Assembly: GCF_001677885.1 (NCBI RefSeq)
Contig: NZ_LOCQ01000056.1
Location: 62,001-126,000 of the forward strand
Direction: 5' to 3'
Source: Janthinobacterium psychrotolerans
Lineage (GTDB): Bacteria > Pseudomonadota > Gammaproteobacteria > Burkholderiales > Burkholderiaceae_D
Length of the DNA stretch: 64,000 nucleotides
Shown one piece after another: positions 1 to 64,000 of this stretch. The notes below the pieces were generated by a model. The model made no database searches. It had not been told where the DNA came from and saw only the letters and a list, made by a program, of their open reading frames with translations. A program made the position numbers and the translations under genes. Within the stretch, counting starts at the first letter, position 1; each line of letters opens with the position of its first letter.

Positions 1-2
1 AA

Positions 3-2411
3 CTGGGCTTTACCCGGCCGGTGGCCCAGCGCGAACTGGAACTGCTGCGCCTGATCGCGGCCAACGTCGGCACCTCGCTGGAAGCGGCGCTGTACCGCCA
101 GCGCCTGCAGAACGTGCTGGAAGAAACCCAGCAGTTGAATGAAGAGCTGGAAGTGCAGCAGGAAGAACTGCGCACGGCCAACGAAGAGCTCGGCGAGCAG
201 TCGCGCGTGCTCGAACAGTCGCAATCGCACCTGGAAGAACAGAAAGCGGCGCTGGAACAGTCGAACGAACAGCTGGCCGTGCAGGCACTGGCGCTGGACC
301 AGAAGAACGTGGCCATCGGCCAGGCCCATGATCAACTGGAAGCGCGCGCCGAAGAACTGCAGCGCGCCAGCCGCTACAAGTCTGAATTTTTGGCCAATAT
401 GTCGCACGAGCTGCGCACACCGCTCAATAGCTCGCTGATCCTGTCCAAGCTGCTGGCCGACAACAGCGGCGGCAACCTGACGCCGGAGCAGGTGACGTTT
501 GCGCAAACGATTTATTCGGCCGGCAATGACCTGCTGACCCTGATTAACGACATCCTCGATATTTCCAAGGTCGAGGCTGGCAAGCTGGACCTGACGCCGG
601 AAGCCATCCCCTTCAACGAGCTGCTGAGCAGCATGCGCATGCTGTTCGGCGCGCAGGCGCAGCAGAAGAAACTCGATTTTTCCGTCTCGGTGGCGCCCGA
701 TTCGCCGCCCTCGTTTGTCAGCGACCGCCAGCGCCTGGAACAGATCCTGCGCAACCTGCTGTCGAACGCCATCAAATTTACCGACACGGGCGCCGTCTCG
801 GTGCAGGTCGCGGCGGACGCTGGCGGCCATGTGCGTTTCCAGGTTCAGGACAGCGGCATCGGCATCGCCGACGAGCAGCAGCAAAAAGTGTTCGACGCCT
901 TCCACCAGGCCGATGGCACCACCAGCCGGCGCTATGGCGGCACAGGCCTGGGCCTGTCGATTTCGCGCGACCTGGCAAGCCTGCTGGGCGGCACCATCGA
1001 ATTGTCGAGTACGCCAGGCCATGGCAGCACCTTTACCCTGGTCTTGCCTTTGGCCTGGCAGGAGCGCGCCGCGCCGGAAGATCAAGCCCCGGCGCCGGCC
1101 AGGGCCGCGCCGCCCGCGCATGTGCGCACCAGTTCGGCCGCCATCGCACCGCTGCCGGCGCCAAAACCGGTGCCGGTGGCCACCTTCAAGGACGACCGCG
1201 AAAGCGTGCCGGCTACCCGCCGCGGCCAGCGTTCGGTGCTGGTGATCGAGGACGAACCGGCGTTTGCCGGCATCCTGTTCGACCTGGCGCATGAAATGCA
1301 TTACCAGTGCCTGGTCGCGCATGGCGCCGAGGAAGGCTTGCGCCTGGCGGCCGAGTTCCTGCCAGACGCCATCCTGCTCGATATCGGCCTGCCCGACCGT
1401 CCGGGCCTGCTGGTGCTGCAAAAGCTCAAGGAAAACCCGCTGACCCGCCATATTCCCGTGCATATCGTGTCGGGCAACGACCAGGTGCAGGCGGCCATGC
1501 AGCTCGGCGCCATCGGCTACGCCACCAAGCCGCGCACGCGCGAACAGCTGAAAGACGTGTTCCTCAAGCTCGAATCGAAGTTTACGCAAAAAATGAAGCG
1601 CATCCTGCTGGTTGAAGATGACGAACGCCAGCGCGAAAGCGTGGTGCACCTGATCAGCGACGACGATGTGGAAATCACGGCCGTCGCGCTGGGCGAGGAA
1701 GCGCTGGCGCTGCTGAAGACGCAGATCTTCGACTGCATGATCATCGACCTGAAGCTGCCCGATATCCAGGGCAACGAGTTGCTCGAACGCATGGAGCACG
1801 AAGAGCTGTGCTCGTTCCCGCCGGTGATCGTCTATACCGGCCGCAACCTGAGCCGCGAAGAAGAAGCCGACCTGATGAAGTATTCGCGCTCCATCATCAT
1901 CAAGGGCGCGCGCTCGCCGGAGCGCCTGCTCGACGAGGTGACCTTGTTCCTGCACAAGGTCGAGTCCGAATTGTCGACCGAACGCCAGGGCATGCTGCAG
2001 CAGGTGCGCAGCCGCGAACGCGTGTTCGAAGGCCGCAAGATCCTGCTGGTCGACGACGATGTGCGCAATATCTTTGCGCTGACCAATGCGCTGGAGCAAA
2101 AAGGCGTGGTGGTGGAAATCGGCCGCAACGGTTTTGAAGCGATCAGCAAGCTCAATAGTGTGGACGATATCGACCTGGTGCTGATGGATGTGATGATGCC
2201 GGGCATGGACGGCCTGGAAGCGACGCGCCAGATCCGCGCCGACGGCCGCTACAACAAGCTGCCGATCATTGCGATTACCGCCAAGGCCATGAAGAATGAC
2301 CAGGAAGAATGCCTGCAGGCCGGCGCATCGGACTACCTGGCCAAGCCGATCGACCTCGACCGTTTGTACTCGCTGCTGCGCGTGTGGATGCCGAAGATGG
2401 AACGCATCTGA
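3..2411 (+). CDS. Hybrid sensor histidine kinase with three receiver domains (5' partial)
   Basis: The frame is open from the window edge, so the true start lies upstream. The first residues look like the end of a GAF domain. A long Gln/Glu-rich coiled coil follows (about residues 35-125), then a HisKA domain with the phospho-acceptor in SHELRTPLN (H135) and a HATPase domain with NLLSNAIKF, DSGIGIAD and GGTGLGLS. Three receiver domains complete it, with acceptor-type cores LLDIGLPD, IIDLKLPD and LMDVMMPGMDG. The middle receiver ends in a less usual IIIKGAR strand. This is a cytoplasmic autokinase that probably runs an internal phosphorelay. Its stop overlaps the start of the next gene (cheR), implying translational coupling. 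The signal sensed is unknown. Confidence 0.93.
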   Translation: MGFTRPVAQRELELLRLIAANVGTSLEAALYRQRLQNVLEETQQLNEELEVQQEELRTANEELGEQSRVLEQSQSHLEEQKAALEQSNEQLAVQALALDQKNVAIGQAHDQLEARAEELQRASRYKSEFLANMSHELRTPLNSSLILSKLLADNSGGNLTPEQVTFAQTIYSAGNDLLTLINDILDISKVEAGKLDLTPEAIPFNELLSSMRMLFGAQAQQKKLDFSVSVAPDSPPSFVSDRQRLEQILRNLLSNAIKFTDTGAVSVQVAADAGGHVRFQVQDSGIGIADEQQQKVFDAFHQADGTTSRRYGGTGLGLSISRDLASLLGGTIELSSTPGHGSTFTLVLPLAWQERAAPEDQAPAPARAAPPAHVRTSSAAIAPLPAPKPVPVATFKDDRESVPATRRGQRSVLVIEDEPAFAGILFDLAHEMHYQCLVAHGAEEGLRLAAEFLPDAILLDIGLPDRPGLLVLQKLKENPLTRHIPVHIVSGNDQVQAAMQLGAIGYATKPRTREQLKDVFLKLESKFTQKMKRILLVEDDERQRESVVHLISDDDVEITAVALGEEALALLKTQIFDCMIIDLKLPDIQGNELLERMEHEELCSFPPVIVYTGRNLSREEEADLMKYSRSIIIKGARSPERLLDEVTLFLHKVESELSTERQGMLQQVRSRERVFEGRKILLVDDDVRNIFALTNALEQKGVVVEIGRNGFEAISKLNSVDDIDLVLMDVMMPGMDGLEATRQIRADGRYNKLPIIAITAKAMKNDQEECLQAGASDYLAKPIDLDRLYSLLRVWMPKMERI

Positions 2412-3313
2412 TGCTGGTCGACTACACGGAGGCGCAGCTGCAGTCGCTGATGGAGGCCATCTATCAGCGCTACAGCTATGATTTCCGTGACTATTCCGCG
2501 CCGTCCCAGCGGCGCCGCCTGAACCATGCGCTCGGCCGCCTGCATTGCGGCAGTATCGACGAACTGCAGCGCAAGGTGCTCAAGGACCCGGGCGCCTTCG
2601 GCCAGCTGCTGCAGACGCTGACGGTGCCGGTCACCGAGATGTTCCGCGACCCGGCATTTTTCCTGGCCCTGCGCGAACAGGTGGTGCCGGTGCTGAAAAC
2701 CTATCCGTCACCGAAGATCTGGGTGGCCGGCTGCTGCACCGGCGAAGAAGCGCTGTCGCTGGCCATTATCCTGCACGAGGAAGGCTTGCTCGAGCGCAGC
2801 CTGATCTACGCCACCGATATCAATCCGGTGGTGCTTGACAAGGCCCGCCTGGGCGTCTATCCCTTGACGCACATGGCCGGCTACGGCGCCAACTACACGG
2901 CGGCCGGCGGCCTGGGCAGCCTGGACGAGTATTACACGGTCGAGCACGCCACGGCGCGTTTCGACAGCCGCCTGCTCGACCGCATCAATTTTGCCGACCA
3001 CAGCCTGGCCACCGACAGCGTGTTTGCGGAAACGCAGCTGATCTGCTGCCGCAATGTACTGATCTATTTTAATAAGGCCCTGCAGGACCGCGCGCTGGGG
3101 CTGTTCCATGAATCGCTGTGCCACCGGGGCTTTCTCGGGCTGGGCAGCAAGGAAAGCACGAATTTCAGCGCCTGCGCCACGCAATTCGAGCAGCAGGCCG
3201 GACCGGAAAAACTGTACCGCAAGCGTCCGTCCTTCGGCGCCCAGCGCCACGAGACGCGGCACAAGCCGCGCCAGGGAGATAGCGCAATACCAGGAAACAG
3301 CCATGATGAATGA
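2411..3313 (+). CDS. CheR-type SAM-dependent methyltransferase
   Basis: 300 aa, starting at the ATG that overlaps the previous stop (TGATG). It has the all-alpha CheR N domain (about residues 1-80) and a SAM-binding domain with VAGCCTGEEALSLAI, IYATDINP and CCRNVLIYF. The family transfers methyl groups from S-adenosylmethionine to glutamates of chemoreceptors. Here there is no receptor, CheA, CheB or CheW next door: the neighbours are kinases. It may modify another sensor or act as an adaptor in the kinase cascade (inference). The final residues after about 270 are Arg/His-rich and low in conservation. The end overlaps the next gene by 11 bases. Confidence 0.92.
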   Translation: MLVDYTEAQLQSLMEAIYQRYSYDFRDYSAPSQRRRLNHALGRLHCGSIDELQRKVLKDPGAFGQLLQTLTVPVTEMFRDPAFFLALREQVVPVLKTYPSPKIWVAGCCTGEEALSLAIILHEEGLLERSLIYATDINPVVLDKARLGVYPLTHMAGYGANYTAAGGLGSLDEYYTVEHATARFDSRLLDRINFADHSLATDSVFAETQLICCRNVLIYFNKALQDRALGLFHESLCHRGFLGLGSKESTNFSACATQFEQQAGPEKLYRKRPSFGAQRHETRHKPRQGDSAIPGNSHDE

Positions 3314-4493
3314 GACCCAGACCCGCACCAAATTACTGATCGTCGACGATCTGCCGGAAAACCTGCGCGCCCTGAACGCGCTGATACGCGAAAGCGACCG
3401 CAGCGTGTACCAGGCCTCGTCCGGCGAAGAAGCACTGGCCTTGCTGCTCGAACACGATTTCGCGCTGGCCATCCTCGACGTGCAGATGCCGGAAATGGAC
3501 GGTTTCGAGCTGGCCCAGCTGATGCGCGGCACCGACAAGACGCGCCATATTCCCATCGTCTTCGTGACGGCGGCCGGCAAGGAAATGAATTTTTCGTTCC
3601 AGGGCTACGAAAGCGGCGCCGTGGACTTTTTGCACAAGCCGCTCGACATCAACGCCGTGCAAAGCAAGGTCAATGTGTTTGTCGCCCTGCACCAGCAGCG
3701 CGCCGAAACGCGGCGCCAGGTGCAGGCGCTGGAACACAGCCGCCAGCAGCAGGAGGCCTTGCTGCAGCAATTGCGCGCCACGCAGGCGGAACTGCAGCGA
3801 TCATTGCGCATGCGCGACGAATTCATGTCGATGGTGGCGCACGAGCTGCGCACGCCCCTCAACACCCTGTTCCTGGAAACCCAGATGCGTACGCTGAACC
3901 TGGAGCGCGGCAACCTGGCCGCGTTTGCGCCGGAAAAATTGCCGAAGATGGTGGCGCGCGACGCACGCCAGATCCGCAGCATGGTGCGCCTGATCGACGA
4001 CATGCTCGACGTGTCGCGCATCAGCAGCGGCAAGCTGTCGATACGGCGCGAAGCGGTCGACCTGGCCGCGCTGGTGCGGCGCGTGGCCGAGGACCTGGCG
4101 CCCTGCCCTGACCAGCTGCGCGTGCAGGTGCAGGACGAGGCGCAGATCGAGGGCTTTTGGGACGGCTTCCGGGTCGAGCAGATCGTTGTCAACCTGATCA
4201 GCAATGCGCTGCGCTACGGCGAAGGCAAGCCGGTCGACATCAGCCTGGCAAAAACCCGCAACAGCGCCGTGATCGAAGTGCGCGACCATGGCATCGGCAT
4301 CGGCGCCAAGGACCAGGAACGCATTTTCGACGCCTTCGAGCGTGTGGTGCACCAGGACCGCACCGGCGGCCTGGGGCTGGGCCTGTTCATCACCAAGCAG
4401 CTGGTCGACGCCCACGGTGGCGCCATCACCCTGCAAAGCCAGCCTGGCCATGGCGCGCTGTTCAGCGTGACCTTGCCACTGGCGGGATCGTGA
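3303..4493 (+). CDS. Response regulator-histidine kinase (receiver at the N-terminus)
   Basis: 396 aa. The start chosen is the first ATG of a double ATG that overlaps the cheR end. The receiver domain comes first (LLIVDD, acceptor D59 in AILDVQMPEMDG, conserved Lys in DFLHKPL). A coiled coil of about residues 125-170 follows, then a HisKA box MVAHELRTPLN (H180) and a HATPase domain with NLISNALRYGEG, DHGIGIG and GGLGLGLF. No membrane segment is visible. A receiver fused ahead of a kinase usually makes kinase output depend on an upstream phosphodonor; the hybrid kinase two genes upstream is the obvious candidate (inference). The following kinase gene begins 2 bases after this stop. Confidence 0.93.
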   Translation: MMNETQTRTKLLIVDDLPENLRALNALIRESDRSVYQASSGEEALALLLEHDFALAILDVQMPEMDGFELAQLMRGTDKTRHIPIVFVTAAGKEMNFSFQGYESGAVDFLHKPLDINAVQSKVNVFVALHQQRAETRRQVQALEHSRQQQEALLQQLRATQAELQRSLRMRDEFMSMVAHELRTPLNTLFLETQMRTLNLERGNLAAFAPEKLPKMVARDARQIRSMVRLIDDMLDVSRISSGKLSIRREAVDLAALVRRVAEDLAPCPDQLRVQVQDEAQIEGFWDGFRVEQIVVNLISNALRYGEGKPVDISLAKTRNSAVIEVRDHGIGIGAKDQERIFDAFERVVHQDRTGGLGLGLFITKQLVDAHGGAITLQSQPGHGALFSVTLPLAGS

Positions 4494-4495
4494 CC

Positions 4496-6973
4496 ATGAC
4501 TACCACCCCTGCCCCGGACTTCCTGCTGCGGCTGGACCGCACCCTGCGCCAGCTCGACGATACCGGTGCCATCCTGTCGGTTTCGGCGCAACTGCTGGGC
4601 CAGCAGCTGAACGCGCAGCAGGTGGCGTGTTTCGATATCGGCCAGCAGCTGCACTACGCCACCTTGCAGCATGCCTGGAGCGACGGCCTGGCGCCGGGCG
4701 CGGCTGGCGAATATTTCCTTGGCGAATACGCGGCCGGCCTGGCGGCCGAACTGGAAGCGGACCATGCGGTGGCCGTCGACGATGTCGGCAGCGATCCGCG
4801 CACGGCATCGCCCGGTGCGCAGGCCACCTTCGGGCGGCTCGGCATTCGCGCTTTTCTGAACCTTCCCATTGTCAAGGAAGGCCAGCTGGTGGCCCTGTTC
4901 GTGGTGCACAGTCGCACGGCACGCGCCTGGCAAGCCGATGAAGTGGCGCTGGCTATGCAAGTGGCCGAGCGGGTCTGGGCCAGCTTGCTGCGCGCCCAGG
5001 CGCAAGCCCAGGTGCGTGCGCTGAACGCCGACATGGAACGCCAGGTGGCCGAGCGCACGCGCGAATTCGGCCTGACCTGGCGGGTCAGTCCCGACTTGCT
5101 GGGCGTGCTGAACCTGCAGGGATGCTTCGAACATATCAATCCGGCATGGCAAATCACACTGGGCTGGACCGAAGACGAGATACGCGCCGCGCCGCATCTG
5201 TCGCTGGTGCATCCGGACGACCATGAGGCCACGCGCGCGGTATGGCAGGCGGCGCTCAAGGGGCAGCCGGCGCTGCGCTTCGAGAACCGCTACCGCCACA
5301 AACTGGGCGGCTGGCGCTGGCTGCAGTGGGTCGCGGTGCCGGAAAATGGCAAGATCTATTGCAGCGCGCGCGATATCAGCGAAGAAAAGGAGGCCGCGCA
5401 AGCCCTGCGCGCGGCCCAGGAGTCGCTCGACCATAGCGTGTCGGCGCTGCTGCAGTCGCAAAAACTCGAAGCGCTGGGCAAGCTGACAGGCGGCGTGGCG
5501 CATGATTTCAACAATGTGCTGCAGATTATCTCGGGCAATCTGCAGCTGCTGCAGATCACGGTGGGCGGCGACCCGCTGGCGGCCAAGCGCATCGCCAGCT
5601 CCAGCGCGGCCGTCGAACGCGGCGCCAAATTGTCGGCCCAGCTGCTGGCCTTTGCCCGCCGCCAGCCGCTGAAGCCGCTGGTGACCGACCTGGCCGCCCT
5701 GCTGCGCTCGACCGAAGACCTGCTGCGCCGCGCGGTCGGCGAGACGGTCGACACGCAAGTGCAGATCGCCAGCGACGCCTGGCAGGCGCTGGTCGACCCG
5801 AACCAGCTGGAGAACGTGATCCTGAACCTGGCCATCAATGCGCGCGACGCCATGGATGGCCATGGCCACCTCACGGTGTCCCTGTTCAATTGCGCGGTCG
5901 ACGGCGGCGACGACCTGGCGGCCGGCCAGTACGTGCAGCTGGCCATCAGCGACACCGGCAGCGGCATCGCCCCCGAACTGATCGACAAGATCTTCGAGCC
6001 ATTCTTTACCACCAAGAAAGAAGGCGAAGGTTCGGGCCTGGGCCTGTCGATGGCTTACGGCTTCCTCAAGCAAAGCGGCGGCCATCTGCGCGTGGAAAGC
6101 GCGCCCGGTACGGGCACCACTTTCCGCATCTACCTGCCGCGCTCGCTCGATGGCGTGACGGAACTGCCTTTGCAACTGAGCGGCCCTGTGCTGGGCGGCA
6201 AGGAAACCATCCTGGTGGTGGAAGATGATCCGCACGTGCAAACCACGGTGGTCGACATGCTGCGCGGCCTGGGCTACAGCGTGCTCAAAGCGTCCGACGG
6301 CCAGGCCGCCTTGAAGATGGTTGCCGGCGGCGCGCCGATCGACCTGCTGTTTACCGACGTGGTCATGCCGGGCCCCGTGGCCAGCACCGAGCTGGCGCGC
6401 CAGGCGCGGCTGCTGCTGCCCGAGCTGGCCGTGCTGTTTACCTCGGGCTACACGCAGGACGCCATCATGCATGGCGGACGGCTCGACGCCGGCGTGGAGC
6501 TGCTCAGCAAGCCGTACCGGCGCGAAGACCTGGCGCGGCGCGTGCGCCATTTGCTGGCCAACCGCCAGCATCTGACGGGCTTGCAGCAGGAACTGGAACA
6601 GCCGGCGCCGGCTGCCGCCTCGCGCGCGGGCGGGCGCAGCATTTTGCTGGTGGAAGACAACGACGACGCGCGCGCCATGACCAGCGAATTGCTCGACATG
6701 CTGGGCCACGAGGTGACGGCGGTCGGCTCGGCCGAAGAAGCCGTGCCGCTGTTGGCCATGCAGGGCCTGGAAATCCTGATGACCGACATCAGCCTGCCGC
6801 GCATGTCGGGCACGGAACTGGCGGCGCTGGCGGCCAGGGATCATCCGGCGCTGCAAGTGGTGTTTTCGACCGGCCACGCGCCGGCCAATTCCGGCGTGCA
6901 GGACCCGGCCGCGCGTTTCCTGCTGAAACCATTTTCGGTCGAGCAGTTGCAGCAGGCCTTGCAGCCGGACTAG
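4496..6973 (+). CDS. GAF-PAS hybrid histidine kinase with two receivers
   Basis: 825 aa from ATG 4496; a GTG at 4490 is an alternative start. Order: GAF-like sensor (about 10-170), short coiled coil ending QVAERTREF, PAS domain (about 200-305, LVHPDDHEAT), HisKA-type box GGVAHDFNNVLQ (H336), HATPase with FFTTKKEGEGSGLGLSMAYG, then two receivers (ILVVEDD...LLFTDVVMPG and ILLVEDN...LMTDISLPRMSG). There are no transmembrane segments, so it senses a cytoplasmic or diffusible cue. It is last in the plus-strand cluster. Its TAG stop shares CTAG with the stop of a convergent paralogue of the same architecture. Confidence 0.93.
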   Translation: MTTTPAPDFLLRLDRTLRQLDDTGAILSVSAQLLGQQLNAQQVACFDIGQQLHYATLQHAWSDGLAPGAAGEYFLGEYAAGLAAELEADHAVAVDDVGSDPRTASPGAQATFGRLGIRAFLNLPIVKEGQLVALFVVHSRTARAWQADEVALAMQVAERVWASLLRAQAQAQVRALNADMERQVAERTREFGLTWRVSPDLLGVLNLQGCFEHINPAWQITLGWTEDEIRAAPHLSLVHPDDHEATRAVWQAALKGQPALRFENRYRHKLGGWRWLQWVAVPENGKIYCSARDISEEKEAAQALRAAQESLDHSVSALLQSQKLEALGKLTGGVAHDFNNVLQIISGNLQLLQITVGGDPLAAKRIASSSAAVERGAKLSAQLLAFARRQPLKPLVTDLAALLRSTEDLLRRAVGETVDTQVQIASDAWQALVDPNQLENVILNLAINARDAMDGHGHLTVSLFNCAVDGGDDLAAGQYVQLAISDTGSGIAPELIDKIFEPFFTTKKEGEGSGLGLSMAYGFLKQSGGHLRVESAPGTGTTFRIYLPRSLDGVTELPLQLSGPVLGGKETILVVEDDPHVQTTVVDMLRGLGYSVLKASDGQAALKMVAGGAPIDLLFTDVVMPGPVASTELARQARLLLPELAVLFTSGYTQDAIMHGGRLDAGVELLSKPYRREDLARRVRHLLANRQHLTGLQQELEQPAPAAASRAGGRSILLVEDNDDARAMTSELLDMLGHEVTAVGSAEEAVPLLAMQGLEILMTDISLPRMSGTELAALAARDHPALQVVFSTGHAPANSGVQDPAARFLLKPFSVEQLQQALQPD

Positions 6974-9423
6974 CCGCGTTCCAGCCTGGCGAGCACGCCC
7001 GCGAGTTCTTCCAGGCCGAACGGTTTTTGCAGGAAACGCGCGCCGCTGCCATGCGCCACGCTGGCCGCCCAGCCGTGGCCCGATGCCAGGATCACGGCCA
7101 GCGGTGGCGAGCCGGCGCGCGCAAGACGCGCCAGTTCCAGGCCCGACATGGCCGGCAGGCTGATATCGGTCAGCAGGATCTCCAGCCCCGGCAAGGCCAG
7201 CAGCGGCACGGCTTCTTCGGCGCTGGCCGCGCCATGCACCGTGTGGCCCAGCATATTGAGCATTTCCATGGTCATCTCGCGCGCATCGGCATTGTCCTCG
7301 ACCAGCAGGATGCGGCGGCCGGACGGATCGGGGGCGCCAGGCAAGCGCCGGTCGGCCAGCAGGTGGCGGATGCGCCGCGCCAGGTCTTCGCGCCGGTACG
7401 GCTTGCTCAGCAGCTCCACGCTGGGCGCCAGCCGGCCATCGCGCATGATGGCGTTATATGTGTAGCCCGAAGTAAACAGCACGGCCAGGCCGGGCAGCAG
7501 CAGCCTTGCCTGGCGCGCCAGTTCCGTGCTGCCGACAGGACCCGGCATCACCACGTCGGTAAATAGCAGGTCGGCGCTGGCACCGGCCTGCAACTGGCGC
7601 AGTGCGCTTTCGCCATCGTCGGCCTGCAGCACCGTGTAACCGAGGCCGCGCAGCATGTCGACCACCGTATTGCGCACGGCCGCGTCGTCCTCCACCACCA
7701 GGATGGTCTCAAAGCCACCGAGCACCGGGCCGGCGCGCCACTGCGGCATGGCGGCCAGCGGTTCGAGCGAGCGCGGCAGGTATATCTTGAAGGTCGTGCC
7801 GGCGCCGGGCGCGCTTTGCACGCGGATATGGCCGCCGCTCTGGCGGATAAAACCGTAGGCCATCGACAGACCCAGCCCCGTGCCCTCGCCTTCCTTCTTG
7901 GTGGTGAAGAAGGGCTCGAAAATCTGCGCGATCACTTGCGCATCCATGCCTTGGCCAGTGTCGGTAATCGTCAGCAGCACGTACTGGCCCGGCAGTGCGT
8001 CGGCGTGGCTGGCCACAGCGGCCTGGTCCAGGGTGATATTACTTAAGGAAAAGGTCAGCCGGCCACCCTGCGCCATCGCGTCGCGCGCATTGATGGCCAT
8101 GTTCAGCAGCACGTTTTCCATCTGGTTCGGGTCGACCAGCACATGCCACAGGCCCACGCTGACAAAAGTTTCCTCGAAGATCAGTTCGCCAACGGCGCGC
8201 CGTATCAGTTCCTGCATGCTGGCCAGCAAATGGCCGAGGTGGGTGGCCAGCGGACGCAAAGGCTGGCGGCGGGCGAATGCCAGCAGCTGCAAGGACAGCC
8301 TGGCGCCCCGTGCGACGGCCGATTCGGCCGAGTCCAGCCGGCTGGCCGCCTGCGGATTGCCGGCCACGGTGAGTTTCAGCAGTTGCAGATTGCCCGAGAT
8401 AATCTGCAGCACATTATTGAAGTCGTGCGCGACGCCGCCCGTCAGCTTGCCGATCGATTCGAGCTTTTGCGCCTGCAGCAAGGCCTGCTCGCTGCGCTGC
8501 AAGGCCAGTTGCGCTTCTTGCTCCTCGGTGACATCGCGCCCGACGATATGGATCAGCTGCTCGGCCGGCACGGCGGTCCAGGCGATGGTGCGGTAATCAT
8601 GCTCGCCGCGCCGGTAGCGGTTTTCCATGCGCAAGGTGGTGGCGCCTGCGGCCAGCCGCGCCAGCTCGCGCCTGGCCGCCGCCAGGTCGTCGGGATGGAC
8701 CAGGCTGAGAAAATCGATGCCCAGTGTATCGCTTTCGGCACGCGCCAGGAGGGTGCTCCAGGCGGGATTGACGGCAATGATCACGCCGCGTAGATCGGTC
8801 ACCAGCATGATATCGGTGGCCAGGCGCCACAGGCGGTCGCGCTCGGCCGTGCGCTGCTGCAGGCGCTGCTCCAGCGCGGCATGGTGGCCAGCCAATCTTT
8901 CCAGCCGCGCCCGCTCGATCACATGGGAAATGCAGCGCGCCGCCAACGTCATGGTGTCGATGTCAAGCTGGGTCGGATGGCGGGCCAGCTGTGAAAACAG
9001 GCCCAGCACGCCCAGGATATGGCCATGCGCGCCAAACACGGGCGCCACCCAGCATGCGCGATAGCCATGCAGCATCGCCTCCTTGCGCCCGGCGCTCCAG
9101 CCCGGTTCACGCGCGATATCGCCGCAATACACGGGCGCGCCCGTAAAGGCGGCGGCGCCGAACGGCGACGGCTGCGGGCCTTCCTCGTCGAGCTGCAAGG
9201 CCAGGCAAAGGTCGGCCGGCAAGCTTGGCGCGGAAAAGCCGCAAAAGCGGTCGGCTTCGTCGATCAGGATGACGCAACCGTGCACGTCCCCCGCGTCGCC
9301 TTGCAGCGCCAGCAACAATTGCGCCAGCGCCTCCTCCAGGCCGGCGCCCGCAGCGACCGCGCCCAGCGCCTGGTGCTCCGCATCGAGCAAGTGAAAAATG
9401 TCGTGTGCCTGCACCGTATCCAT
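6970..9423 (-). CDS. GAF-PAS hybrid histidine kinase with two receivers (convergent paralogue)
   Basis: 817 aa from ATG at 9423; an upstream TTG at 9477 would add 18 residues with no support. The architecture matches the kinase at 4496-6973: GAF (about 10-160), PAS (about 200-300), HisKA box GGVAHDFNNVLQ (H333), HATPase with FFTTKKEGEGTGLGLSMAYG, then two receivers (ILVVEDDAAV...DVVMPGPVGS and ILLVEDNADA...DISLPAMSG). Long stretches around the His box and in the receivers are nearly the same in both proteins, so they are clear paralogues. The sensory GAF and PAS parts differ more, suggesting different inputs to a similar output. It probably has its own promoter in 9424-9569. Confidence 0.93.
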   Translation of the reverse strand: MDTVQAHDIFHLLDAEHQALGAVAAGAGLEEALAQLLLALQGDAGDVHGCVILIDEADRFCGFSAPSLPADLCLALQLDEEGPQPSPFGAAAFTGAPVYCGDIAREPGWSAGRKEAMLHGYRACWVAPVFGAHGHILGVLGLFSQLARHPTQLDIDTMTLAARCISHVIERARLERLAGHHAALEQRLQQRTAERDRLWRLATDIMLVTDLRGVIIAVNPAWSTLLARAESDTLGIDFLSLVHPDDLAAARRELARLAAGATTLRMENRYRRGEHDYRTIAWTAVPAEQLIHIVGRDVTEEQEAQLALQRSEQALLQAQKLESIGKLTGGVAHDFNNVLQIISGNLQLLKLTVAGNPQAASRLDSAESAVARGARLSLQLLAFARRQPLRPLATHLGHLLASMQELIRRAVGELIFEETFVSVGLWHVLVDPNQMENVLLNMAINARDAMAQGGRLTFSLSNITLDQAAVASHADALPGQYVLLTITDTGQGMDAQVIAQIFEPFFTTKKEGEGTGLGLSMAYGFIRQSGGHIRVQSAPGAGTTFKIYLPRSLEPLAAMPQWRAGPVLGGFETILVVEDDAAVRNTVVDMLRGLGYTVLQADDGESALRQLQAGASADLLFTDVVMPGPVGSTELARQARLLLPGLAVLFTSGYTYNAIMRDGRLAPSVELLSKPYRREDLARRIRHLLADRRLPGAPDPSGRRILLVEDNADAREMTMEMLNMLGHTVHGAASAEEAVPLLALPGLEILLTDISLPAMSGLELARLARAGSPPLAVILASGHGWAASVAHGSGARFLQKPFGLEELAGVLARLERG

Positions 9424-9569
9424 GGGGCTGAGAATGAAGCTGGAATATACCACGGCACAACGTTTCTTAGAATGCAAGAAAGAACGCTGTTTTTTAAAAG
9501 TGCGCTCCGCCTGCAGGTTTTTACGGGACGGCCGCCATGCTAGAGTATTGCTTTACTTCCATCTGACGG

Positions 9570-10484
9570 ATGCCCCTGATGACCTTGCCCTCCTCCCTGA
9601 TCGCCACCGCCCTGCTGGCCGCCGTCCAGGGCGCCGTCGCCGCCCCCATGACCCTGGACGACTATCTGGTCCTGAGCGGCCCGCAAGCGACAGCCCAGAT
9701 CGCCTACGGCCCGGCGCCCTCGCAATACGCCCAGCTGTTCCGGCCCAGCGGCGCCGGCCCGTTTCCCGTGGTGGTGCTGGTGCATGGCGGCTGCTGGACA
9801 GTCCAGTTCGGCGGCATCAAGCAGATGCGCAACGTCGCCAACGCCCTCAGCAGCCAGGGCATTGCCGTCTGGAACGTCGAATACCGAAGAGTCGACGAAG
9901 AAGGCGGCGGCTACCCCGGCACCTACCAGGACATGCATGCCGCGCTGGACAGCCTGCAAAGCCATGCCAGGCTATACCAGCTCGACACCAGCCGCATCGT
10001 GGCCATGGGCCACTCGGCCGGCGGCCAGCTGGTGCAATGGATCGCCGGAAGAAGCCAGCTGCCAAAAACCAGCCCCCTGCATCGTGACACTTTTCTGCCG
10101 ATCAACAACATCATCAGCCTGGGTGGCCTGGCCGACCTGCGCCACGAAGAAAAGCTGATCAAATCGAGCTGCGAGCGCGACATCCAGGACCTCGCAGGCA
10201 GCGCCAGCATGGAACGCCCCGACATCCACAGCGACACCAACGCCGCCGACCTGATGCCCAACGGCACGCGCACGGTGCTGATCACGGGCGCGCTCGACAC
10301 CATCTCGCCGCCACGCGTGGCGCACGATTACGCGGCCAAGGCCGTAAAGGCCGGCGACCATGCGGAAGTGTTAATCTTGCCAGGCGCCAGCCACTACGAC
10401 GAGATCGCCGCGACGTCGCCGGCGTGGAAGATGATCTTGCCAGTGATACGGCAGATGCTGGGCCTGCAAAGCGACAGTCGATGA
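9570..10484 (+). CDS. Exported alpha/beta-hydrolase (esterase family)
   Basis: 304 aa. The N-terminus (about 25 residues, ending GAVAA) looks like a signal peptide, so the protein is probably periplasmic. It carries the HGG oxyanion motif (VLVHGGCW), the nucleophile elbow GHSAGG, a late Asp in TGALDTISP and His in PGASHYDE, the full triad of the hormone-sensitive-lipase-like/BD-FAE type of esterases. The substrate cannot be told. A second in-frame ATG lies at 9579. The stop overlaps the ATG of the next small gene (ATGA), so the three genes to 11132 look translationally coupled. Confidence 0.85.
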   Translation: MPLMTLPSSLIATALLAAVQGAVAAPMTLDDYLVLSGPQATAQIAYGPAPSQYAQLFRPSGAGPFPVVVLVHGGCWTVQFGGIKQMRNVANALSSQGIAVWNVEYRRVDEEGGGYPGTYQDMHAALDSLQSHARLYQLDTSRIVAMGHSAGGQLVQWIAGRSQLPKTSPLHRDTFLPINNIISLGGLADLRHEEKLIKSSCERDIQDLAGSASMERPDIHSDTNAADLMPNGTRTVLITGALDTISPPRVAHDYAAKAVKAGDHAEVLILPGASHYDEIAATSPAWKMILPVIRQMLGLQSDSR

Positions 10485-10705
10485 AAACCCTGAAATTCAA
10501 TATCTTCGGCACCCTGATCGCCGTCAACGGCGCCCCCGGCGCATGGCAGGCCTTCTACCTGGGCGCCGAAGGCAAACGCCGGCCCGCCGACTTTATCGTG
10601 CCCGCCGACGTGGCCGAAGCCGACCTGTGCGAGTACCTGGCCGACCTGTTCCACGAAGACGCCACACCGCGCAACAACAGCGCAAGGGAAATCAACCATG
10701 CATGA
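10481..10705 (+). CDS. Small conserved-looking protein of unknown function
   Basis: 74 aa, start ATG at 10481 overlapping the esterase stop. It opens MKTLKFNIFG and has an acidic stretch DVAEADLCEYLADLFHED. No signal peptide or membrane segment is visible. It may belong to a DUF (I think DUF7661), but that is from memory and unverified. Codon use matches its neighbours, and overlaps on both sides support a real, coupled gene. Function unknown. Confidence 0.7.
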   Translation: MKTLKFNIFGTLIAVNGAPGAWQAFYLGAEGKRRPADFIVPADVAEADLCEYLADLFHEDATPRNNSAREINHA

Positions 10706-11132
10706 ACTGCCCACCGCCGGCATCGGCCATAACGATGCGATCCGCAAGAAAATCAACGCCGCCGTCACCAAACGCAACCTGGCCAGCGCCGCCAACAATA
10801 CAAAATGGGACGAGCTGATCCATTACTTCCGCGAACGCGAAGACTGGTGGCCGTCCTACCGCTACAAGGCCGTGACAGGCTTTACCTCCGGCTGGGACGT
10901 GGAGTGGCTCTACCACCTGCCCTTCCCGTTCGCCCTGGTCGAATGGTTCGATATCGGCTTGAAGGAACTGGAACCGTCGAAAGGCATGTTGCTGGCACGT
11001 ACTTATATCGACCATACGGAAGAAATATCGGATGTGGTCAGGAAAATTGGCCTGGAGTTCGAAGTGCGTGGGGATGTGTTGAGGATTTGGGGGTATTTGC
11101 CGAAAACGTATGACGACTTTCCGCCAGTGTAG
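10698..11132 (+). CDS. Hypothetical protein (possible DUF6678 family)
   Basis: 144 aa, starting 8 bases inside the end of the previous gene. It is soluble and rich in aromatic residues (WDELIHYF, DWWPSYRYK, WDVEWLYHLPFPF). The pattern NTKWDEL followed by a Trp/Tyr-rich core recalls the DUF6678 family; this is recognition from memory and should be checked by profile search. It is the last gene of the esterase trio. About 120 bases of intergenic DNA without clear features separate it from the convergent gene at 11251. Function unknown. Confidence 0.7.
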   Translation: MHELPTAGIGHNDAIRKKINAAVTKRNLASAANNTKWDELIHYFREREDWWPSYRYKAVTGFTSGWDVEWLYHLPFPFALVEWFDIGLKELEPSKGMLLARTYIDHTEEISDVVRKIGLEFEVRGDVLRIWGYLPKTYDDFPPV

Positions 11133-11250
11133 ACCAAACAAGGTGAAACCAGGCAAGGCAAAAAAACCAGCAAAGCGCGCACCTGCCCAACTCCCGAACA
11201 CAGGCGCCGCGGGCCCAGCGATCGCGACTCCGGCCCGCTCTTTCTAGGTT

Positions 11251-11760
11251 TTACTGCACGCGTGCCAGATACTTGGCAAGCTGCGCAAACGTCGCCCCAA
11301 ACCCCTGCTTCATCGACTCATGCCCTTCCTTGAACGTCGCATGTTCAAGTTCCGAAGCCTCATGCGGCACCGACCTCAACGTCATCGTCGTCTTGCCATC
11401 TTGCTCCGACAAAGTCATCGTGTTATGCGCTTGAAGAGGCCAAGTGGCACTGACCGGATGCGGCACAACATTGCCCTCCCTATCCGCAAACGACAAAATG
11501 GAAACAATCTTCTCCGGCGCCTCGATCACCTGATAGGTCAATTTGCCCCACATCTCATACCCATTATCGGCCCGCATGCCGTAATGAAACACGCCACCAG
11601 GCTTGAGTTCCAGCGCCAGCACGCTGAGCTCGAACCCCACCGGCCCCCACCATTGTGCCAGCCGCTCCGGCTCGACCCAGGACTGGAACACCAGTTCGCG
11701 CGGCGCGTCGAAGGTATGGGTGATAACAAAATCGCTGCCGCCGTGCTCTGCTTTGGTCAT
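11251..11760 (-). CDS. SRPBCC/AHSA1-domain protein
   Basis: 169 aa from ATG 11760, preceded on its strand by AGAGGAGAAATTTT, a good ribosome binding site. The sequence THTFDAPRELVFQSWVEPE, the WWGP motif and the C-terminal half (MKQGFGATFAQLAKYL) are typical of the AHSA1 (Aha1 C-terminal-like) branch of the START/SRPBCC helix-grip fold. These proteins have a hydrophobic ligand cavity and are often found with small ArsR regulators, none of which is present here. Biochemical role unknown; cytoplasmic. Confidence 0.85.
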   Translation of the reverse strand: MTKAEHGGSDFVITHTFDAPRELVFQSWVEPERLAQWWGPVGFELSVLALELKPGGVFHYGMRADNGYEMWGKLTYQVIEAPEKIVSILSFADREGNVVPHPVSATWPLQAHNTMTLSEQDGKTTMTLRSVPHEASELEHATFKEGHESMKQGFGATFAQLAKYLARVQ

Positions 11761-11807
11761 AAAATTTCTCCTCTGGTTGGCGTCATTCTCACCCCGAAGC
11801 AACTTCC

Positions 11808-11834
11808 GGGGTCGGACCCGACGGGTCTGACCCC
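11808..11834. repeat. Imperfect palindrome GGGGTCGGACCC-gac-GGGTCTGACCCC
   Basis: The two 12-base arms pair with one mismatch around a 3-base loop. It lies about 50 bases upstream of the AHSA1-type gene. GGGTC-rich hairpins of this kind are often dispersed repeats in betaproteobacterial intergenic regions. It differs in core sequence from the GTCGGATTA family elsewhere in the window. Confidence 0.6.
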
Positions 11835-11907
11835 AGCCTTTTCACTCATCGGCCTGTCGACCACGGTGACGGTCGACACCAGCCATCGCTATTGAACCGC
11901 AGATACC

Positions 11908-12010
11908 GTAGGTCGGATCAGGTCCGGAGGACCGTAATCCGACAACATTGTTGGCACGGCCGGTGGTGGTGTCGGATTACGCGAGGCCGAGCCTCGCTGA
12001 TCCGACCTAC
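11908..12010. repeat. Composite palindromic repeat, GTCGGATTA family
   Basis: The outer arms GTAGGTCGGATCAG and CTGATCCGACCTAC are exact inverse complements, 103 bases end to end. Inside are a second pair, GTAATCCGACAACATTGTTG (about 11931-11950) and GTGTCGGATTACG (about 11969-11981). The right end runs into the fusA stop codon: the minus-strand TAG is part of the GTAGGTCGG arm. Related elements occur at 15466, 32842, 41423, 48642, 55249 and 62130. Confidence 0.85.
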
Positions 12011-14112
12011 CTGGTTTTCCCTGCGGCCACCTGGTCAAGTATATGCTTCGGCACCGCCGCATAATGCTTGAACTCCATCGTATAGGTCGCCCTGCCCTGC
12101 GTCAGCGAGCGCAAGGCGGTGGAATAGCCGAACATTTCGGCCAGCGGCACCAGCGCGCGCACGATGCGCCCCGAGCCGCCGGCGATATCATCGACGCCCT
12201 GCACCATGCCGCGCCGCGCCGTCAAATCGCCCATCACATTGCCCATGAAGTCCTCCGGCGTTTCCGCTTCGACCTGCATCATCGGTTCCAGCAAGACCGG
12301 GGCTGCCTTGCGCATGCCTTCCTTGAAGGCGATGGAGCCGGCCATGCGGAAGGCGTTTTCGTTGGAGTCGACGTCGTGGTACGAGCCAAAGGTGAGCGTG
12401 GCCCTGACGTCGACCACCGGGTAGCCGGCCAGCACGCCCGAGCGCAAGGTCTCGACAATGCCCTTGTCGACGGCGGGAATAAATTCGCGCGGCACCACGC
12501 CGCCCTTGATGGCGTCGACAAACTGGTAGCCGGTGCCGGGCTCCAGTGGTTCGAGCTTCAGCACCACATGGCCGTACTGGCCGCGTCCGCCCGACTGCTT
12601 GACGAACTTGCCTTCGATATCGTCGACCGCGCGCGTGATGGTTTCGCGGTAGGCCACCTGCGGCTTGCCCACATTGGCGTCGACGCCGAATTCGCGCCGC
12701 ATGCGGTCGAGCAGAATTTCCAGGTGCAATTCGCCCATGCCCGACATGATGGTCTGGCCCGATTCCTCATCGGTATGCACGCGGAACGACGGGTCCTCCT
12801 GCGCCAGACGATTGAGGGCGATGCCCATCTTTTCCTGGTCGGGCTTGGTTTTCGGTTCCACCGCCTGGGAAATCACGGGTTCCGGAAAGATCATTTTTTC
12901 CAGCACGATGACATGCTCGGGCGCGCACAGGGTGTCGCCGGTGGTGACCGCTTTGAGCCCGACGGCGGCGGCAATATCGCCCGCATAGACTTCCTTGATT
13001 TCCTTGCGTTCATTCGCATGCATCTGCAGGATGCGCCCCAGCCGCTCGCGCGCGCCCTTGGTGGGGTTGTACACCATGTCGCCCGAGTTGACCACGCCAG
13101 AATACACGCGGAAAAAGGTCAGCTGGCCAACAAACGGGTCGGTCATGATCTTGAAGGCCAGCGCCGAGAAATATTCGTCGTCGGCCGGATGGCGCTCGAC
13201 TTCCTTGTCGTGTTCGTCATGGCCCATGATGGGCGGCACTTCCACCGGCGACGGCAGGTAGTCGATCACGGCGTCGAGCATGGCCTGCACGCCCTTGTTT
13301 TTAAAAGCGCTGCCGCACAGCATGGGCACGATTTCGTTGCGGATGGTGCGTGCGCGCAAGGCTTGCCGCAGTTCGTCTTCGGAGAACGCACCGCCATCGA
13401 GGTAGCGTTCGGTGAATTCTGGTGTCGCTTCGGCCGCCTGCTCCACCAGCTTGTCGTGCCATTCCCGCGCCTGTTCCTGCAATTCCTGCGGGATATCGCC
13501 GTACGTGAACTGCACGCCCTGGCTGGCGTCGTCCCAGGTAATGGCGCGCATCTTGAGCAGATCGATCACGCCCGTGAAATACTCCTCGGCGCCGATCGGC
13601 AGCTGGACCGGGACGGCCAGGCCTTTCAGGCGCTCGCCGATCTGCTGGCGCACGCGCAGGAAATCCGCGCCGACCCGGTCCATCTTGTTGATGAAGGCGA
13701 TGCGCGGCACATGGTATTTGTTGGCCTGGCGCCAGACGGTTTCCGATTGAGGCTGCACCCCGCCGACGGCGTCGTAGACCATCACCGCGCCATCTAACAC
13801 GCGCATCGAGCGTTCCACTTCGATCGTGAAGTCGACATGGCCCGGGGTGTCGATGATATTGATGCGGTGTTCGGGATAGTTGCCGGCCATGCCTTTCCAG
13901 AAGGCAGTGGTGGCGGCCGAGGTGATGGTGATGCCGCGCTCCTGTTCCTGCTCCATCCAGTCCATGGTGGCGGCGCCATTGTGCACCTCGCCGATCTTGT
14001 GATTGACGCCCGTGTAGAACAGGATGCGCTCGGTGGTGGTGGTCTTGCCGGCATCGATATGGGCGCTGATGCCGATATTGCGGTAGCGTTCGATGGGGGT
14101 TCTGCGTGTCAT
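12007..14112 (-). CDS. fusA: Translation elongation factor G (stand-alone copy)
   Basis: 701 aa from ATG 14112, which has AAGGAG at good spacing; the GTG three bases upstream is too close to it. GTPase motifs: G1 [10 protein letters not shown], switch I region [12 protein letters not shown]3 DTPGHVDF, G4 NKMD. Domains II-V follow and full length is normal for EF-G. It catalyses ribosomal translocation and, with RRF, recycling. No ribosomal protein genes or tuf flank it, so this is probably the second EF-G outside the str operon that many betaproteobacteria carry; it could be a specialised paralogue. Its stop codon lies inside a palindromic repeat. Confidence 0.95.
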
Positions 14113-14337
14113 CACACTCTCCTTGCCTCGGCCGGGAAAATCAACGATCTGGCTGAATCAGTGTAGCAGACCGCACGCACAGGGCCATGTTTACCATGCA
14201 TACAACACACTGCGGGCCGCGCACGCCTGCGCGCCTGGATACGCGGGGCTTTCCGCTATACTTTCCTTTGAATAAGATTAACAAAGTTTAATCTGGATCA
14301 AAACGCGCCGCATCCACAGAAATGTTCCTATAGTCCT

Positions 14338-15456
14338 ATGAAAATTAACCCAAGAAAAATAATCCTTGCCACCTTCCTGGCCTCGCCAGTATTTGCCATG
14401 GCCGGCGAACTTGAACAGCAGATGCAGCGCTGCGCCGTGCTCGGTGACGCCAGCGCCCGCCTCGGCTGTTTTGATGTGCTGTCCAAGGCGGTGGAAGCGG
14501 CGACGATCGCCACCGGCGGCAATGCCCACGCCACCGGCGCCACCCTCGCTGCGGCTGAGGCCGTCTCGCCAAGCACGGCGGCCAATCCGGCCGGCGTGGC
14601 CACCCCGGCCGCCGTCGACGCGGCCGTGCCTGCCGTCGCCCAAAGCGGCGCCACGCCGCCGGAAGCGCCGATCTCGCGCGTGATGCAAGCGTGGGAGCTG
14701 GACGAACCATCGAAGCGCGGCCTGTTCAACCTGCGTCCGCACCGCGACAATTATTTGCTGCTGGCCAATTACAGCAGCGCCTCGAACGACCAGCCCTTCA
14801 AGGAATTCACGCCTGGCGGCGTCAAGACCCAGCACGTGGAACTGACCTACCAGCTGAGCTTCAAGATGAAGATGCTGGAAGATATCGCCGGCTCGCCGTT
14901 CGACCTGTGGCTCGGCTATACCCAGCAAAGTTTCTGGCAAGCGTATAACCGCAAGGCGTCGAGCCCTTTCCGCGAAACCAACTACCAGCCTGAAGTCATG
15001 CTGATCCTGCCGATCAACAAGTCGCTTGCCGGCCTGGACTTCAAGTACGCCAACTTCGGCCTGGTGCACCAGTCGAACGGCCAGACCTCGACCCTGTCGC
15101 GCAGCTGGAACCGCCTGTACGCGGAACTGGGCATGGAGCATGACAACCTGGCCGTCACGGCGCGCGTCTGGAAACGCCTGGACAACAGCAAGTCGGACAA
15201 TGACAATATCGACATCACCGACTACATGGGCCACGGCGACGTGCGCGTGAGCTACCGCAACGATGGCCATGAGTTCTCGGCCACCATGCGCCGCAACTTC
15301 AGCAAGAAGCACGGCTCCATCCAGGCTGGCTGGGCGTTTCCCCTTAAAGCCAACCTGAAAGGCTACTTGCAGGTGTTTTCCGGTTATGGCCAGAGCCTGA
15401 TCGACTACAACTATTCGCAGAAGTCGATCGGCGGCGGTTTCCTGGTCGATTACTGA
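14338..15456 (+). CDS. pldA: Outer membrane phospholipase A (OMPLA)
   Basis: 372 aa. A signal peptide (about 1-22, ending AMA) is followed by an Ala/Pro-rich low-complexity spacer (about 55-115), which is longer than in E. coli PldA, then the 12-strand barrel domain. The catalytic triad of the family is visible: H244 and S246 in VHQSNGQ, and N258 in SRSWNRLY; FRETNYQPE is another family motif. The enzyme is a calcium-dependent dimer that hydrolyses phospholipids which have moved to the outer leaflet. It stands alone, with a -10-like TATACT at 14257 in the 225-base upstream gap. A palindromic repeat begins 10 bases after the stop. Confidence 0.95.
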   Translation: MKINPRKIILATFLASPVFAMAGELEQQMQRCAVLGDASARLGCFDVLSKAVEAATIATGGNAHATGATLAAAEAVSPSTAANPAGVATPAAVDAAVPAVAQSGATPPEAPISRVMQAWELDEPSKRGLFNLRPHRDNYLLLANYSSASNDQPFKEFTPGGVKTQHVELTYQLSFKMKMLEDIAGSPFDLWLGYTQQSFWQAYNRKASSPFRETNYQPEVMLILPINKSLAGLDFKYANFGLVHQSNGQTSTLSRSWNRLYAELGMEHDNLAVTARVWKRLDNSKSDNDNIDITDYMGHGDVRVSYRNDGHEFSATMRRNFSKKHGSIQAGWAFPLKANLKGYLQVFSGYGQSLIDYNYSQKSIGGGFLVDY

Positions 15457-15465
15457 TGGTGGCGG

Positions 15466-15533
15466 TGTCGGATTACGGCCCTGCCTAACGGTCATCGCGC
15501 AGGTCGGATTCGCCGGAACGGCGTAATCCGACA
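15466..15533. repeat. Palindromic repeat, GTCGGATTA family
   Basis: Arms TGTCGGATTACG (15466-15477) and CGTAATCCGACA (15522-15533) are exact inverse complements. An inner AGGTCGGATTCG copy lies near 15501. The right arm continues into ACAACATTGTTG, also seen next to the copies at 11908 and 55249. It lies 9 bases after the pldA stop. Confidence 0.85.
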
Positions 15534-15555
15534 ACATTGTTGACCGCAAATGCAA

Positions 15556-15578
15556 AAATGGCGCCCATGGCGCCATTT
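15556..15578. terminator. Bidirectional hairpin terminator between pldA and the small membrane gene
   Basis: A 9-bp stem AAATGGCGC / GCGCCATTT with a 5-base loop. On the minus strand it is followed by a T-run (ATTTTTGC), so it best fits the minus-strand gene ending at 15597; on the plus strand the tail is TTTCTTAT. Confidence 0.75.
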
Positions 15579-15596
15579 CTTATGGGATCTGAAGTA

Positions 15597-15794
15597 TTAA
15601 CGGCTGCCGCCACCGAGCACCCGCGCCGGCAGCATCACGATGGCGCGCAGCAATTCGAACACCCCTTCGACGCCGATGCCGATCAGGCGAAACGGCAACA
15701 GCAGCAGCCAGGCCAGCGGATACAGCAGCAGGGCCAGCAAGGCCAGCGGCCAGCACACGATCAGCAACAGCAGCCACAGCACGAATCCCAGCAT
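15597..15794 (-). CDS. Small hydrophobic membrane protein
   Basis: 65 aa from ATG 15794, preceded by TCGGGAGACGACA (ribosome binding site GGGAG). Two hydrophobic stretches, about 2-22 and 24-40, are rich in Leu and Trp, and the C-terminal part is short and basic. It is probably an inner membrane protein with two passes. No family is recognised. A strong hairpin terminator directly downstream supports a monocistronic gene. Confidence 0.65.
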   Translation of the reverse strand: MLGFVLWLLLLIVCWPLALLALLLYPLAWLLLLPFRLIGIGVEGVFELLRAIVMLPARVLGGGSR

Positions 15795-15961
15795 TGTCGT
15801 CTCCCGAAATAAATGTGCGGAGCAAGCAGCGCTTGCCCCGCTACCGAACCATCACTATAAGAACATGCTGGCGTTGCGGCAACGGCCATGCGATGAACTG
15901 CGCGCTGGCGTGACGGGGGGACGAAAAACGGGAATCAACGGTGGCCGCTTGTCGCCCAGGC

Positions 15962-16210
15962 TTACTGGCCGACGCAGATCACTTTGGTGATGTATTCATG
16001 GGCGTTGGGTTTCTTGCTGGTGGCCCATTTGATGGCCTGGTTGGCTTCGGCGATGGTCATCACCGTGGCCTTGTCTTTCGACTTGATAAAGGACACGCCC
16101 TCGAAGACGCCTTCCTTGCTGCGCATGACCTTGGCAAACACGGGCGGCCTGGTTTCACCGTCGCTGATTTTGTTTTGCTGCACCAGGTAGCGCTGATCGA
16201 TCTGTTCCAT
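15962..16210 (-). CDS. Hypothetical small soluble protein
   Basis: 82 aa from ATG 16210; a GTG at 16240 has no better ribosome site. It is Lys-rich with no signal peptide or membrane segment (MEQIDQRYLVQQNKISDGE at the start, EYITKVICVGQ at the end). Strong G/C third-position bias like its neighbours argues for a real gene. Function not recognised. The 167 bases between it and the gene ending the previous block hold nothing I can identify. Confidence 0.6.
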   Translation of the reverse strand: MEQIDQRYLVQQNKISDGETRPPVFAKVMRSKEGVFEGVSFIKSKDKATVMTIAEANQAIKWATSKKPNAHEYITKVICVGQ

Positions 16211-16309
16211 AGTAATAAAGCTGTCCAGTGGGTAAAACACGGAATATACCCTGAATGGACCAACGCCGCAGGAGCAAATGCGCGGCGTTGCTATGGCAGC
16301 AAGAAAACG

Positions 16310-17233
16310 TCAGGCGTAGACGACAGACGCCATGGCCGGCTGCAGGTTGACGTCATGCAGCACCTGCACGTTCATGGCCGCTTCCAGCGAAGGAATCGAG
16401 CCGCCGGCGCGGTACTGGAAGCTTACCTGCAGCACGTCGCCGGCCTTGACCGCCATTGCCTGCGGCAACGGCAGGCACATGTAATGGTTGAGCCAGTCGA
16501 TGGTGCTGGAACGCTCGGGCACCACGGCCAGGATATTCTTGGTCACGAAACGCAGGGCGTTCAGGGTGCCGCTGCGCTCGACGACAAACTTGCCGTCAAA
16601 ACCGAACAGGCTGTCGGTCGGCTGGGTAAAGTCGATGATGCTGTAGACGGCCGGCGGCGCCAGTTCCAGCACGCCGGGGTGGATCGCGGTGGTTTCCTGG
16701 AACTGCACGATGGGCGCATAAAAGCCTTCGAAATCATATTCCTGCTGCATCGGCTGCACCGCCATGATCACCGCTTCGGGCACGAACAGCGGCAGCGGGC
16801 CGCCAAAACGCGCCAGGTAGCGGCGCTTGAACGATTCGATCACTTCCACCTGCTTTTCGCGCAGCATGCCAACATGGATCATCTCGCAGATGACCACATC
16901 GACCGGCTCGGGCGGCAGGTATTCGAAGGCGTCGGCGTGCACGACTTCGACTTTTTCGCCGTTGGCATTCAAGGCCAGCATCTTGCGCGCTTCCCTGACC
17001 ATGTCCGGGTTGAACTCCACGCACCAGACCTTGTCGGCCTTGGCGGCCGCAAAGCACGACAACACGCCCGTGCCGCCACCGAGCTCCAGCACCTTCATGC
17101 CCGGCTTGACCGCATAATCGATGGCCGACTTGAAGCCATGCATGCGGTTCTGGTCCATCAGCATATTGTGATGGTAATGCACGGGGATGAATTGCCCCAG
17201 ATAACAACTCTCGATCTCGCGTTCATTCAGCAT
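16310..17233 (-). CDS. PRMT-like class I SAM-dependent methyltransferase
   Basis: 307 aa from ATG 17233 (GAGG 7 bases ahead). Motif I is VLELGGGTGVLS, followed by an acidic ribose-binding VEFNPD and HADAFEYLPPEPVDVVICEM. The CEMIHVGMLREKQ loop and the later FVPEAV resemble the Glu loop and post-SAM barrel entry of protein arginine methyltransferases more than small-molecule methyltransferases. A beta-rich second half (about 160-307) fits a PRMT-like barrel. The substrate is unknown. A TTGACG-17-TTAATC pair on the minus strand (17403 to 17375) could be its promoter. Confidence 0.8.
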   Translation of the reverse strand: MLNEREIESCYLGQFIPVHYHHNMLMDQNRMHGFKSAIDYAVKPGMKVLELGGGTGVLSCFAAAKADKVWCVEFNPDMVREARKMLALNANGEKVEVVHADAFEYLPPEPVDVVICEMIHVGMLREKQVEVIESFKRRYLARFGGPLPLFVPEAVIMAVQPMQQEYDFEGFYAPIVQFQETTAIHPGVLELAPPAVYSIIDFTQPTDSLFGFDGKFVVERSGTLNALRFVTKNILAVVPERSSTIDWLNHYMCLPLPQAMAVKAGDVLQVSFQYRAGGSIPSLEAAMNVQVLHDVNLQPAMASVVYA

Positions 17234-17473
17234 GGGTGTCCTCGTGGGGGCTGGTTCCGTGTTCGGTTCGATTTTGTCGTTCCAGAAAGCAGTGACGTCG
17301 CATGGGCTGCGTGCGGGACGGCGGCAAAACAGCCGGCGCCTGGCGTGGAAAGGACTGCCCATTGCGTGACTCCTGATTAATGCGACACAAGCATTATCGT
17401 CAATCAGGGGCCAGCACCATCGGTGGAGATAAGGGGAAAAAGCGTGCCAGTTCGGAAATGGTTACCGGCCGCA

Positions 17474-18145
17474 TCAGTTGCGGCGGCCACGCTCCTGGCT
17501 GCCCTGCTGCTGGAATGTGTCGATGATGGCGGCCACGCCGGGCTTGTCGGCGGCCTGGGCGAACTGGGCGGCGGTCCAGCCGTGGCTGCTTTTCAGCGAG
17601 GCATCGGCGCCCGACGCCAGCAGCAGTTTGACGGCTTCTTCCTGACCTTCGCGGGCGGCAAACATCAGCGGCGTGATATTCGTCGGCGCATAGGCATCCA
17701 CTTTTGCACCGCGCGCAAGGAACAGCTGCATGATGGGCAAGTCGCCAGCCGAGGCCGCATAGTGCAGCGCCGTCCAGCCGCTCTGGTTGACCCTGGCGCC
17801 CTTGGCCAGCAAGGCGTCGACCGCCTCGCGCTTGTGCTTGTAGGCGGCCATCATCAGCGCCGTATTGCCATTGGCCGAGCGCGCTTCCAAGTCGACACCC
17901 GGCGTTTCCAGCAAGAGCCTGAAGACCTTGTCGGCGTCGTCGCGCAGTGCAATGACCAGCGCGATATCGCCGCGCTGCTCATCGGGCACGTTGGGATTGA
18001 CGCCATCATGCAGCATCTTGCGCACGCCGCTGGCGTTGTCGATCGACACAGCGCGGTAGAAACCTGCCTGGTCGGGCGCCGCCAGCACCGCCGCCGATAC
18101 GCATAACAAGACGGCCGCGACGGTTTTACGCATCATAGTTTGCAT
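17474..18145 (-). CDS. Exported ankyrin-repeat protein
   Basis: 223 aa. A signal peptide (about 1-22, ending VLAA) leads into about five ankyrin repeats; the clearest are NGNTALMMAAYKHKREAVDALLAKGA, WTALHYAASAGDLPIMQLFLARGA and ITPLMFAAREGQEEAVKLLLASGA (each quoted here as a repeat unit, about 33 residues apart). Ankyrin repeats bind proteins. The start lies 7 bases after the tatD stop on the same strand, so it belongs to that operon; an ankyrin gene after tatD is common in related bacteria. In-frame ATGs at 18136 and 18133 are possible later starts. Confidence 0.88.
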   Translation of the reverse strand: MQTMMRKTVAAVLLCVSAAVLAAPDQAGFYRAVSIDNASGVRKMLHDGVNPNVPDEQRGDIALVIALRDDADKVFRLLLETPGVDLEARSANGNTALMMAAYKHKREAVDALLAKGARVNQSGWTALHYAASAGDLPIMQLFLARGAKVDAYAPTNITPLMFAAREGQEEAVKLLLASGADASLKSSHGWTAAQFAQAADKPGVAAIIDTFQQQGSQERGRRN

Positions 18146-18152
18146 GAGATAT

Positions 18153-18932
18153 CTACGCTATCTGATTGAAAAGCTTAAAGAAGTTGCCCGTCGTCTGCTC
18201 GGCAACCTGGGCCAGCGGAATACCTTTCAACGATGACAGGTATTCCGCCACATGCGCCACATAACCGGGTTCATTCATGCGGCCACGAAACGGCACCGGT
18301 GCCAGGTAAGGCGAATCGGTCTCGATCAGGATGCGCTCCAGCGGCACTTCCAGCGCCACGGCCTGCAGGTCTTTCGCGCTCTTGAAGGTGACGATGCCCG
18401 AGAACGAAATATAGAAACCCATGTCGATGGCCGCTTTCGCCACCTCCAGGGATTCCGTAAAGCAGTGCATGACCCCGGCCACGCCACCATCGGCCACGCC
18501 AGCGCCCTCTTCACGCATGATGCGGATGGTGTCCTCGCTGGCCGCTCTTGTGTGAATAATCAAGGGTTTACCCGTGATTCTTGAAGCTTTGATGTGCGTG
18601 CGAAAGCGCTCGCGCTGCCATTCCAGGTCACCGGTCAAACGGAAATAATCGAGCCCCGTCTCGCCAATCGCAATGATTTTCGGATGGTCGGCCAGGCGTA
18701 CCAGGTCGTCCACCGACGGCTCCGGCGTATCTTCATAATCGGGATGCACGCCGACCGACGCAAAAATATGCGGATACTGCTCGGCCAACGCCAGCACCTG
18801 CGGAAAATCGGGCAAATCGACCGACACGCACAAGGCGTGCGTCACCTTGTTCTCGGCCATTTTGGCCAGAATCTCGGGCATGCGAGCAGCCAGCTCGGGG
18901 AAATTGATATGGCAATGGGAATCGATATACAT
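18153..18932 (-). CDS. tatD: TatD-family metal-dependent deoxyribonuclease
   Basis: 259 aa from ATG 18932, which gives the usual N-terminus MYIDSHCHI. Metal-binding motifs of the TIM-barrel hydrolase are in place: DSHCHI, GETGLDYF, IHTRAA, MHCFTES and ETDSPYLAP. Members are 3'-5' exonucleases active on DNA damage intermediates. It follows holB in the block mltG-tmk-holB-tatD-ankyrin, but an acetyltransferase gene and a structured repeat come between it and holB. Confidence 0.93.
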   Translation of the reverse strand: MYIDSHCHINFPELAARMPEILAKMAENKVTHALCVSVDLPDFPQVLALAEQYPHIFASVGVHPDYEDTPEPSVDDLVRLADHPKIIAIGETGLDYFRLTGDLEWQRERFRTHIKASRITGKPLIIHTRAASEDTIRIMREEGAGVADGGVAGVMHCFTESLEVAKAAIDMGFYISFSGIVTFKSAKDLQAVALEVPLERILIETDSPYLAPVPFRGRMNEPGYVAHVAEYLSSLKGIPLAQVAEQTTGNFFKLFNQIA

Positions 18933-18960
18933 AAACAGAATTGTACCGGAGCCAGACCAA

Positions 18961-19144
18961 CCATGTAGAAACCACATGGCGCATGAAGCGGCAGAAGACG
19001 CCAGCCCAGGCTCCCCGGGCCAAGCGAGCCCGAAAAATGCCGAGGGCAAGGCGCAGCGACGAAGACAGTACGCAAGTACGGCGAGGAAGCTGCAACGCCG
19101 CCATCGGCATTTTCTCGGGCTCGCGACTACGGCCCGCTGGTTTT
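18961..19144. other. Nested inverted-repeat element, candidate structured RNA
   Basis: Starting at the left: a hairpin CCATGT-7 nt-ACATGG (18961-18979); then a long stem in which CGGGCC and GCGAGCCCG with AAAAATGCCG (19016-19042) face CGGCATTTTCTCGGGCTCGC and GGCCCG (19105-19136). Inside it GGCGCAGC (19050-19057) faces GCTG-CAA-CGCC (19089-19099), and the tip is GTAC-GCAA-GTAC (19068-19079), a GNRA tetraloop when read on the plus strand. The plus strand ends GCTGGTTTT, terminator-like. It carries no coding frame of note and lies between two minus-strand genes. Confidence 0.6.
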
Positions 19145-19164
19145 AACGTTCTACGAATTAACGA

Positions 19165-19680
19165 TCACGCGACACGTTTACCTAAAATAATCAGATCACG
19201 CTCAACACCATCCAGATTCGCCACCTTCGGCAAATTGGCCCACTCCTCAAACCCGAACTTGCGAAACAAGCCCAGCGACGGCGCATTATGGCCGAAGATA
19301 AATCCCAGTACGGTATGCACCCCAACCGCAGGCGCATGCGCAATCGCCTCGGTCAAGCCATAAGCGCCAATCCCCTTGCCCCGTGCCTCCGGCGCAATAT
19401 ACACCGACAACTCCGCCGTGCCCGAATACGCCGGACGGCCGTAAAAATTCGAGTACGACAACCACCCCAGGACAGCGGGGGCAGCAGACTCATCGGCCAA
19501 AGACTCGATGATCCACAAAGGCCGCTTCTCCGGCGTATGCTCATGAAACCAGGCCAGGCGCGACTCGACCGTCACCGGCTCCGTATCGGCCGTCACTTCG
19601 CGCGAGGCGATGGTGGTGTTATAGATGGCGACAATGGCAGGCAAGTCGGCAAGTGTGGCAAGGCGGTGGCGATAGCTCAT
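19165..19680 (-). CDS. GNAT-family N-acetyltransferase (phosphinothricin acetyltransferase-like)
   Basis: 171 aa from ATG 19680; a TTG at 19692 would add four residues. The N-terminus LPAIVAIYNTTIASREVTAD and the acetyl-CoA loop ELSVYIAPEARGKGIG match the pat/bar-like branch of the GNAT fold, which acetylates amino groups of amino-acid-like compounds such as phosphinothricin or methionine sulfoximine. The substrate here is unknown. The gene occupies the place between holB and tatD where many beta- and gammaproteobacteria carry pilZ. No clear ribosome binding site is seen. Confidence 0.87.
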   Translation of the reverse strand: MSYRHRLATLADLPAIVAIYNTTIASREVTADTEPVTVESRLAWFHEHTPEKRPLWIIESLADESAAPAVLGWLSYSNFYGRPAYSGTAELSVYIAPEARGKGIGAYGLTEAIAHAPAVGVHTVLGFIFGHNAPSLGLFRKFGFEEWANLPKVANLDGVERDLIILGKRVA

Positions 19681-19726
19681 GTGATGTGTCAACTATGAAT
19701 GGCAACTATTTGTTTTAAAAGACGAA

Positions 19727-20755
19727 TTATTGGCAACTTGAAGTATATTCGAGCAGCATGTCTTCCAGGAAAAGCTTGGGTGACAGCGGATGGTCGGCAA
19801 TCGCGCGCCGCTCGTTGGCGGCCTTGATGGCCGCCATCAGGCGGCTGATATGGATGCGTCCCGCCAGCGCTTCGAGCTCGCGCTTGTGACGCGGATAGTA
19901 GCGCACGGTGCCGGCCAGCTTCATGGAAAACACGTCATACAGCCAGCGCTGCAAGCTAGCCACCAGAGGGCTCAAGGGCGACTTTTGCAGCTTGTCGGCC
20001 GCCCTCAGGGCCGCCTCCACACCGGGATGGGCCAGCACCTGCAGCAGCTGCTCGGTTTCCTCGCGGCCGCCCGATTCGGACTGGGCCAGCGCCGCCAGTG
20101 GCGCGCCGCCCTGCTCGCGCAGCCAGCTGTCGGCGTCGTTCAGGCCCTGGCTTTTCAGCCAGGCCAGCGCCTGTTCGTGGCTGGGCATGGGCAAGGCAAA
20201 CTTGCGGCAGCGCGACAGGATGGTTGGCAGCAAACGGTCCAGGCTGTTCGACGACAGCAGGAACAAGGTGCCCGGCGGCGGCTCTTCCAGGGTTTTGAGC
20301 AAGGCATTCGAGGCCGGCGTGTTGAGCGCTTCGGCCGGATACAGCACCACCACGCGCAAGCCCTGGCGGTGCGTCGAGATGTTCATGAAGTCGGCGAGGT
20401 TGCGGATCTGCTCGATCTTGATGTCTTTCGACGGCGTCTTGCTCTTGGCGCTTTTTTTGGCGCTCTCCTCGCCTTCGCCGTCCTCAGGCAGGTCGTCTTC
20501 CAGCGCTTCGGGGCGCACGCGGCGGTAGTCGGGATGGTTGCCTTGCACAAACCAGCCGCAGGAGGCGCAGGCGCCGCAGGCATGGCCGTCGGTGCGCACG
20601 TTTTCGCACAGCAAAGCCTGGGCGAAATGCTCGATGAAGTCGGCCTTGCCGATGCCTTGCGCGCCGTGGAACAGGATGGCATGCGGCATGCGCGGGCGCA
20701 AGGCCTGCAATTGCCGCCAGGCATCCTGCTGCCAGGGATAAAGTGAATTAGTCAT
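19727..20755 (-). CDS. holB: DNA polymerase III delta' subunit
   Basis: 342 aa from ATG 20755; the upstream TTG at 20764 is less likely. It has the clamp-loader AAA+ fold with HGAQGIGKADF, a zinc module CGACASC with an earlier Cys in LLCEN, LLKTLEEPPPGTLF, and the sensor region SRCRKFALPMP. A Lys/Ser/acidic insertion (about residues 88-112) enlarges the domain compared with E. coli HolB. The subunit is the rigid stator of the complex that loads the beta clamp. The start is 5 bases after the tmk stop, in the conserved order mltG-tmk-holB. Confidence 0.93.
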   Translation of the reverse strand: MTNSLYPWQQDAWRQLQALRPRMPHAILFHGAQGIGKADFIEHFAQALLCENVRTDGHACGACASCGWFVQGNHPDYRRVRPEALEDDLPEDGEGEESAKKSAKSKTPSKDIKIEQIRNLADFMNISTHRQGLRVVVLYPAEALNTPASNALLKTLEEPPPGTLFLLSSNSLDRLLPTILSRCRKFALPMPSHEQALAWLKSQGLNDADSWLREQGGAPLAALAQSESGGREETEQLLQVLAHPGVEAALRAADKLQKSPLSPLVASLQRWLYDVFSMKLAGTVRYYPRHKRELEALAGRIHISRLMAAIKAANERRAIADHPLSPKLFLEDMLLEYTSSCQ

Positions 20756-20760
20756 CTCAA

Positions 20761-21402
20761 TCAATCACTTGTGGAATTGTTCTCAAGCAGAACATCAAGC
20801 AGTTTTGCAAGCTCCACTTGAATGGCGGCAATGCTTTGCGTGGAATCGATGATACGAAAACGCTGCGGGAACTGCGCCGCGCGGCGCAGGTACTCGTTGC
20901 GGGTGGCGGCAAAAAAGTCGGCCTGCTCCTGCTCGAACTTGTCGAGCGCGCGCGTGGCGTCCAGGCGCGCACGGGCCACGGCCAGCGGCACGTCGAACAG
21001 CAACGTCAGGTCAGGCTGCAAATCGGGATGGACCCAGCTTTCCAGCGCCTCCATCTTGCGCAAGTCCATGCCGCGCCCGCCGCCCTGGTAGGCAAAGCTG
21101 GCGTCGGTAAAGCGGTCGGAAACGACCCACTCGCCGCGCGCCAGCGCGGGCGCGATCACTTGCGCGATGTGTTCGCGGCGGCTGGCGAACATCAGCAGGG
21201 CTTCCGTTTCCAGGTGCATTTTTTCGTGCAGCAGCAGTTCGCGCAGCTTTTCGCCGAGGCTGGTGCCGCCCGGTTCACGCGAGCAGACCAGCGCCACGCC
21301 ACGCTGGCGCAGGTAATCGGCGACAAAGCCGATATGGGTCGACTTGCCCGCGCCATCGATGCCTTCGAAGGTGATGAAGCGGGCGATAGATGTTTGATTC
21401 AT
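20761..21402 (-). CDS. tmk: Thymidylate kinase
   Basis: 213 aa. P-loop [11 protein letters not shown], the substrate-binding REPGGT, the DRF motif in [14 protein letters not shown], and a Lys/Arg-poor LID segment after GRGMD. It phosphorylates dTMP to dTDP for DNA synthesis. It is the middle gene of mltG-tmk-holB, 21 bases after mltG. Length is normal for the family. Confidence 0.96.
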
Positions 21403-21423
21403 GAAGCAACTTATCTTGAAATG

Positions 21424-22410
21424 TTAACGCTGGTATTTATTGACGGCGCGGTTATGGTCGGGCAAGTTATTCGAGAACTCGCTGGTGCCATTGCCGCGCG
21501 CGACGAAATACAGCGCCTCGGTGCGGGCCGGCGCCAGCGCGGCCGTCAGCGACTGCGCGCCGGGCAAGGCGATCGGCGTGGGCGGCAGGCCGCCGCGCGT
21601 ATAGGTATTGTAAGGGTTGTCCGCTTCCAGGTCGCGCTTGCGGATCTTGCCCTGGTAGGCGTCGCCCATGCCGTAGATCACGGTCGGATCGGTCTGCAGC
21701 AGCATGCCGGTTTTCAGGCGGTTGACAAACACGCCGGCGATCATGGCGCGCTCGGACTTTTGCCCGGTCTCCTTTTCCACGATCGAGGCCATGATCAGGG
21801 CCTCGTACGGGTTCTTGTACGGCAAGGCCGGATCGCGCTTGTCCCACGCTTCGGCCAGGCGGGCGATCATCGCCACGTGGGCCTGCTTGAAGATCTGCAT
21901 CTCGCTGGCGCCCTTGGCAAACAGATAGGTATCCGGAAAGAACAGGCCTTCGGGCTGCGCATATTCGGGGCTGATTTTCGCCATCAGTTCACGGTCGCTC
22001 AGTTGCGCCGTATCGTGCTTGAGACCGGGGTGGACCGCCATCACCTGGCGCATCTGCCTGAAAGTCCAGCCTTCGATGATGGTCAGCGACTCTTGCGCAA
22101 ATTCGCCGCGCACCAGTTGCGTGATCAGTCGCTGCGGCGAGGTGCCAGGCTTGAGCTCATAGGAACCCGCCTTGATCTTCGAGGTCTTGCCCTCGATGCG
22201 CGCGAGCAGGTTGAACAGCAGCGGCTCGATCGGGATGCCGGCATCAAGGATCTGCTGGCCGGCCGCATGGGCGCCACTGCCCGGCGCGATGGCAAACGCA
22301 ATCGCCTCGCCTTCGGTGGTGATGGGCTGCTGGGCCCAGTACGCAAAGGTGGCGCCAGCACCGATGGCGGCGATGACGGTACAGACTACAAGTTTTTTAA
22401 AGAAAGCCAT
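21424..22410 (-). CDS. mltG: Endolytic murein transglycosylase MltG
   Basis: 328 aa. One N-terminal membrane anchor (about 5-27) then a periplasmic domain with the family motifs EGWTFRQMR, EGLFFPDTY, the catalytic-Glu region MASIVEKETG, RLKTGMLLQTDPTVIYG, and YNTYTRGGLPPTPI. It cuts nascent glycan strands and sets their length. It is the first gene of the minus-strand operon and diverges from ygfZ; the 186-base gap contains a TATAAT at 22548 on the plus strand that more likely serves ygfZ. Confidence 0.95.
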   Translation of the reverse strand: MAFFKKLVVCTVIAAIGAGATFAYWAQQPITTEGEAIAFAIAPGSGAHAAGQQILDAGIPIEPLLFNLLARIEGKTSKIKAGSYELKPGTSPQRLITQLVRGEFAQESLTIIEGWTFRQMRQVMAVHPGLKHDTAQLSDRELMAKISPEYAQPEGLFFPDTYLFAKGASEMQIFKQAHVAMIARLAEAWDKRDPALPYKNPYEALIMASIVEKETGQKSERAMIAGVFVNRLKTGMLLQTDPTVIYGMGDAYQGKIRKRDLEADNPYNTYTRGGLPPTPIALPGAQSLTAALAPARTEALYFVARGNGTSEFSNNLPDHNRAVNKYQR

Positions 22411-22596
22411 TGTTCCGATTCTTGTGATGCGCGCCAGTCAGGGATACGGCGCGCTGAGCATGATCTTTCATATGTGAATAAAACCCGCTGAAAGCGCCGC
22501 TAACCGGACGATTCCGTCCGCTGCCGACGCGTTTGACGCGACATCACTATAATGAACCCGTAATCATAATGCTTAATTGCTGATCTAATGGAAATT

Positions 22597-23673
22597 ATGA
22601 ATAACTGGAATCAATTTTTACTGGCGCAAGGCGCCCGCAGTGCCGATGGCGGCGCGGCCGCGATTGCCGATTTTGGCGCCGCCTTGAGCGTGGCCCAATT
22701 GCAGGACGGCTTTGTCGCGCCCATCACCGACCAGGGCCTGATCGCCGTCAATGGCGATGACGCTGCCAGCTTTTTGCACGCCCAGCTGACCAATGACGTG
22801 CAACACCTGAACCAGGAGCAAGTGCGCCTGGCCGGCTATTGCACGCCGAAAGGCCGGCTGCTGGCCAGCTTTTTGATGTGGAGAAACGCCACCACCATCT
22901 ACCTGCAGCTCTCGCGCGGCATCCAGGCGCCGATCCAGAAACGCCTGCAGATGTTCGTGCTGCGGGCCAAGGCCACGCTGCATGACGCCAGCGTGGACGA
23001 GACCAGCCAGGTGATCCTGGGCCTGGGCGGCAAGCATGCCGCCGCCGCGCTGTCGCCACGGTTCGACAGCCTGCCGGCCACGCCGTTCAGCAAGATCGAA
23101 AGCAATGCGGGCACATTGCTGCGCGTGGCCGATGCGTTTGGCCAGCCGCGCTACCAGTGGCTCACTTCCGCCACCAACGCCGAAGCGGTCTGGCCGCAAC
23201 TGGTCGCCAAGCTGGCCAAGGGCGGCAACAACGCCTGGCAATTGTCGGAAATCCATGCCGGCGTGCCGCAGATTACGCTGCCGACGCAAGAGCAGTTCGT
23301 GCCGCAGATGGTCAATTTCGAACTGCTGGGCGGCGTCAATTTCAAGAAAGGCTGCTACCCGGGACAGGAGATCGTCGCGCGCAGCCAGTATCTGGGCAAG
23401 CTCAAGCGCCGCACCACGCTGGTCAGCATCGATAGCGAAGACGCGCAGCCCGGTGCCGAACTGTTTGCCGTCAGCGACCCGCAACAGCCTTGCGGCATGA
23501 TCGTCAACGCGGCGCCCAATGGCGCGGGCGGCGTCGATGCGTTGGTGGAAATGAAGCTGGCCGCCATCGAAGAAGGCGCCGCCTCCGCAGGCGCGGTCAG
23601 GCTCGGTTCCGGCGAAGGCGCCGCGCTGCGCTTCCTGGCCATGCCCTATGTGCTCGACGCACTCGACCTGTGA
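22597..23673 (+). CDS. ygfZ: Folate-binding protein YgfZ
   Basis: 358 aa from ATG 22597; an in-frame ATG at 22588 would add three residues. The GcvT-like fold carries the YgfZ signature KGCYPGQEIVAR with its conserved Cys near residue 250. The protein binds tetrahydrofolate and helps assemble or repair certain iron-sulfur enzymes. It diverges from mltG, an arrangement common in proteobacteria. Two further genes follow closely. Confidence 0.94.
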   Translation: MNNWNQFLLAQGARSADGGAAAIADFGAALSVAQLQDGFVAPITDQGLIAVNGDDAASFLHAQLTNDVQHLNQEQVRLAGYCTPKGRLLASFLMWRNATTIYLQLSRGIQAPIQKRLQMFVLRAKATLHDASVDETSQVILGLGGKHAAAALSPRFDSLPATPFSKIESNAGTLLRVADAFGQPRYQWLTSATNAEAVWPQLVAKLAKGGNNAWQLSEIHAGVPQITLPTQEQFVPQMVNFELLGGVNFKKGCYPGQEIVARSQYLGKLKRRTTLVSIDSEDAQPGAELFAVSDPQQPCGMIVNAAPNGAGGVDALVEMKLAAIEEGAASAGAVRLGSGEGAALRFLAMPYVLDALDL

Positions 23674-23680
23674 GGACGCC

Positions 23681-23971
23681 ATGAAAGACTTGTATATCTA
23701 TTACCAGGTGAAAGAAGAACACGCACAGGCGCTGGAAGCGCGCGTGCGTTCCTTGCAGGCAAAACTGGCGGCCGGCTCGGGCGTCTCGCCCCAGCTCAAG
23801 CGCCGCCCGGAAAGCCGCGACGGCTTGCAGACGTGGATGGAAATCTATCCGGTGGTCGGCGAAGGGTTTGCCGAACAGCTGGCGGCTGCCGCCGACGAGG
23901 CCGGCTTGCTGAGTCTGACGGCGGGCGGGCGCCATGTGGAGATCTTCATGGACTTGCCCCCATGTGCCTGA
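23681..23971 (+). CDS. DUF4936-family protein
   Basis: 96 aa, ATG 8 bases after the ygfZ stop with GAGGA ahead of it. It opens MKDLYIYYQVKEEHAQALEARV and has WMEIYPVV in the middle, the pattern I know as DUF4936, a small betaproteobacterial family often next to ygfZ. Soluble, probably a ferredoxin-like fold similar to antibiotic monooxygenase domains (inference). The last 10 bases overlap the next gene. Confidence 0.8.
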   Translation: MKDLYIYYQVKEEHAQALEARVRSLQAKLAAGSGVSPQLKRRPESRDGLQTWMEIYPVVGEGFAEQLAAAADEAGLLSLTAGGRHVEIFMDLPPCA

Positions 23972-24699
23972 TCGTTTTTGCCTGGAAAGTCAATCCGCAT
24001 GTCCCGCTGATTGCCGCCGCCAACCGCGACGAATTCTATGAACGCGCCAGCGCGCCGGCAGGCAGCTGGCCGGAACACCCGCAAGTCTATGCGGGCCGCG
24101 ACCTGCAGGCAGGCGGCAGCTGGATGGGCATCACGCAAATGCCGGCGGGCGCCTCGCGCTTTGCCGCCATTACCAATATCCGCAGCCCGCAAGACCACCG
24201 CGCCGATGCACCGTCGCGCGGCGCGCTGGTGGCCGACTACCTGGCCGGTTCCATGTCGGCGCAGGACTATATCGCGCAGATCCGTCCAGGCTGCGCCGCC
24301 TACAACGGGTTCAACCTGGTGCTGGGAGACGCCGACACGCTGATCTGGTTTTCCAACCGTGGCGATGGCGATCCACGCAACGGTTTACCGCTAGAGCCGG
24401 GCATCTATGGCCTGTCGAACGCCCTGCTCGATGCGCCCTGGCCCAAGGTGCTGAAAACCAAGGCGCAGTTCGCCAGCCTGATGTGCCTGGGTGCGCCGGA
24501 CGAAGCCTATTTCGAGATGCTGGCCGACACCACGCGCGCGCCGGACTTCCGCCTGCCCGACACCGGCGTGCCGCTGGACCTGGAACGGGTGCTGTCGGCC
24601 GTCTGCATCGAAACGCCCGGCTACGGCACCCGTACCTCGACCGTCGTCAAGCTGTTCCCCGATGCGCCGGGCGAGCTGCATGAATTGCTGGTGCAATAG
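23962..24699 (+). CDS. NRDE (TANGO2-like) family protein
   Basis: 245 aa. It begins MCLIVFAW and has the name-giving NRDEFYER motif near residue 20, followed by GRDLQAGGSWMGI, TNIR and GYGTRTSTVV, all typical of the NRDE/TANGO2 family. The second-position Cys could act as an N-terminal nucleophile if the Met is removed. Molecular function is poorly known; eukaryotic relatives affect heme or lipid metabolism. It is the last gene of ygfZ-DUF4936-NRDE, and converges on the next gene with 5 bases between stops. Confidence 0.9.
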   Translation: MCLIVFAWKVNPHVPLIAAANRDEFYERASAPAGSWPEHPQVYAGRDLQAGGSWMGITQMPAGASRFAAITNIRSPQDHRADAPSRGALVADYLAGSMSAQDYIAQIRPGCAAYNGFNLVLGDADTLIWFSNRGDGDPRNGLPLEPGIYGLSNALLDAPWPKVLKTKAQFASLMCLGAPDEAYFEMLADTTRAPDFRLPDTGVPLDLERVLSAVCIETPGYGTRTSTVVKLFPDAPGELHELLVQ

Positions 24700-24704
24700 A
24701 GCCG

Positions 24705-25487
24705 TTAGCGTAGTGTCACATAGTAGCGCGCGGCCAGCTGGTGCAAATAGCTGGTGCCGCGCAGCTGGCGGTACTGCTCGCGCAGCCGCTCGACCGTGGC
24801 GCCCGGCGTGCCGAGGCTGGCCGCCACGTAGTAATCGGAATCGTCGGACAGCAGGATGGCGCGCTTGACGATACTCTCCGGCACGCCGGCGCTGGCGCAC
24901 AGGCCGCGGATGGAATGCGGATTGCCGACGAGCAGGTCCACCCGTCCCACCAGCAGCTTGTTCAGGCCCGACAGCGCGTTATTGGCCAGGTCCAGCCGCT
25001 TCGCCAGCCCCATCTGCGCCAGCTGTGCATGGGCGATATCGTCGCGGTTGACCGCGGTGATATAGCGCGGCAGATCGTTCAGGCTGCCCACCTGCACATC
25101 ATGGCGACGGGTGAGCTGGTACAGATACACCTGGCGCCGCGCCAGCGGCGCGATCCACTGGAACTGCTTTTCGCGCGCCGGCGTGCGCGCCAGGCTGAAG
25201 ATCAGCACATTGGGCAGCTGCTGCGCCATGCGGTAGGCGCGCGCCCACGGGTAGGCCGACAGGCTGTAGGCCAGGCCCGCGCGCTCGACCAGGGTGCGCG
25301 CCACTTCCACGCTGTAGCCGGTCAGCCTGCCTTGCTCGATATAGTTGAACGGTTCGAATTCCTCGGTCACCAGCATCAGGCGCGGCGCCGGCGCCTGGGC
25401 GCCAGCACGGCCGATCGCCGCAAGTCCCAGCAAGGCCAGCATTGCCGCCACCGTGGTCCGTCGCCTGCCTTGCTTTGCCTTGGTCAT
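24705..25487 (-). CDS. Periplasmic solute-binding protein, family 3 type
   Basis: 260 aa from ATG 25487, with a twin-basic N-terminus (KQGRRRTT) and hydrophobic segment to about residue 35, so exported. The rest is a two-lobed PBPb-type domain: TEEFEPFNYIEQGRLTGYSVEV, then AYPWARAYRMA and an LLVGN strand late. No transporter genes are adjacent. Orphan proteins of this sort in related bacteria often lack a permease and may act as sensors or lectin-like binders; the ligand is unknown. It is related in type to the protein at 59316. Confidence 0.83.
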   Translation of the reverse strand: MTKAKQGRRRTTVAAMLALLGLAAIGRAGAQAPAPRLMLVTEEFEPFNYIEQGRLTGYSVEVARTLVERAGLAYSLSAYPWARAYRMAQQLPNVLIFSLARTPAREKQFQWIAPLARRQVYLYQLTRRHDVQVGSLNDLPRYITAVNRDDIAHAQLAQMGLAKRLDLANNALSGLNKLLVGRVDLLVGNPHSIRGLCASAGVPESIVKRAILLSDDSDYYVAASLGTPGATVERLREQYRQLRGTSYLHQLAARYYVTLR

Positions 25488-25601
25488 TGCAGATGTTACT
25501 CCATCGGTCACCCCGCCCTTGATCCTGGCGAACGGCCTCCACAATACACCATTCCCCTCCAGAAACAATGCATATCCTGGTGAAAGAGCGAGCGTTCGTC
25601 A

Positions 25602-25633
25602 AAAAGAAAGCGCTTGCGCAAGCGCTTTCTTTT
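25602..25633. promoter_or_regulatory. Perfect 32-bp palindrome, LacI-type operator candidate
   Basis: AAAAGAAAGCGCTTGC followed by its exact inverse complement. It contains two AAGCGCTT half-palindromes 4 bases apart, close to the known LacI/GalR-type operator core with central CG. It lies 80 bases ahead of the LacI-family gene and in the divergent gap, so autoregulation and control of the sugar operon are likely. Confidence 0.75.
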
Positions 25634-25713
25634 GTTTAGGATGGCATCAAACGCGGCAAAGCCGTGCATCAAAATCATATAACAAGAATAAAAACAGACC
25701 ACTTGGAGACCCC

Positions 25714-26721
25714 ATGGCCACCATGGAAGATGTAGCAAGGGCGGCGGACGTATCGCTGTCGACCGTCTCGCACGTCCTCAACGGCACGCGCAAGGTCAGC
25801 CCGAAAACCGTCGCCGCCGTCAACGCTGCCATGCAGCACATCGGCTACGTGCCCAATATGCTGGCGCGCGCCCTGGCCGGTTCGTCTTCGGGCACCATCG
25901 GCGTGGCCATCTCCGCCTTTACCAATCATTATTTCAGCGAAACCGTGCGCGCCATCGAGGCCGCCTGCACGCGCCACGGCCTGATGATGCTGTTTTCCGA
26001 TACCCATGACGATCCCGAACAGGAGCTCAAGGTGGTGCAGAACTTGCACCAGCGCCGTGTCGACGGCATCGTGCTGGCGCCGTCGGGCGACCCGCAGGGC
26101 CGCGCATTGGAATATCTGCAAAGTAACAAGATCGCCTCGGTGCTGGTCGACCGCATGTCGCTGCAGGCCTTCGACCAGGTCGGCGTGGAAAACATCGAGG
26201 CCACCTGCGAGCTGGTCAGCCACCTGATCGTGCACCACGGCCACCGCCGCATCGGCTTTATCGCCGGTGCGCCTGGCCTGTCGACCACCGACGAACGTAT
26301 CGACGGCTACCGCCTGGCGCTGTCGCGCGCCGGACTGGCTGTCGACCCGGCCCTGCTGCGCTGGGGCCATTCCAACCTCGAACGCAGCGGCGCGGCCACG
26401 CGCGAATTGCTGGCCCTGCCCGCCACGCAGCGGCCGACGGCGATTGTCGCCGGCAATAACCTGATGACCATCGGCACCATGCATGCGCTGCGCGATGCGC
26501 AACTGGCCGTGCCGCAAGACATGGCGCTGGCCGGCTTCGATGATTTCGACTGGGCCGATTATTTCAGCCCGCGCCTGACCGTGATGGCCCAGCCGCTGGA
26601 AGAACTGGGTGCGATGGCGGTCGACCTGCTGATCGAGCGTCTTGCCGACCCACAACGCGCGCAGCATGTGCAGCGCTTGTCGCCGGTGCTGCGCGTGCGC
26701 AACTCCTGTGGCTGTTCCTGA
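25714..26721 (+). CDS. LacI-family transcriptional regulator
   Basis: 335 aa from ATG 25714 with GGAG 8 bases ahead. The N-terminal helix-turn-helix (MEDVARAADVSLSTVSHVLNG) and hinge helix (NMLARALAG) bind DNA. The RbsB-like effector domain follows (about 60-330) with IGVAISAFTNHYF and DGIVLAPSGD. Its sugar ligand is probably the substrate or an intermediate of the downstream operon. xylB starts 18 bases after its stop. It lies downstream of a perfect palindromic operator candidate. Three Cys close the C-terminus (NSCGCS). Confidence 0.93.
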   Translation: MATMEDVARAADVSLSTVSHVLNGTRKVSPKTVAAVNAAMQHIGYVPNMLARALAGSSSGTIGVAISAFTNHYFSETVRAIEAACTRHGLMMLFSDTHDDPEQELKVVQNLHQRRVDGIVLAPSGDPQGRALEYLQSNKIASVLVDRMSLQAFDQVGVENIEATCELVSHLIVHHGHRRIGFIAGAPGLSTTDERIDGYRLALSRAGLAVDPALLRWGHSNLERSGAATRELLALPATQRPTAIVAGNNLMTIGTMHALRDAQLAVPQDMALAGFDDFDWADYFSPRLTVMAQPLEELGAMAVDLLIERLADPQRAQHVQRLSPVLRVRNSCGCS

Positions 26722-26739
26722 TTCCCTGACCTGAAGACC

Positions 26740-28233
26740 ATGACCAACAAGATTTCCCTCGGTATCGATCTCGGTACCTCCGAACTGAAAACCGTGCTGA
26801 TGGACAGCCACGGCGCCATCCGTGGACAAGCCTCGGTGCGCCTGGCCGTCTCGCGCCCGCATGCGGGCTGGTCCGAACAGGCGCCGCAGGACTGGTGGCA
26901 GGCCTGCGTCACGGCGCTGGCGCAACTGCGCAGCGAGCACGCCGACGCCTATGCGGCGATCGCCTGCATCGGCCTGTCGGGCCAGATGCATGGCGCCGTG
27001 CTGCTCGACTGCAATAACGCCTGCATCCGTCCGGCGATTCTGTGGAACGACGCGCGCGCCCATGCCGAAGCGGCGCAGCTGGCGCAGGACTATCCGGCAT
27101 TTTCCGACGTGACGGGCAGCCTGGCGATGGCCGGCCTGACCGCGCCCAAACTGCTGTGGCTGAAAAAACACGAGCCGCAGGCGTTTGCCGTGCTCGACTG
27201 CGTGCTGTCGCCGAAAGACTATCTGCGCCTGCGCCTGACCGGCCAGAAAATCACCGACATGTCCGATGCCGCCGGCACCCTGTGGCTGGACGTGCCGCGC
27301 CGCGCCTGGTTCGCGCCGATGGTCGAGGCTTGCGGCCTGCGCCTGGAACAATTGCCGCCGCTGGTCGAAGGCGATGCCGCGACCGGCACCGTCAGCGTGG
27401 AAGCGGCTGCCCTGCTCGGCCTGAGCGGCGCGGTGGTGGTGGCCGGCGGTGGCGGCGATAACCCGGTCTCGGCCGTGGGCATCGGCGCCGTCAATGCGGG
27501 CGACAGCTTTATTTCGCTGGGCACCAGCGCCGCCATCGTCTCGGTCACCGAACAGCCGCTGGGCAATCCGAACGGCGGCGTGCACAGTTTTTGCCACGCC
27601 CTGCCGGGCCGCTGGTACGCGATGGGGGCGATTCTGTCGGGTGCCAGCTGTTTGCGCTGGGCCACGGGCGTGCTGAACCAGCCCGACGAGGCGGCGCTGC
27701 TGGCGCTGGTCGAGGCCGGCTTGCCATTGACGGCGCCGGTGGCCGCCGACGCGCCCCTGTTCCTGCCCTATCTGTCGGGCGAACGCACGCCCTACAACGA
27801 CCCGCAAGTGCGCGGCGCGTTTTTACAGTTGGGCCATGATAGCAATCCGGCGCAGCTTGGCTATGCTGTACTGGAAGGGGTGGCGTTTGCCTTGCGCGAT
27901 GCGATGGCGGCCGTCATGTCGACCGGCGCCACCGTGCCGCACTGCCTGCTGGTCGGCGGCGGCGCGCGCAGCCAGTATTGGGCGCAATTGCTGGCCAACG
28001 TGCTGGGCCGCGAAATGCGCACCCTGCACAACAGCGAATTGTCGGCCAGCCTGGGTGCGGCCAAGCTGGGCTTTGCCGCCATCGGCGAGACCGGCCTGCT
28101 GGCCGGCGGCCTGGAAGTGAAGAACAGTTTCATGCCGGACCAGGCGCAGCACGCCGCGCTGAACCGGCGTTACGAGAAATACCGCAGCCTTTTTCCTGCC
28201 GTCCAGGCACTGCATCAACTGTCGTCTACATAA
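26740..28233 (+). CDS. xylB: Xylulokinase
   Basis: 497 aa of the FGGY carbohydrate kinase family. N-terminal LGIDLGTSELKTVLMD (phosphate-binding), WSEQAPQDWW, GLSGQMHGAVL, catalytic Asp D240 in GGGGDNPVSAVG, C-terminal ATP site LLVGGGARSQYW. The GQMHG motif and length point to D-xylulose rather than glycerol or gluconate. It would convert D-xylulose to D-xylulose 5-phosphate. It sits between its LacI-type regulator and transaldolase; no xylose isomerase or polyol dehydrogenase is present nearby. Confidence 0.9.
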   Translation: MTNKISLGIDLGTSELKTVLMDSHGAIRGQASVRLAVSRPHAGWSEQAPQDWWQACVTALAQLRSEHADAYAAIACIGLSGQMHGAVLLDCNNACIRPAILWNDARAHAEAAQLAQDYPAFSDVTGSLAMAGLTAPKLLWLKKHEPQAFAVLDCVLSPKDYLRLRLTGQKITDMSDAAGTLWLDVPRRAWFAPMVEACGLRLEQLPPLVEGDAATGTVSVEAAALLGLSGAVVVAGGGGDNPVSAVGIGAVNAGDSFISLGTSAAIVSVTEQPLGNPNGGVHSFCHALPGRWYAMGAILSGASCLRWATGVLNQPDEAALLALVEAGLPLTAPVAADAPLFLPYLSGERTPYNDPQVRGAFLQLGHDSNPAQLGYAVLEGVAFALRDAMAAVMSTGATVPHCLLVGGGARSQYWAQLLANVLGREMRTLHNSELSASLGAAKLGFAAIGETGLLAGGLEVKNSFMPDQAQHAALNRRYEKYRSLFPAVQALHQLSST

Positions 28234-28245
28234 GGACAAGTCAAG

Positions 28246-29208
28246 ATGAATCAACTGCAACAACTGAAGCAAGCCAGCACGGTCGTCGCCGATACCGGCG
28301 ACTTCCTGCAACTGGCCCGGTTCGCGCCGCAAGACGCCACCACCAATCCGTCCCTGATTTTGAAAGCCGTGCTGCAGCCCGACTACGCGCCGCTGCTGGC
28401 CGACACCGTTAGCGCGCACAAGAGCGCCTCGCTCGACGATATCGTCGACCAGGTGCTGGTGCGCTTCGGCCTGGAAATCCTGAAAGTCGTGCCGGGCCGC
28501 GTGTCGACCGAAGTTGACGCCCGCCTGAGCTTTGACCGCGCCGCCACCGTGGCCCGCGCGCGCCGCCTGATCGCCCTGTACGAAGCGGCCGGCGTCAAAC
28601 GCGAACGCGTGCTGATCAAGATCGCCGCCACCTGGGAAGGCATCCAGGCGGCGCGCGAACTGGAAGCGGACGGCATCTTCTGCAACCTGACCCTGCTGTT
28701 TGCCTTCTGCCAGGCCGTGGCCTGCGCCGACGCCAAAGTGCGACTGATTTCGCCTTTTGTGGGCCGTATCTACGACTGGCACAAGAAGTCGCTCGGTGCA
28801 TCATGGGACGAAGCGGCCCGTTCGCTGTCCAACGATCCAGGCGTGCAGTCGGTGACCCGCATCTATCAATATTACAAGCAGCACGGCATTGCGACCCAGG
28901 TGATGGGCGCGAGCTTCCGCAACACGGGCCAGATCACCGCCCTGTCCGGCTGTGACCTGCTGACCATCAGCCCCGATCTGCTGGCCAAACTCGAAGCATC
29001 GGACGAGCCGTTCGAACCCGCCCTGGCAGCGGACACTGCGGACCATGGCGCGCCGCAAGCGGCCGTCAAGTATGACGAAGCCGCTTTCCGCTACGCCCTG
29101 AACGACGACGCGATGGCGACCGAAAAGCTGGCCGAAGGCATCCGCGGCTTTGCCGTCGATGCCGGCAAGCTCGACAAGATGATCGAGGAACTGCGCCAGG
29201 CTGCCTGA
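28246..29208 (+). CDS. tal: Transaldolase
   Basis: 320 aa with [12 protein letters not shown] near residue 33 and the Schiff-base Lys K125 in [11 protein letters not shown]; also NLTLLF and [10 protein letters not shown]. It transfers the dihydroxyacetone unit between sedoheptulose 7-phosphate and glyceraldehyde 3-phosphate. The start is 12 bases after xylB, so both steps that feed pentose phosphate into central metabolism are co-expressed. Length is normal for the classic TalA/TalB group. Confidence 0.95.
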
Positions 29209-29283
29209 AAAACAGTTTTTATCCGTAGCAGTTTTACCGTGTAGTACCGTTGTTTTTGACTATAAGAACCCTTGGAGATTCTC

Positions 29284-30219
29284 ATGAAAAAAGTAATTAC
29301 CGCCACCCTGCTGTTGTCCGCCGCCTGCAGCGCTTTTGCTGCCGACAAGCCGTTGAAATCGATCGGCGTGAGCGTGGGCGACCTGGCCAACCCGTTTTTC
29401 GTGGCGATTGGCCGCGGTGCTGAAGAAAGCGCCAAGAAAATCGGCGGCCCTGGCGTGAAAGTGACCACCGTATCGAGCAAGTACGACCTGAACACCCAGG
29501 TCGACCAGATCGAAAACTTTATCGCCAACAAGACCGACATCATCATCCTGAACGCCGTCGACTCCAAGGGCATCGCACCGGCGATCAAGAAAGCGCGCAA
29601 TGCCGGCATCGTGGTGATCGCGGTTGACGTGGGCGCCGTTGGCGCTTCGGCCACCGTGATGTCCGACAACACCATGGCCGGCGATGTCTCGTGCGCCTAC
29701 CTGGCCAAGCAGATCGGCGGCAAGGGCAATGTGGTGATCCTGAACGGCCCACCGGTGACCTCGGTGATCGACCGCGTCAACGGCTGCAAGAAAACCCTGG
29801 CCGCCTTCAAGGACATCAAGGTCCTGTCGGACAACCAGAACGCCGGCGGCAGCCGTGACGGCGGCATGACCGTGATGTCGAACCTGCTGACGGCCCATCC
29901 GAAGATCGACGGCGTGTTCGCCATCAACGATCCTACCGGCATCGGCGCGGAACTGGCGATCAAGCAAGCCAAGCGTACCGACGTGAAACTGATCACCGCC
30001 GTCGACGGCGCACCGGACGGCCAGAACGCCCTGAAAAACAAGGCCGGCCTGTTTGCCGCCACCTCGGCGCAAAACCCGTACCGCATGGCGACCGACGCCG
30101 TGCAAATGGGCTACGACATGATGAACGGCCGTACGCCGAAGCAAACCATGGTGCTGCTGCCGACCCCGGCCATCACCAAGGAAAACGTCGCCACCTACAC
30201 GGGCTGGGTAAAGAACTGA
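29284..30219 (+). CDS. Sugar ABC transporter substrate-binding protein (RbsB-like)
   Basis: 311 aa from ATG 29284 with TTGGAGA ahead. Signal peptide of about 20 residues (ending AFA), then a ribose-binding-type two-domain fold: SIGVSVGDLANPFFVAIGRGAEE, DIIILNAVDSKG, GVFAINDPTGIGAELA. It is the periplasmic receptor of the importer encoded with the two following genes. The ligand is probably a pentose, ketose or polyol, given xylulokinase in the same operon. A UUCG-capped hairpin follows it. Confidence 0.92.
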   Translation: MKKVITATLLLSAACSAFAADKPLKSIGVSVGDLANPFFVAIGRGAEESAKKIGGPGVKVTTVSSKYDLNTQVDQIENFIANKTDIIILNAVDSKGIAPAIKKARNAGIVVIAVDVGAVGASATVMSDNTMAGDVSCAYLAKQIGGKGNVVILNGPPVTSVIDRVNGCKKTLAAFKDIKVLSDNQNAGGSRDGGMTVMSNLLTAHPKIDGVFAINDPTGIGAELAIKQAKRTDVKLITAVDGAPDGQNALKNKAGLFAATSAQNPYRMATDAVQMGYDMMNGRTPKQTMVLLPTPAITKENVATYTGWVKN

Positions 30220-30245
30220 TCTGGCTGACCTGAACCACGCGTCGT

Positions 30246-30270
30246 CCGCCCCGGCTTCGGCCGGTGGCGG
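30246..30270 (+). other. Intercistronic UUCG-tetraloop hairpin
   Basis: CCGCC-CCGGC-TTCG-GCCGG-T-GGCGG: a 10-bp stem with one bulged T and a very stable UUCG loop, between binding protein and ATPase genes. No T-run follows. Such hairpins commonly protect upstream binding-protein mRNA from 3' exonucleases and raise its yield relative to the membrane parts. Confidence 0.7.
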
Positions 30271-30300
30271 GCGGCAGTTTCAAAGCAAGGAAGGACAGTC

Positions 30301-31800
30301 ATGAGCGAAGAAATCATTTTTGAAATGCGCGGCATCGAGAAGCGCTTTGGCGCCACGCGCGCGCTGCGCGGCGTGCACCTGACGGTGCGCAGCGGCGAAA
30401 TCCACGCCGTGATGGGCGAGAACGGTGCCGGCAAGAGTACCCTGATGAAGATCCTGTCCGGGGTCTATACGCCGGACGCCGGCGAAATCATCCTCGACGG
30501 CAAACCGATCAAGATCCGCAGTCCGGGCGAAGCCCGCGCACTGGGCATCAACCTGATTTACCAGGAACTGAGCGTGGCCAAGAACATGACGGTGGCGCAG
30601 AACGTCTTCATGGGCAGCGAGCCCAAGGGACCGTTCTTTACCGTCAAGGGCGGCGAAATGCGCGCCCGCACCAACGCCATCCTGGCCGACCTCGGTTCCC
30701 GCTTCAATGCCGACACCATGGTCTCGACCCTGTCGATCGCCGAGCAGCAGCAGGTCGAAATCGCCCGCGCCCTGGTGCACGAGAGCCGCATCCTGATCAT
30801 GGATGAACCGACGGCGGCCCTGTCCGACCGCGAAACCGAACAATTGTTCCGCATTATCGAGGAACAGCGCGACAAAGGCCTGGCGATCCTGTACATCAGC
30901 CATCGCATGGCCGAAGTGGAACGCCTGGCGCGCCGGATCACGGTGCTGCGCGATGGCGCCTATGTTGGCGAGCTGGGCAAGGACGAACTCGATCAGAAGA
31001 AAGTCGTGCAGATGATGGTGGGCCGCCCCGCCGACGATTTTTATTCGCACGAACGGCGCACCTCGCGCGGCGCCGAGCGCCTGCGCGTGGAAAACGTGGG
31101 TGCAGGCAAGGTCAAGCCGGCCAGCTTCGTGCTGCACGCCGGCGAAGTGACGGGCCTGGCCGGCCTGGTCGGCGCCGGCCGCACCGAACTGGCGCGCCTG
31201 ATCTTCGGCGCCGACAAGAAGCAATCGGGCCAGGTCTGGCTCGACGGCCAGGAAGTGCATATTACCGAGCCGCTGGCGGCGATCCGCCACGGCATCGGCT
31301 ACCTGCCGGAAGACCGCAAGAGCCTGGGCCTGTTCATGCAGTTGTCGGCGATGGAAAACATGTCGATGAACATCCTGTCGCAGAACGCGACGGCCGGCGT
31401 GGTCGACCGCCGCGCGCTGACCCGCCTCACGCGTGAATCGATCAGCAGCCTGAACGTGAAAGTATCGGGGCCGGAAGGCATCGTCGGCGGCCTGTCGGGC
31501 GGCAACCAGCAAAAAGTGCTGCTGGCGCGCTGGCTGGCGATCAAGCCGAAAGTGCTGATCCTCGACGAGCCGACGCGCGGCGTCGACGTCGGCGCCAAGA
31601 GCGAGATCTACAAGATCATCCACCAGCTGGCCGATTCGGGCACGGCGGTGCTGTGCATTTCCAGTGAACTGGCCGAACTGGTCGGCATCTGCGACCGTGT
31701 GATGGTGATGTGCGAAGGCAAGCTCACGGGCGAAGTGACGGGCGACGATATCACGCAGGAAAAGATCCTCGCCTACGCCACCCATCTGGACGCCGCTTAA
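30301..31800 (+). CDS. Sugar ABC transporter ATP-binding protein (two NBDs, RbsA/XylG type)
   Basis: 499 aa. The first nucleotide-binding domain has Walker A GENGAGKST, signature LSIAEQQQVEIARAL and Walker B ILIMDEPTAAL. The second has a divergent P-loop GLVGAGRTELAR, signature LSGGNQQKVLLARWL and LILDEPTRGVDVGAKSEIY. A degenerate second Walker A is normal in this family. It powers import through the permease that follows. AAGGAAGGA precedes the start. Confidence 0.94.
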   Translation: MSEEIIFEMRGIEKRFGATRALRGVHLTVRSGEIHAVMGENGAGKSTLMKILSGVYTPDAGEIILDGKPIKIRSPGEARALGINLIYQELSVAKNMTVAQNVFMGSEPKGPFFTVKGGEMRARTNAILADLGSRFNADTMVSTLSIAEQQQVEIARALVHESRILIMDEPTAALSDRETEQLFRIIEEQRDKGLAILYISHRMAEVERLARRITVLRDGAYVGELGKDELDQKKVVQMMVGRPADDFYSHERRTSRGAERLRVENVGAGKVKPASFVLHAGEVTGLAGLVGAGRTELARLIFGADKKQSGQVWLDGQEVHITEPLAAIRHGIGYLPEDRKSLGLFMQLSAMENMSMNILSQNATAGVVDRRALTRLTRESISSLNVKVSGPEGIVGGLSGGNQQKVLLARWLAIKPKVLILDEPTRGVDVGAKSEIYKIIHQLADSGTAVLCISSELAELVGICDRVMVMCEGKLTGEVTGDDITQEKILAYATHLDAA

Positions 31801-31824
31801 AAAATCAATACAGGGAGAACTATC

Positions 31825-32835
31825 ATGACTACCACCACCACCGGCGGCGCGGCAAGCGCCCGCCAACCTTTCAATGCCTCGAACCTGATGCGCCGCCTGG
31901 GCATGCTGCCCGTGCTGGTGGTGCTCTACCTGGCCATGTACGGCCTGACCGTGTATTTCTCGGCCGATGGCGAATCGACCTTCATGACCAGCAACAACAC
32001 CATGAATATCTTCCGCCAGGTATCGATCAATATCGTGCTGGCCTCCGGCATGACCTTCGTCATCCTGACCAGCGGCATCGACCTGTCGGTCGGCTCGGTG
32101 CTGGCCGTCTCGGCCGTGGCCGGCATGCTGATGTCGCTGTCGGCGCAGTTCGCCGGCTTCTCGATTCCCGCCTTTCTGATCGTCGGCTTGCTGCTGGGCG
32201 CGCTGAACGGCGTGCTGGTGGCGCTGGTCGGCCTGAACCCGTTCGTGGTGACCCTGGGCACCATGACGGCGCTGCGCGGCGCGGCCTATCTGCTGGCCGA
32301 CGGCACCAGCGTGCTGAACACGGAAATCCCGAGCTTCGAATGGATGGGTAACGGCAGCTTCCTGGCCATTCCATGGCTGATCTGGCTGGCCGCGCTGGTG
32401 GTGATTCTGACCTGGTTTATCCTGCGCAAGACCACCCTGGGCCTGCATATCTACGCCGTCGGCGGCAATATCCAGGCGGCGCGCCTGACCGGCATCAAGG
32501 TCGGCCTGGTACTGATGTTTGTCTACACGATCAGCGGCCTGTTCGCCGGCCTGGGCGGCGCCATGTCGGCCAGCCGCCTGTACGCGGCGAACGGCAACTG
32601 GGGCACCGGCTACGAGCTCGACGCGATCGCGGCCGTGGTTCTGGGCGGCACCAGCCTGATGGGCGGCGTCGGTTCCGTCTGGGGCACCGTGATCGGCGCG
32701 CTGATCATCGGCGTGATGAACAACGGCCTGACCATCCTGGGCCTGTCGTCGTTCTGGCAGTATGTGGCCAAGGGCGTGGTCATCGTGCTGGCGGTGATAC
32801 TGGATAAATGGCGCCAGTCGCACGCGCAGAACTGA
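31825..32835 (+). CDS. Sugar ABC transporter permease (RbsC-like)
   Basis: 336 aa, with about 9-10 hydrophobic segments and the BPD_transp_2 hallmark GIDLSVGSVLAVSAV, plus GLNPFVVTLGTMTALRGAAYL and GGTSLMGGVGSVWGTVIGALI. It is the membrane channel of the importer and works as a homodimer in this family. Start preceded by GGGAG. It closes the LacI-xylB-tal-ABC operon; a palindromic repeat begins 6 bases after the stop. Confidence 0.94.
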   Translation: MTTTTTGGAASARQPFNASNLMRRLGMLPVLVVLYLAMYGLTVYFSADGESTFMTSNNTMNIFRQVSINIVLASGMTFVILTSGIDLSVGSVLAVSAVAGMLMSLSAQFAGFSIPAFLIVGLLLGALNGVLVALVGLNPFVVTLGTMTALRGAAYLLADGTSVLNTEIPSFEWMGNGSFLAIPWLIWLAALVVILTWFILRKTTLGLHIYAVGGNIQAARLTGIKVGLVLMFVYTISGLFAGLGGAMSASRLYAANGNWGTGYELDAIAAVVLGGTSLMGGVGSVWGTVIGALIIGVMNNGLTILGLSSFWQYVAKGVVIVLAVILDKWRQSHAQN

Positions 32836-32841
32836 TGTGGA

Positions 32842-32950
32842 GGCTGTTGTCGGGTTACGCTACGCTAACCCGACCTACGGCCTGTTGCGTGCCGGGCAGG
32901 CCGGGTTAGCGGGGCCGCCGAGACGCATCGCGCGTAACCCGACAACAGCC
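32842..32950. repeat. Long palindromic repeat, GTCGGGTTA variant
   Basis: Perfect 18-base arms GGCTGTTGTCGGGTTACG (32842-32859) and their inverse complement (32933-32950). Between them lies TAACCCGACCTACGG and a further CCGGGTTAGCG. It is placed between convergent genes, right after the permease stop. Confidence 0.88.
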
Positions 32951-32960
32951 CAGGAAATAA

Positions 32961-33386
32961 TCAGAACACCAGGCGCATTTCAATATGCGCTATCCCCGCC
33001 TCGTCAAATTCCTCCCCCTGCTGCACAAAGCCATGGCGCGCATAGAATGGCGCGGCCACCGTCTGGGCGTTGAGCACCACCGCCGCATCGCCGCGCTCGC
33101 GCGCTTTTTCCATCAGCAGTTGCACGATGGCGCCACCGACGCCCGTGCCGCGCCCGGCCTGGCGCACGGCCATGCGGCCGATATGGCCGTCGGGCAGCAG
33201 GCGGCCGGTGCCGATGGCGTTGCCCAGCGCGTCATAGGCGACGGCGTGCAGGCAGACGGCGTCCATCTCGTCGAGTTCGATCTCGGCGGGAACCTTTTGT
33301 TCATCGACAAAGACTTCAAAGCGGATGGCGGATGCGTGCTGGGCCAGGGTGGCCCAGTCGCCGAGGAGAATGGTGTGATTACTCAT
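32961..33386 (-). CDS. GNAT-family N-acetyltransferase (ElaA-like)
   Basis: 141 aa from ATG 33386 (an ATG at 33416 would add ten residues). RFEVFVDEQKVPAEIELDEMD near the N-terminus and GRMAVRQAGRGTGVGGAIVQ with FYARHGF are the pattern of small ElaA-like GNAT proteins. The acetyl acceptor is unknown. It follows the CurA-like gene on the same strand with 70 bases between, and may be cotranscribed with it. Confidence 0.85.
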   Translation of the reverse strand: MSNHTILLGDWATLAQHASAIRFEVFVDEQKVPAEIELDEMDAVCLHAVAYDALGNAIGTGRLLPDGHIGRMAVRQAGRGTGVGGAIVQLLMEKARERGDAAVVLNAQTVAAPFYARHGFVQQGEEFDEAGIAHIEMRLVF

Positions 33387-33456
33387 GATGGCATCGAAGT
33401 GGAAACAGGCCGCCATTGTCGCACGGCCTGCGATGCCAGCAACAACCTCGCTGAGC

Positions 33457-34452
33457 TTAGCCCAGCTTGACCAGCTGCTTGCCGAAGTTACGGCCTTTCA
33501 ACAGGCCGATAAACGCTTCGGGCGCCTTCGCCAGCCCTTCGGCCACCGATTCGCGGAATTTCAGCTTGCCTTCGGCCACCAGCTTGCCCAGTTCGGCCAG
33601 GCCTTCCGGCCACAGCTCCGGCTGCTCGCCGACGATAAAACCTTGCACGGTCAGGCGGTTGATCAGGATCAGGCGGAAATTGTCGATCGGCGTGGGCTGG
33701 CCGTCATAACCGGAAATCCAGCCGCACAGGGCGATGCGGCCAAAAGCGTTGGTGCGCGCCAGCGCGGCGTCAAACACCTTGCCACCGACGTTTTCAAAAA
33801 TGGCGTCGATGCCGTCCGGGGTGGCCGCTTCCAGGTCCGCTTCCAGATTGCCCGCCTTGTAGTCGACGCAGGCGTCAAAGCCCAGCTCGTTCACCACGTA
33901 AGCGCATTTTTCAGGACCACCGGCAATACCAACCACGCGACAGCCCTTCAGCTTGGCCAGCTGGCCCACCACGCTGCCGACGGCGCCGCTGGCGGCCGAC
34001 ACCACCACGGTTTCGCCCGCTTTCGGCGCCATGATATGGTTCAGGCCGTACCAGGCCGTCATGCCGGGCATGCCTACCGAACCCAGGTAGGCCGATTCAG
34101 GCACGTGTGTGGTGTCGACCTTGCGCAGCATGCTGCCGTCGGAGACCGCCACTTCGGTCCAGCCCAGGGTGCCGACAACGGTGTCGCCAACGGCAAATTT
34201 GGCATGCTTCGATTCGATCACCTCGCCGACGGTGCCGCCGATCATGGTCTCATCCAGCGCCTGCGACGCGGCGTAGCTCTTGCCTTCGCTCATGCGGCCG
34301 CGCATGTAGGGGTCCAGCGACAGATAATGGTTGCGTACCAGCAGTTGGCCGTCCTTGATGGCGGGCGTGTCGACAGTTTCCAGGCGGAAGTTGTCGGCCT
34401 GGACTTCGCCTTTGGGGCGGGCGGCGAGGACGATGCGTTGGAATGTGGTCAT
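33457..34452 (-). CDS. NADP-dependent MDR oxidoreductase (CurA-like)
   Basis: 331 aa, zinc-independent medium-chain reductase. SLDPYMRGRMSEGKSY near residue 50 and the cofactor loop SAASGAVGSVVGQLAKLKG are the hallmarks of the CurA/leukotriene B4 dehydrogenase branch, which reduces conjugated double bonds with NADPH. The substrate is unknown. It sits after the thiolase and Dabb genes on the same strand, which suggests a lipid or aldehyde context. Confidence 0.9.
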   Translation of the reverse strand: MTTFQRIVLAARPKGEVQADNFRLETVDTPAIKDGQLLVRNHYLSLDPYMRGRMSEGKSYAASQALDETMIGGTVGEVIESKHAKFAVGDTVVGTLGWTEVAVSDGSMLRKVDTTHVPESAYLGSVGMPGMTAWYGLNHIMAPKAGETVVVSAASGAVGSVVGQLAKLKGCRVVGIAGGPEKCAYVVNELGFDACVDYKAGNLEADLEAATPDGIDAIFENVGGKVFDAALARTNAFGRIALCGWISGYDGQPTPIDNFRLILINRLTVQGFIVGEQPELWPEGLAELGKLVAEGKLKFRESVAEGLAKAPEAFIGLLKGRNFGKQLVKLG

Positions 34453-34476
34453 GGCGTTCCTTTGATATTGGTTGCG

Positions 34477-34779
34477 TTAAATCTCGTAGTCCATGCACTG
34501 CCGCGCTTCGCGTACGGCGCCAAAAAACGGCTTGATCTTCACGTGTTCGGGGTGGTTCTGGTAGGCGTCGAGCGACTCGCGGCTGTCGAACTCGCTGTAG
34601 AGCACGATGTCATGGGTCGCTTCCAGGCCCGGCTGGGCCACGGCGACTTCGAATGCCAGGATGCCGGGCACGATGGCCGCACAGCTGTCGAGCAGGGCCT
34701 TGAGCTTGATGGCGTTGGCGGCGCGGTCGGCGCCTTCGGCGTGATCCTTGAGTTTCCAGAAAACGATGTGCTTGATCAT
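34477..34779 (-). CDS. Dabb-domain stress-responsive protein
   Basis: 100 aa from ATG 34779. It begins MIKHIVFWKLKD and ends with EHVKIKPFFGAV...RQCMDYE, the dimeric alpha/beta barrel (Dabb) pattern. Small Dabb proteins are often linked to stress or act as small-molecule cyclases or oxygenases; the role here is not known. It lies 24 bases upstream of the CurA-like gene and 66 bases after the thiolase. Confidence 0.88.
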   Translation of the reverse strand: MIKHIVFWKLKDHAEGADRAANAIKLKALLDSCAAIVPGILAFEVAVAQPGLEATHDIVLYSEFDSRESLDAYQNHPEHVKIKPFFGAVREARQCMDYEI

Positions 34780-34845
34780 ATTGGGTGCAATGGAGTACGA
34801 AAGAGAGCCCATACTGTAACCGCTATCATCCCGCTGTGCAGCACG

Positions 34846-36024
34846 CTAGAGCACTTCGAACAAACCGGCCGCGCCCTGCCCGCCGCCGATGCACATGGTC
34901 ACCACCACGTACTGCACGCCGCGCCGCTTGCCTTCGATCAGCGCATGGCCCGTCAGGCGCGCACCCGATACGCCGTAAGGATGGCCGACGGCGATCGCGC
35001 CGCCGTTGACGTTGAGGCGGTCCAGCGGGATGCCCAGGGTGTCGGCACAGTACAGCACCTGCACGGCAAACGCTTCATTGAGTTCCCACAGGCCGATATC
35101 GGCCACCGTCAAACCGGCTTTTTTCAGCAGCTTCGGGATCGCAAACACGGGGCCGATACCCATTTCATCGGGTTCGCAGCCGGCCACGGCAAAGCCGCGG
35201 AAGATGCCCAGCGGCTGCAGGCCTTTCGCTTCTGCCGTCTTGGCGTTCATGACGATGGCCATCGCCGCGCCGTCGGAAAACTGGCTGGCATTGCCGGCGC
35301 TGATCACGCCGCCCGGCATGGCGGAGCGGATTTGCGACACGCCTTCATAGGTGGTATCAACACGGATGCCTTCGTCGGCGGCGATCGTCACTTCGCGCGT
35401 GGTCAGCATGCCGCTGGCCTTGTCGGCCACGCCCATGGTGGTGGTCATGGCCACGATCTCGGCATCGAACCGGCCGGCGGCCTGGGCGGCAGCCGCGCGC
35501 TGCTGGCTTTGCGCGCCGTACTGGTCCTGGCGCTCGCGCGAGATGCCATAGCGCTGGGCCACGGTTTCCGCCGTTTGCAGCATCGGCCAGTACAGCGCCG
35601 GCTTGTTCTGCTGCAGCCAGACTTCGCGGTACATATGCTTGTTCATTTCGTTCTGCACGCAGGAAACCGACTCGACGCCGCCGGCCGCGTAGATATCGCC
35701 TTCGCCGGCGATGATGCGCTGGGCCGCGGTGGCGATCGCCTGCAGGCCCGACGAGCAGAAACGGTTGATGGTCATGCCGCCGGTGGTGACGGGGCAGCCG
35801 GCGCGCAGCGCGATCTGGCGCGCGATATTGCCGCCGGTGGCACCTTCGGGAAAGGCGCAGCCGGCCAGCACGTCTTCCACTTCGCCCGCCTCGATGCCGG
35901 CGCGCGCAATCGCGGCGGCCAGCACATGGCCGCCCATGGTGGCGCCGTGCGTCATGTTGAACGCGCCCTTCCAGGACTTGGCCAGGCCCGTGCGGGCGGT
36001 CGATACGATCACGGCTTCATTCAT
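34846..36024 (-). CDS. Acetyl-CoA C-acyltransferase (thiolase)
   Basis: 392 aa. The nucleophilic Cys is C90 (NRFCSSGLQ). The active-site His lies in [16 protein letters not shown] and the second Cys in [16 protein letters not shown]. It cleaves 3-ketoacyl-CoA or condenses acetyl-CoA; it could work with the FadJ-like enzyme at 41464, which is not adjacent. The start has AGGAGACGCAAC ahead. It is the first gene of the group thiolase-Dabb-CurA(-GNAT). Whether it acts in degradation (FadA-like) or as AtoB cannot be decided here. Confidence 0.93.
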
Positions 36025-36237
36025 GTTGCGTCTCCTGAGCGATAGTAAGTAGGTGGCTCAGAATAGCACATATAAGTACGGTCGTTCGCTACTGCAAAGA
36101 CCTTGCAAAGCTTGTGCAAATGACTGCAATTGTAAGCGTCGCGTAAGGTTCCGGGGACAGACTGGCCCTTAGCTGTTGCAAGAATGGTCAGCAAGACCTC
36201 GGCAACGGTTCACTATAAAACCTAGGGAGACAACACC

Positions 36238-37938
36238 ATGGCAACACCATCCGGCTCGGCCGACGTGCGGAAATTCGCGGCCAAAGGGGCGCCGATGACC
36301 AAGGAGGAACGCAAGGTCATCTTCGCTTCCTCGCTCGGCACCGTCTTTGAATGGTACGACTTTTATCTGTACGGCTCGCTCGCATCGATCATCGCCAAGC
36401 AGTTCTTTATCGGCGACCCCACCACCACCTTCATTTTCGCGCTGCTGGCGTTTGCCGCCGGCTTTATCGTGCGCCCGTTCGGCGCGCTGGTATTCGGCCG
36501 CCTGGGCGACATGATCGGCCGTAAATACACCTTCCTGATCACCATCCTGATCATGGGCGGCTCGACCTTTATCGTCGGCCTGCTGCCCGGCCACGCGGCG
36601 ATCGGCATCGCGGCGCCGATCATCCTGGTGATCCTGCGCATCCTGCAGGGCCTGGCCTTGGGCGGCGAATACGGCGGCGCGGCCACCTATGTGGCCGAAC
36701 ACGCTCCCGAAGGCAAGCGCGGCGCCTTCACGGCCTGGATCCAGACCACGGCGACCCTGGGCTTCTTCCTGTCGCTGATGGTCATCCTGGGCACCCGCCT
36801 GGCGACCGGCGAGGCGGAATTCGAAGCCTGGGGCTGGCGCGTGCCGTTCCTGGTGTCGGTGGTGCTGCTCGGTATTTCCGTGTGGATCCGCCTGGCCATG
36901 AATGAATCACCGGCGTTTGCCAAGATGAAAGCCGAAGGCAAGACCTCGAAAGCCCCGCTGACCGAAGCGTTCGGCCAGTGGCGCAACCTGAAGATCGTGA
37001 TCCTGGCGCTGATCGGCCTGACCGCCGGCCAGGCCGTGGTGTGGTACACGGGCCAGTTCTACGCCCTGTTCTTCATGATCCAGACCTTGAAAGTGGACCT
37101 GGCCACGGCGAACATCCTGATCGCCATCGCCCTGCTGCTCGGTACGCCATTTTTCCTGTTCTTCGGCAGCCTGTCGGACCGCATCGGCCGCAAGTACATC
37201 ATCCTCGGCGGTTGCCTGATCGCCGCCGCCACCTACTTCCCGCTGTTCAATGGCCTGACCCACTTTGCCAATCCGCAGCTGGAAACCGCACTGAAGAATT
37301 CGCCCGTGGTGGTGGTGGCCGATCCGGCATCGTGCCACTTCCAGTTCAACCTGACCGGCACCAAGAAGTTCCCTTCCTCGTGCGACATCGCCACCGGCTT
37401 CCTGTCGAACAGTTCGGTGAACTACACCAGGCAAGACGCACCGGCAGGCGCCATCGCCAAGGTGCGCATCGGCGCCAGGGAATTCACCTCGTTTAACGCC
37501 GTCATGACGGCCGACGGCCTGAACTTCGACGCCGACAGCAAGGCGAAAGAAGCGGCGTTCAAGAAAGAAATCGGCGCCGGCATCAAGGAAGCGGGCTACC
37601 CGGCCAAGGCCGACCCGGACCGCATCAACAAGCCGATGGTGGTGCTGCTGCTGTTTATCCTGGTGCTGTACGTGACCATGGTGTACGGCCCGATCGCCGC
37701 CATGCTGGTGGAAATGTTCCCGACGCGCATACGCTATACCTCGATGTCGCTGCCCTACCATATCGGCAATGGCTGGTTCGGCGGCCTGCTGCCCACCACC
37801 GCGTTTGCGCTGGTGGCCTTCAAGGGCGACATCTATTATGGCCTGTGGTATCCGATCGTCGTGGCCCTGGCCACAGTGGTGATCGGCATCCTGTTCGTGC
37901 GTGAAACCAAGGACAACAATATCTACGCCGACGACTGA
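36238..37938 (+). CDS. MHS-family major facilitator transporter with a large extra loop
   Basis: 566 aa, longer than the usual 420-450. The core matches the metabolite:H+ symporter family: GTVFEWYDFYLYGSLA, RPFGALVFGRLGDMIGRKYTF, LQGLALGGEYGGAATY, SDRIGRKY. Between two late membrane segments (about residues 345-465) is a hydrophilic domain with two Cys, C366 and C382, likely periplasmic and possibly disulfide-bonded. Substrates in this family are organic acids or betaines. A CTAGGGAG motif precedes the start. A strong terminator follows. Confidence 0.9.
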   Translation: MATPSGSADVRKFAAKGAPMTKEERKVIFASSLGTVFEWYDFYLYGSLASIIAKQFFIGDPTTTFIFALLAFAAGFIVRPFGALVFGRLGDMIGRKYTFLITILIMGGSTFIVGLLPGHAAIGIAAPIILVILRILQGLALGGEYGGAATYVAEHAPEGKRGAFTAWIQTTATLGFFLSLMVILGTRLATGEAEFEAWGWRVPFLVSVVLLGISVWIRLAMNESPAFAKMKAEGKTSKAPLTEAFGQWRNLKIVILALIGLTAGQAVVWYTGQFYALFFMIQTLKVDLATANILIAIALLLGTPFFLFFGSLSDRIGRKYIILGGCLIAAATYFPLFNGLTHFANPQLETALKNSPVVVVADPASCHFQFNLTGTKKFPSSCDIATGFLSNSSVNYTRQDAPAGAIAKVRIGAREFTSFNAVMTADGLNFDADSKAKEAAFKKEIGAGIKEAGYPAKADPDRINKPMVVLLLFILVLYVTMVYGPIAAMLVEMFPTRIRYTSMSLPYHIGNGWFGGLLPTTAFALVAFKGDIYYGLWYPIVVALATVVIGILFVRETKDNNIYADD

Positions 37939-37980
37939 TACACCATCCGCACCGGCCAGCGCGCCGGTGCATCGCCATGA

Positions 37981-38017
37981 AAAACGCCGCCGGAAGTCAC
38001 TCCCGGCGGCGTTTTTT
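37981..38017. terminator. Bidirectional intrinsic terminator
   Basis: A 13-bp stem AAAACGCCGCCGG / CCGGCGGCGTTTT with a 9-base loop and T6 on the plus strand, A-run on the left. It sits between the convergent transporter and small lipoprotein genes and can end both. Confidence 0.92.
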
Positions 38018-38032
38018 CATGCGTGAGCCCGA

Positions 38033-38236
38033 TTACTTTTCGCTGGCGCCCTTCTTCAGCTTGTCGCGCTGCTGTACATATTCCTGGTAGCTGGTCTGGT
38101 TGCGCTTGCGGCAGGCGTTACGGTCATCGAAATTATTGAGACTGTTACAGTATTCGCCGATCTTGTCCCGATTCGCATCATACAAAACCTCGCAGCCGGT
38201 GATGGCCAACAAACAGGGAACGATCAGATATTTCAT
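38033..38236 (-). CDS. Small putative lipoprotein
   Basis: 67 aa from ATG 38236 with GAGAG ahead. The N-terminus MKYLIVPCLLAITGC ends in a lipobox-like AITG-C, so the mature protein would be an acylated peptide of about 53 residues. Two more Cys (EYC, NAC) could form a disulfide, and the C-terminus is Lys-rich. No known family recognised. It converges on the shared terminator at 37981. Confidence 0.7.
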   Translation of the reverse strand: MKYLIVPCLLAITGCEVLYDANRDKIGEYCNSLNNFDDRNACRKRNQTSYQEYVQQRDKLKKGASEK

Positions 38237-38421
38237 TGCATCTCTCATGGCATAGTGGTGTGAACTGCGAAAGGACGGCACGGCCAAGAACGCTTGACGG
38301 CTTATCTTAACGCGATCCCGGCGCGAAGTACAAGCGCTCGGTTTTACTTTTTGGAAAGATGTGACAGCCAGCTTGTGCTGGCGCATGCTACAGTCCGCCT
38401 TTTCAACCGCCAGCACATCGC

Positions 38422-39201
38422 ATGACCGCCACCCCACGCACCATTCCCCCCGCTCCGCGCGGCCCATTCCAGCCAGCCTATCTTGGCCTGATCGATGACC
38501 TGCGTGCGGCCTTGCTGGCGCAGGCCGGTGAACTGCTCGACGGCATTTACCTGTACGGCAGCGTGGCGCGCGGCGCGGCCACACAAGGCGTATCGGACCT
38601 CGACGTCACTTTGATCCTGCGCCACCGCCCTTCGCCGCGCGACACCAGCATGCTCGAAGCGCTGCGCCTGGCGCTGGCGGCGCGCCATCCGGAAGTAAGC
38701 AAGATCGATTTCGATATCGGCACGCGCATCGATGCGCTGGCGCCGCGCAACCTGCACAGCTGGGGCTACTGGCTCAAGCACCACTGCCGCTGCATCTGGG
38801 GCAATGACCTGGCGCTGTGCTTTGCGCCGTTCCCGCCGTCGCGCACCATCGCCCTGGCCGTCAATGGCGACGCCGTCGAGGTGCTCGAACGCCAGGCCCG
38901 GGAGATCGAGCAACTGCTGGAACCAGCGCCGGATGCGGCAAAAATCGTGCGCAGGCAGCGAGAAGCGGCGCGCAAACTGCTGCGCGCCACCAGCGTGCTG
39001 CGCGCGGAAAATGAACCGTCGTGGCCGCAAACCCTGGAGCAGCATGCGGCGCTGTTCCTGGGCAGCTATCCGGCGATGCGCGAACAGATCGATTTTTTCA
39101 TGGACCATGCCGGCGCGGGCGGTGAGCCGGACGCGCAATTTCCGGCGCGCCTGCGCGTCTTTGCCGGCTGGCTGCAGTTGCAGTTGCAGGCGCAAAGCTA
39201 G
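38422..39201 (+). CDS. Nucleotidyltransferase-domain protein
   Basis: 259 aa. LYGSVARGAATQGVSDLDVTLIL is the GSx10DxD signature of the polymerase-beta-like (MNT/ANT) fold, with a third carboxylate in KIDFDIG. A helical C-terminal half follows (about 140-259). Proteins like this nucleotidylate antibiotics, proteins or act as toxin-antitoxin partners; no HEPN partner is adjacent, so the target is open. Its TAG stop shares CTAG with the convergent LysR gene. Confidence 0.82.
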   Translation: MTATPRTIPPAPRGPFQPAYLGLIDDLRAALLAQAGELLDGIYLYGSVARGAATQGVSDLDVTLILRHRPSPRDTSMLEALRLALAARHPEVSKIDFDIGTRIDALAPRNLHSWGYWLKHHCRCIWGNDLALCFAPFPPSRTIALAVNGDAVEVLERQAREIEQLLEPAPDAAKIVRRQREAARKLLRATSVLRAENEPSWPQTLEQHAALFLGSYPAMREQIDFFMDHAGAGGEPDAQFPARLRVFAGWLQLQLQAQS

Positions 39202-40097
39202 GCCGGCTCGTTAAGCGCCGGGCAATTTTCCGCAAATTGCGCCAGGTGCTCCAGCAGCACCCGCACGCGCGCCGGCAGGTAGCGGCGCTGGGTCCAGACG
39301 GCGTACACATGGCGCGGCTGCGGCATCCAGCCGGGCAGCACGCGCACCAGGCGGCCGTCGGCCACTTCCTGGCGGCATTGCAGCAGCGGGCACAGCAGCA
39401 CGCCGATGCCCGCTTCCGCCATCTCGACCGCCAGGCGCATTTCGTTCACGCGCAGCCGCGCCTGCGGCTGCAGCACCATCTCGGCGCCATCGCCGGGCCG
39501 GTGCAAGCGCCAGGTGCGCAGCGGCTCGGCGACGATCAGTTCATGCTGTTCCAGCGACGCCAGGTCATGCGGTACGCCGGCGCGCGCCAGGTAGGCGGGT
39601 GCTGCCACCATCACCAGCGCGGCGCTGCCCAGGCGGCGCTGCATCAGCGAGGAATCGTCGAGCGAACCGACGCGGATGGCCAGGTCGGCGCCGCTGCTGA
39701 CCATATCCTGCAGGCGGTTCGACAATTCCAGTTCCAGCCGGATGGCGGGATACCGCTGCATGAAGCTGACCCAGGCGGGCGTCAGGAGGCCACTGGCAAA
39801 ATTGACCGGCGCCAGCACGCGGATTGTGCCGGACACGGCCGACAGGCTGGCGTCGAGCCGGCGCGTGGCCTGGCGCAGCGCATGCACCAGCGGCCGGCAT
39901 TGCTCATAGTATTGCCAGCCCTCGGCCGTCGGCTGCATGCGCCGCGCGCTGCGGTTGAGCAGGCGGTAGCCAAGCTGGCTTTCCAGCTTTTGCAGGCGCC
40001 GCGTGACGGTCGCAGGCGGCAACTCCTCGGCGGCGGCCGCCGCATTCAGGCTGCCCGCCTCCACGATGGCGACAAACAGGGCAAGATCATCGAGCAT
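39198..40097 (-). CDS. LysR-family transcriptional regulator
   Basis: 299 aa. N-terminal winged helix (LFVAIVEAGSLNAAAAAEEL...VTRRLQKLE) then a substrate-binding domain (about 90-290). The central region GTIRVLAPVNFASGLLTP and the DLAIRVG strand place it with the CrgA/AaeR-like branch. It probably controls the divergent gene at 40206 across a 108-base AT-rich gap, as LysR regulators often do (inference). The end overlaps the convergent nucleotidyltransferase gene by 4 bases. Confidence 0.93.
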   Translation of the reverse strand: MLDDLALFVAIVEAGSLNAAAAAEELPPATVTRRLQKLESQLGYRLLNRSARRMQPTAEGWQYYEQCRPLVHALRQATRRLDASLSAVSGTIRVLAPVNFASGLLTPAWVSFMQRYPAIRLELELSNRLQDMVSSGADLAIRVGSLDDSSLMQRRLGSAALVMVAAPAYLARAGVPHDLASLEQHELIVAEPLRTWRLHRPGDGAEMVLQPQARLRVNEMRLAVEMAEAGIGVLLCPLLQCRQEVADGRLVRVLPGWMPQPRHVYAVWTQRRYLPARVRVLLEHLAQFAENCPALNEPA

Positions 40098-40205
40098 CAG
40101 CGTGCATCATTTCATTTGTGGAATTTCAGATTAAAAATATGTGTCTAGTATAGATACTTGCAAGTGTATAAGCTGATTATCTGTACACTTTTTGAAAGAT
40201 TATCC

Positions 40206-40445
40206 ATGTCCGAAGCCCTGCGCCTGCGTTTTGTGTTTGCCGTCATCATGTCGCTACTGATGACCTTGCTGATGAGTGCTTGGGTGACCTGGCTCAATAT
40301 CGGCCTGCAGGCTGACTTCCTGGCGCGCTGGCGCCATGCCTTCCTGGCCGCCTGGCCGGTGGCGTTTTGCGCCGTGATGCTGTTCGCGCCGCGCGTGCAG
40401 GGCATCAGCCGCTACCTGGTGATGCGCTTGAAGCGTCCAGCCTGA
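40206..40445 (+). CDS. DUF2798-family membrane protein
   Basis: 79 aa with two hydrophobic segments (about 9-32 and 43-63). RFVFAVIMSLLMTLLMSAWVTW is the DUF2798 pattern. Inner membrane, function unknown. These small proteins are frequently divergent from LysR regulators, as here. Confidence 0.85.
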   Translation: MSEALRLRFVFAVIMSLLMTLLMSAWVTWLNIGLQADFLARWRHAFLAAWPVAFCAVMLFAPRVQGISRYLVMRLKRPA

Positions 40446-40581
40446 CGGCGCTGACGGCGGTGTGCCAGCGCACGCCGGAAGAAAAAGCACGGCAAATCCG
40501 CTCTGTTCAATGTTTTCACATTCGCATGATGTGCCTATAATGGCTGACGTCCTACCGATCCGTGAACCAAGAAGGAGCTTC

Positions 40582-41418
40582 ATGCAGCATTTATCCGCCG
40601 TCCGCCCCGCGCGCGCCATTTTCCTCGGCAGCGTCGCGCTGTTGCTGTCCGGCTGCTCCATGCTGCCCTCGTCCGCACCCAGGCCGGTCCCGCCCGCCAG
40701 CGCCACCCTGCCCGACGCCACCATCGCCTACACCGTGACCGGACAGGGCGCGCTGCCGGTGGTGTTCCAGTCGGGCCTCGGCGACGGCAAGGATGTGTGG
40801 GACAGCGTGCTGCCGGAAGTGGCGAAAAACCACCGCGTGCTGGCGTACGACCGGCCCGGCTATGGCGCCAGCCAGAAAACCGCCACCCCGCGCGACCCGT
40901 GCACCATCGCAGCCCAGCAGCGCGCGCTGCTGGCGCAAGCGGGCCTCAAACCTCCCTATATCCTGGTCGGCCAAGGCCTGGGCGGCTTGTACCAATATGT
41001 GTACGCCAGGCTGTATCCGCAGGACGTGGCGGGACTGATCCTGCTCGACCCGACCCACCCGCAGCAATGGCAGCGCATGCAGACCGACGCCACCACCTAC
41101 GCCGTGCTGCTCAAAACCCGCCGCAAGCTGATGTTCAACAGCACCGAGACCGCCGAATTCGACGCGCAGTCGCAATGCCTGCAGCATATCGACATGACCA
41201 CGCCGCTGCGCACGCCAGCCATGCTGCTGGTGCGCGACAAGTTCGGCATCGAGGAAATGGGATCCTATGAGACCCTGGTGCGGGCGCAGGAAAAAGACTG
41301 GCAGCGCCTGCTGGGCGCGCCCGCCATCGAGCGCATCACCGGCGCCGGCTACTATATCCAGAAGGACAACCCCGTGATCGTCAATGAGGCGGTGAAGATG
41401 GTGGTGAAGAAGAAATAA
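40582..41418 (+). CDS. Lipoprotein of the alpha/beta-hydrolase fold lacking catalytic residues
   Basis: 278 aa from ATG 40582 with AAGGAG 6 bases ahead. The signal sequence ends in a lipobox LLSG-C (C25). The fold is clear: VFQSGLGDGKDVWDSVLPEV, VLAYDRPGYGASQ, LLDPTHPQQWQ. At the nucleophile elbow the usual GHSLGG reads GQGLGG (Q131, G132), and the C-terminal GHYIQ motif reads GYYIQ (Y257). So both the nucleophilic Ser and the catalytic His are replaced. It is probably a non-enzymatic binder or structural lipoprotein (inference). Confidence 0.85.
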   Translation: MQHLSAVRPARAIFLGSVALLLSGCSMLPSSAPRPVPPASATLPDATIAYTVTGQGALPVVFQSGLGDGKDVWDSVLPEVAKNHRVLAYDRPGYGASQKTATPRDPCTIAAQQRALLAQAGLKPPYILVGQGLGGLYQYVYARLYPQDVAGLILLDPTHPQQWQRMQTDATTYAVLLKTRRKLMFNSTETAEFDAQSQCLQHIDMTTPLRTPAMLLVRDKFGIEEMGSYETLVRAQEKDWQRLLGAPAIERITGAGYYIQKDNPVIVNEAVKMVVKKK

Positions 41419-41422
41419 CGTC

Positions 41423-41462
41423 GGTCGGATTAGCGCGGCTTCGCCGCGCCAAGCCGACCTAC
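41423..41462. repeat. Palindromic repeat, GTCGGATTA family
   Basis: GGTCGG (41423-41428) faces CCGACC (41454-41459), with an inner stem GCGCGGC-TTC-GCCGCGC (41433-41449). It fills the gap between two convergent genes, and the GGTAGG end abuts the TGA stop of the minus-strand gene at 41464. Confidence 0.82.
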
Positions 41463-41463
41463 C

Positions 41464-43551
<2,088 letters not shown>

Positions 43552-44089
43552 TGTCTCTTCCTTGTTGGTGTGGGTGTCCTGGATAGGGCAAGCGGTGAAT
43601 CTTCACTATACCGCATAAAAGAACGCTCGTATTTTTTTGTCCCGGGCGAGCGGTGTCTGCGCCATGGTACAGGATCGTCAACGTCCGTGGCGTGCGCCCA
43701 TGTGAGCAAGCGACTTTTCGGCTATCGGATTAATAGTCGCAATAGTATGACAAATACCATATCCAAAACCGGCGTTTAATAATATGAACGTAGCGCTTTG
43801 ATACGGCCATGCGGCAATAACGACAATTTCACTGCGTTTTAAAGTTGTCGCTTGTTTTTCCATATGGACTGAGGAATAATAAAATTATTGATAAAAATCA
43901 ACACTCTTAACATCGGCTGCCATAGGCAAACCATATTCGAATACATCCGGCATTCAGTGCACACTTTCTCACACATTATCACCACCCATCGCCAACCACT
44001 TAAATGCCGGGCAGATTATCACGCAATGTCACACGCAGCTTAATAACGCTCCCCTCGTATATACGCCGCCTCGAATTGAAGGAACCATT
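43552..44089. other. AT-richer intergenic region ahead of the chemotaxis operon
   Basis: 538 bases without a convincing gene, clearly less GC-rich than the rest, especially 43700-44050. A 61-codon minus-strand frame (43678-43863) has no ribosome site and unusual codons. The right end should hold the promoter for the receptor gene, but I cannot identify a clear sigma-28 or sigma-70 pair. AAGGAA precedes the receptor start. Confidence 0.7.
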
Positions 44090-45787
44090 ATGGACGCAGC
44101 CAGCCATGTCAGCCATTCCCAGGATCTGGACTTACAAGCGATCAACACTGCCATCCACCGTGTGCAGGCGGTGATCGAGTTCGAGCTCGACGGTACTATC
44201 CTGCACGCCAACGACAATTTCCTCAAGGTCGTCGGCTATGCCCTGGACCAGGTACAGGGTAAGCACCACGCCATGCTGTGCGATGCCGAGTATGTGAAAA
44301 CGCCGCAGTACCGCCAATTCTGGGCCAGGCTGGCGCGCGGCGAATTCGACCAGGGCGACTACAAGCGCATCGCCAGGGATGGCCACGAAGTATGGATCAG
44401 CGCGTCCTACAACCCGATATTCGACGCCGATGGCAAGCCCTATAAAGTCATCAAGTTCGCCAACGACGTCACCGCCGTCAAGATGCGCAACGCCGAATAC
44501 GAAGGCAAGGTCAGCGCCATCGCCAAGGCGCAGGCGGCAGTGGAATTCGACATGCATGGCAATGTCATCGATGCCAATGCCAATTTCCTCGACGTGATGG
44601 GGTATGAGCTGGCCGATATCAAGGGCGAACACCACCGCGTGTTTTGCGAAGCCGATTATGCCAATAGCCTCGACTATAAAAAGTTCTGGCAAAAACTCAA
44701 CCGCGGCGAATTCGACAGCGGCCGCTACAAACGGATAGGCAACAACGGCAAGGTGGTATGGATACAGGCCACCTACAATCCCATCCTCGACCTCAACGGC
44801 AAGCCGTACAAGGTGGTGAAATATGCCACCGACATCACCGAGCAGATCAGGCTGGAAACGAGCATCCACGACAAATCGGACGATGAAAGCCGCAAGGTCA
44901 AGGTCCTGCTTGAATCGGTGGCGCGCGCGGCGCAAGGCGACCTGACCTGCACCATCGTGCAGGAAGGCTCTGAGCCGATCGACCTGCTGGCCGGCGGCAT
45001 CGGCAAGATGATCGTCGACCTGCGCGGCGTGATCGCCAATGTGGTGGCGGCCGCCGGCGGCTTTGCCGACTCCTCGCATGCGATTGCCGAGCGCGCCACC
45101 GGCGTGGCGGTCGGCACCCAGGCGCTGGGCGCCACCGTCGAACAGATGAACGCCTCGATCGACGGCCTGACCTTTTCCATCAACTCCATCGCCGAGAACG
45201 TTTCCAGCGCCGACTACCTGGCCCGCGCCACGCAGCAGGAAGCCGAAGCGGGCGCGCGCGCCGTGGCCAAGTCGATCGAAGCGATGGACCTGATCAACCG
45301 TTCCTCGGAAGACATCGGTGAAATCGTCAAGGTGATCAGCGAGATCGCCAACCAGACCAATATGCTGGCCTTCAATGCGGCCATCGAGGCGGCCCGCGCC
45401 GGCGAGCACGGCCTGGGCTTTTCGGTGGTGGCCGACGAGGTACGCAAGCTGGCCGAGCGTTCCTCGCAGGCCACCAAGGAAATCTCCAAGCTGATCAACG
45501 AGTCGGTCAAGCGCGTGACCACCGGCAGCGAGATCTCGCGCCAGGCCAGCGACGCCTTCGACAAGATCGTCTCGGGCGTAGGCAAGACCACGCTGGCCAT
45601 TTCCGATATTTCCAAGGCCGCCAACGAACAGCTGCTGACGGCGCGCGAAGTGTCGACCGCGATTCAGTATATTGCCGAGGAAACGGAAAAGTCGGCCGCC
45701 AATGTCGACAGCATCGCCCGCTCGACCGACGCGCTGAACGACCGAGCTGGCAGCCTGAACCAGACCGTCTCCGGTTTCGTGGTCTAG
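44090..45787 (+). CDS. Soluble PAS-PAS methyl-accepting chemotaxis protein (BdlA-like)
   Basis: 565 aa with no transmembrane segment. Two PAS domains (about 20-130 and 140-255) share the phrase FWxxLxRGEFDxGxYKRI, so they arose by duplication. The signalling domain (about 290-565) contains the tip [20 protein letters not shown] and [15 protein letters not shown]. It would sense a cytoplasmic or redox signal through PAS cofactors and drive CheA. The layout is like P. aeruginosa BdlA. It lacks an NWETF-type C-terminal tether. It heads the operon with cheR, cheD and a triple CheW. Confidence 0.93.
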
Positions 45788-45800
45788 GACCAGCATCGCA

Positions 45801-46625
45801 ATGAACCACGCCGCCACCCTGACGCCGGAAGTCCTCACCAGCCTGATCGCCATGGTGCGCGAGCATACGGGCATCGCCATGACGCCGCGCAAGAGCATTT
45901 TGCTCGAGCGGCGCTTGCAGCCGCGGCTGCAGGCGCTGTCCTTGCACAGCTACCAGGCCTACCTGGACAAGGTGGCCAGCGACCGCGAGGAAGTGGTCCA
46001 TTTCATCGACCTGGTGACCACCAACGACACGCTGTTTTTCCGCACGCCGCAAATCTGGGCGTATTTTGAAGAGCGCTACCTGCCCGACTGGGCGCGCCGG
46101 CATCCCGGTGGCTGCCTGAAGGTCTGGTCGGCGGCGGCCGCCAGCGGCGAAGAGCTGTATTCGATCGCCATGGCCTGCGAGCAGTTCAAGGCCCGGCACC
46201 CGTCTTTTCGCTACCAGATCCTGGCCAGCGACATTTCTCAGCAGATATTGAACGCGGCGCGCACCGGCCAGTACAGCGGCCGCTCGGTCGAACGCATCCG
46301 CCTGTCGCACCCGGAATTGCTGCGCAAATATTTCACGGCCTCGCCGTATGGCGTGCAAGTAAATGACGAATTGCGCCAGCACGTCAGCTTTGCGCTGCAC
46401 AACCTGCTCGAACCCCTGCAACCGCAGCAGCAGTTCGACGTGGTGTTCCTGCGCAATGTGCTGATTTATTTCGATGCCGAGCACCAGGAAACAGTGCTGC
46501 GGCAGGCGCGGCACAGCCTGAAGGACGATGGCCGCCTGATCCTGGGCGAATCGGAAACCATCGCCCGCCTCGGTACCGGCTATGAATTTGAGTTTCCCAT
46601 GATTTACAAGACAGGCGAGGCCTAG
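45801..46625 (+). CDS. cheR: Chemotaxis methyltransferase CheR
   Basis: 274 aa, 13 bases after the receptor. N-terminal helical domain (LLERRLQPRLQAL, VTTNDTLFFRTPQIW) and a SAM domain with KVWSAAAASGEELYSIAM, ILASDISQQIL, NVLIYFDAE. The usual CSTGEEPYS reads AASGEELYS, but the key Gly and Glu remain. It methylates receptor glutamates. The stop is directly followed by the cheD ATG. Confidence 0.94.
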   Translation: MNHAATLTPEVLTSLIAMVREHTGIAMTPRKSILLERRLQPRLQALSLHSYQAYLDKVASDREEVVHFIDLVTTNDTLFFRTPQIWAYFEERYLPDWARRHPGGCLKVWSAAAASGEELYSIAMACEQFKARHPSFRYQILASDISQQILNAARTGQYSGRSVERIRLSHPELLRKYFTASPYGVQVNDELRQHVSFALHNLLEPLQPQQQFDVVFLRNVLIYFDAEHQETVLRQARHSLKDDGRLILGESETIARLGTGYEFEFPMIYKTGEA

Positions 46626-47159
46626 ATGACGATCGCAATCGACACACCGCGCAAGCAGGTCGGCATGGGCCAGCTGAGCGTGGGCGCGCATGACGACCAG
46701 TTGCAGGCCCTGCTCGGCTCCTGCATCGGCATCGGCTTGCTGTGGAAAAAGGGTGGCCGCTGCGGCCTGGCCCATTGCTTGCTGCCGGAAGCGCCGACGC
46801 TCGATGGCAGCCTGGGCGCGCGCTATGTGAACCAGGCCGTGCCCTCCTTGCTGCGCCTGATGGGCGTGCGCCTGGCCGACTATGCCGACATCGACGTGGT
46901 GCTGGCCGGTGGCGCCAGCATGTTTGGCGGACGCAATACGCGCCTGCAGGTCGGCCGGCAGAACGTCGAGGCGGCGCAAAAATACCTGGAACGCTGCGGC
47001 CTGCACGTCGGTTTTTGCGCGCTGGGCGGCTGCCACGGACGCCAGTTGCTGATCGACTGCGCCGACCAGAGCTATGCGGTGACCGAGGTGGCCGTGTCGG
47101 CGCAGCGGCCGGGCCGGGCCAGCAATCCTTATGCGGGAGCCATCCATGGACATGCATGA
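46626..47159 (+). CDS. cheD: Chemoreceptor glutamine deamidase CheD
   Basis: 177 aa. The catalytic Cys lies in LGSCIGIGL and His in GLAHCLLP, with the ARYVNQAVP helix and GGASMFGG of the family. CheD deamidates receptor Gln to Glu and may interact with CheC, absent here. It begins on the base after cheR and overlaps the next gene by 14 bases. Confidence 0.93.
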   Translation: MTIAIDTPRKQVGMGQLSVGAHDDQLQALLGSCIGIGLLWKKGGRCGLAHCLLPEAPTLDGSLGARYVNQAVPSLLRLMGVRLADYADIDVVLAGGASMFGGRNTRLQVGRQNVEAAQKYLERCGLHVGFCALGGCHGRQLLIDCADQSYAVTEVAVSAQRPGRASNPYAGAIHGHA

Positions 47160-48645
47160 AGCCAATGTGGTGGCGCAAGCTGGCCAGGCCGCCAGCGAAC
47201 TGTTCGGCTCCTTCCACCTGGGCGGCGACGAGTTCGCCCTGCCCGCCAGCTGTATCCGCGAAGTGGTCAACTATCCGGCGAAAATGACGGTGCTGCCACT
47301 GTCGCCGGCCTATCTGGAAGGCATGTTCACCCTGCGCGGCAGCGTGATTCCCGTGGTCAACCTGGGCCGCCTGTTCCAGCCCGGCGCACCAAAGGCCATC
47401 GCCACCGACAAGGTCGCCATCCTCGACTTCCAGCAAGTGCTGATCGGCATCGTGTTCCAGGACACGGGCGACATCATGCGCGTGCAGCCATCCCAGCGCT
47501 CGACCCTGCACTATGGTGCAGGCGAGGCCCAGGCAGTGATCGCTGGCACCATCTTGCTCGACGACGGCGCGCGCCTGCTGCAGATCCTCGACCCGCAGGC
47601 CCTGATCCGCATCGAAAACGTGCCGCAGGTGCTGGCCCGGCAGGCCGCCAATGGCAAGCACCAGGCGCGCCTGCTGGCCAGGGCCGAGCGGCGCCAGTGC
47701 GTGAGCTTCCATGCGGCCGGCTCGGCCTTTGCCTTCGACATGGGCGCGATCCAGGAAATCATCCGCGTGCCCGAGCTGCACAGTTCCCTGCTCAATAGCG
47801 AACTGTGCCTTGGCCGCATGCATTTTCGCGGCAGCCAGGTGGCGGTGGTCGATTTTGCCGCCCTGCTGCGCGCGCCGGCCAGCACGGCTGGTTCACCAGA
47901 CCAGCGCGTGATCGTGGTGCGCCTTGACGACGCCACGGTCGGCTTCCTGGTCGACTCGGTCGACAGCATCGTCCATTATATTGCCGACGAGGTGCTGCCG
48001 ATACCGCTGCTGAGCCGCGCACGCGCCGCCATGTTCGCCGGCTGCATTTCCAGGGAAAACGCCGGCGACATCATCGTGCTCGACCACCGCGAGATCCTGT
48101 CGCAGGCCGAGATTGTCGACATGCAGCAGGGCCACGCGCGCCTCTATCCCGCCAAGGAAGAGGCGGCCGCCACGCGCAAGGCGCAGCGCCGGGTCTACAT
48201 CACCTTTACGGTGGAAAACCCGTTTGCCGTGGAAATCCGGCAGGTGCGCGAAATCATCGACGCCGGCGGCGCCATAATCCGTCCGCCCGGCCTGCCCGCC
48301 TGCATGCGCGGCATCTTGAATTTGCGCCAGCAAATGATCAGCATCGTCGACCTGCGCCAGCTGTACGGCATGGCGCCGCTGGCCGACGAGAGCACTGCCA
48401 AGATCCTGATCATCGAACGGGGCGAGGAGCGCTACGGCTTCCTGGTCGACGCCGTCAACAATATCATGACCATTTCCGACAGCCAGCGCTTCGCGGCGCC
48501 CCAGCTGATCCGCACCGGCAGCCATGACGACCTGCGCAGCGAAATGGACGAGATGATCGATATCGGCAGCGCCGAGCAGCGCCAGACGCTGAGCGTGTTT
48601 CGCTGTGACCGCCTGCTCGACAAGCTGGGCCAGGAGGCAGCGTAG
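47146..48645 (+). CDS. Chemotaxis adaptor with three CheW domains
   Basis: 499 aa from ATG 47146 (GGGAG ahead). Three CheW-like domains in tandem, about 20-155, 183-335 and 347-495. Each has the CheW pattern: FALPASCIREVVNYP...LRGSVIPVVNL; AFDMGAIQEIIRVP...FRGSQVAVVDF; AVEIRQVREIIDAGG...LRQQMISIVDLRQL. Single CheW is about 150 aa, so this is a fused scaffold. It could link several receptors to CheA in the array. There is no CheA here, so it must join the core set elsewhere. The TAG stop is formed by the palindromic repeat that follows. Confidence 0.93.
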   Translation: MDMHEANVVAQAGQAASELFGSFHLGGDEFALPASCIREVVNYPAKMTVLPLSPAYLEGMFTLRGSVIPVVNLGRLFQPGAPKAIATDKVAILDFQQVLIGIVFQDTGDIMRVQPSQRSTLHYGAGEAQAVIAGTILLDDGARLLQILDPQALIRIENVPQVLARQAANGKHQARLLARAERRQCVSFHAAGSAFAFDMGAIQEIIRVPELHSSLLNSELCLGRMHFRGSQVAVVDFAALLRAPASTAGSPDQRVIVVRLDDATVGFLVDSVDSIVHYIADEVLPIPLLSRARAAMFAGCISRENAGDIIVLDHREILSQAEIVDMQQGHARLYPAKEEAAATRKAQRRVYITFTVENPFAVEIRQVREIIDAGGAIIRPPGLPACMRGILNLRQQMISIVDLRQLYGMAPLADESTAKILIIERGEERYGFLVDAVNNIMTISDSQRFAAPQLIRTGSHDDLRSEMDEMIDIGSAEQRQTLSVFRCDRLLDKLGQEAA

Positions 48646-48680
48646 GTCGGATCAGGCCCTTCGGGTCCTAATCCGACACC
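48642..48680. repeat. Palindromic repeat, GTCGGATTA family
   Basis: GTCGGAT (48646-48652) faces ATCCGAC (48671-48677) around GGCCC-TTC-GGGTCC. The left end GTAGGTCGG contains the TAG stop of the triple-CheW gene. It lies between convergent genes. Confidence 0.82.
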
Positions 48681-48703
48681 ACCTGGCTTGAATCCAAGGG
48701 TTA

Positions 48704-50350
48704 TCAAACCAGGCTATGCCCCTTGAACTGCTCCCTCAGCTTGTTTTTCTGGATCTTGCCGGTCGCCCCCATCGGCAGCGCGTCGACAAACAGCACGTCG
48801 TCCGGCGTCCACCATTTGGCGATCTTGCCGTCGAAAAACTGCAGCAGCTCGGCGCGCGACACCGTCATGCCAGGGCGCTGCACCACCACCAGCACCGGGC
48901 GCTCGTCCCATTTCGGGTGGAACAGGCCGATGCAGGCCGCCTGCAGCACGGCCGGGTGGGCCATGGCCAGGTTTTCCAGGTCGATGGTGCCGATCCACTC
49001 GCCGCCCGACTTGATCACGTCCTTGCTGCGGTCGGTGATCTGCATATAGCCGTCCGCATCGATGGTGGCCACGTCGCCGGTGGGAAACCAGCCGTCCCGC
49101 AGCACCTCGCCACCCTCGTCCTTGTAATACGAGGCAATGATCCACGGCCCTTTCACCAGCAGGTGGCCGTAGCTGGCGCCGTCCCATGGCAGCTCCTTGC
49201 CCTCGTCGTCGACGATCTTCATGTCGACGCCATAGATCGCATGGCCCTGTTTTTGCAGGATCTTGCGCTGGGCGTCCCTGGGCAAGGCGAGGTGTTTGGC
49301 TTGCAGCCCGCCGGTGGTGCCCAGCGGCGACATTTCCGTCATGCCCCAGGCGTGGATGACCTCCACGCCGAACTGGTCGATCAGGGTGTCCATCATGGCC
49401 GGCGGACAGGCCGCGCCACCGATCACGGTGCGGCGGAAGGTCGAGAACCTCAACTTGTTCTGCAGCACATGGTTGAGCAGGCCCAGCCACACCGTCGGCA
49501 CGCCTGCCGAGAACGTCACTTTTTCCGCTTCGAACAGTTCATACAGCGACTTGCCGTCCAGCGCCGCGCCGGGAAACACCAAGCGCGCGCCGCACAGGGG
49601 CACCGCATACGGCAGGCCCCACGCGTTCACATGGAACATCGGCACGACCGGCAACACCGTGTCGGAGGCGCAGACATTGAGACTGCTGGGCAGGGCCGCC
49701 GCATACGCGTGCAAGACAGTGGAACGGTGCGAATACAGCGCGCCCTTGGGGTTGCCGGTGGTGCCCGACGTGTAGCACAGGGTGGCGGCGGCGTTTTCGT
49801 CGAACAAGGGCCACTCGTACTGGTCCGAATGGGTGGCGATCAGGTCTTCATAGCAGAGCAGGTCGGGGATGCCGGTAGTGTCCGGCATGCGGTCGCGGTC
49901 GCACAGCAGCACGAAATGGCGCACGAACTGGCAGCTGGCGGCGATCTTTTCCACCACCGGCAAGAACGTCAGGTCGAACAGCAGCACCTGGTCTTCGGCA
50001 TGGTTCGAGATATAGGCGATCTGGTCGGGAAACAGGCGTGGGTTGATGGTGTGCAGCACGGCGCCCGAACCGGACACGGCGTAATACGCTTCCAGGTGGC
50101 GATAGCCGTTCCAGGCCAGGGTGGCGACCCGGTCGCCCATGCCGACGCCCAGGCCATGCAGGGCATTGGCCAGGCGGCGCGCGCGCTGGTGGCAATCGCG
50201 ATAATTGTAGCGATGCATGTCGCCTTCCACCCGCCGCGACACGATCTCGCTGTCGCCATGATGGCGCGCGGCAAACTCGATAATGGTGGAAATCAACAAG
50301 GGCTGATGCATCATCTGGCCCATCACCGGACTGACCTGGAATACCGACAT
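48704..50350 (-). CDS. Acyl-CoA synthetase (AMP-binding family)
   Basis: 548 aa from ATG 50350 with GAGGAGACGCG ahead. P-loop YTSGTTGNPKGALYSHRS, adenylation motifs HAWGMTEMSP and GWFPTGDVATIDADGYMQITDR, hinge KSGGEWI and catalytic Lys in MGATGKIQKNKL. It activates a fatty or short acid to its CoA thioester via an acyl-AMP. The sequence is close to the fatty-acyl / methylmercaptopropionate-CoA ligase (DmdB-like) group, so chain length is uncertain. It is monocistronic and diverges from selO. Confidence 0.92.
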   Translation of the reverse strand: MSVFQVSPVMGQMMHQPLLISTIIEFAARHHGDSEIVSRRVEGDMHRYNYRDCHQRARRLANALHGLGVGMGDRVATLAWNGYRHLEAYYAVSGSGAVLHTINPRLFPDQIAYISNHAEDQVLLFDLTFLPVVEKIAASCQFVRHFVLLCDRDRMPDTTGIPDLLCYEDLIATHSDQYEWPLFDENAAATLCYTSGTTGNPKGALYSHRSTVLHAYAAALPSSLNVCASDTVLPVVPMFHVNAWGLPYAVPLCGARLVFPGAALDGKSLYELFEAEKVTFSAGVPTVWLGLLNHVLQNKLRFSTFRRTVIGGAACPPAMMDTLIDQFGVEVIHAWGMTEMSPLGTTGGLQAKHLALPRDAQRKILQKQGHAIYGVDMKIVDDEGKELPWDGASYGHLLVKGPWIIASYYKDEGGEVLRDGWFPTGDVATIDADGYMQITDRSKDVIKSGGEWIGTIDLENLAMAHPAVLQAACIGLFHPKWDERPVLVVVQRPGMTVSRAELLQFFDGKIAKWWTPDDVLFVDALPMGATGKIQKNKLREQFKGHSLV

Positions 50351-50539
50351 CGCGTCTCCTCAATGCTTGAAGTTTAAGTAATTGGGCTCAGTTTCGACCG
50401 CTCGTGCTATTTCGGTCAACGCATTTCGATATTGCGCTGCAGCACGCCAAGCGCGCCGACGTTTTGCCGTGCGCCGCAGAGAACCACGTGCTGCGGTAAA
50501 ATCGCCGTTTCGGCCCTCGGCCGGGCTTGCGAGCTCAAC

Positions 50540-52018
50540 ATGACTGGAACTGCCATCAGCGCCCTCACCCTCCCCCTGAACAATGGTTTCGCGGCCCTGC
50601 CGCCCGCGTTTTACACGCGTTTGATGCCGACGCCGCTGCCGGCGCCGTATTTTGTCGCCGCCAGCGCGCCGGCCGCCAGCCTGGTCGGGCTCGACCCGGC
50701 ACGGCTGGCCGAGCCCGATTTTGTCGACCTGTTGAGCGGCAATGCCGTGGCCGCGCACTCGCAGCCGCTGGCGGCCGTGTATTCCGGCCACCAGTTCGGC
50801 GTGTGGGCCGGCCAGCTCGGCGACGGCCGCGCGATTTTGCTCGGCGATATCGCCACGGAAAATGGCCCGATGGAACTGCAGCTGAAAGGCGCCGGCGCCA
50901 CGCCGTATTCGCGCATGGGCGACGGGCGCGCCGTGCTGCGCTCGTCGATCCGCGAATTCCTCTGTTCGGAAGCGATGGCCGCGCTGGCCATCCCCACTTC
51001 GCGCGCGTTGGCCATCATGGGCTCGCACCAGGGCATCATGCGCGAAACGGTGGAAACGGCCGCCGTCGTGACCCGCATGGCGCCCAGTTTCGTGCGCTTT
51101 GGCTCGTTCGAACACTGGTTCTCGCGCAAGCAGCCCGAGCAACTGAAAATCCTCGCCGACTATGTGATCGACAACTTTTACGCCGGGCTGCGCGCGCAGG
51201 ACAACCCCTACCAGGCACTGCTGGCCGAGGTGTGCCGGCGCACGGCGCACATGATCGCACACTGGCAGGCGGTCGGCTTCATGCATGGCGTGATGAACAC
51301 CGACAATATGTCGATCCTGGGTTTGACGCTCGACTATGGCCCGTTCGGTTTCATGGAAGCGTTCGACGCCGAACACATCTGCAACCATACCGACAGCCAA
51401 GGCCGCTATTCGTATGCGAACCAGCCCCAGGTGGGCCACTGGAACTGCTATGCGCTGGGCCAGGCGCTGCTGCCTTTGATTGGCGAAGTGCCGCTGGCAC
51501 AGGCGGCGCTCGACAGCTACGAGCCGGCGTTTGCCGCGAAAATGAACGAATTGCTGCGCGCCAAGCTGGGCCTGCGCACGGAGCAGGATGCGGACACACA
51601 ACTGTTCGACGCCATGTTTGCCGTCATGCAGGCCAACCACGTCGACTTCACCAACTTCTTCCGCGCGCTGGGCAATCTGCAGGTCGGCGCGCCCGAGCAT
51701 GACACCGGGCTGCGCGACATGTTCATCGACCGCCCCGCGTTCGATGGCTGGGCTGCGCAATACCGCGCGCGCCTGCTGCTCGAACACAGCGACGACCTGC
51801 CGCGCAAGCTTGCAATGGACCAGGTCAACCCCAAATACGTGCTACGCAACTATCTGGCCCAGGTCGCCATCGACCAGGCGCAGCAGCAGGACTATACGGA
51901 AGTGGCCAGACTGCTCGACGTTTTGCAAAAGCCATTTGACGAACAGCCCGAACACCAGCACTATGCGGCCCTGCCGCCCGACTGGGCCAGCCATCTTGAA
52001 GTAAGCTGCTCATCCTAA
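50540..52018 (+). CDS. selO: Protein adenylyltransferase SelO (YdiU)
   Basis: 492 aa from ATG 50540; an upstream ATG at 50432 would add an unconserved Cys-rich leader. A pseudokinase fold with [48 protein letters not shown] and DYGPFGFM. The C-terminus ends VSCSS; the Cys stands where eukaryotic SelO has selenocysteine. SelO transfers AMP to Ser, Thr or Tyr of redox proteins such as glutaredoxin and SucA. The start follows a GC-rich gap of 189 bases. msrB begins 9 bases after the stop. Confidence 0.94.
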
Positions 52019-52027
52019 GGAGCCACC

Positions 52028-52426
52028 ATGACCAATAAAGTACAAAAAACCGACGCCGAATGGCGTGCCATGCTCGACACCATGCAATACCAGGTGACCC
52101 GCCATGCGGCCACCGAGCGCGCTTTCACGGGCAAGTTCTGGGATCACCATGAACACGGCATCTATACCTGCGTATGCTGCAATACGCCGCTGTTTGCATC
52201 CGACACCAAGTTCGATTCCGGCTGCGGCTGGCCCAGCTACTTCCAGGCGCTGGACCCGGCCAACGTGAAGGAAATCGTCGACCGCACGCATGGCATGGTG
52301 CGCACGGAAATCGTTTGCGCCGTCTGCGACGCCCACCTGGGCCACGTGTTTCCCGACGGCCCGCCGCCCACTGGCTTGCGCTATTGCATCAATTCCGCCT
52401 CGCTGCGCTTCGATCCGCAGCCTTGA
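52028..52426 (+). CDS. msrB: Peptide methionine (R)-S-oxide reductase
   Basis: 132 aa, with AAGGAG ahead. Zinc-binding Cys pairs C48/C51 and C97/C100, GCGWPSYF with C66, and catalytic C120 in [11 protein letters not shown]. It reduces R-methionine sulfoxide in proteins with thioredoxin. It is cotranscribed with selO, 9 bases apart, so the two form a redox-repair pair. A hairpin follows. Confidence 0.95.
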
Positions 52427-52432
52427 AGCCCT

Positions 52433-52470
52433 GGAATGGCCCGGTCTAAGCCATTCCTAAGCTGATTTTT
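52433..52470 (+). terminator. Probable terminator after msrB
   Basis: An 8-bp perfect stem GGAATGGC / GCCATTCC (52433-52440 and 52450-52457) with a 9-base loop. A T5 run follows 8 bases later, so it is weaker than a textbook terminator. Confidence 0.5.
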
Positions 52471-52494
52471 AGTTGACCATAGTAAAGTCTCGCC

Positions 52495-53124
52495 ATGAAA
52501 TTTCTCTTCGACCTCTTTCCGCTGATCGCCTTCTTTGCCGCCTTCAAACTGGGCGGCATGTATGAAACAGCGACGCACGACTTCGTGCAGCAGTATTTGT
52601 CCGGCATTGTTTCCGGCGGCATGATACAGCCCGAACAGGCGCCATGGATCCTGGCGACCCTGGTCGGCATCATCGCCACCGCCTGCCAGGTCAGCTACCT
52701 GTTGCTGCGCGGACGCAAGGTCGACGGCATGCTGTGGCTGTCGCTGTTCATCTTCGTGGTGTTCGGCGGCGCCAGCATCTATCTGCATGACGACTTCTTC
52801 CTGAAATGGAAGCCGACCCTCATCTACTGGCTGTCCGGCCTGGCCCTCTTGATCGCCCACGTGGGCTTCAAGAAAAACCTGATCCGCAAGACCATGGAAG
52901 CGCAGGTGCAATTGCCCGACGCCGTGTGGAACCAGCTGCTGGCGGCGTGGATCATCTTTTTTGGGGCCATCGGCGCACTGAATCTGTTTGTTGCCTTCGT
53001 GCTGTACAAGGGTGACATGGCGGCCTGGGTCAGCTTCAAGGCCTTTGGCGCCACCGGCATTTTCTTTGCCTTTATCGTCGCGCAAACCCTGTTCCTGTCC
53101 AAACATATCAAGGAAGACGCATGA
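52495..53124 (+). CDS. yciB: Inner membrane protein YciB (septation protein A)
   Basis: 209 aa with about five hydrophobic segments. It opens MKFLFDLFPLIAFFAAF and has KWKPTLIYW and NLFVAFVLYKGDMAAWVSFK, all YciB/IspZ-family signatures. It has a role in envelope integrity and cell division in enterobacteria. A loop after about residue 28 is longer than in E. coli YciB. The stop overlaps the bolA start (ATGA), as usual in betaproteobacteria. Confidence 0.94.
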   Translation: MKFLFDLFPLIAFFAAFKLGGMYETATHDFVQQYLSGIVSGGMIQPEQAPWILATLVGIIATACQVSYLLLRGRKVDGMLWLSLFIFVVFGGASIYLHDDFFLKWKPTLIYWLSGLALLIAHVGFKKNLIRKTMEAQVQLPDAVWNQLLAAWIIFFGAIGALNLFVAFVLYKGDMAAWVSFKAFGATGIFFAFIVAQTLFLSKHIKEDA

Positions 53125-53438
53125 GTACCGAACTGAATACGCCAACGGCAGCCGCTGCCGATGCATCGCCGGCGACGCGCATGGAGCGCATCCGCGCGCG
53201 CCTGGAAGCGGCGCTTTCCCCTGTGGAATGCGTGCTCGAAGACGACTCGGCCAGCCACCGCGGCCATGCGGGCGCCGCCTCCGGCGGAGGCCACTACAAT
53301 GTGCGCATCATTTCCAGCAAATTTGAAGGGCTCAGGCTCGTCATGCGCCATCGTCTGGTGTATGATTCCGTGCACGATATGATGCATAATGAGATACATG
53401 CATTGGCTATTGTCGCATTGGCGCCGTCCGAAGCATGA
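53121..53438 (+). CDS. bolA: BolA-family protein
   Basis: 105 aa. After a Thr/Ala-rich leader (about 1-18) come IRARLEAALSPVECVLEDDSASHRGHAG, a Gly-rich loop, HYNVRIISSKFEG and RHRLVYDSVHDMM...IHALAI, all BolA hallmarks including conserved His residues. It works with monothiol glutaredoxins in iron-sulfur handling and stress morphology. It is coupled to yciB and followed by two ppiC-type genes. Confidence 0.93.
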   Translation: MSTELNTPTAAAADASPATRMERIRARLEAALSPVECVLEDDSASHRGHAGAASGGGHYNVRIISSKFEGLRLVMRHRLVYDSVHDMMHNEIHALAIVALAPSEA

Positions 53439-53552
53439 TATGGATGGCGTTTTTGGCGTAGGCCGGTGATCCGGCATGACGCTGCAGCAAACGCGATAAA
53501 ACAAAAAATTTTGATGCGTTTTTTACGAAACTTTCCCTAACAGGATTTAATA

Positions 53553-54332
53553 ATGACTTTTAAGCCAGCCCGCTTGCTGATCGCACTACTCGCCGTAGCC
53601 GCTGTACCTGTTTTTGCGCAAAATGTTGCCGTTGTAAATGGCAAGGCTATCCCAACGTCGCGCGTTGATGCAGTCGTCAAGCAAGTCGTCGCCCAAGGCC
53701 AGCAGCCCGATTCGCCGCAGCTGCGCGAAGCGATCAAGAAAGACCTGATCGGCCGCGAAGTGCTGATGCAGGAAGCGGAGAGCAAAGGTTTCGGTAAAGA
53801 TGCCGCTGTCAAACAGCAAATCGAAAACGCACGCCAGGCCATCGTCATCAACGCCCTGGTCGGCGACTACCTGAAAAAGAATCCCGTCAGCGACGCCGAC
53901 ATCAAGGCCGAGTACGACCGTTTCGTGGCCCAGACCGGCGACAAGGAATACCATGTGCGCCATATCCTGGTCGGCACCGAAGCCGAAGCGAAAGACATCA
54001 TCGCCAAGCTGAAGGGCGGCGCCAAGTTCGAAGACCTGGCCAAGCAATCGAAAGATGCGGGCTCGGCGGGTAACGGCGGCGACCTGGACTGGGCAGCGCC
54101 TTCGTCGTTCCCGAAAGTGTTCTCGGACGCCTTCGTGAAACTGCAAAAAGGCCAGGTCACCGACACACCGGTGCAAACGCCTAACGGTTTCCACGTGATC
54201 AAGCTGGACGACACCCGCGCGGCAAAACTGCCGACCCTGGAAGAAGTCAAGCCACAGATCTCCGAAGCATTGCAGCAGAAAAAGCTGCAGGCTTACCAGG
54301 AAGAGATGATCAAAAAAGCGAAAGTTCAATAA
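53553..54332 (+). CDS. Periplasmic parvulin-type peptidyl-prolyl isomerase (first copy)
   Basis: 259 aa. Signal peptide of about 22 residues (ending VFAQ), N-terminal SurA/PpiD-like helical part (VVNGKAIPTSRVDAVVKQVV), then a rotamase domain (about 130-230) with HVRHILVGTEAEA, GGDLDWAAPSSF and TPNGFHVIKLDD. It assists folding of outer membrane or periplasmic proteins. The next gene is a close paralogue 89 bases downstream, with a GC-rich hairpin between them. Confidence 0.92.
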   Translation: MTFKPARLLIALLAVAAVPVFAQNVAVVNGKAIPTSRVDAVVKQVVAQGQQPDSPQLREAIKKDLIGREVLMQEAESKGFGKDAAVKQQIENARQAIVINALVGDYLKKNPVSDADIKAEYDRFVAQTGDKEYHVRHILVGTEAEAKDIIAKLKGGAKFEDLAKQSKDAGSAGNGGDLDWAAPSSFPKVFSDAFVKLQKGQVTDTPVQTPNGFHVIKLDDTRAAKLPTLEEVKPQISEALQQKKLQAYQEEMIKKAKVQ

Positions 54333-54345
54333 GAACTGACCACCC

Positions 54346-54367
54346 CGGCGCCCCTTTCGGCGCCGGT
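54346..54367 (+). other. GC-rich hairpin between the two isomerase genes
   Basis: CCGGCGCC / GGCGCCGG, an 8-bp stem with a 6-base loop, without a downstream T-run. It might lower readthrough or stabilise mRNA of the first copy. Confidence 0.6.
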
Positions 54368-54421
54368 CGTGTATTGTGCGTTTGAACAAGCTATCGTTAT
54401 TGTATTTTTATAGGAATAAAC

Positions 54422-55198
54422 ATGATTTTGAAGCCAGCCCGTCTGATTCTTGCTTTGGTTGCCGTAGCGGCCGCACCAGCTTTCGCGCAAAACGTCGCCA
54501 CCGTCAATGGCAAGGCCATTCCGGTGTCGCGCGTCGACCAGGTCGTCAAGCAGGTTGTCGCCCAGGGCAAGCAAGCCGATTCGCCGCAGCTGCGCGAAGC
54601 GATCAAGAAAGACCTGATCGGCCGCGAAGTGCTGATCCAGGAAGCCGACAAGCAAGGCTATGGCACCCGTCCCGAAGTCAAGGCACAGCTCGACAACGCG
54701 CGCCAGAGCATCATCATCAACGCCCTGCTGGCCGACTACATCAAGAAAAACCCGGTCAAGGACGCTGAAATCAAGGCCGAATACGACAAGTTCAAGGCGC
54801 AGGCCGGCGACAAGGAATACCATGCCCGCCATATCCTGGTGGCCACCGAAGCCGAAGCGAAAGACATCATCGCCAAGCTCAAGGGCGGCGCCAAGTTCGA
54901 AGAACTGGCCAAGGTCTCGAAAGACGGCTCGGCTGCCAATGGCGGCGACCTGGACTGGGCTAGCCCGAACTCCTACGTCAAGCCATTCGCCGACGCCCTG
55001 GTGGCCCTGAAGCCAGGCCAGGTCACGCAAACGCCGGTGCAATCGCAATTCGGCTTCCACGTGATCAAGCTGGAAGAAACCCGTCCGACCAAGCTGCCAT
55101 CGCTGGAAGAAGTCAAGGGCCAGGTCGCCGAATCGATTCAACAGAAAAAACTCGCCGCCTACCGCGACGAACTGATGAAGAAGGCAAAAGTGCAGTAA
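54422..55198 (+). CDS. Periplasmic parvulin-type peptidyl-prolyl isomerase (second copy)
   Basis: 258 aa. Same plan as the gene before it: signal peptide (ending AFAQ), NGKAIPVSRVDQVVKQVVAQ, SPQLREAIKKDLIGREVL (identical in both), and a rotamase domain with HARHILVATEAEA, GGDLDWASPNSY and SQFGFHVIKLEE. Tandem duplication with divergence mostly in the middle helical region. Substrates unknown. A strong terminator follows. Confidence 0.92.
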   Translation: MILKPARLILALVAVAAAPAFAQNVATVNGKAIPVSRVDQVVKQVVAQGKQADSPQLREAIKKDLIGREVLIQEADKQGYGTRPEVKAQLDNARQSIIINALLADYIKKNPVKDAEIKAEYDKFKAQAGDKEYHARHILVATEAEAKDIIAKLKGGAKFEELAKVSKDGSAANGGDLDWASPNSYVKPFADALVALKPGQVTQTPVQSQFGFHVIKLEETRPTKLPSLEEVKGQVAESIQQKKLAAYRDELMKKAKVQ

Positions 55199-55213
55199 TT
55201 GGCACCTGCTGGC

Positions 55214-55240
55214 AAAAAGCGCTCCTTGGAGCGCTTTTTT
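55214..55240 (+). terminator. Intrinsic terminator after the ppiC pair
   Basis: AAAAAGCGCTCC-TT-GGAGCGCTTTTTT, a long stem with a T6 tail, 16 bases after the stop codon. Confidence 0.93.
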
Positions 55241-55248
55241 ATTGGTCA

Positions 55249-55287
55249 ACAATGTTGTCGGGTTACGCTGCGCTAACCCGACCTACG
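55249..55287. repeat. Palindromic repeat, GTCGGGTTA variant
   Basis: GTCGGGTTA (55257-55265) faces TAACCCGAC (55274-55282), with CAACAATGTTG to the left, the same flank seen at 11940 and 15533, and ACCTACGG to the right. It lies just past the terminator. Confidence 0.83.
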
Positions 55288-55333
55288 GTTGGGGCGCGCC
55301 GCTTCACCGTTGTTGGCGCCGACGAAATGTCGA

Positions 55334-55681
55334 TCATGCAAAGCTGAACCAGGCCCGCGCGATGCGGCCGTCGACCACCTCGTAGGTCGCCACCAGTTCC
55401 TGCTCCAGCGTGCCCTGCGCCGTGATGCTGGTGACGATCTCATGGTCGATCACCAGCTTGCCGCAGGCGATGCGGTTGAGCAGCCGCGCCTGTGGGCGGC
55501 TGGCGGCAAAGCGGTTGGTGAAGCGCTCGGCGATCTGCGCGCTGCCTTGCGCCAGCAGGGTGTCCGGATGCTGGAACTGCCGCACGTCATCGGCATAGAT
55601 GGCGACCAGGGCGGCCACATCGTGGGCATTGTAGGCGTCGAGCTGGGCCTGCACGACAGTAGTGGGGGTGGAAGGGTTCAT
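55334..55681 (-). CDS. SnoaL-like / NTF2-fold protein
   Basis: 115 aa with [17 protein letters not shown], a [15 protein letters not shown] loop and [14 protein letters not shown], the pattern of small SnoaL-like NTF2-fold proteins related to ketosteroid isomerase. The cavity could bind a small hydrophobic compound; no substrate can be assigned. AGGAGAACC precedes the start. It diverges from the UvrA-like gene. Confidence 0.85.
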
Positions 55682-55783
55682 GGTTCTCCTGTAAGAATGG
55701 CGATTCTATAATGTGCGCGGGGGAACGGACAAGCCTGGCATTGACCGCCACACTGATTCTTTACAATGACGAGGCCAGCCTTC

Positions 55784-58306
55784 ATGTCACGATCCACCTC
55801 CAGCGCCGGCCCCCTGCCCGGCCACGTCAGCGTGCGCGGCGCGCGCGAACATAACCTCAAGAATGTCGATGTCGATATCCCGCGCGATGCGCTGGTGGTG
55901 TTTACGGGCGTGTCCGGTTCCGGCAAATCCTCGCTGGCCTTCGGCACCTTGTATGCGGAAGCGCAGCGGCGCTACCTCGAATCCGTGTCGCCCTATGCGC
56001 GCCGGCTGTTTCATCAGATGGCGGTGCCGGAAGTGGACAGCATCGACGGCCTGCCGCCGGCCGTCGCCCTGCAGCAGCAGCGCGGCGCGCCGACCACGCG
56101 CTCGTCGGTGGGCAGCGTCACCACTGTGTCGAACCTGCTGCGCATGCTGTATTCGCGCGCCGGCGATTATCCCAAGGACCAGCCGCTGCTGTATGCCGAA
56201 TCGTTTTCACCGAACACGGCCGAAGGCGCCTGCCCGCAATGCCATGGCCTGGGCCGCGTCTACGAAGTCACCGAGCGCTCGATGGTGCCCGATGACAGCC
56301 TTACCATCCGCGAGCGGGCGATCGCCGCCTGGCCCACCGCCTGGCATGGCCAGAACTTGCGCGACATCCTGACCACCCTGGGCCATGACGTCGACACACC
56401 CTGGCGCGACTTGCCGCAAACCGTGCGCGACTGGATATTGTTTACCGACGAGCAGCCGGTGGTGCCCGTGTATGCGGGACTGGACGCGAAAGAAACCAAA
56501 GCGGCGCTGAAAGCCAGGCTGCCGCCCAGCTACATGGGCACGTTTACCGGCGCACGCAAATACGTGCTGCAGACTTTTGCCACCAGCCCCAGCGCGCAGA
56601 TGAAAAAACGCGTGGCGCAGTACATGCTGGGCGCCGACTGCCCTGTCTGCGAAGGCAAGCGGTTGCGCCGCGTATCGCTGTCGGTCACATTCGCCGGCCT
56701 CGATATCGCCGACATGTCGCGCCTGAGCCTGGCGAGCCTGGCCACCCTGTTCGCGCCTTATGTAACGGGCAAGGCGAAGATACGCGACAGCCGCGCCCAT
56801 CCGGAAAAAGCGATTGTCACCCAGCGCATCGCGCAGGACCTGGCGGGCCGCCTGGAAGTGCTGCTGGACCTGGGTCTGGGCTACCTGAGCCTGGACCGGG
56901 GCACGCCGACGCTGTCGCCCGGTGAATTGCAGCGCCTGCGCCTGGCCACGCAGGTGCGCTCGAACCTGTTCGGCGTGGTGTATGTGCTCGACGAGCCGTC
57001 GGCAGGGCTGCACCCGGCCGATACCGAAGCACTGCTGCGGTCGCTGGCGCGCCTGAAAGCGTCGGGCAACTCGCTGTTCGTGGTCGAGCATGACCTGGAC
57101 GTGATCACGCAGGCCGACTGGCTGGTCGACGTGGGACCAAACGCGGGCGAACATGGCGGCCAGATCCTCTACAGCGGGCCGCCAGCAGGGCTACGCGAGG
57201 TGAAACTTTCGCAGACGCGGCGCTATCTGTTTGACGAAGGCAAGCCGCCACAAAGGACGCCACGTGAACCGGCAGGCTGGCTGGCGGTGGAAGGCGTCAC
57301 GCGCAACAACCTGCATGGCCTCGATGCACGGTTTCCGCTGGGCGTGCTGTGCAGCGTGTCAGGCGTGTCCGGCTCAGGCAAATCGACCCTCGTCAGCCAG
57401 GCGCTGGTGGAGCTGGTTTCAAAGCAGCTGGGCCAGGCCGTCAGCGCCGAAGCCGATGACGACTCGCCGCTGGCGCCGGCCGTGGCGCCCACCGGTGGGC
57501 GCATTGCAAGCGGCCTGGAGCACGTACGCCGCCTGGTGACGGTCGACCAGAAACCGATCGGCCGCACGCCGCGCTCCAACCTGGCCACTTATACGGGGTT
57601 GTTCGACCATGTGCGCAAGCTGTTCGCCGCCACGCCGGCGGCGAAAAAGCGGCATTTCGATGCGGGCCGCTTTTCATTCAACGTCAGCAAGGGCCGCTGC
57701 GCCACCTGCGAAGGCGAAGGACAGGTGATGGTCGAGCTGCTGTTCCTGCCCAGCGTCTACGCGCCCTGCCCCGCCTGCCATGGCGCGCGCTACAACGCCG
57801 ACACCTTGAAGGTCACCTGCCGGGGCAAGGATATTGCCCAGGTGCTGCGCTTGACGGTCGATGATGCGCTGCTGTTTTTCGACGGCGAAGCGGCGCTCGA
57901 GCGGCCCTTGTCGGTGCTGCAGGAAGTCGGCCTCGGTTACTTGCGGCTGGGCCAGTCGGCGACCGAACTGTCGGGCGGCGAAGCGCAGCGCGTGAAGCTG
58001 GCAACCGAACTGCAGCGCGCCCAGCGCGGCGACACCTTGTATGTCCTCGACGAGCCGACCACCGGCCTGCACCCGGCCGATATCGACCGCCTCGTGGCCC
58101 AGCTCGACACACTGGTGGCGGCCGGCAACACGGTCATTGCTGTCGAACACGATATGCGGGTGCTGGCGGCCAGCGACTGGGTCATCGATATCGGTCCCGG
58201 CGCCGGCGACGATGGCGGCCGGGTGGTGGCCAGCGGGCCGCCAGCGGCGGTGGCAAAAACCAGGCCCAGCCGCACCGCACCCTACCTGGCAAAAGCCCTG
58301 GCGTGA
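55784..58306 (+). CDS. UvrA-like ABC ATPase, short (class II) form
   Basis: 840 aa from ATG 55784 (GAGG ahead); an ATG at 55766 lacks a ribosome site. Two ABC ATPase modules: P-loops [21 protein letters not shown] and [14 protein letters not shown], signatures [14 protein letters not shown] and [15 protein letters not shown], and zinc clusters [17 protein letters not shown] and CATCEGEG...CPACHGARY. It is about 100 residues shorter than true UvrA, mostly in the first half where UvrB binds. Class II UvrA proteins are linked to tolerance of DNA-binding drugs rather than core repair. uvrB is not nearby. Confidence 0.9.
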
Positions 58307-58418
58307 GCGGAACACTGCCCACCAGGATTTACAGGGATAATATCAACCTGAAATCACAAAACGTGCTGGCGCATCTTGCGTAGCATCAACAAATATCAGG
58401 GTAACAGGAGCAGATATC

Positions 58419-59312
58419 ATGAAATGGGAAGGCAACCGCGAAAGCGACAATGTGGAAGACCGCCGGGGCGAAGGTGGTGGCGGCGGCGGTGGCGGCTTTG
58501 GTTTCGGCGGGCGCTCGATCGGCATCGGCACCATCGTCATCGCGCTCGTTGGCGGCTGGGTATTGGGCGTCAATCCGATGACCATCCTCAACCTGCTCAG
58601 TGGCGGTGGCGGCCAGGTCAGCACCCAGACGCAGGCGCCGACGCAGCAAACCCGGCAGCCGCCGGTGAACGACGAGATGGCGCGCTTCGTGAAAACCGTG
58701 CTGGCCGATACGGAAGACACCTGGACCACCCTGTTCAAGGCCGAAGGCGGCAGCTATGTGCGGCCCAAGCTGGTGCTGTTTGCCGGCAGCACGCCGACCG
58801 CCTGTGGCACCGGCCAGAGCGCCACTGGCCCGTTCTACTGCCCCGGCGACCAGAAGGTCTACCTGGACCTGGACTTCTTCAAGCTGATGCAGCAGCGCTT
58901 CAAGGTGTCGGGCGAATTTGCCCAGGCCTATGTGATCGCGCATGAAGTCGGCCACCACGTGCAAAATCTGCTCGGCTTGTCCGAAAAGGTCGACAACGCA
59001 CGCCGCACCGCCACCGAACGCCAGGCCAACGCCATGTCGGTACGCCTGGAGCTGCAGGCCGACTGCTTTGCCGGCGTGTGGGCTTATCATGCCAACGCCG
59101 AACGCAAGATCCTGGAACAGGGCGATGTGGAAGCGGCGCTGAAGGCGGCCACTGCGATTGGCGACGACGCGCTGCAGCGCCAGGCGCAAGGCCATGTCGT
59201 GCCCGACTCCTTTACCCACGGCACTTCGGAACAGCGCGTGCGCTGGTTCAGCAAGGGCATCGAGTCGGGCCGGATTTCGCAGTGCAATACCTTTGAAGCG
59301 AAGCAGCTCTAA
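58419..59312 (+). CDS. Neutral zinc metallopeptidase (YpfJ family)
   Basis: 297 aa. A Gly-rich N-terminus (about 15-30), one membrane segment (about 36-60), a Gln/Thr-rich linker, then the peptidase domain with HEVGHHVQN (HExxH) and QADCFAGVWAYH, all YpfJ/KPN_02809 family features. Likely anchored in the inner membrane with its catalytic part in the periplasm. Substrate unknown. It ends 4 bases before the convergent binding-protein gene. Confidence 0.92.
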   Translation: MKWEGNRESDNVEDRRGEGGGGGGGGFGFGGRSIGIGTIVIALVGGWVLGVNPMTILNLLSGGGGQVSTQTQAPTQQTRQPPVNDEMARFVKTVLADTEDTWTTLFKAEGGSYVRPKLVLFAGSTPTACGTGQSATGPFYCPGDQKVYLDLDFFKLMQQRFKVSGEFAQAYVIAHEVGHHVQNLLGLSEKVDNARRTATERQANAMSVRLELQADCFAGVWAYHANAERKILEQGDVEAALKAATAIGDDALQRQAQGHVVPDSFTHGTSEQRVRWFSKGIESGRISQCNTFEAKQL

Positions 59313-59315
59313 GGT

Positions 59316-60077
59316 TCAAGGAACGGTGACCTCGAAGCGCCGGCCCAGGCGCTTCAACTCGCCGCTCTCGACCAGGGTATTCAATTCCTGGTCGAACTGC
59401 AGGCGCAGCCGGTCGAATTCGGGCGCACGGGGAAAAGCAAAATAGCCGTTCTGGGTTTCTGGCACGCGGGGCAAGATCCTGACCTGGCGCTCCATGCTCA
59501 GCCGGAACACCACGGGCTCGGTATTGCGCCGGTTTGTCACGAACAGGTCAACGTGGTTGTGCACCAGCATCTTCAAGCCATTTTCCACGTTGTTGGCCAC
59601 GCTGACCTGCAAGGTGGGCCGCGCCCGCTCCAGGTCGGAGCCATAGGACCAGCCATTGAGCATCACCAGGCGCCGGTTTTTCAGGGTCGCGTAGTCGCCA
59701 TCCCAGCTGAAGCCGGGGTCCTGGCGCGTATAGAACACGATCTGGTCCTGATAGAATGGTTTTTCCGAGAACGCCATGCTGGAAAAACGCTCGGGCGACT
59801 TGTAGGGGCCGATCAGGATATCGGCCTGGCCCTGCGCCAGCATCGCTTGCGCACGCGCCCACGGCACCATGCGAAAGCGCACCGTATTGCCGGTGCGCGC
59901 AGCCATGATACGTACCAGTTCGGCACCCAGGCCCACATATTCGCCACTGGGCTGGTAATCAAACACGCGCTCGAACTGGGCGCCGACGGCCAGCAGCTCA
60001 CGCGCTGGCGCCTGCACGGGCAAGGCCAAGGCCAGCAAGCACAGGGCCAGTCCAGGCAGGCGGCCCGCCAGCTTCAT
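59316..60077 (-). CDS. Periplasmic binding protein, family 3 type
   Basis: 253 aa. Signal peptide about 1-26 (ending APA). The rest is a PBPb-type fold: FDYQPSGEYVGLGAELV, VPWARAQAMLAQGQADILIGPYKSPER and a late DLFVTNRRN. The start overlaps the nadC stop (ATGA), so it is translationally coupled to NAD synthesis genes, which is unusual. No transporter genes adjoin. The ligand is unknown; a NAD precursor such as quinolinate or nicotinate is a speculative option. Confidence 0.85.
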   Translation of the reverse strand: MKLAGRLPGLALCLLALALPVQAPARELLAVGAQFERVFDYQPSGEYVGLGAELVRIMAARTGNTVRFRMVPWARAQAMLAQGQADILIGPYKSPERFSSMAFSEKPFYQDQIVFYTRQDPGFSWDGDYATLKNRRLVMLNGWSYGSDLERARPTLQVSVANNVENGLKMLVHNHVDLFVTNRRNTEPVVFRLSMERQVRILPRVPETQNGYFAFPRAPEFDRLRLQFDQELNTLVESGELKRLGRRFEVTVP

Positions 60078-60943
60078 CAGCCGACGATGCGCAAGGAATA
60101 ATCGGTGGCCCGGATATCCTTGGTCAGGCTGCCGATCGAGATGCGGTCCACGCCAGTCTCGGCGATCGCACGCACGGTGTCAAAACTGACGCCGCCCGAT
60201 GCTTCGAGCAGTGCACGGCCGCCAGTGGCCGCCACCGCTGCGCGCAGCATGTCGTTGCTGAAGTTGTCCAGCAACACCGAGACGGCGCCGGCGGCCAAGG
60301 CTTCCTGCAATTGCGCCAGCGTTTCCACTTCGATCTGCACCGGCACGCCGGCGTCCAAGGTGCGCGCGTTGTCCAGCGCCTGCTTGACGCCGCCGGCGGC
60401 GGCGATATGGTTTTCCTTGATCAGGATGCCGTCGTACAGGGCCAGGCGCTGATTCTGCCCGCCACCGACGCGCACCGCGTATTTTTGCGCCAGGCGCAGG
60501 CCGGGCAAGGTCTTGCGCGTGTCCAGGATGGCCGCCCTGGTGCCGGCAATCACGTCCACGTAGCGGCGCGTGGCGGTGGCCACGGCCGACAGCAGTTGCA
60601 GGAAGTTCAGCGCGCTGCGTTCGGCCGTGAGCAAGGCGCGCGCCGGCGCGATGATGGTGCACACCACGCTGTCGGCGGCCATCATGTCGCCTTCGGCGTA
60701 ATGCCAGTCGATCGCGATGCCGCGCTCGAGGCTTTTCATGACGCCTTCGAACCATGGCGCGCCGCACAGCACCGCCGCTTCGCGCACCAGTACGCGAGCC
60801 TTGACGATGTCGTCGGGCGGCACCAGCTCGCCCGTCAGGTCGCACTGGCCGACGTCTTCCAGCAAGGCCGCCAGCAGGTTGGCTTCAAACGCGCGCGCCA
60901 GGGCGGCGTCGAACGGGGCAAACGAATTGACAAGAGTACTCAT
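60077..60943 (-). CDS. nadC: Nicotinate-nucleotide pyrophosphorylase (quinolinate phosphoribosyltransferase)
   Basis: 288 aa. Motifs: [44 protein letters not shown], the substrate loop ILIKENHI, and [20 protein letters not shown]. It converts quinolinate and PRPP to nicotinate mononucleotide. Its start overlaps the nadA stop (ATGA). The nadB gene is not in the window. Confidence 0.96.
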
Positions 60944-62073
60944 GCGGGACCCATTCCTTGAAACAGTTGAGCTTCCTTGGCCAGGTCGGCGCCTGGCTGT
61001 ACGCCGGCCTTTCTGGCGGCGGCAAAGTCGAGCATGCGGTTAATCGAGCGCACGGCCAGCTGGCCGACGCCTGGGTCGACATGGATTTCGTGGTGCATGT
61101 TTTCCAGGGTCTCGGCCAGGTTGCGCAAGCCGTTCATGGCCATCCACGGGCAGTGCGCGCAGCTCTTGCAGGTGGCGCTGTTGCCGGCCGTGGGCGCTTC
61201 GATAAAGCGCTTGCCCGGCGCGGCGGCGCGCATCTTGTGCAAAATGCCGTTGTCGGTGGCAACGATAAAGGTATCGCTATCCATGGTTTGCGCCGCCGCG
61301 ATCATCTGCGAGGTCGAGCCCACCATGTCGGCCAGCGCCACCACGTTGGCCGGCGACTCCGGATGCACCAGCACCTTGGCCTGCGGATATTCTTGCTTGA
61401 GCAGGTCCAGTTCGATGCCCTTGAACTCGTCATGCACCAGGCAGCTACCCTGCCACAGCAGCATGTCGGCGCCGGTTTCTTTCTGGATATACGAGCCCAG
61501 GTGCTTGTCGGGCGCCCACAGGATTTTCTTGCCCTGCGCATGCAGGTGGGCGACGATGTCGAGGCCGATCGAGGACGTCACCATCCAGTCGGCGCGCGCT
61601 TTCACGGCCGCGCTGGTGTTGGCATACACCACCACCGTGCGGTCGGGATGCTGGTCGCAAAAGGCCGTGAATTCATCGACCGGGCAGCCGAGGTCGAGCG
61701 AGCAGGTGGCGTCCAGGTCGGGCATCAGCACGGTTTTTTCCGGGCTCAGTATCTTCGCCGTTTCGCCCATGAAACGCACGCCGGCCACCACCAGCGTTTT
61801 TGCCGGATGGTCGCGTCCGAAGCGCGCCATTTCCAGCGAATCTGAGACGCAGCCGCCGGTCGCTTCGGCCAGGTCCTGCAGGTCGGCGTCGACATAATAG
61901 TGGGCGACCAGCACCGCCTCGCGCTCGGCCAGCAGGCGCTTGATGCGGGCGATCAGTTCGGTTTTCTCGGACGGCGACGGCGTCGCTGGCGTGCGCGCCC
62001 AGGCATGGGCGGTACAGCTGGCGCCGTCTTGCGGGTGTTCGTACTCGACGGATTTGATGGCTAGAGTTTGCAT
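60940..62073 (-). CDS. nadA: Quinolinate synthase
   Basis: 377 aa from ATG 62073; a TTG at 62088 is an alternative. [51 protein letters not shown], and the [13 protein letters not shown] cluster of Cys are NadA features; Cys residues bind a [4Fe-4S] cluster. It condenses iminoaspartate and DHAP to quinolinate. First gene of nadA-nadC-binding protein. A palindromic repeat lies about 57 bases upstream. Confidence 0.96.
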
Positions 62074-62129
62074 GGCTGTGTCAGACAAGTCGGGATGATG
62101 GAATCATGCGGGACGTTGGTTGATATGTG

Positions 62130-62174
62130 GGGTGGTGTCGGATTAGCGCGCAGCGCGTAATCCGACAACCACCC
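62130..62174. repeat. Palindromic repeat, GTCGGATTA family
   Basis: GGGTGGTGTCGGATTA (62130-62145) faces TAATCCGACAACCACCC (62158-62174) around GCGCG-CAG-CGCG; near-perfect 16-bp arms. It lies between nadA and the ABC-F gene, both on the minus strand, 11 bases past the ABC-F stop. Confidence 0.85.
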
Positions 62175-62184
62175 AAAAAACCAA

Positions 62185-63783
<1,599 letters not shown>

Positions 63784-63946
63784 GTGGTATCGGGTCTTTA
63801 TCCAGTGAAAACAGGGTGTTAGGTACTTTCCCTCCATTATACAGCACCTGCCACCCGCACTTCCCTGCCAAAAAGCCATGACAGGCCTGCGGCGGCTCGC
63901 TACACTGTCGACGCCATCCATCCCAACTTGCCCGGACAGACATCCC

Positions 63947-64000
63947 GTGAAAAAAATCCTCGCCGCCACCGCCATCGCCGTCATTGCCCTGGGCGCCGTG
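63947..64000 (+). CDS. Start of an exported protein (3' partial)
   Basis: 18 codons from a GTG start to the window edge: an [18 protein letters not shown] signal peptide core. It diverges from the ABC-F gene. A GTG start and the weak ribosome site (CCGGACAGACATCCC ahead) are uncertain, but the Lys-Lys-hydrophobic pattern is that of a real N-terminus. Confidence 0.5.

Follow-up and report, generated by a model that had tools for sequence, protein, structure and literature searches.

The structured element that lies between an acetyltransferase gene and tatD in the DNA analysed here, a stretch of 64,000 nucleotides from Janthinobacterium psychrotolerans (the window), is probably best explained as an old, end-less copy of a mobile hairpin repeat that belongs to a family built around the core of the Neisseria Correia element (CREE/NEMIS) and that has a putative RNA role at gene 3' ends. 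A previous reading of this DNA from its letters alone (the sequence-only reading) had placed the element between these two genes, and indeed the coding genes do not account for it. Its parts and neighbours are:

19014-19142, unstranded: conserved hairpin unit, defined by sharp conservation edges in 107 aligned copies and by the fold; it has a basal stem 19016-19021/19131-19136, a long stem spanning 19024-19124 and a T-run at its right end
19033-19120, plus strand: core common to the phylum-wide family and the Neisseria Correia element
19048-19052, plus strand: 5' bulge AA, then near-invariant GGC (A2 alignment columns)
19094-19099, plus strand: 3' bulge AAC, invariant in A2, then GCC
19053-19093, plus strand: stem P2 (19053-19057/19089-19093), which encloses the tip
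19068-19079, plus strand: tip helix GTAC-GCAA-GTAC, loop sequence variable
19033-19037, plus strand: A-run in the sequence, the U-run of a minus-strand transcript
19110-19113, plus strand: T-run in the sequence facing the A-run, the U-run of a plus-strand transcript
18980-19013, plus strand: left arm, weakly conserved, without a remnant of a terminal inverted repeat (TIR)
18961-18979, plus strand: 6-bp hairpin CCATGT-N7-ACATGG, unconserved, outside the element
19165-19692, minus strand: GNAT acetyltransferase gene, whose stop codon and the hairpin's right end are 22 bp apart
18153-18932, minus strand: tatD, downstream on that strand

The predicted fold of 18961-19144 is strong on both strands. 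The plus strand reaches -87 kcal/mol versus -64.6 (sd 4.2) in shuffles (z -5.4), the minus strand -90.9 kcal/mol (z -4.2), and none of 200 shuffles matched the fold on either strand. The structure described from the letters alone is thus real, with its long interrupted stem, inner helix and GTAC-GCAA-GTAC tip, and GCTGGTTTT is present as stated. Alignment with 106 other copies delimits a conserved unit of about 19014-19142 (CCGGGCC...GGCCCGC), with its left edge at CCGGGCC and an abrupt drop of conservation outside. In the window copy, the near-invariant GGC after the 5' bulge pairs with the GCC at 19097-19099. Other parts of the original design did not hold. The 6-bp hairpin lies outside the element, because it is lost in the ortholog of another species (L155) and in a hairpin-deleted locus (L154), and the GNRA cap is incidental: the loop is GCAA here and GCAT, GCCA, GAAT, GATA, AAGT or others elsewhere.

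The element is a dispersed repeat. The genome-wide search that the sequence-only reading had advised gave 40 BLAST matches in the window genome, 29 of them near full length, and the covariance model R2 finds the hairpin, of about 128 bp, at 37 places there. Hairpin copies were found in 21 of the 25 Janthinobacterium genomes searched, the window genome included. A search for carriage by plasmids, phages and E. coli gave one partial match on a Massilia plasmid and none in phages or E. coli. A count of the tip motif over the order includes possible coding matches (e.g. QYKQYGK) and is not taken as copy number. At the window locus itself, species G011 has an orthologous hairpin copy, G009 has kept the arm and the right end while the hairpin is gone, and in two more distant species the intergenic region is short and contains no hairpin. 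In two further congeners (L158, L159) the gap between tatD and the acetyltransferase gene holds several hundred extra coding-looking bases and no hairpin. Elsewhere, tandem arrays of two to four hairpins occur (L068, 5903-6703; L121, 1-506; L048; G006:C133:1-503), some with a single left arm, in units of about 128 or 228 bp.

Truncated copies are one-sided. Seven right-half-only copies and not a single left-half-only copy were found in the window genome (G000), and several start at the hairpin tip:

C4:259604-259664, right-half copy
C9:88374-88431, right-half copy
C18:109063-109124, right-half copy
C8:151138-151182, right-half copy
C17:71150-71198, right-half copy
C4:240319-240387, right-half copy
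C35:13819-13876, right-half copy

Such copies would be explained if extruded hairpins were cut at the tip and the gene-distal side was lost; assembly artefacts may be an alternative source.

Many relatives of the hairpin are the cargo of a miniature element (MITE) of about 262 bp with IS4-type ends that resemble those of IS4 of E. coli. Among the 107 distinct Janthinobacterium copies in the fetched loci, a loose match identifies an IS4-type end on one or both sides of 41, and about 20 are flanked on either side by TAATGCCGTTCAGTTA(G/A) ends, the elements being about 250-270 bp long. The target duplications of these relatives are 9-14 bp long. The congener G011 carries an autonomous IS4-family insertion sequence whose 18-bp ends are identical to those of the MITE, and this element is a likely source of the MITE transposase; four near-identical copies of it were seen there (L224, L228, L229, L230). 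The suspicion that the element is a small mobile repeat is thereby borne out by dispersed copies, by relatives with MITE ends and target duplications, and by a matching autonomous element. The window copy has no remnant of an IS4-type TIR, and no target-site duplication is evident from comparison with the ortholog and the element-free loci; its descent from a MITE is something we therefore infer from the relatives. Eleven of 66 copies without ends retain a match to a decayed end that exceeds the 95th percentile of shuffled sequences, the window copy not among them. Copies without IS4-type ends, the window copy included, are probably older. Precise excision of the hairpin was considered and rejected, since the junctions of hairpin-less MITEs differ and these are thus deletions. 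When empty sites were rebuilt, 15 of 17 were terminator-like, flanked by an A-run on the left or a T-run on the right, versus 15% of random positions. The IS4-type MITEs of Janthinobacterium appear to target intrinsic terminators (L125, L128, L130, L135, L138, L115 and others).

The core of the hairpin reaches far beyond the genus. Model R1 has matches in 64 of 321 genomes of the class and R2 in 105 of 398 Pseudomonadota genomes at E 1e-4, the E-values of both scans being rough. The common core reads CAAGGCG - P2 - CGnAGRC - P3 - loop - P3' - gnCAAGG - P2' - CAACGCnG, and the window copy has both bulge motifs, the internal loop and the covarying P1, P2 and P3 in this order, which places it in the wider family. 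R2 scores it with 80.6 bits (E 2.9e-18) as the sole significant match in the window; this copy is part of the training set of R2, and independent models and copies agree. In other groups the core sits in long palindromes with quite different ends. In some distant MITEs (L246, L247, L251) a single pair of ends encloses two head-to-head cores. A search of open-access papers for the motif strings turned up primers and chance matches only.

Correia elements were stated to occur in Neisseria only (PMC5039591, PMC2649163). A Burkholderiales member of the family matches two Neisseria gonorrhoeae records at no fewer than 39-40 places each. The Neisseria element at one of them (L266) is bounded on both sides by Correia repeat variants from the list in PMC5039591. 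R1 and R2, both trained without Neisseria, match the Correia element with E 9e-23 and 4e-17, respectively, and an alignment of the window core with CREE scores better than all 2000 dinucleotide shuffles.

Other copies exist and their stems covary, the two properties on which the sequence-only reading had made its proposal depend. In an alignment of 30 relatives, whose distant members had been picked solely by the tip motif, 19 of the 24 pairs have changed on both sides; cells with such two-sided changes number 110 versus 30 in shuffles, and none of 500 shuffles was as high. For a second set, 45 wider relatives gathered in part by means of a structural model and to that extent biased towards pairing, the alignment gave 345 two-sided changes versus 115 in shuffles. 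The P2 pair 19055-19091 has gone from A-T to G-C between the window copy and its ortholog.

It is tempting to speculate that the Correia core is not an invention of Neisseria but a single branch of an ancient folded module with conserved bulges and covarying stems, borne by MITEs across the Pseudomonadota and placed in Janthinobacterium at gene 3' ends, where it replaces terminators; we regard this as somewhat more probable than its opposite. Within this reading, the unrelated ends of the carrier MITEs would imply different transposases. If dozens of genera have this core in MITEs whose ends differ, its conserved bulges would have to serve something besides a single transposase, most simply a host protein or an RNA function. 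It would then become possible to test in harmless bacteria what Correia elements do, a question of long standing. A covariance model is now available that describes a large class of intergenic repeats so far without annotation, and the Janthinobacterium repeat would be an example of a MITE that enters terminators while supplying a hairpin flanked by A- and T-runs.

The gene context points to the strand. Of 46 independent Janthinobacterium loci, 37 have the neighbouring gene ending towards the hairpin's right end (p 4e-5; median distance 67 bp); the genes were predicted from ORF length and third-position G+C rather than taken from annotation. The left end shows no gene-orientation bias in these loci. 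A small sample of 24 scorable loci from outside Janthinobacterium did not show this 3'-end rule. Since genes enter the hairpin from its right end in most of the 46 loci, the relevant transcript would most likely be the minus strand, here probably the 3' end of the acetyltransferase mRNA and not a plus-strand small RNA. Because the A-run faces the T-run, either strand would read as a G+C-rich hairpin followed by U's, which makes a bidirectional terminator plausible, at about an even chance; a simple terminator scan, restricted to short loops, called no standard terminator at the element. In Neisseria transcripts, RNase III binds to CREE, with cleavage or protection as the outcome (PMC2649163), and by analogy this suggests processing of the hairpin RNA by RNase III as a second, compatible role, for and against which we would weigh the chances equally.

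The following course of events may be proposed. The element would be an old copy, without terminal repeats, of the dispersed Janthinobacterium hairpin repeat. IS4-type transposition would have carried the repeat into existing terminators, sites that can tolerate a substitute terminator, and the window copy would later have lost its ends. Read-through transcripts would carry the minus strand of the hairpin, with its right end usually shortly past the stop codon of the gene, and the RNA hairpin would act as a bidirectional terminator and/or give the acetyltransferase mRNA a 3' end that RNase III processes.

The most serious alternative is that the repeat is selfish or decaying MITE debris without any role in RNA. 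Its position at gene 3' ends would then simply be where insertion is tolerated, its orientation could result if the terminators that it entered were themselves oriented, and the paired changes would stem from arm correction during replication. Independent deletions of the hairpin, the right-half-only copies and the decayed arms fit well with such a fate. Arm correction within a palindrome, or gene conversion between copies, could indeed mimic some of the covariation. However, the unpaired bulges and the internal loop are near-invariant across many genera, and for the bulges this near-invariance is beyond the reach of either process. We therefore regard debris as possible but clearly the less likely explanation.

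Far less probable is a plus-strand small RNA with its own terminator, as the sequence-only reading had proposed, here taken as a gene that extends from the left arm to GCTGGTTTT and was amplified genome-wide. The strong plus-strand fold and the T-run at the right end speak for it, and three small RNAs of Coxiella are derived from MITEs (PMC5896051). However, no sigma-70-like promoter was found on the plus strand in 18900-19250, the left arm is unconserved, genes run in from the right end, and in 15 of 19 same-direction loci the plus strand is antisense to the neighbour gene at the right end. The covariance check against Rfam that had been recommended matched no family: in Rfam 15, at gathering and at permissive thresholds, none came near threshold for the element. 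A REP/REPIN moved by a RAYT (Y1-type) transposase would agree with a dispersed intergenic palindrome and with the Y1-transposase-like matches in the window genome, but is very improbable, as no copy in the genome-wide list lies beside a Y1-transposase-like gene, the unit is much longer than a REP, and the ends and 9-14-bp duplications of the relatives are of IS4 type.

CREE is among the known systems closest to the element, here read as an old copy of a mobile, Correia-core hairpin repeat. Its parts, GACAAGGCG - stem - CGCAGACAGTAC - loop - GTACGGCAAGG - stem - CAACGCCG, have the same order and fold as the window core, and both CREE and the Janthinobacterium repeat are intergenic, multi-copy and MITE-like. 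CREE has the 26-bp Correia repeat TATAGTGGATTAA..., whereas the window copy and the Janthinobacterium MITEs are without it, the latter having IS4-type ends and 9-14-bp duplications instead. The Correia repeat ends are absent from the window and its surroundings, even when 3 mismatches are allowed. Judged by its sequence, the window element thus shares the CREE core but is not a CREE, because the Correia repeat is missing. IS4-type MITEs have the same ends as many Janthinobacterium copies, whereas the window copy has no such end and the conserved core is also carried by MITEs with other ends. ERIC of Enterobacteria is an intergenic palindrome, as here, but has no clear sequence similarity to the family; copies from Klebsiella align in the right place with AAGGCG/CAACGC at E 0.1 and 0.8, which is noise level, and none from E. 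coli does so. With marginal scores only, membership of ERIC in the family is not claimed. By its published description, QMITE2 of Coxiella burnetii likewise has full-size copies with ends and small copies without; its copies are mostly located at the 3' ends of genes, and relatives of it occur in other proteobacteria (PMC5896051).
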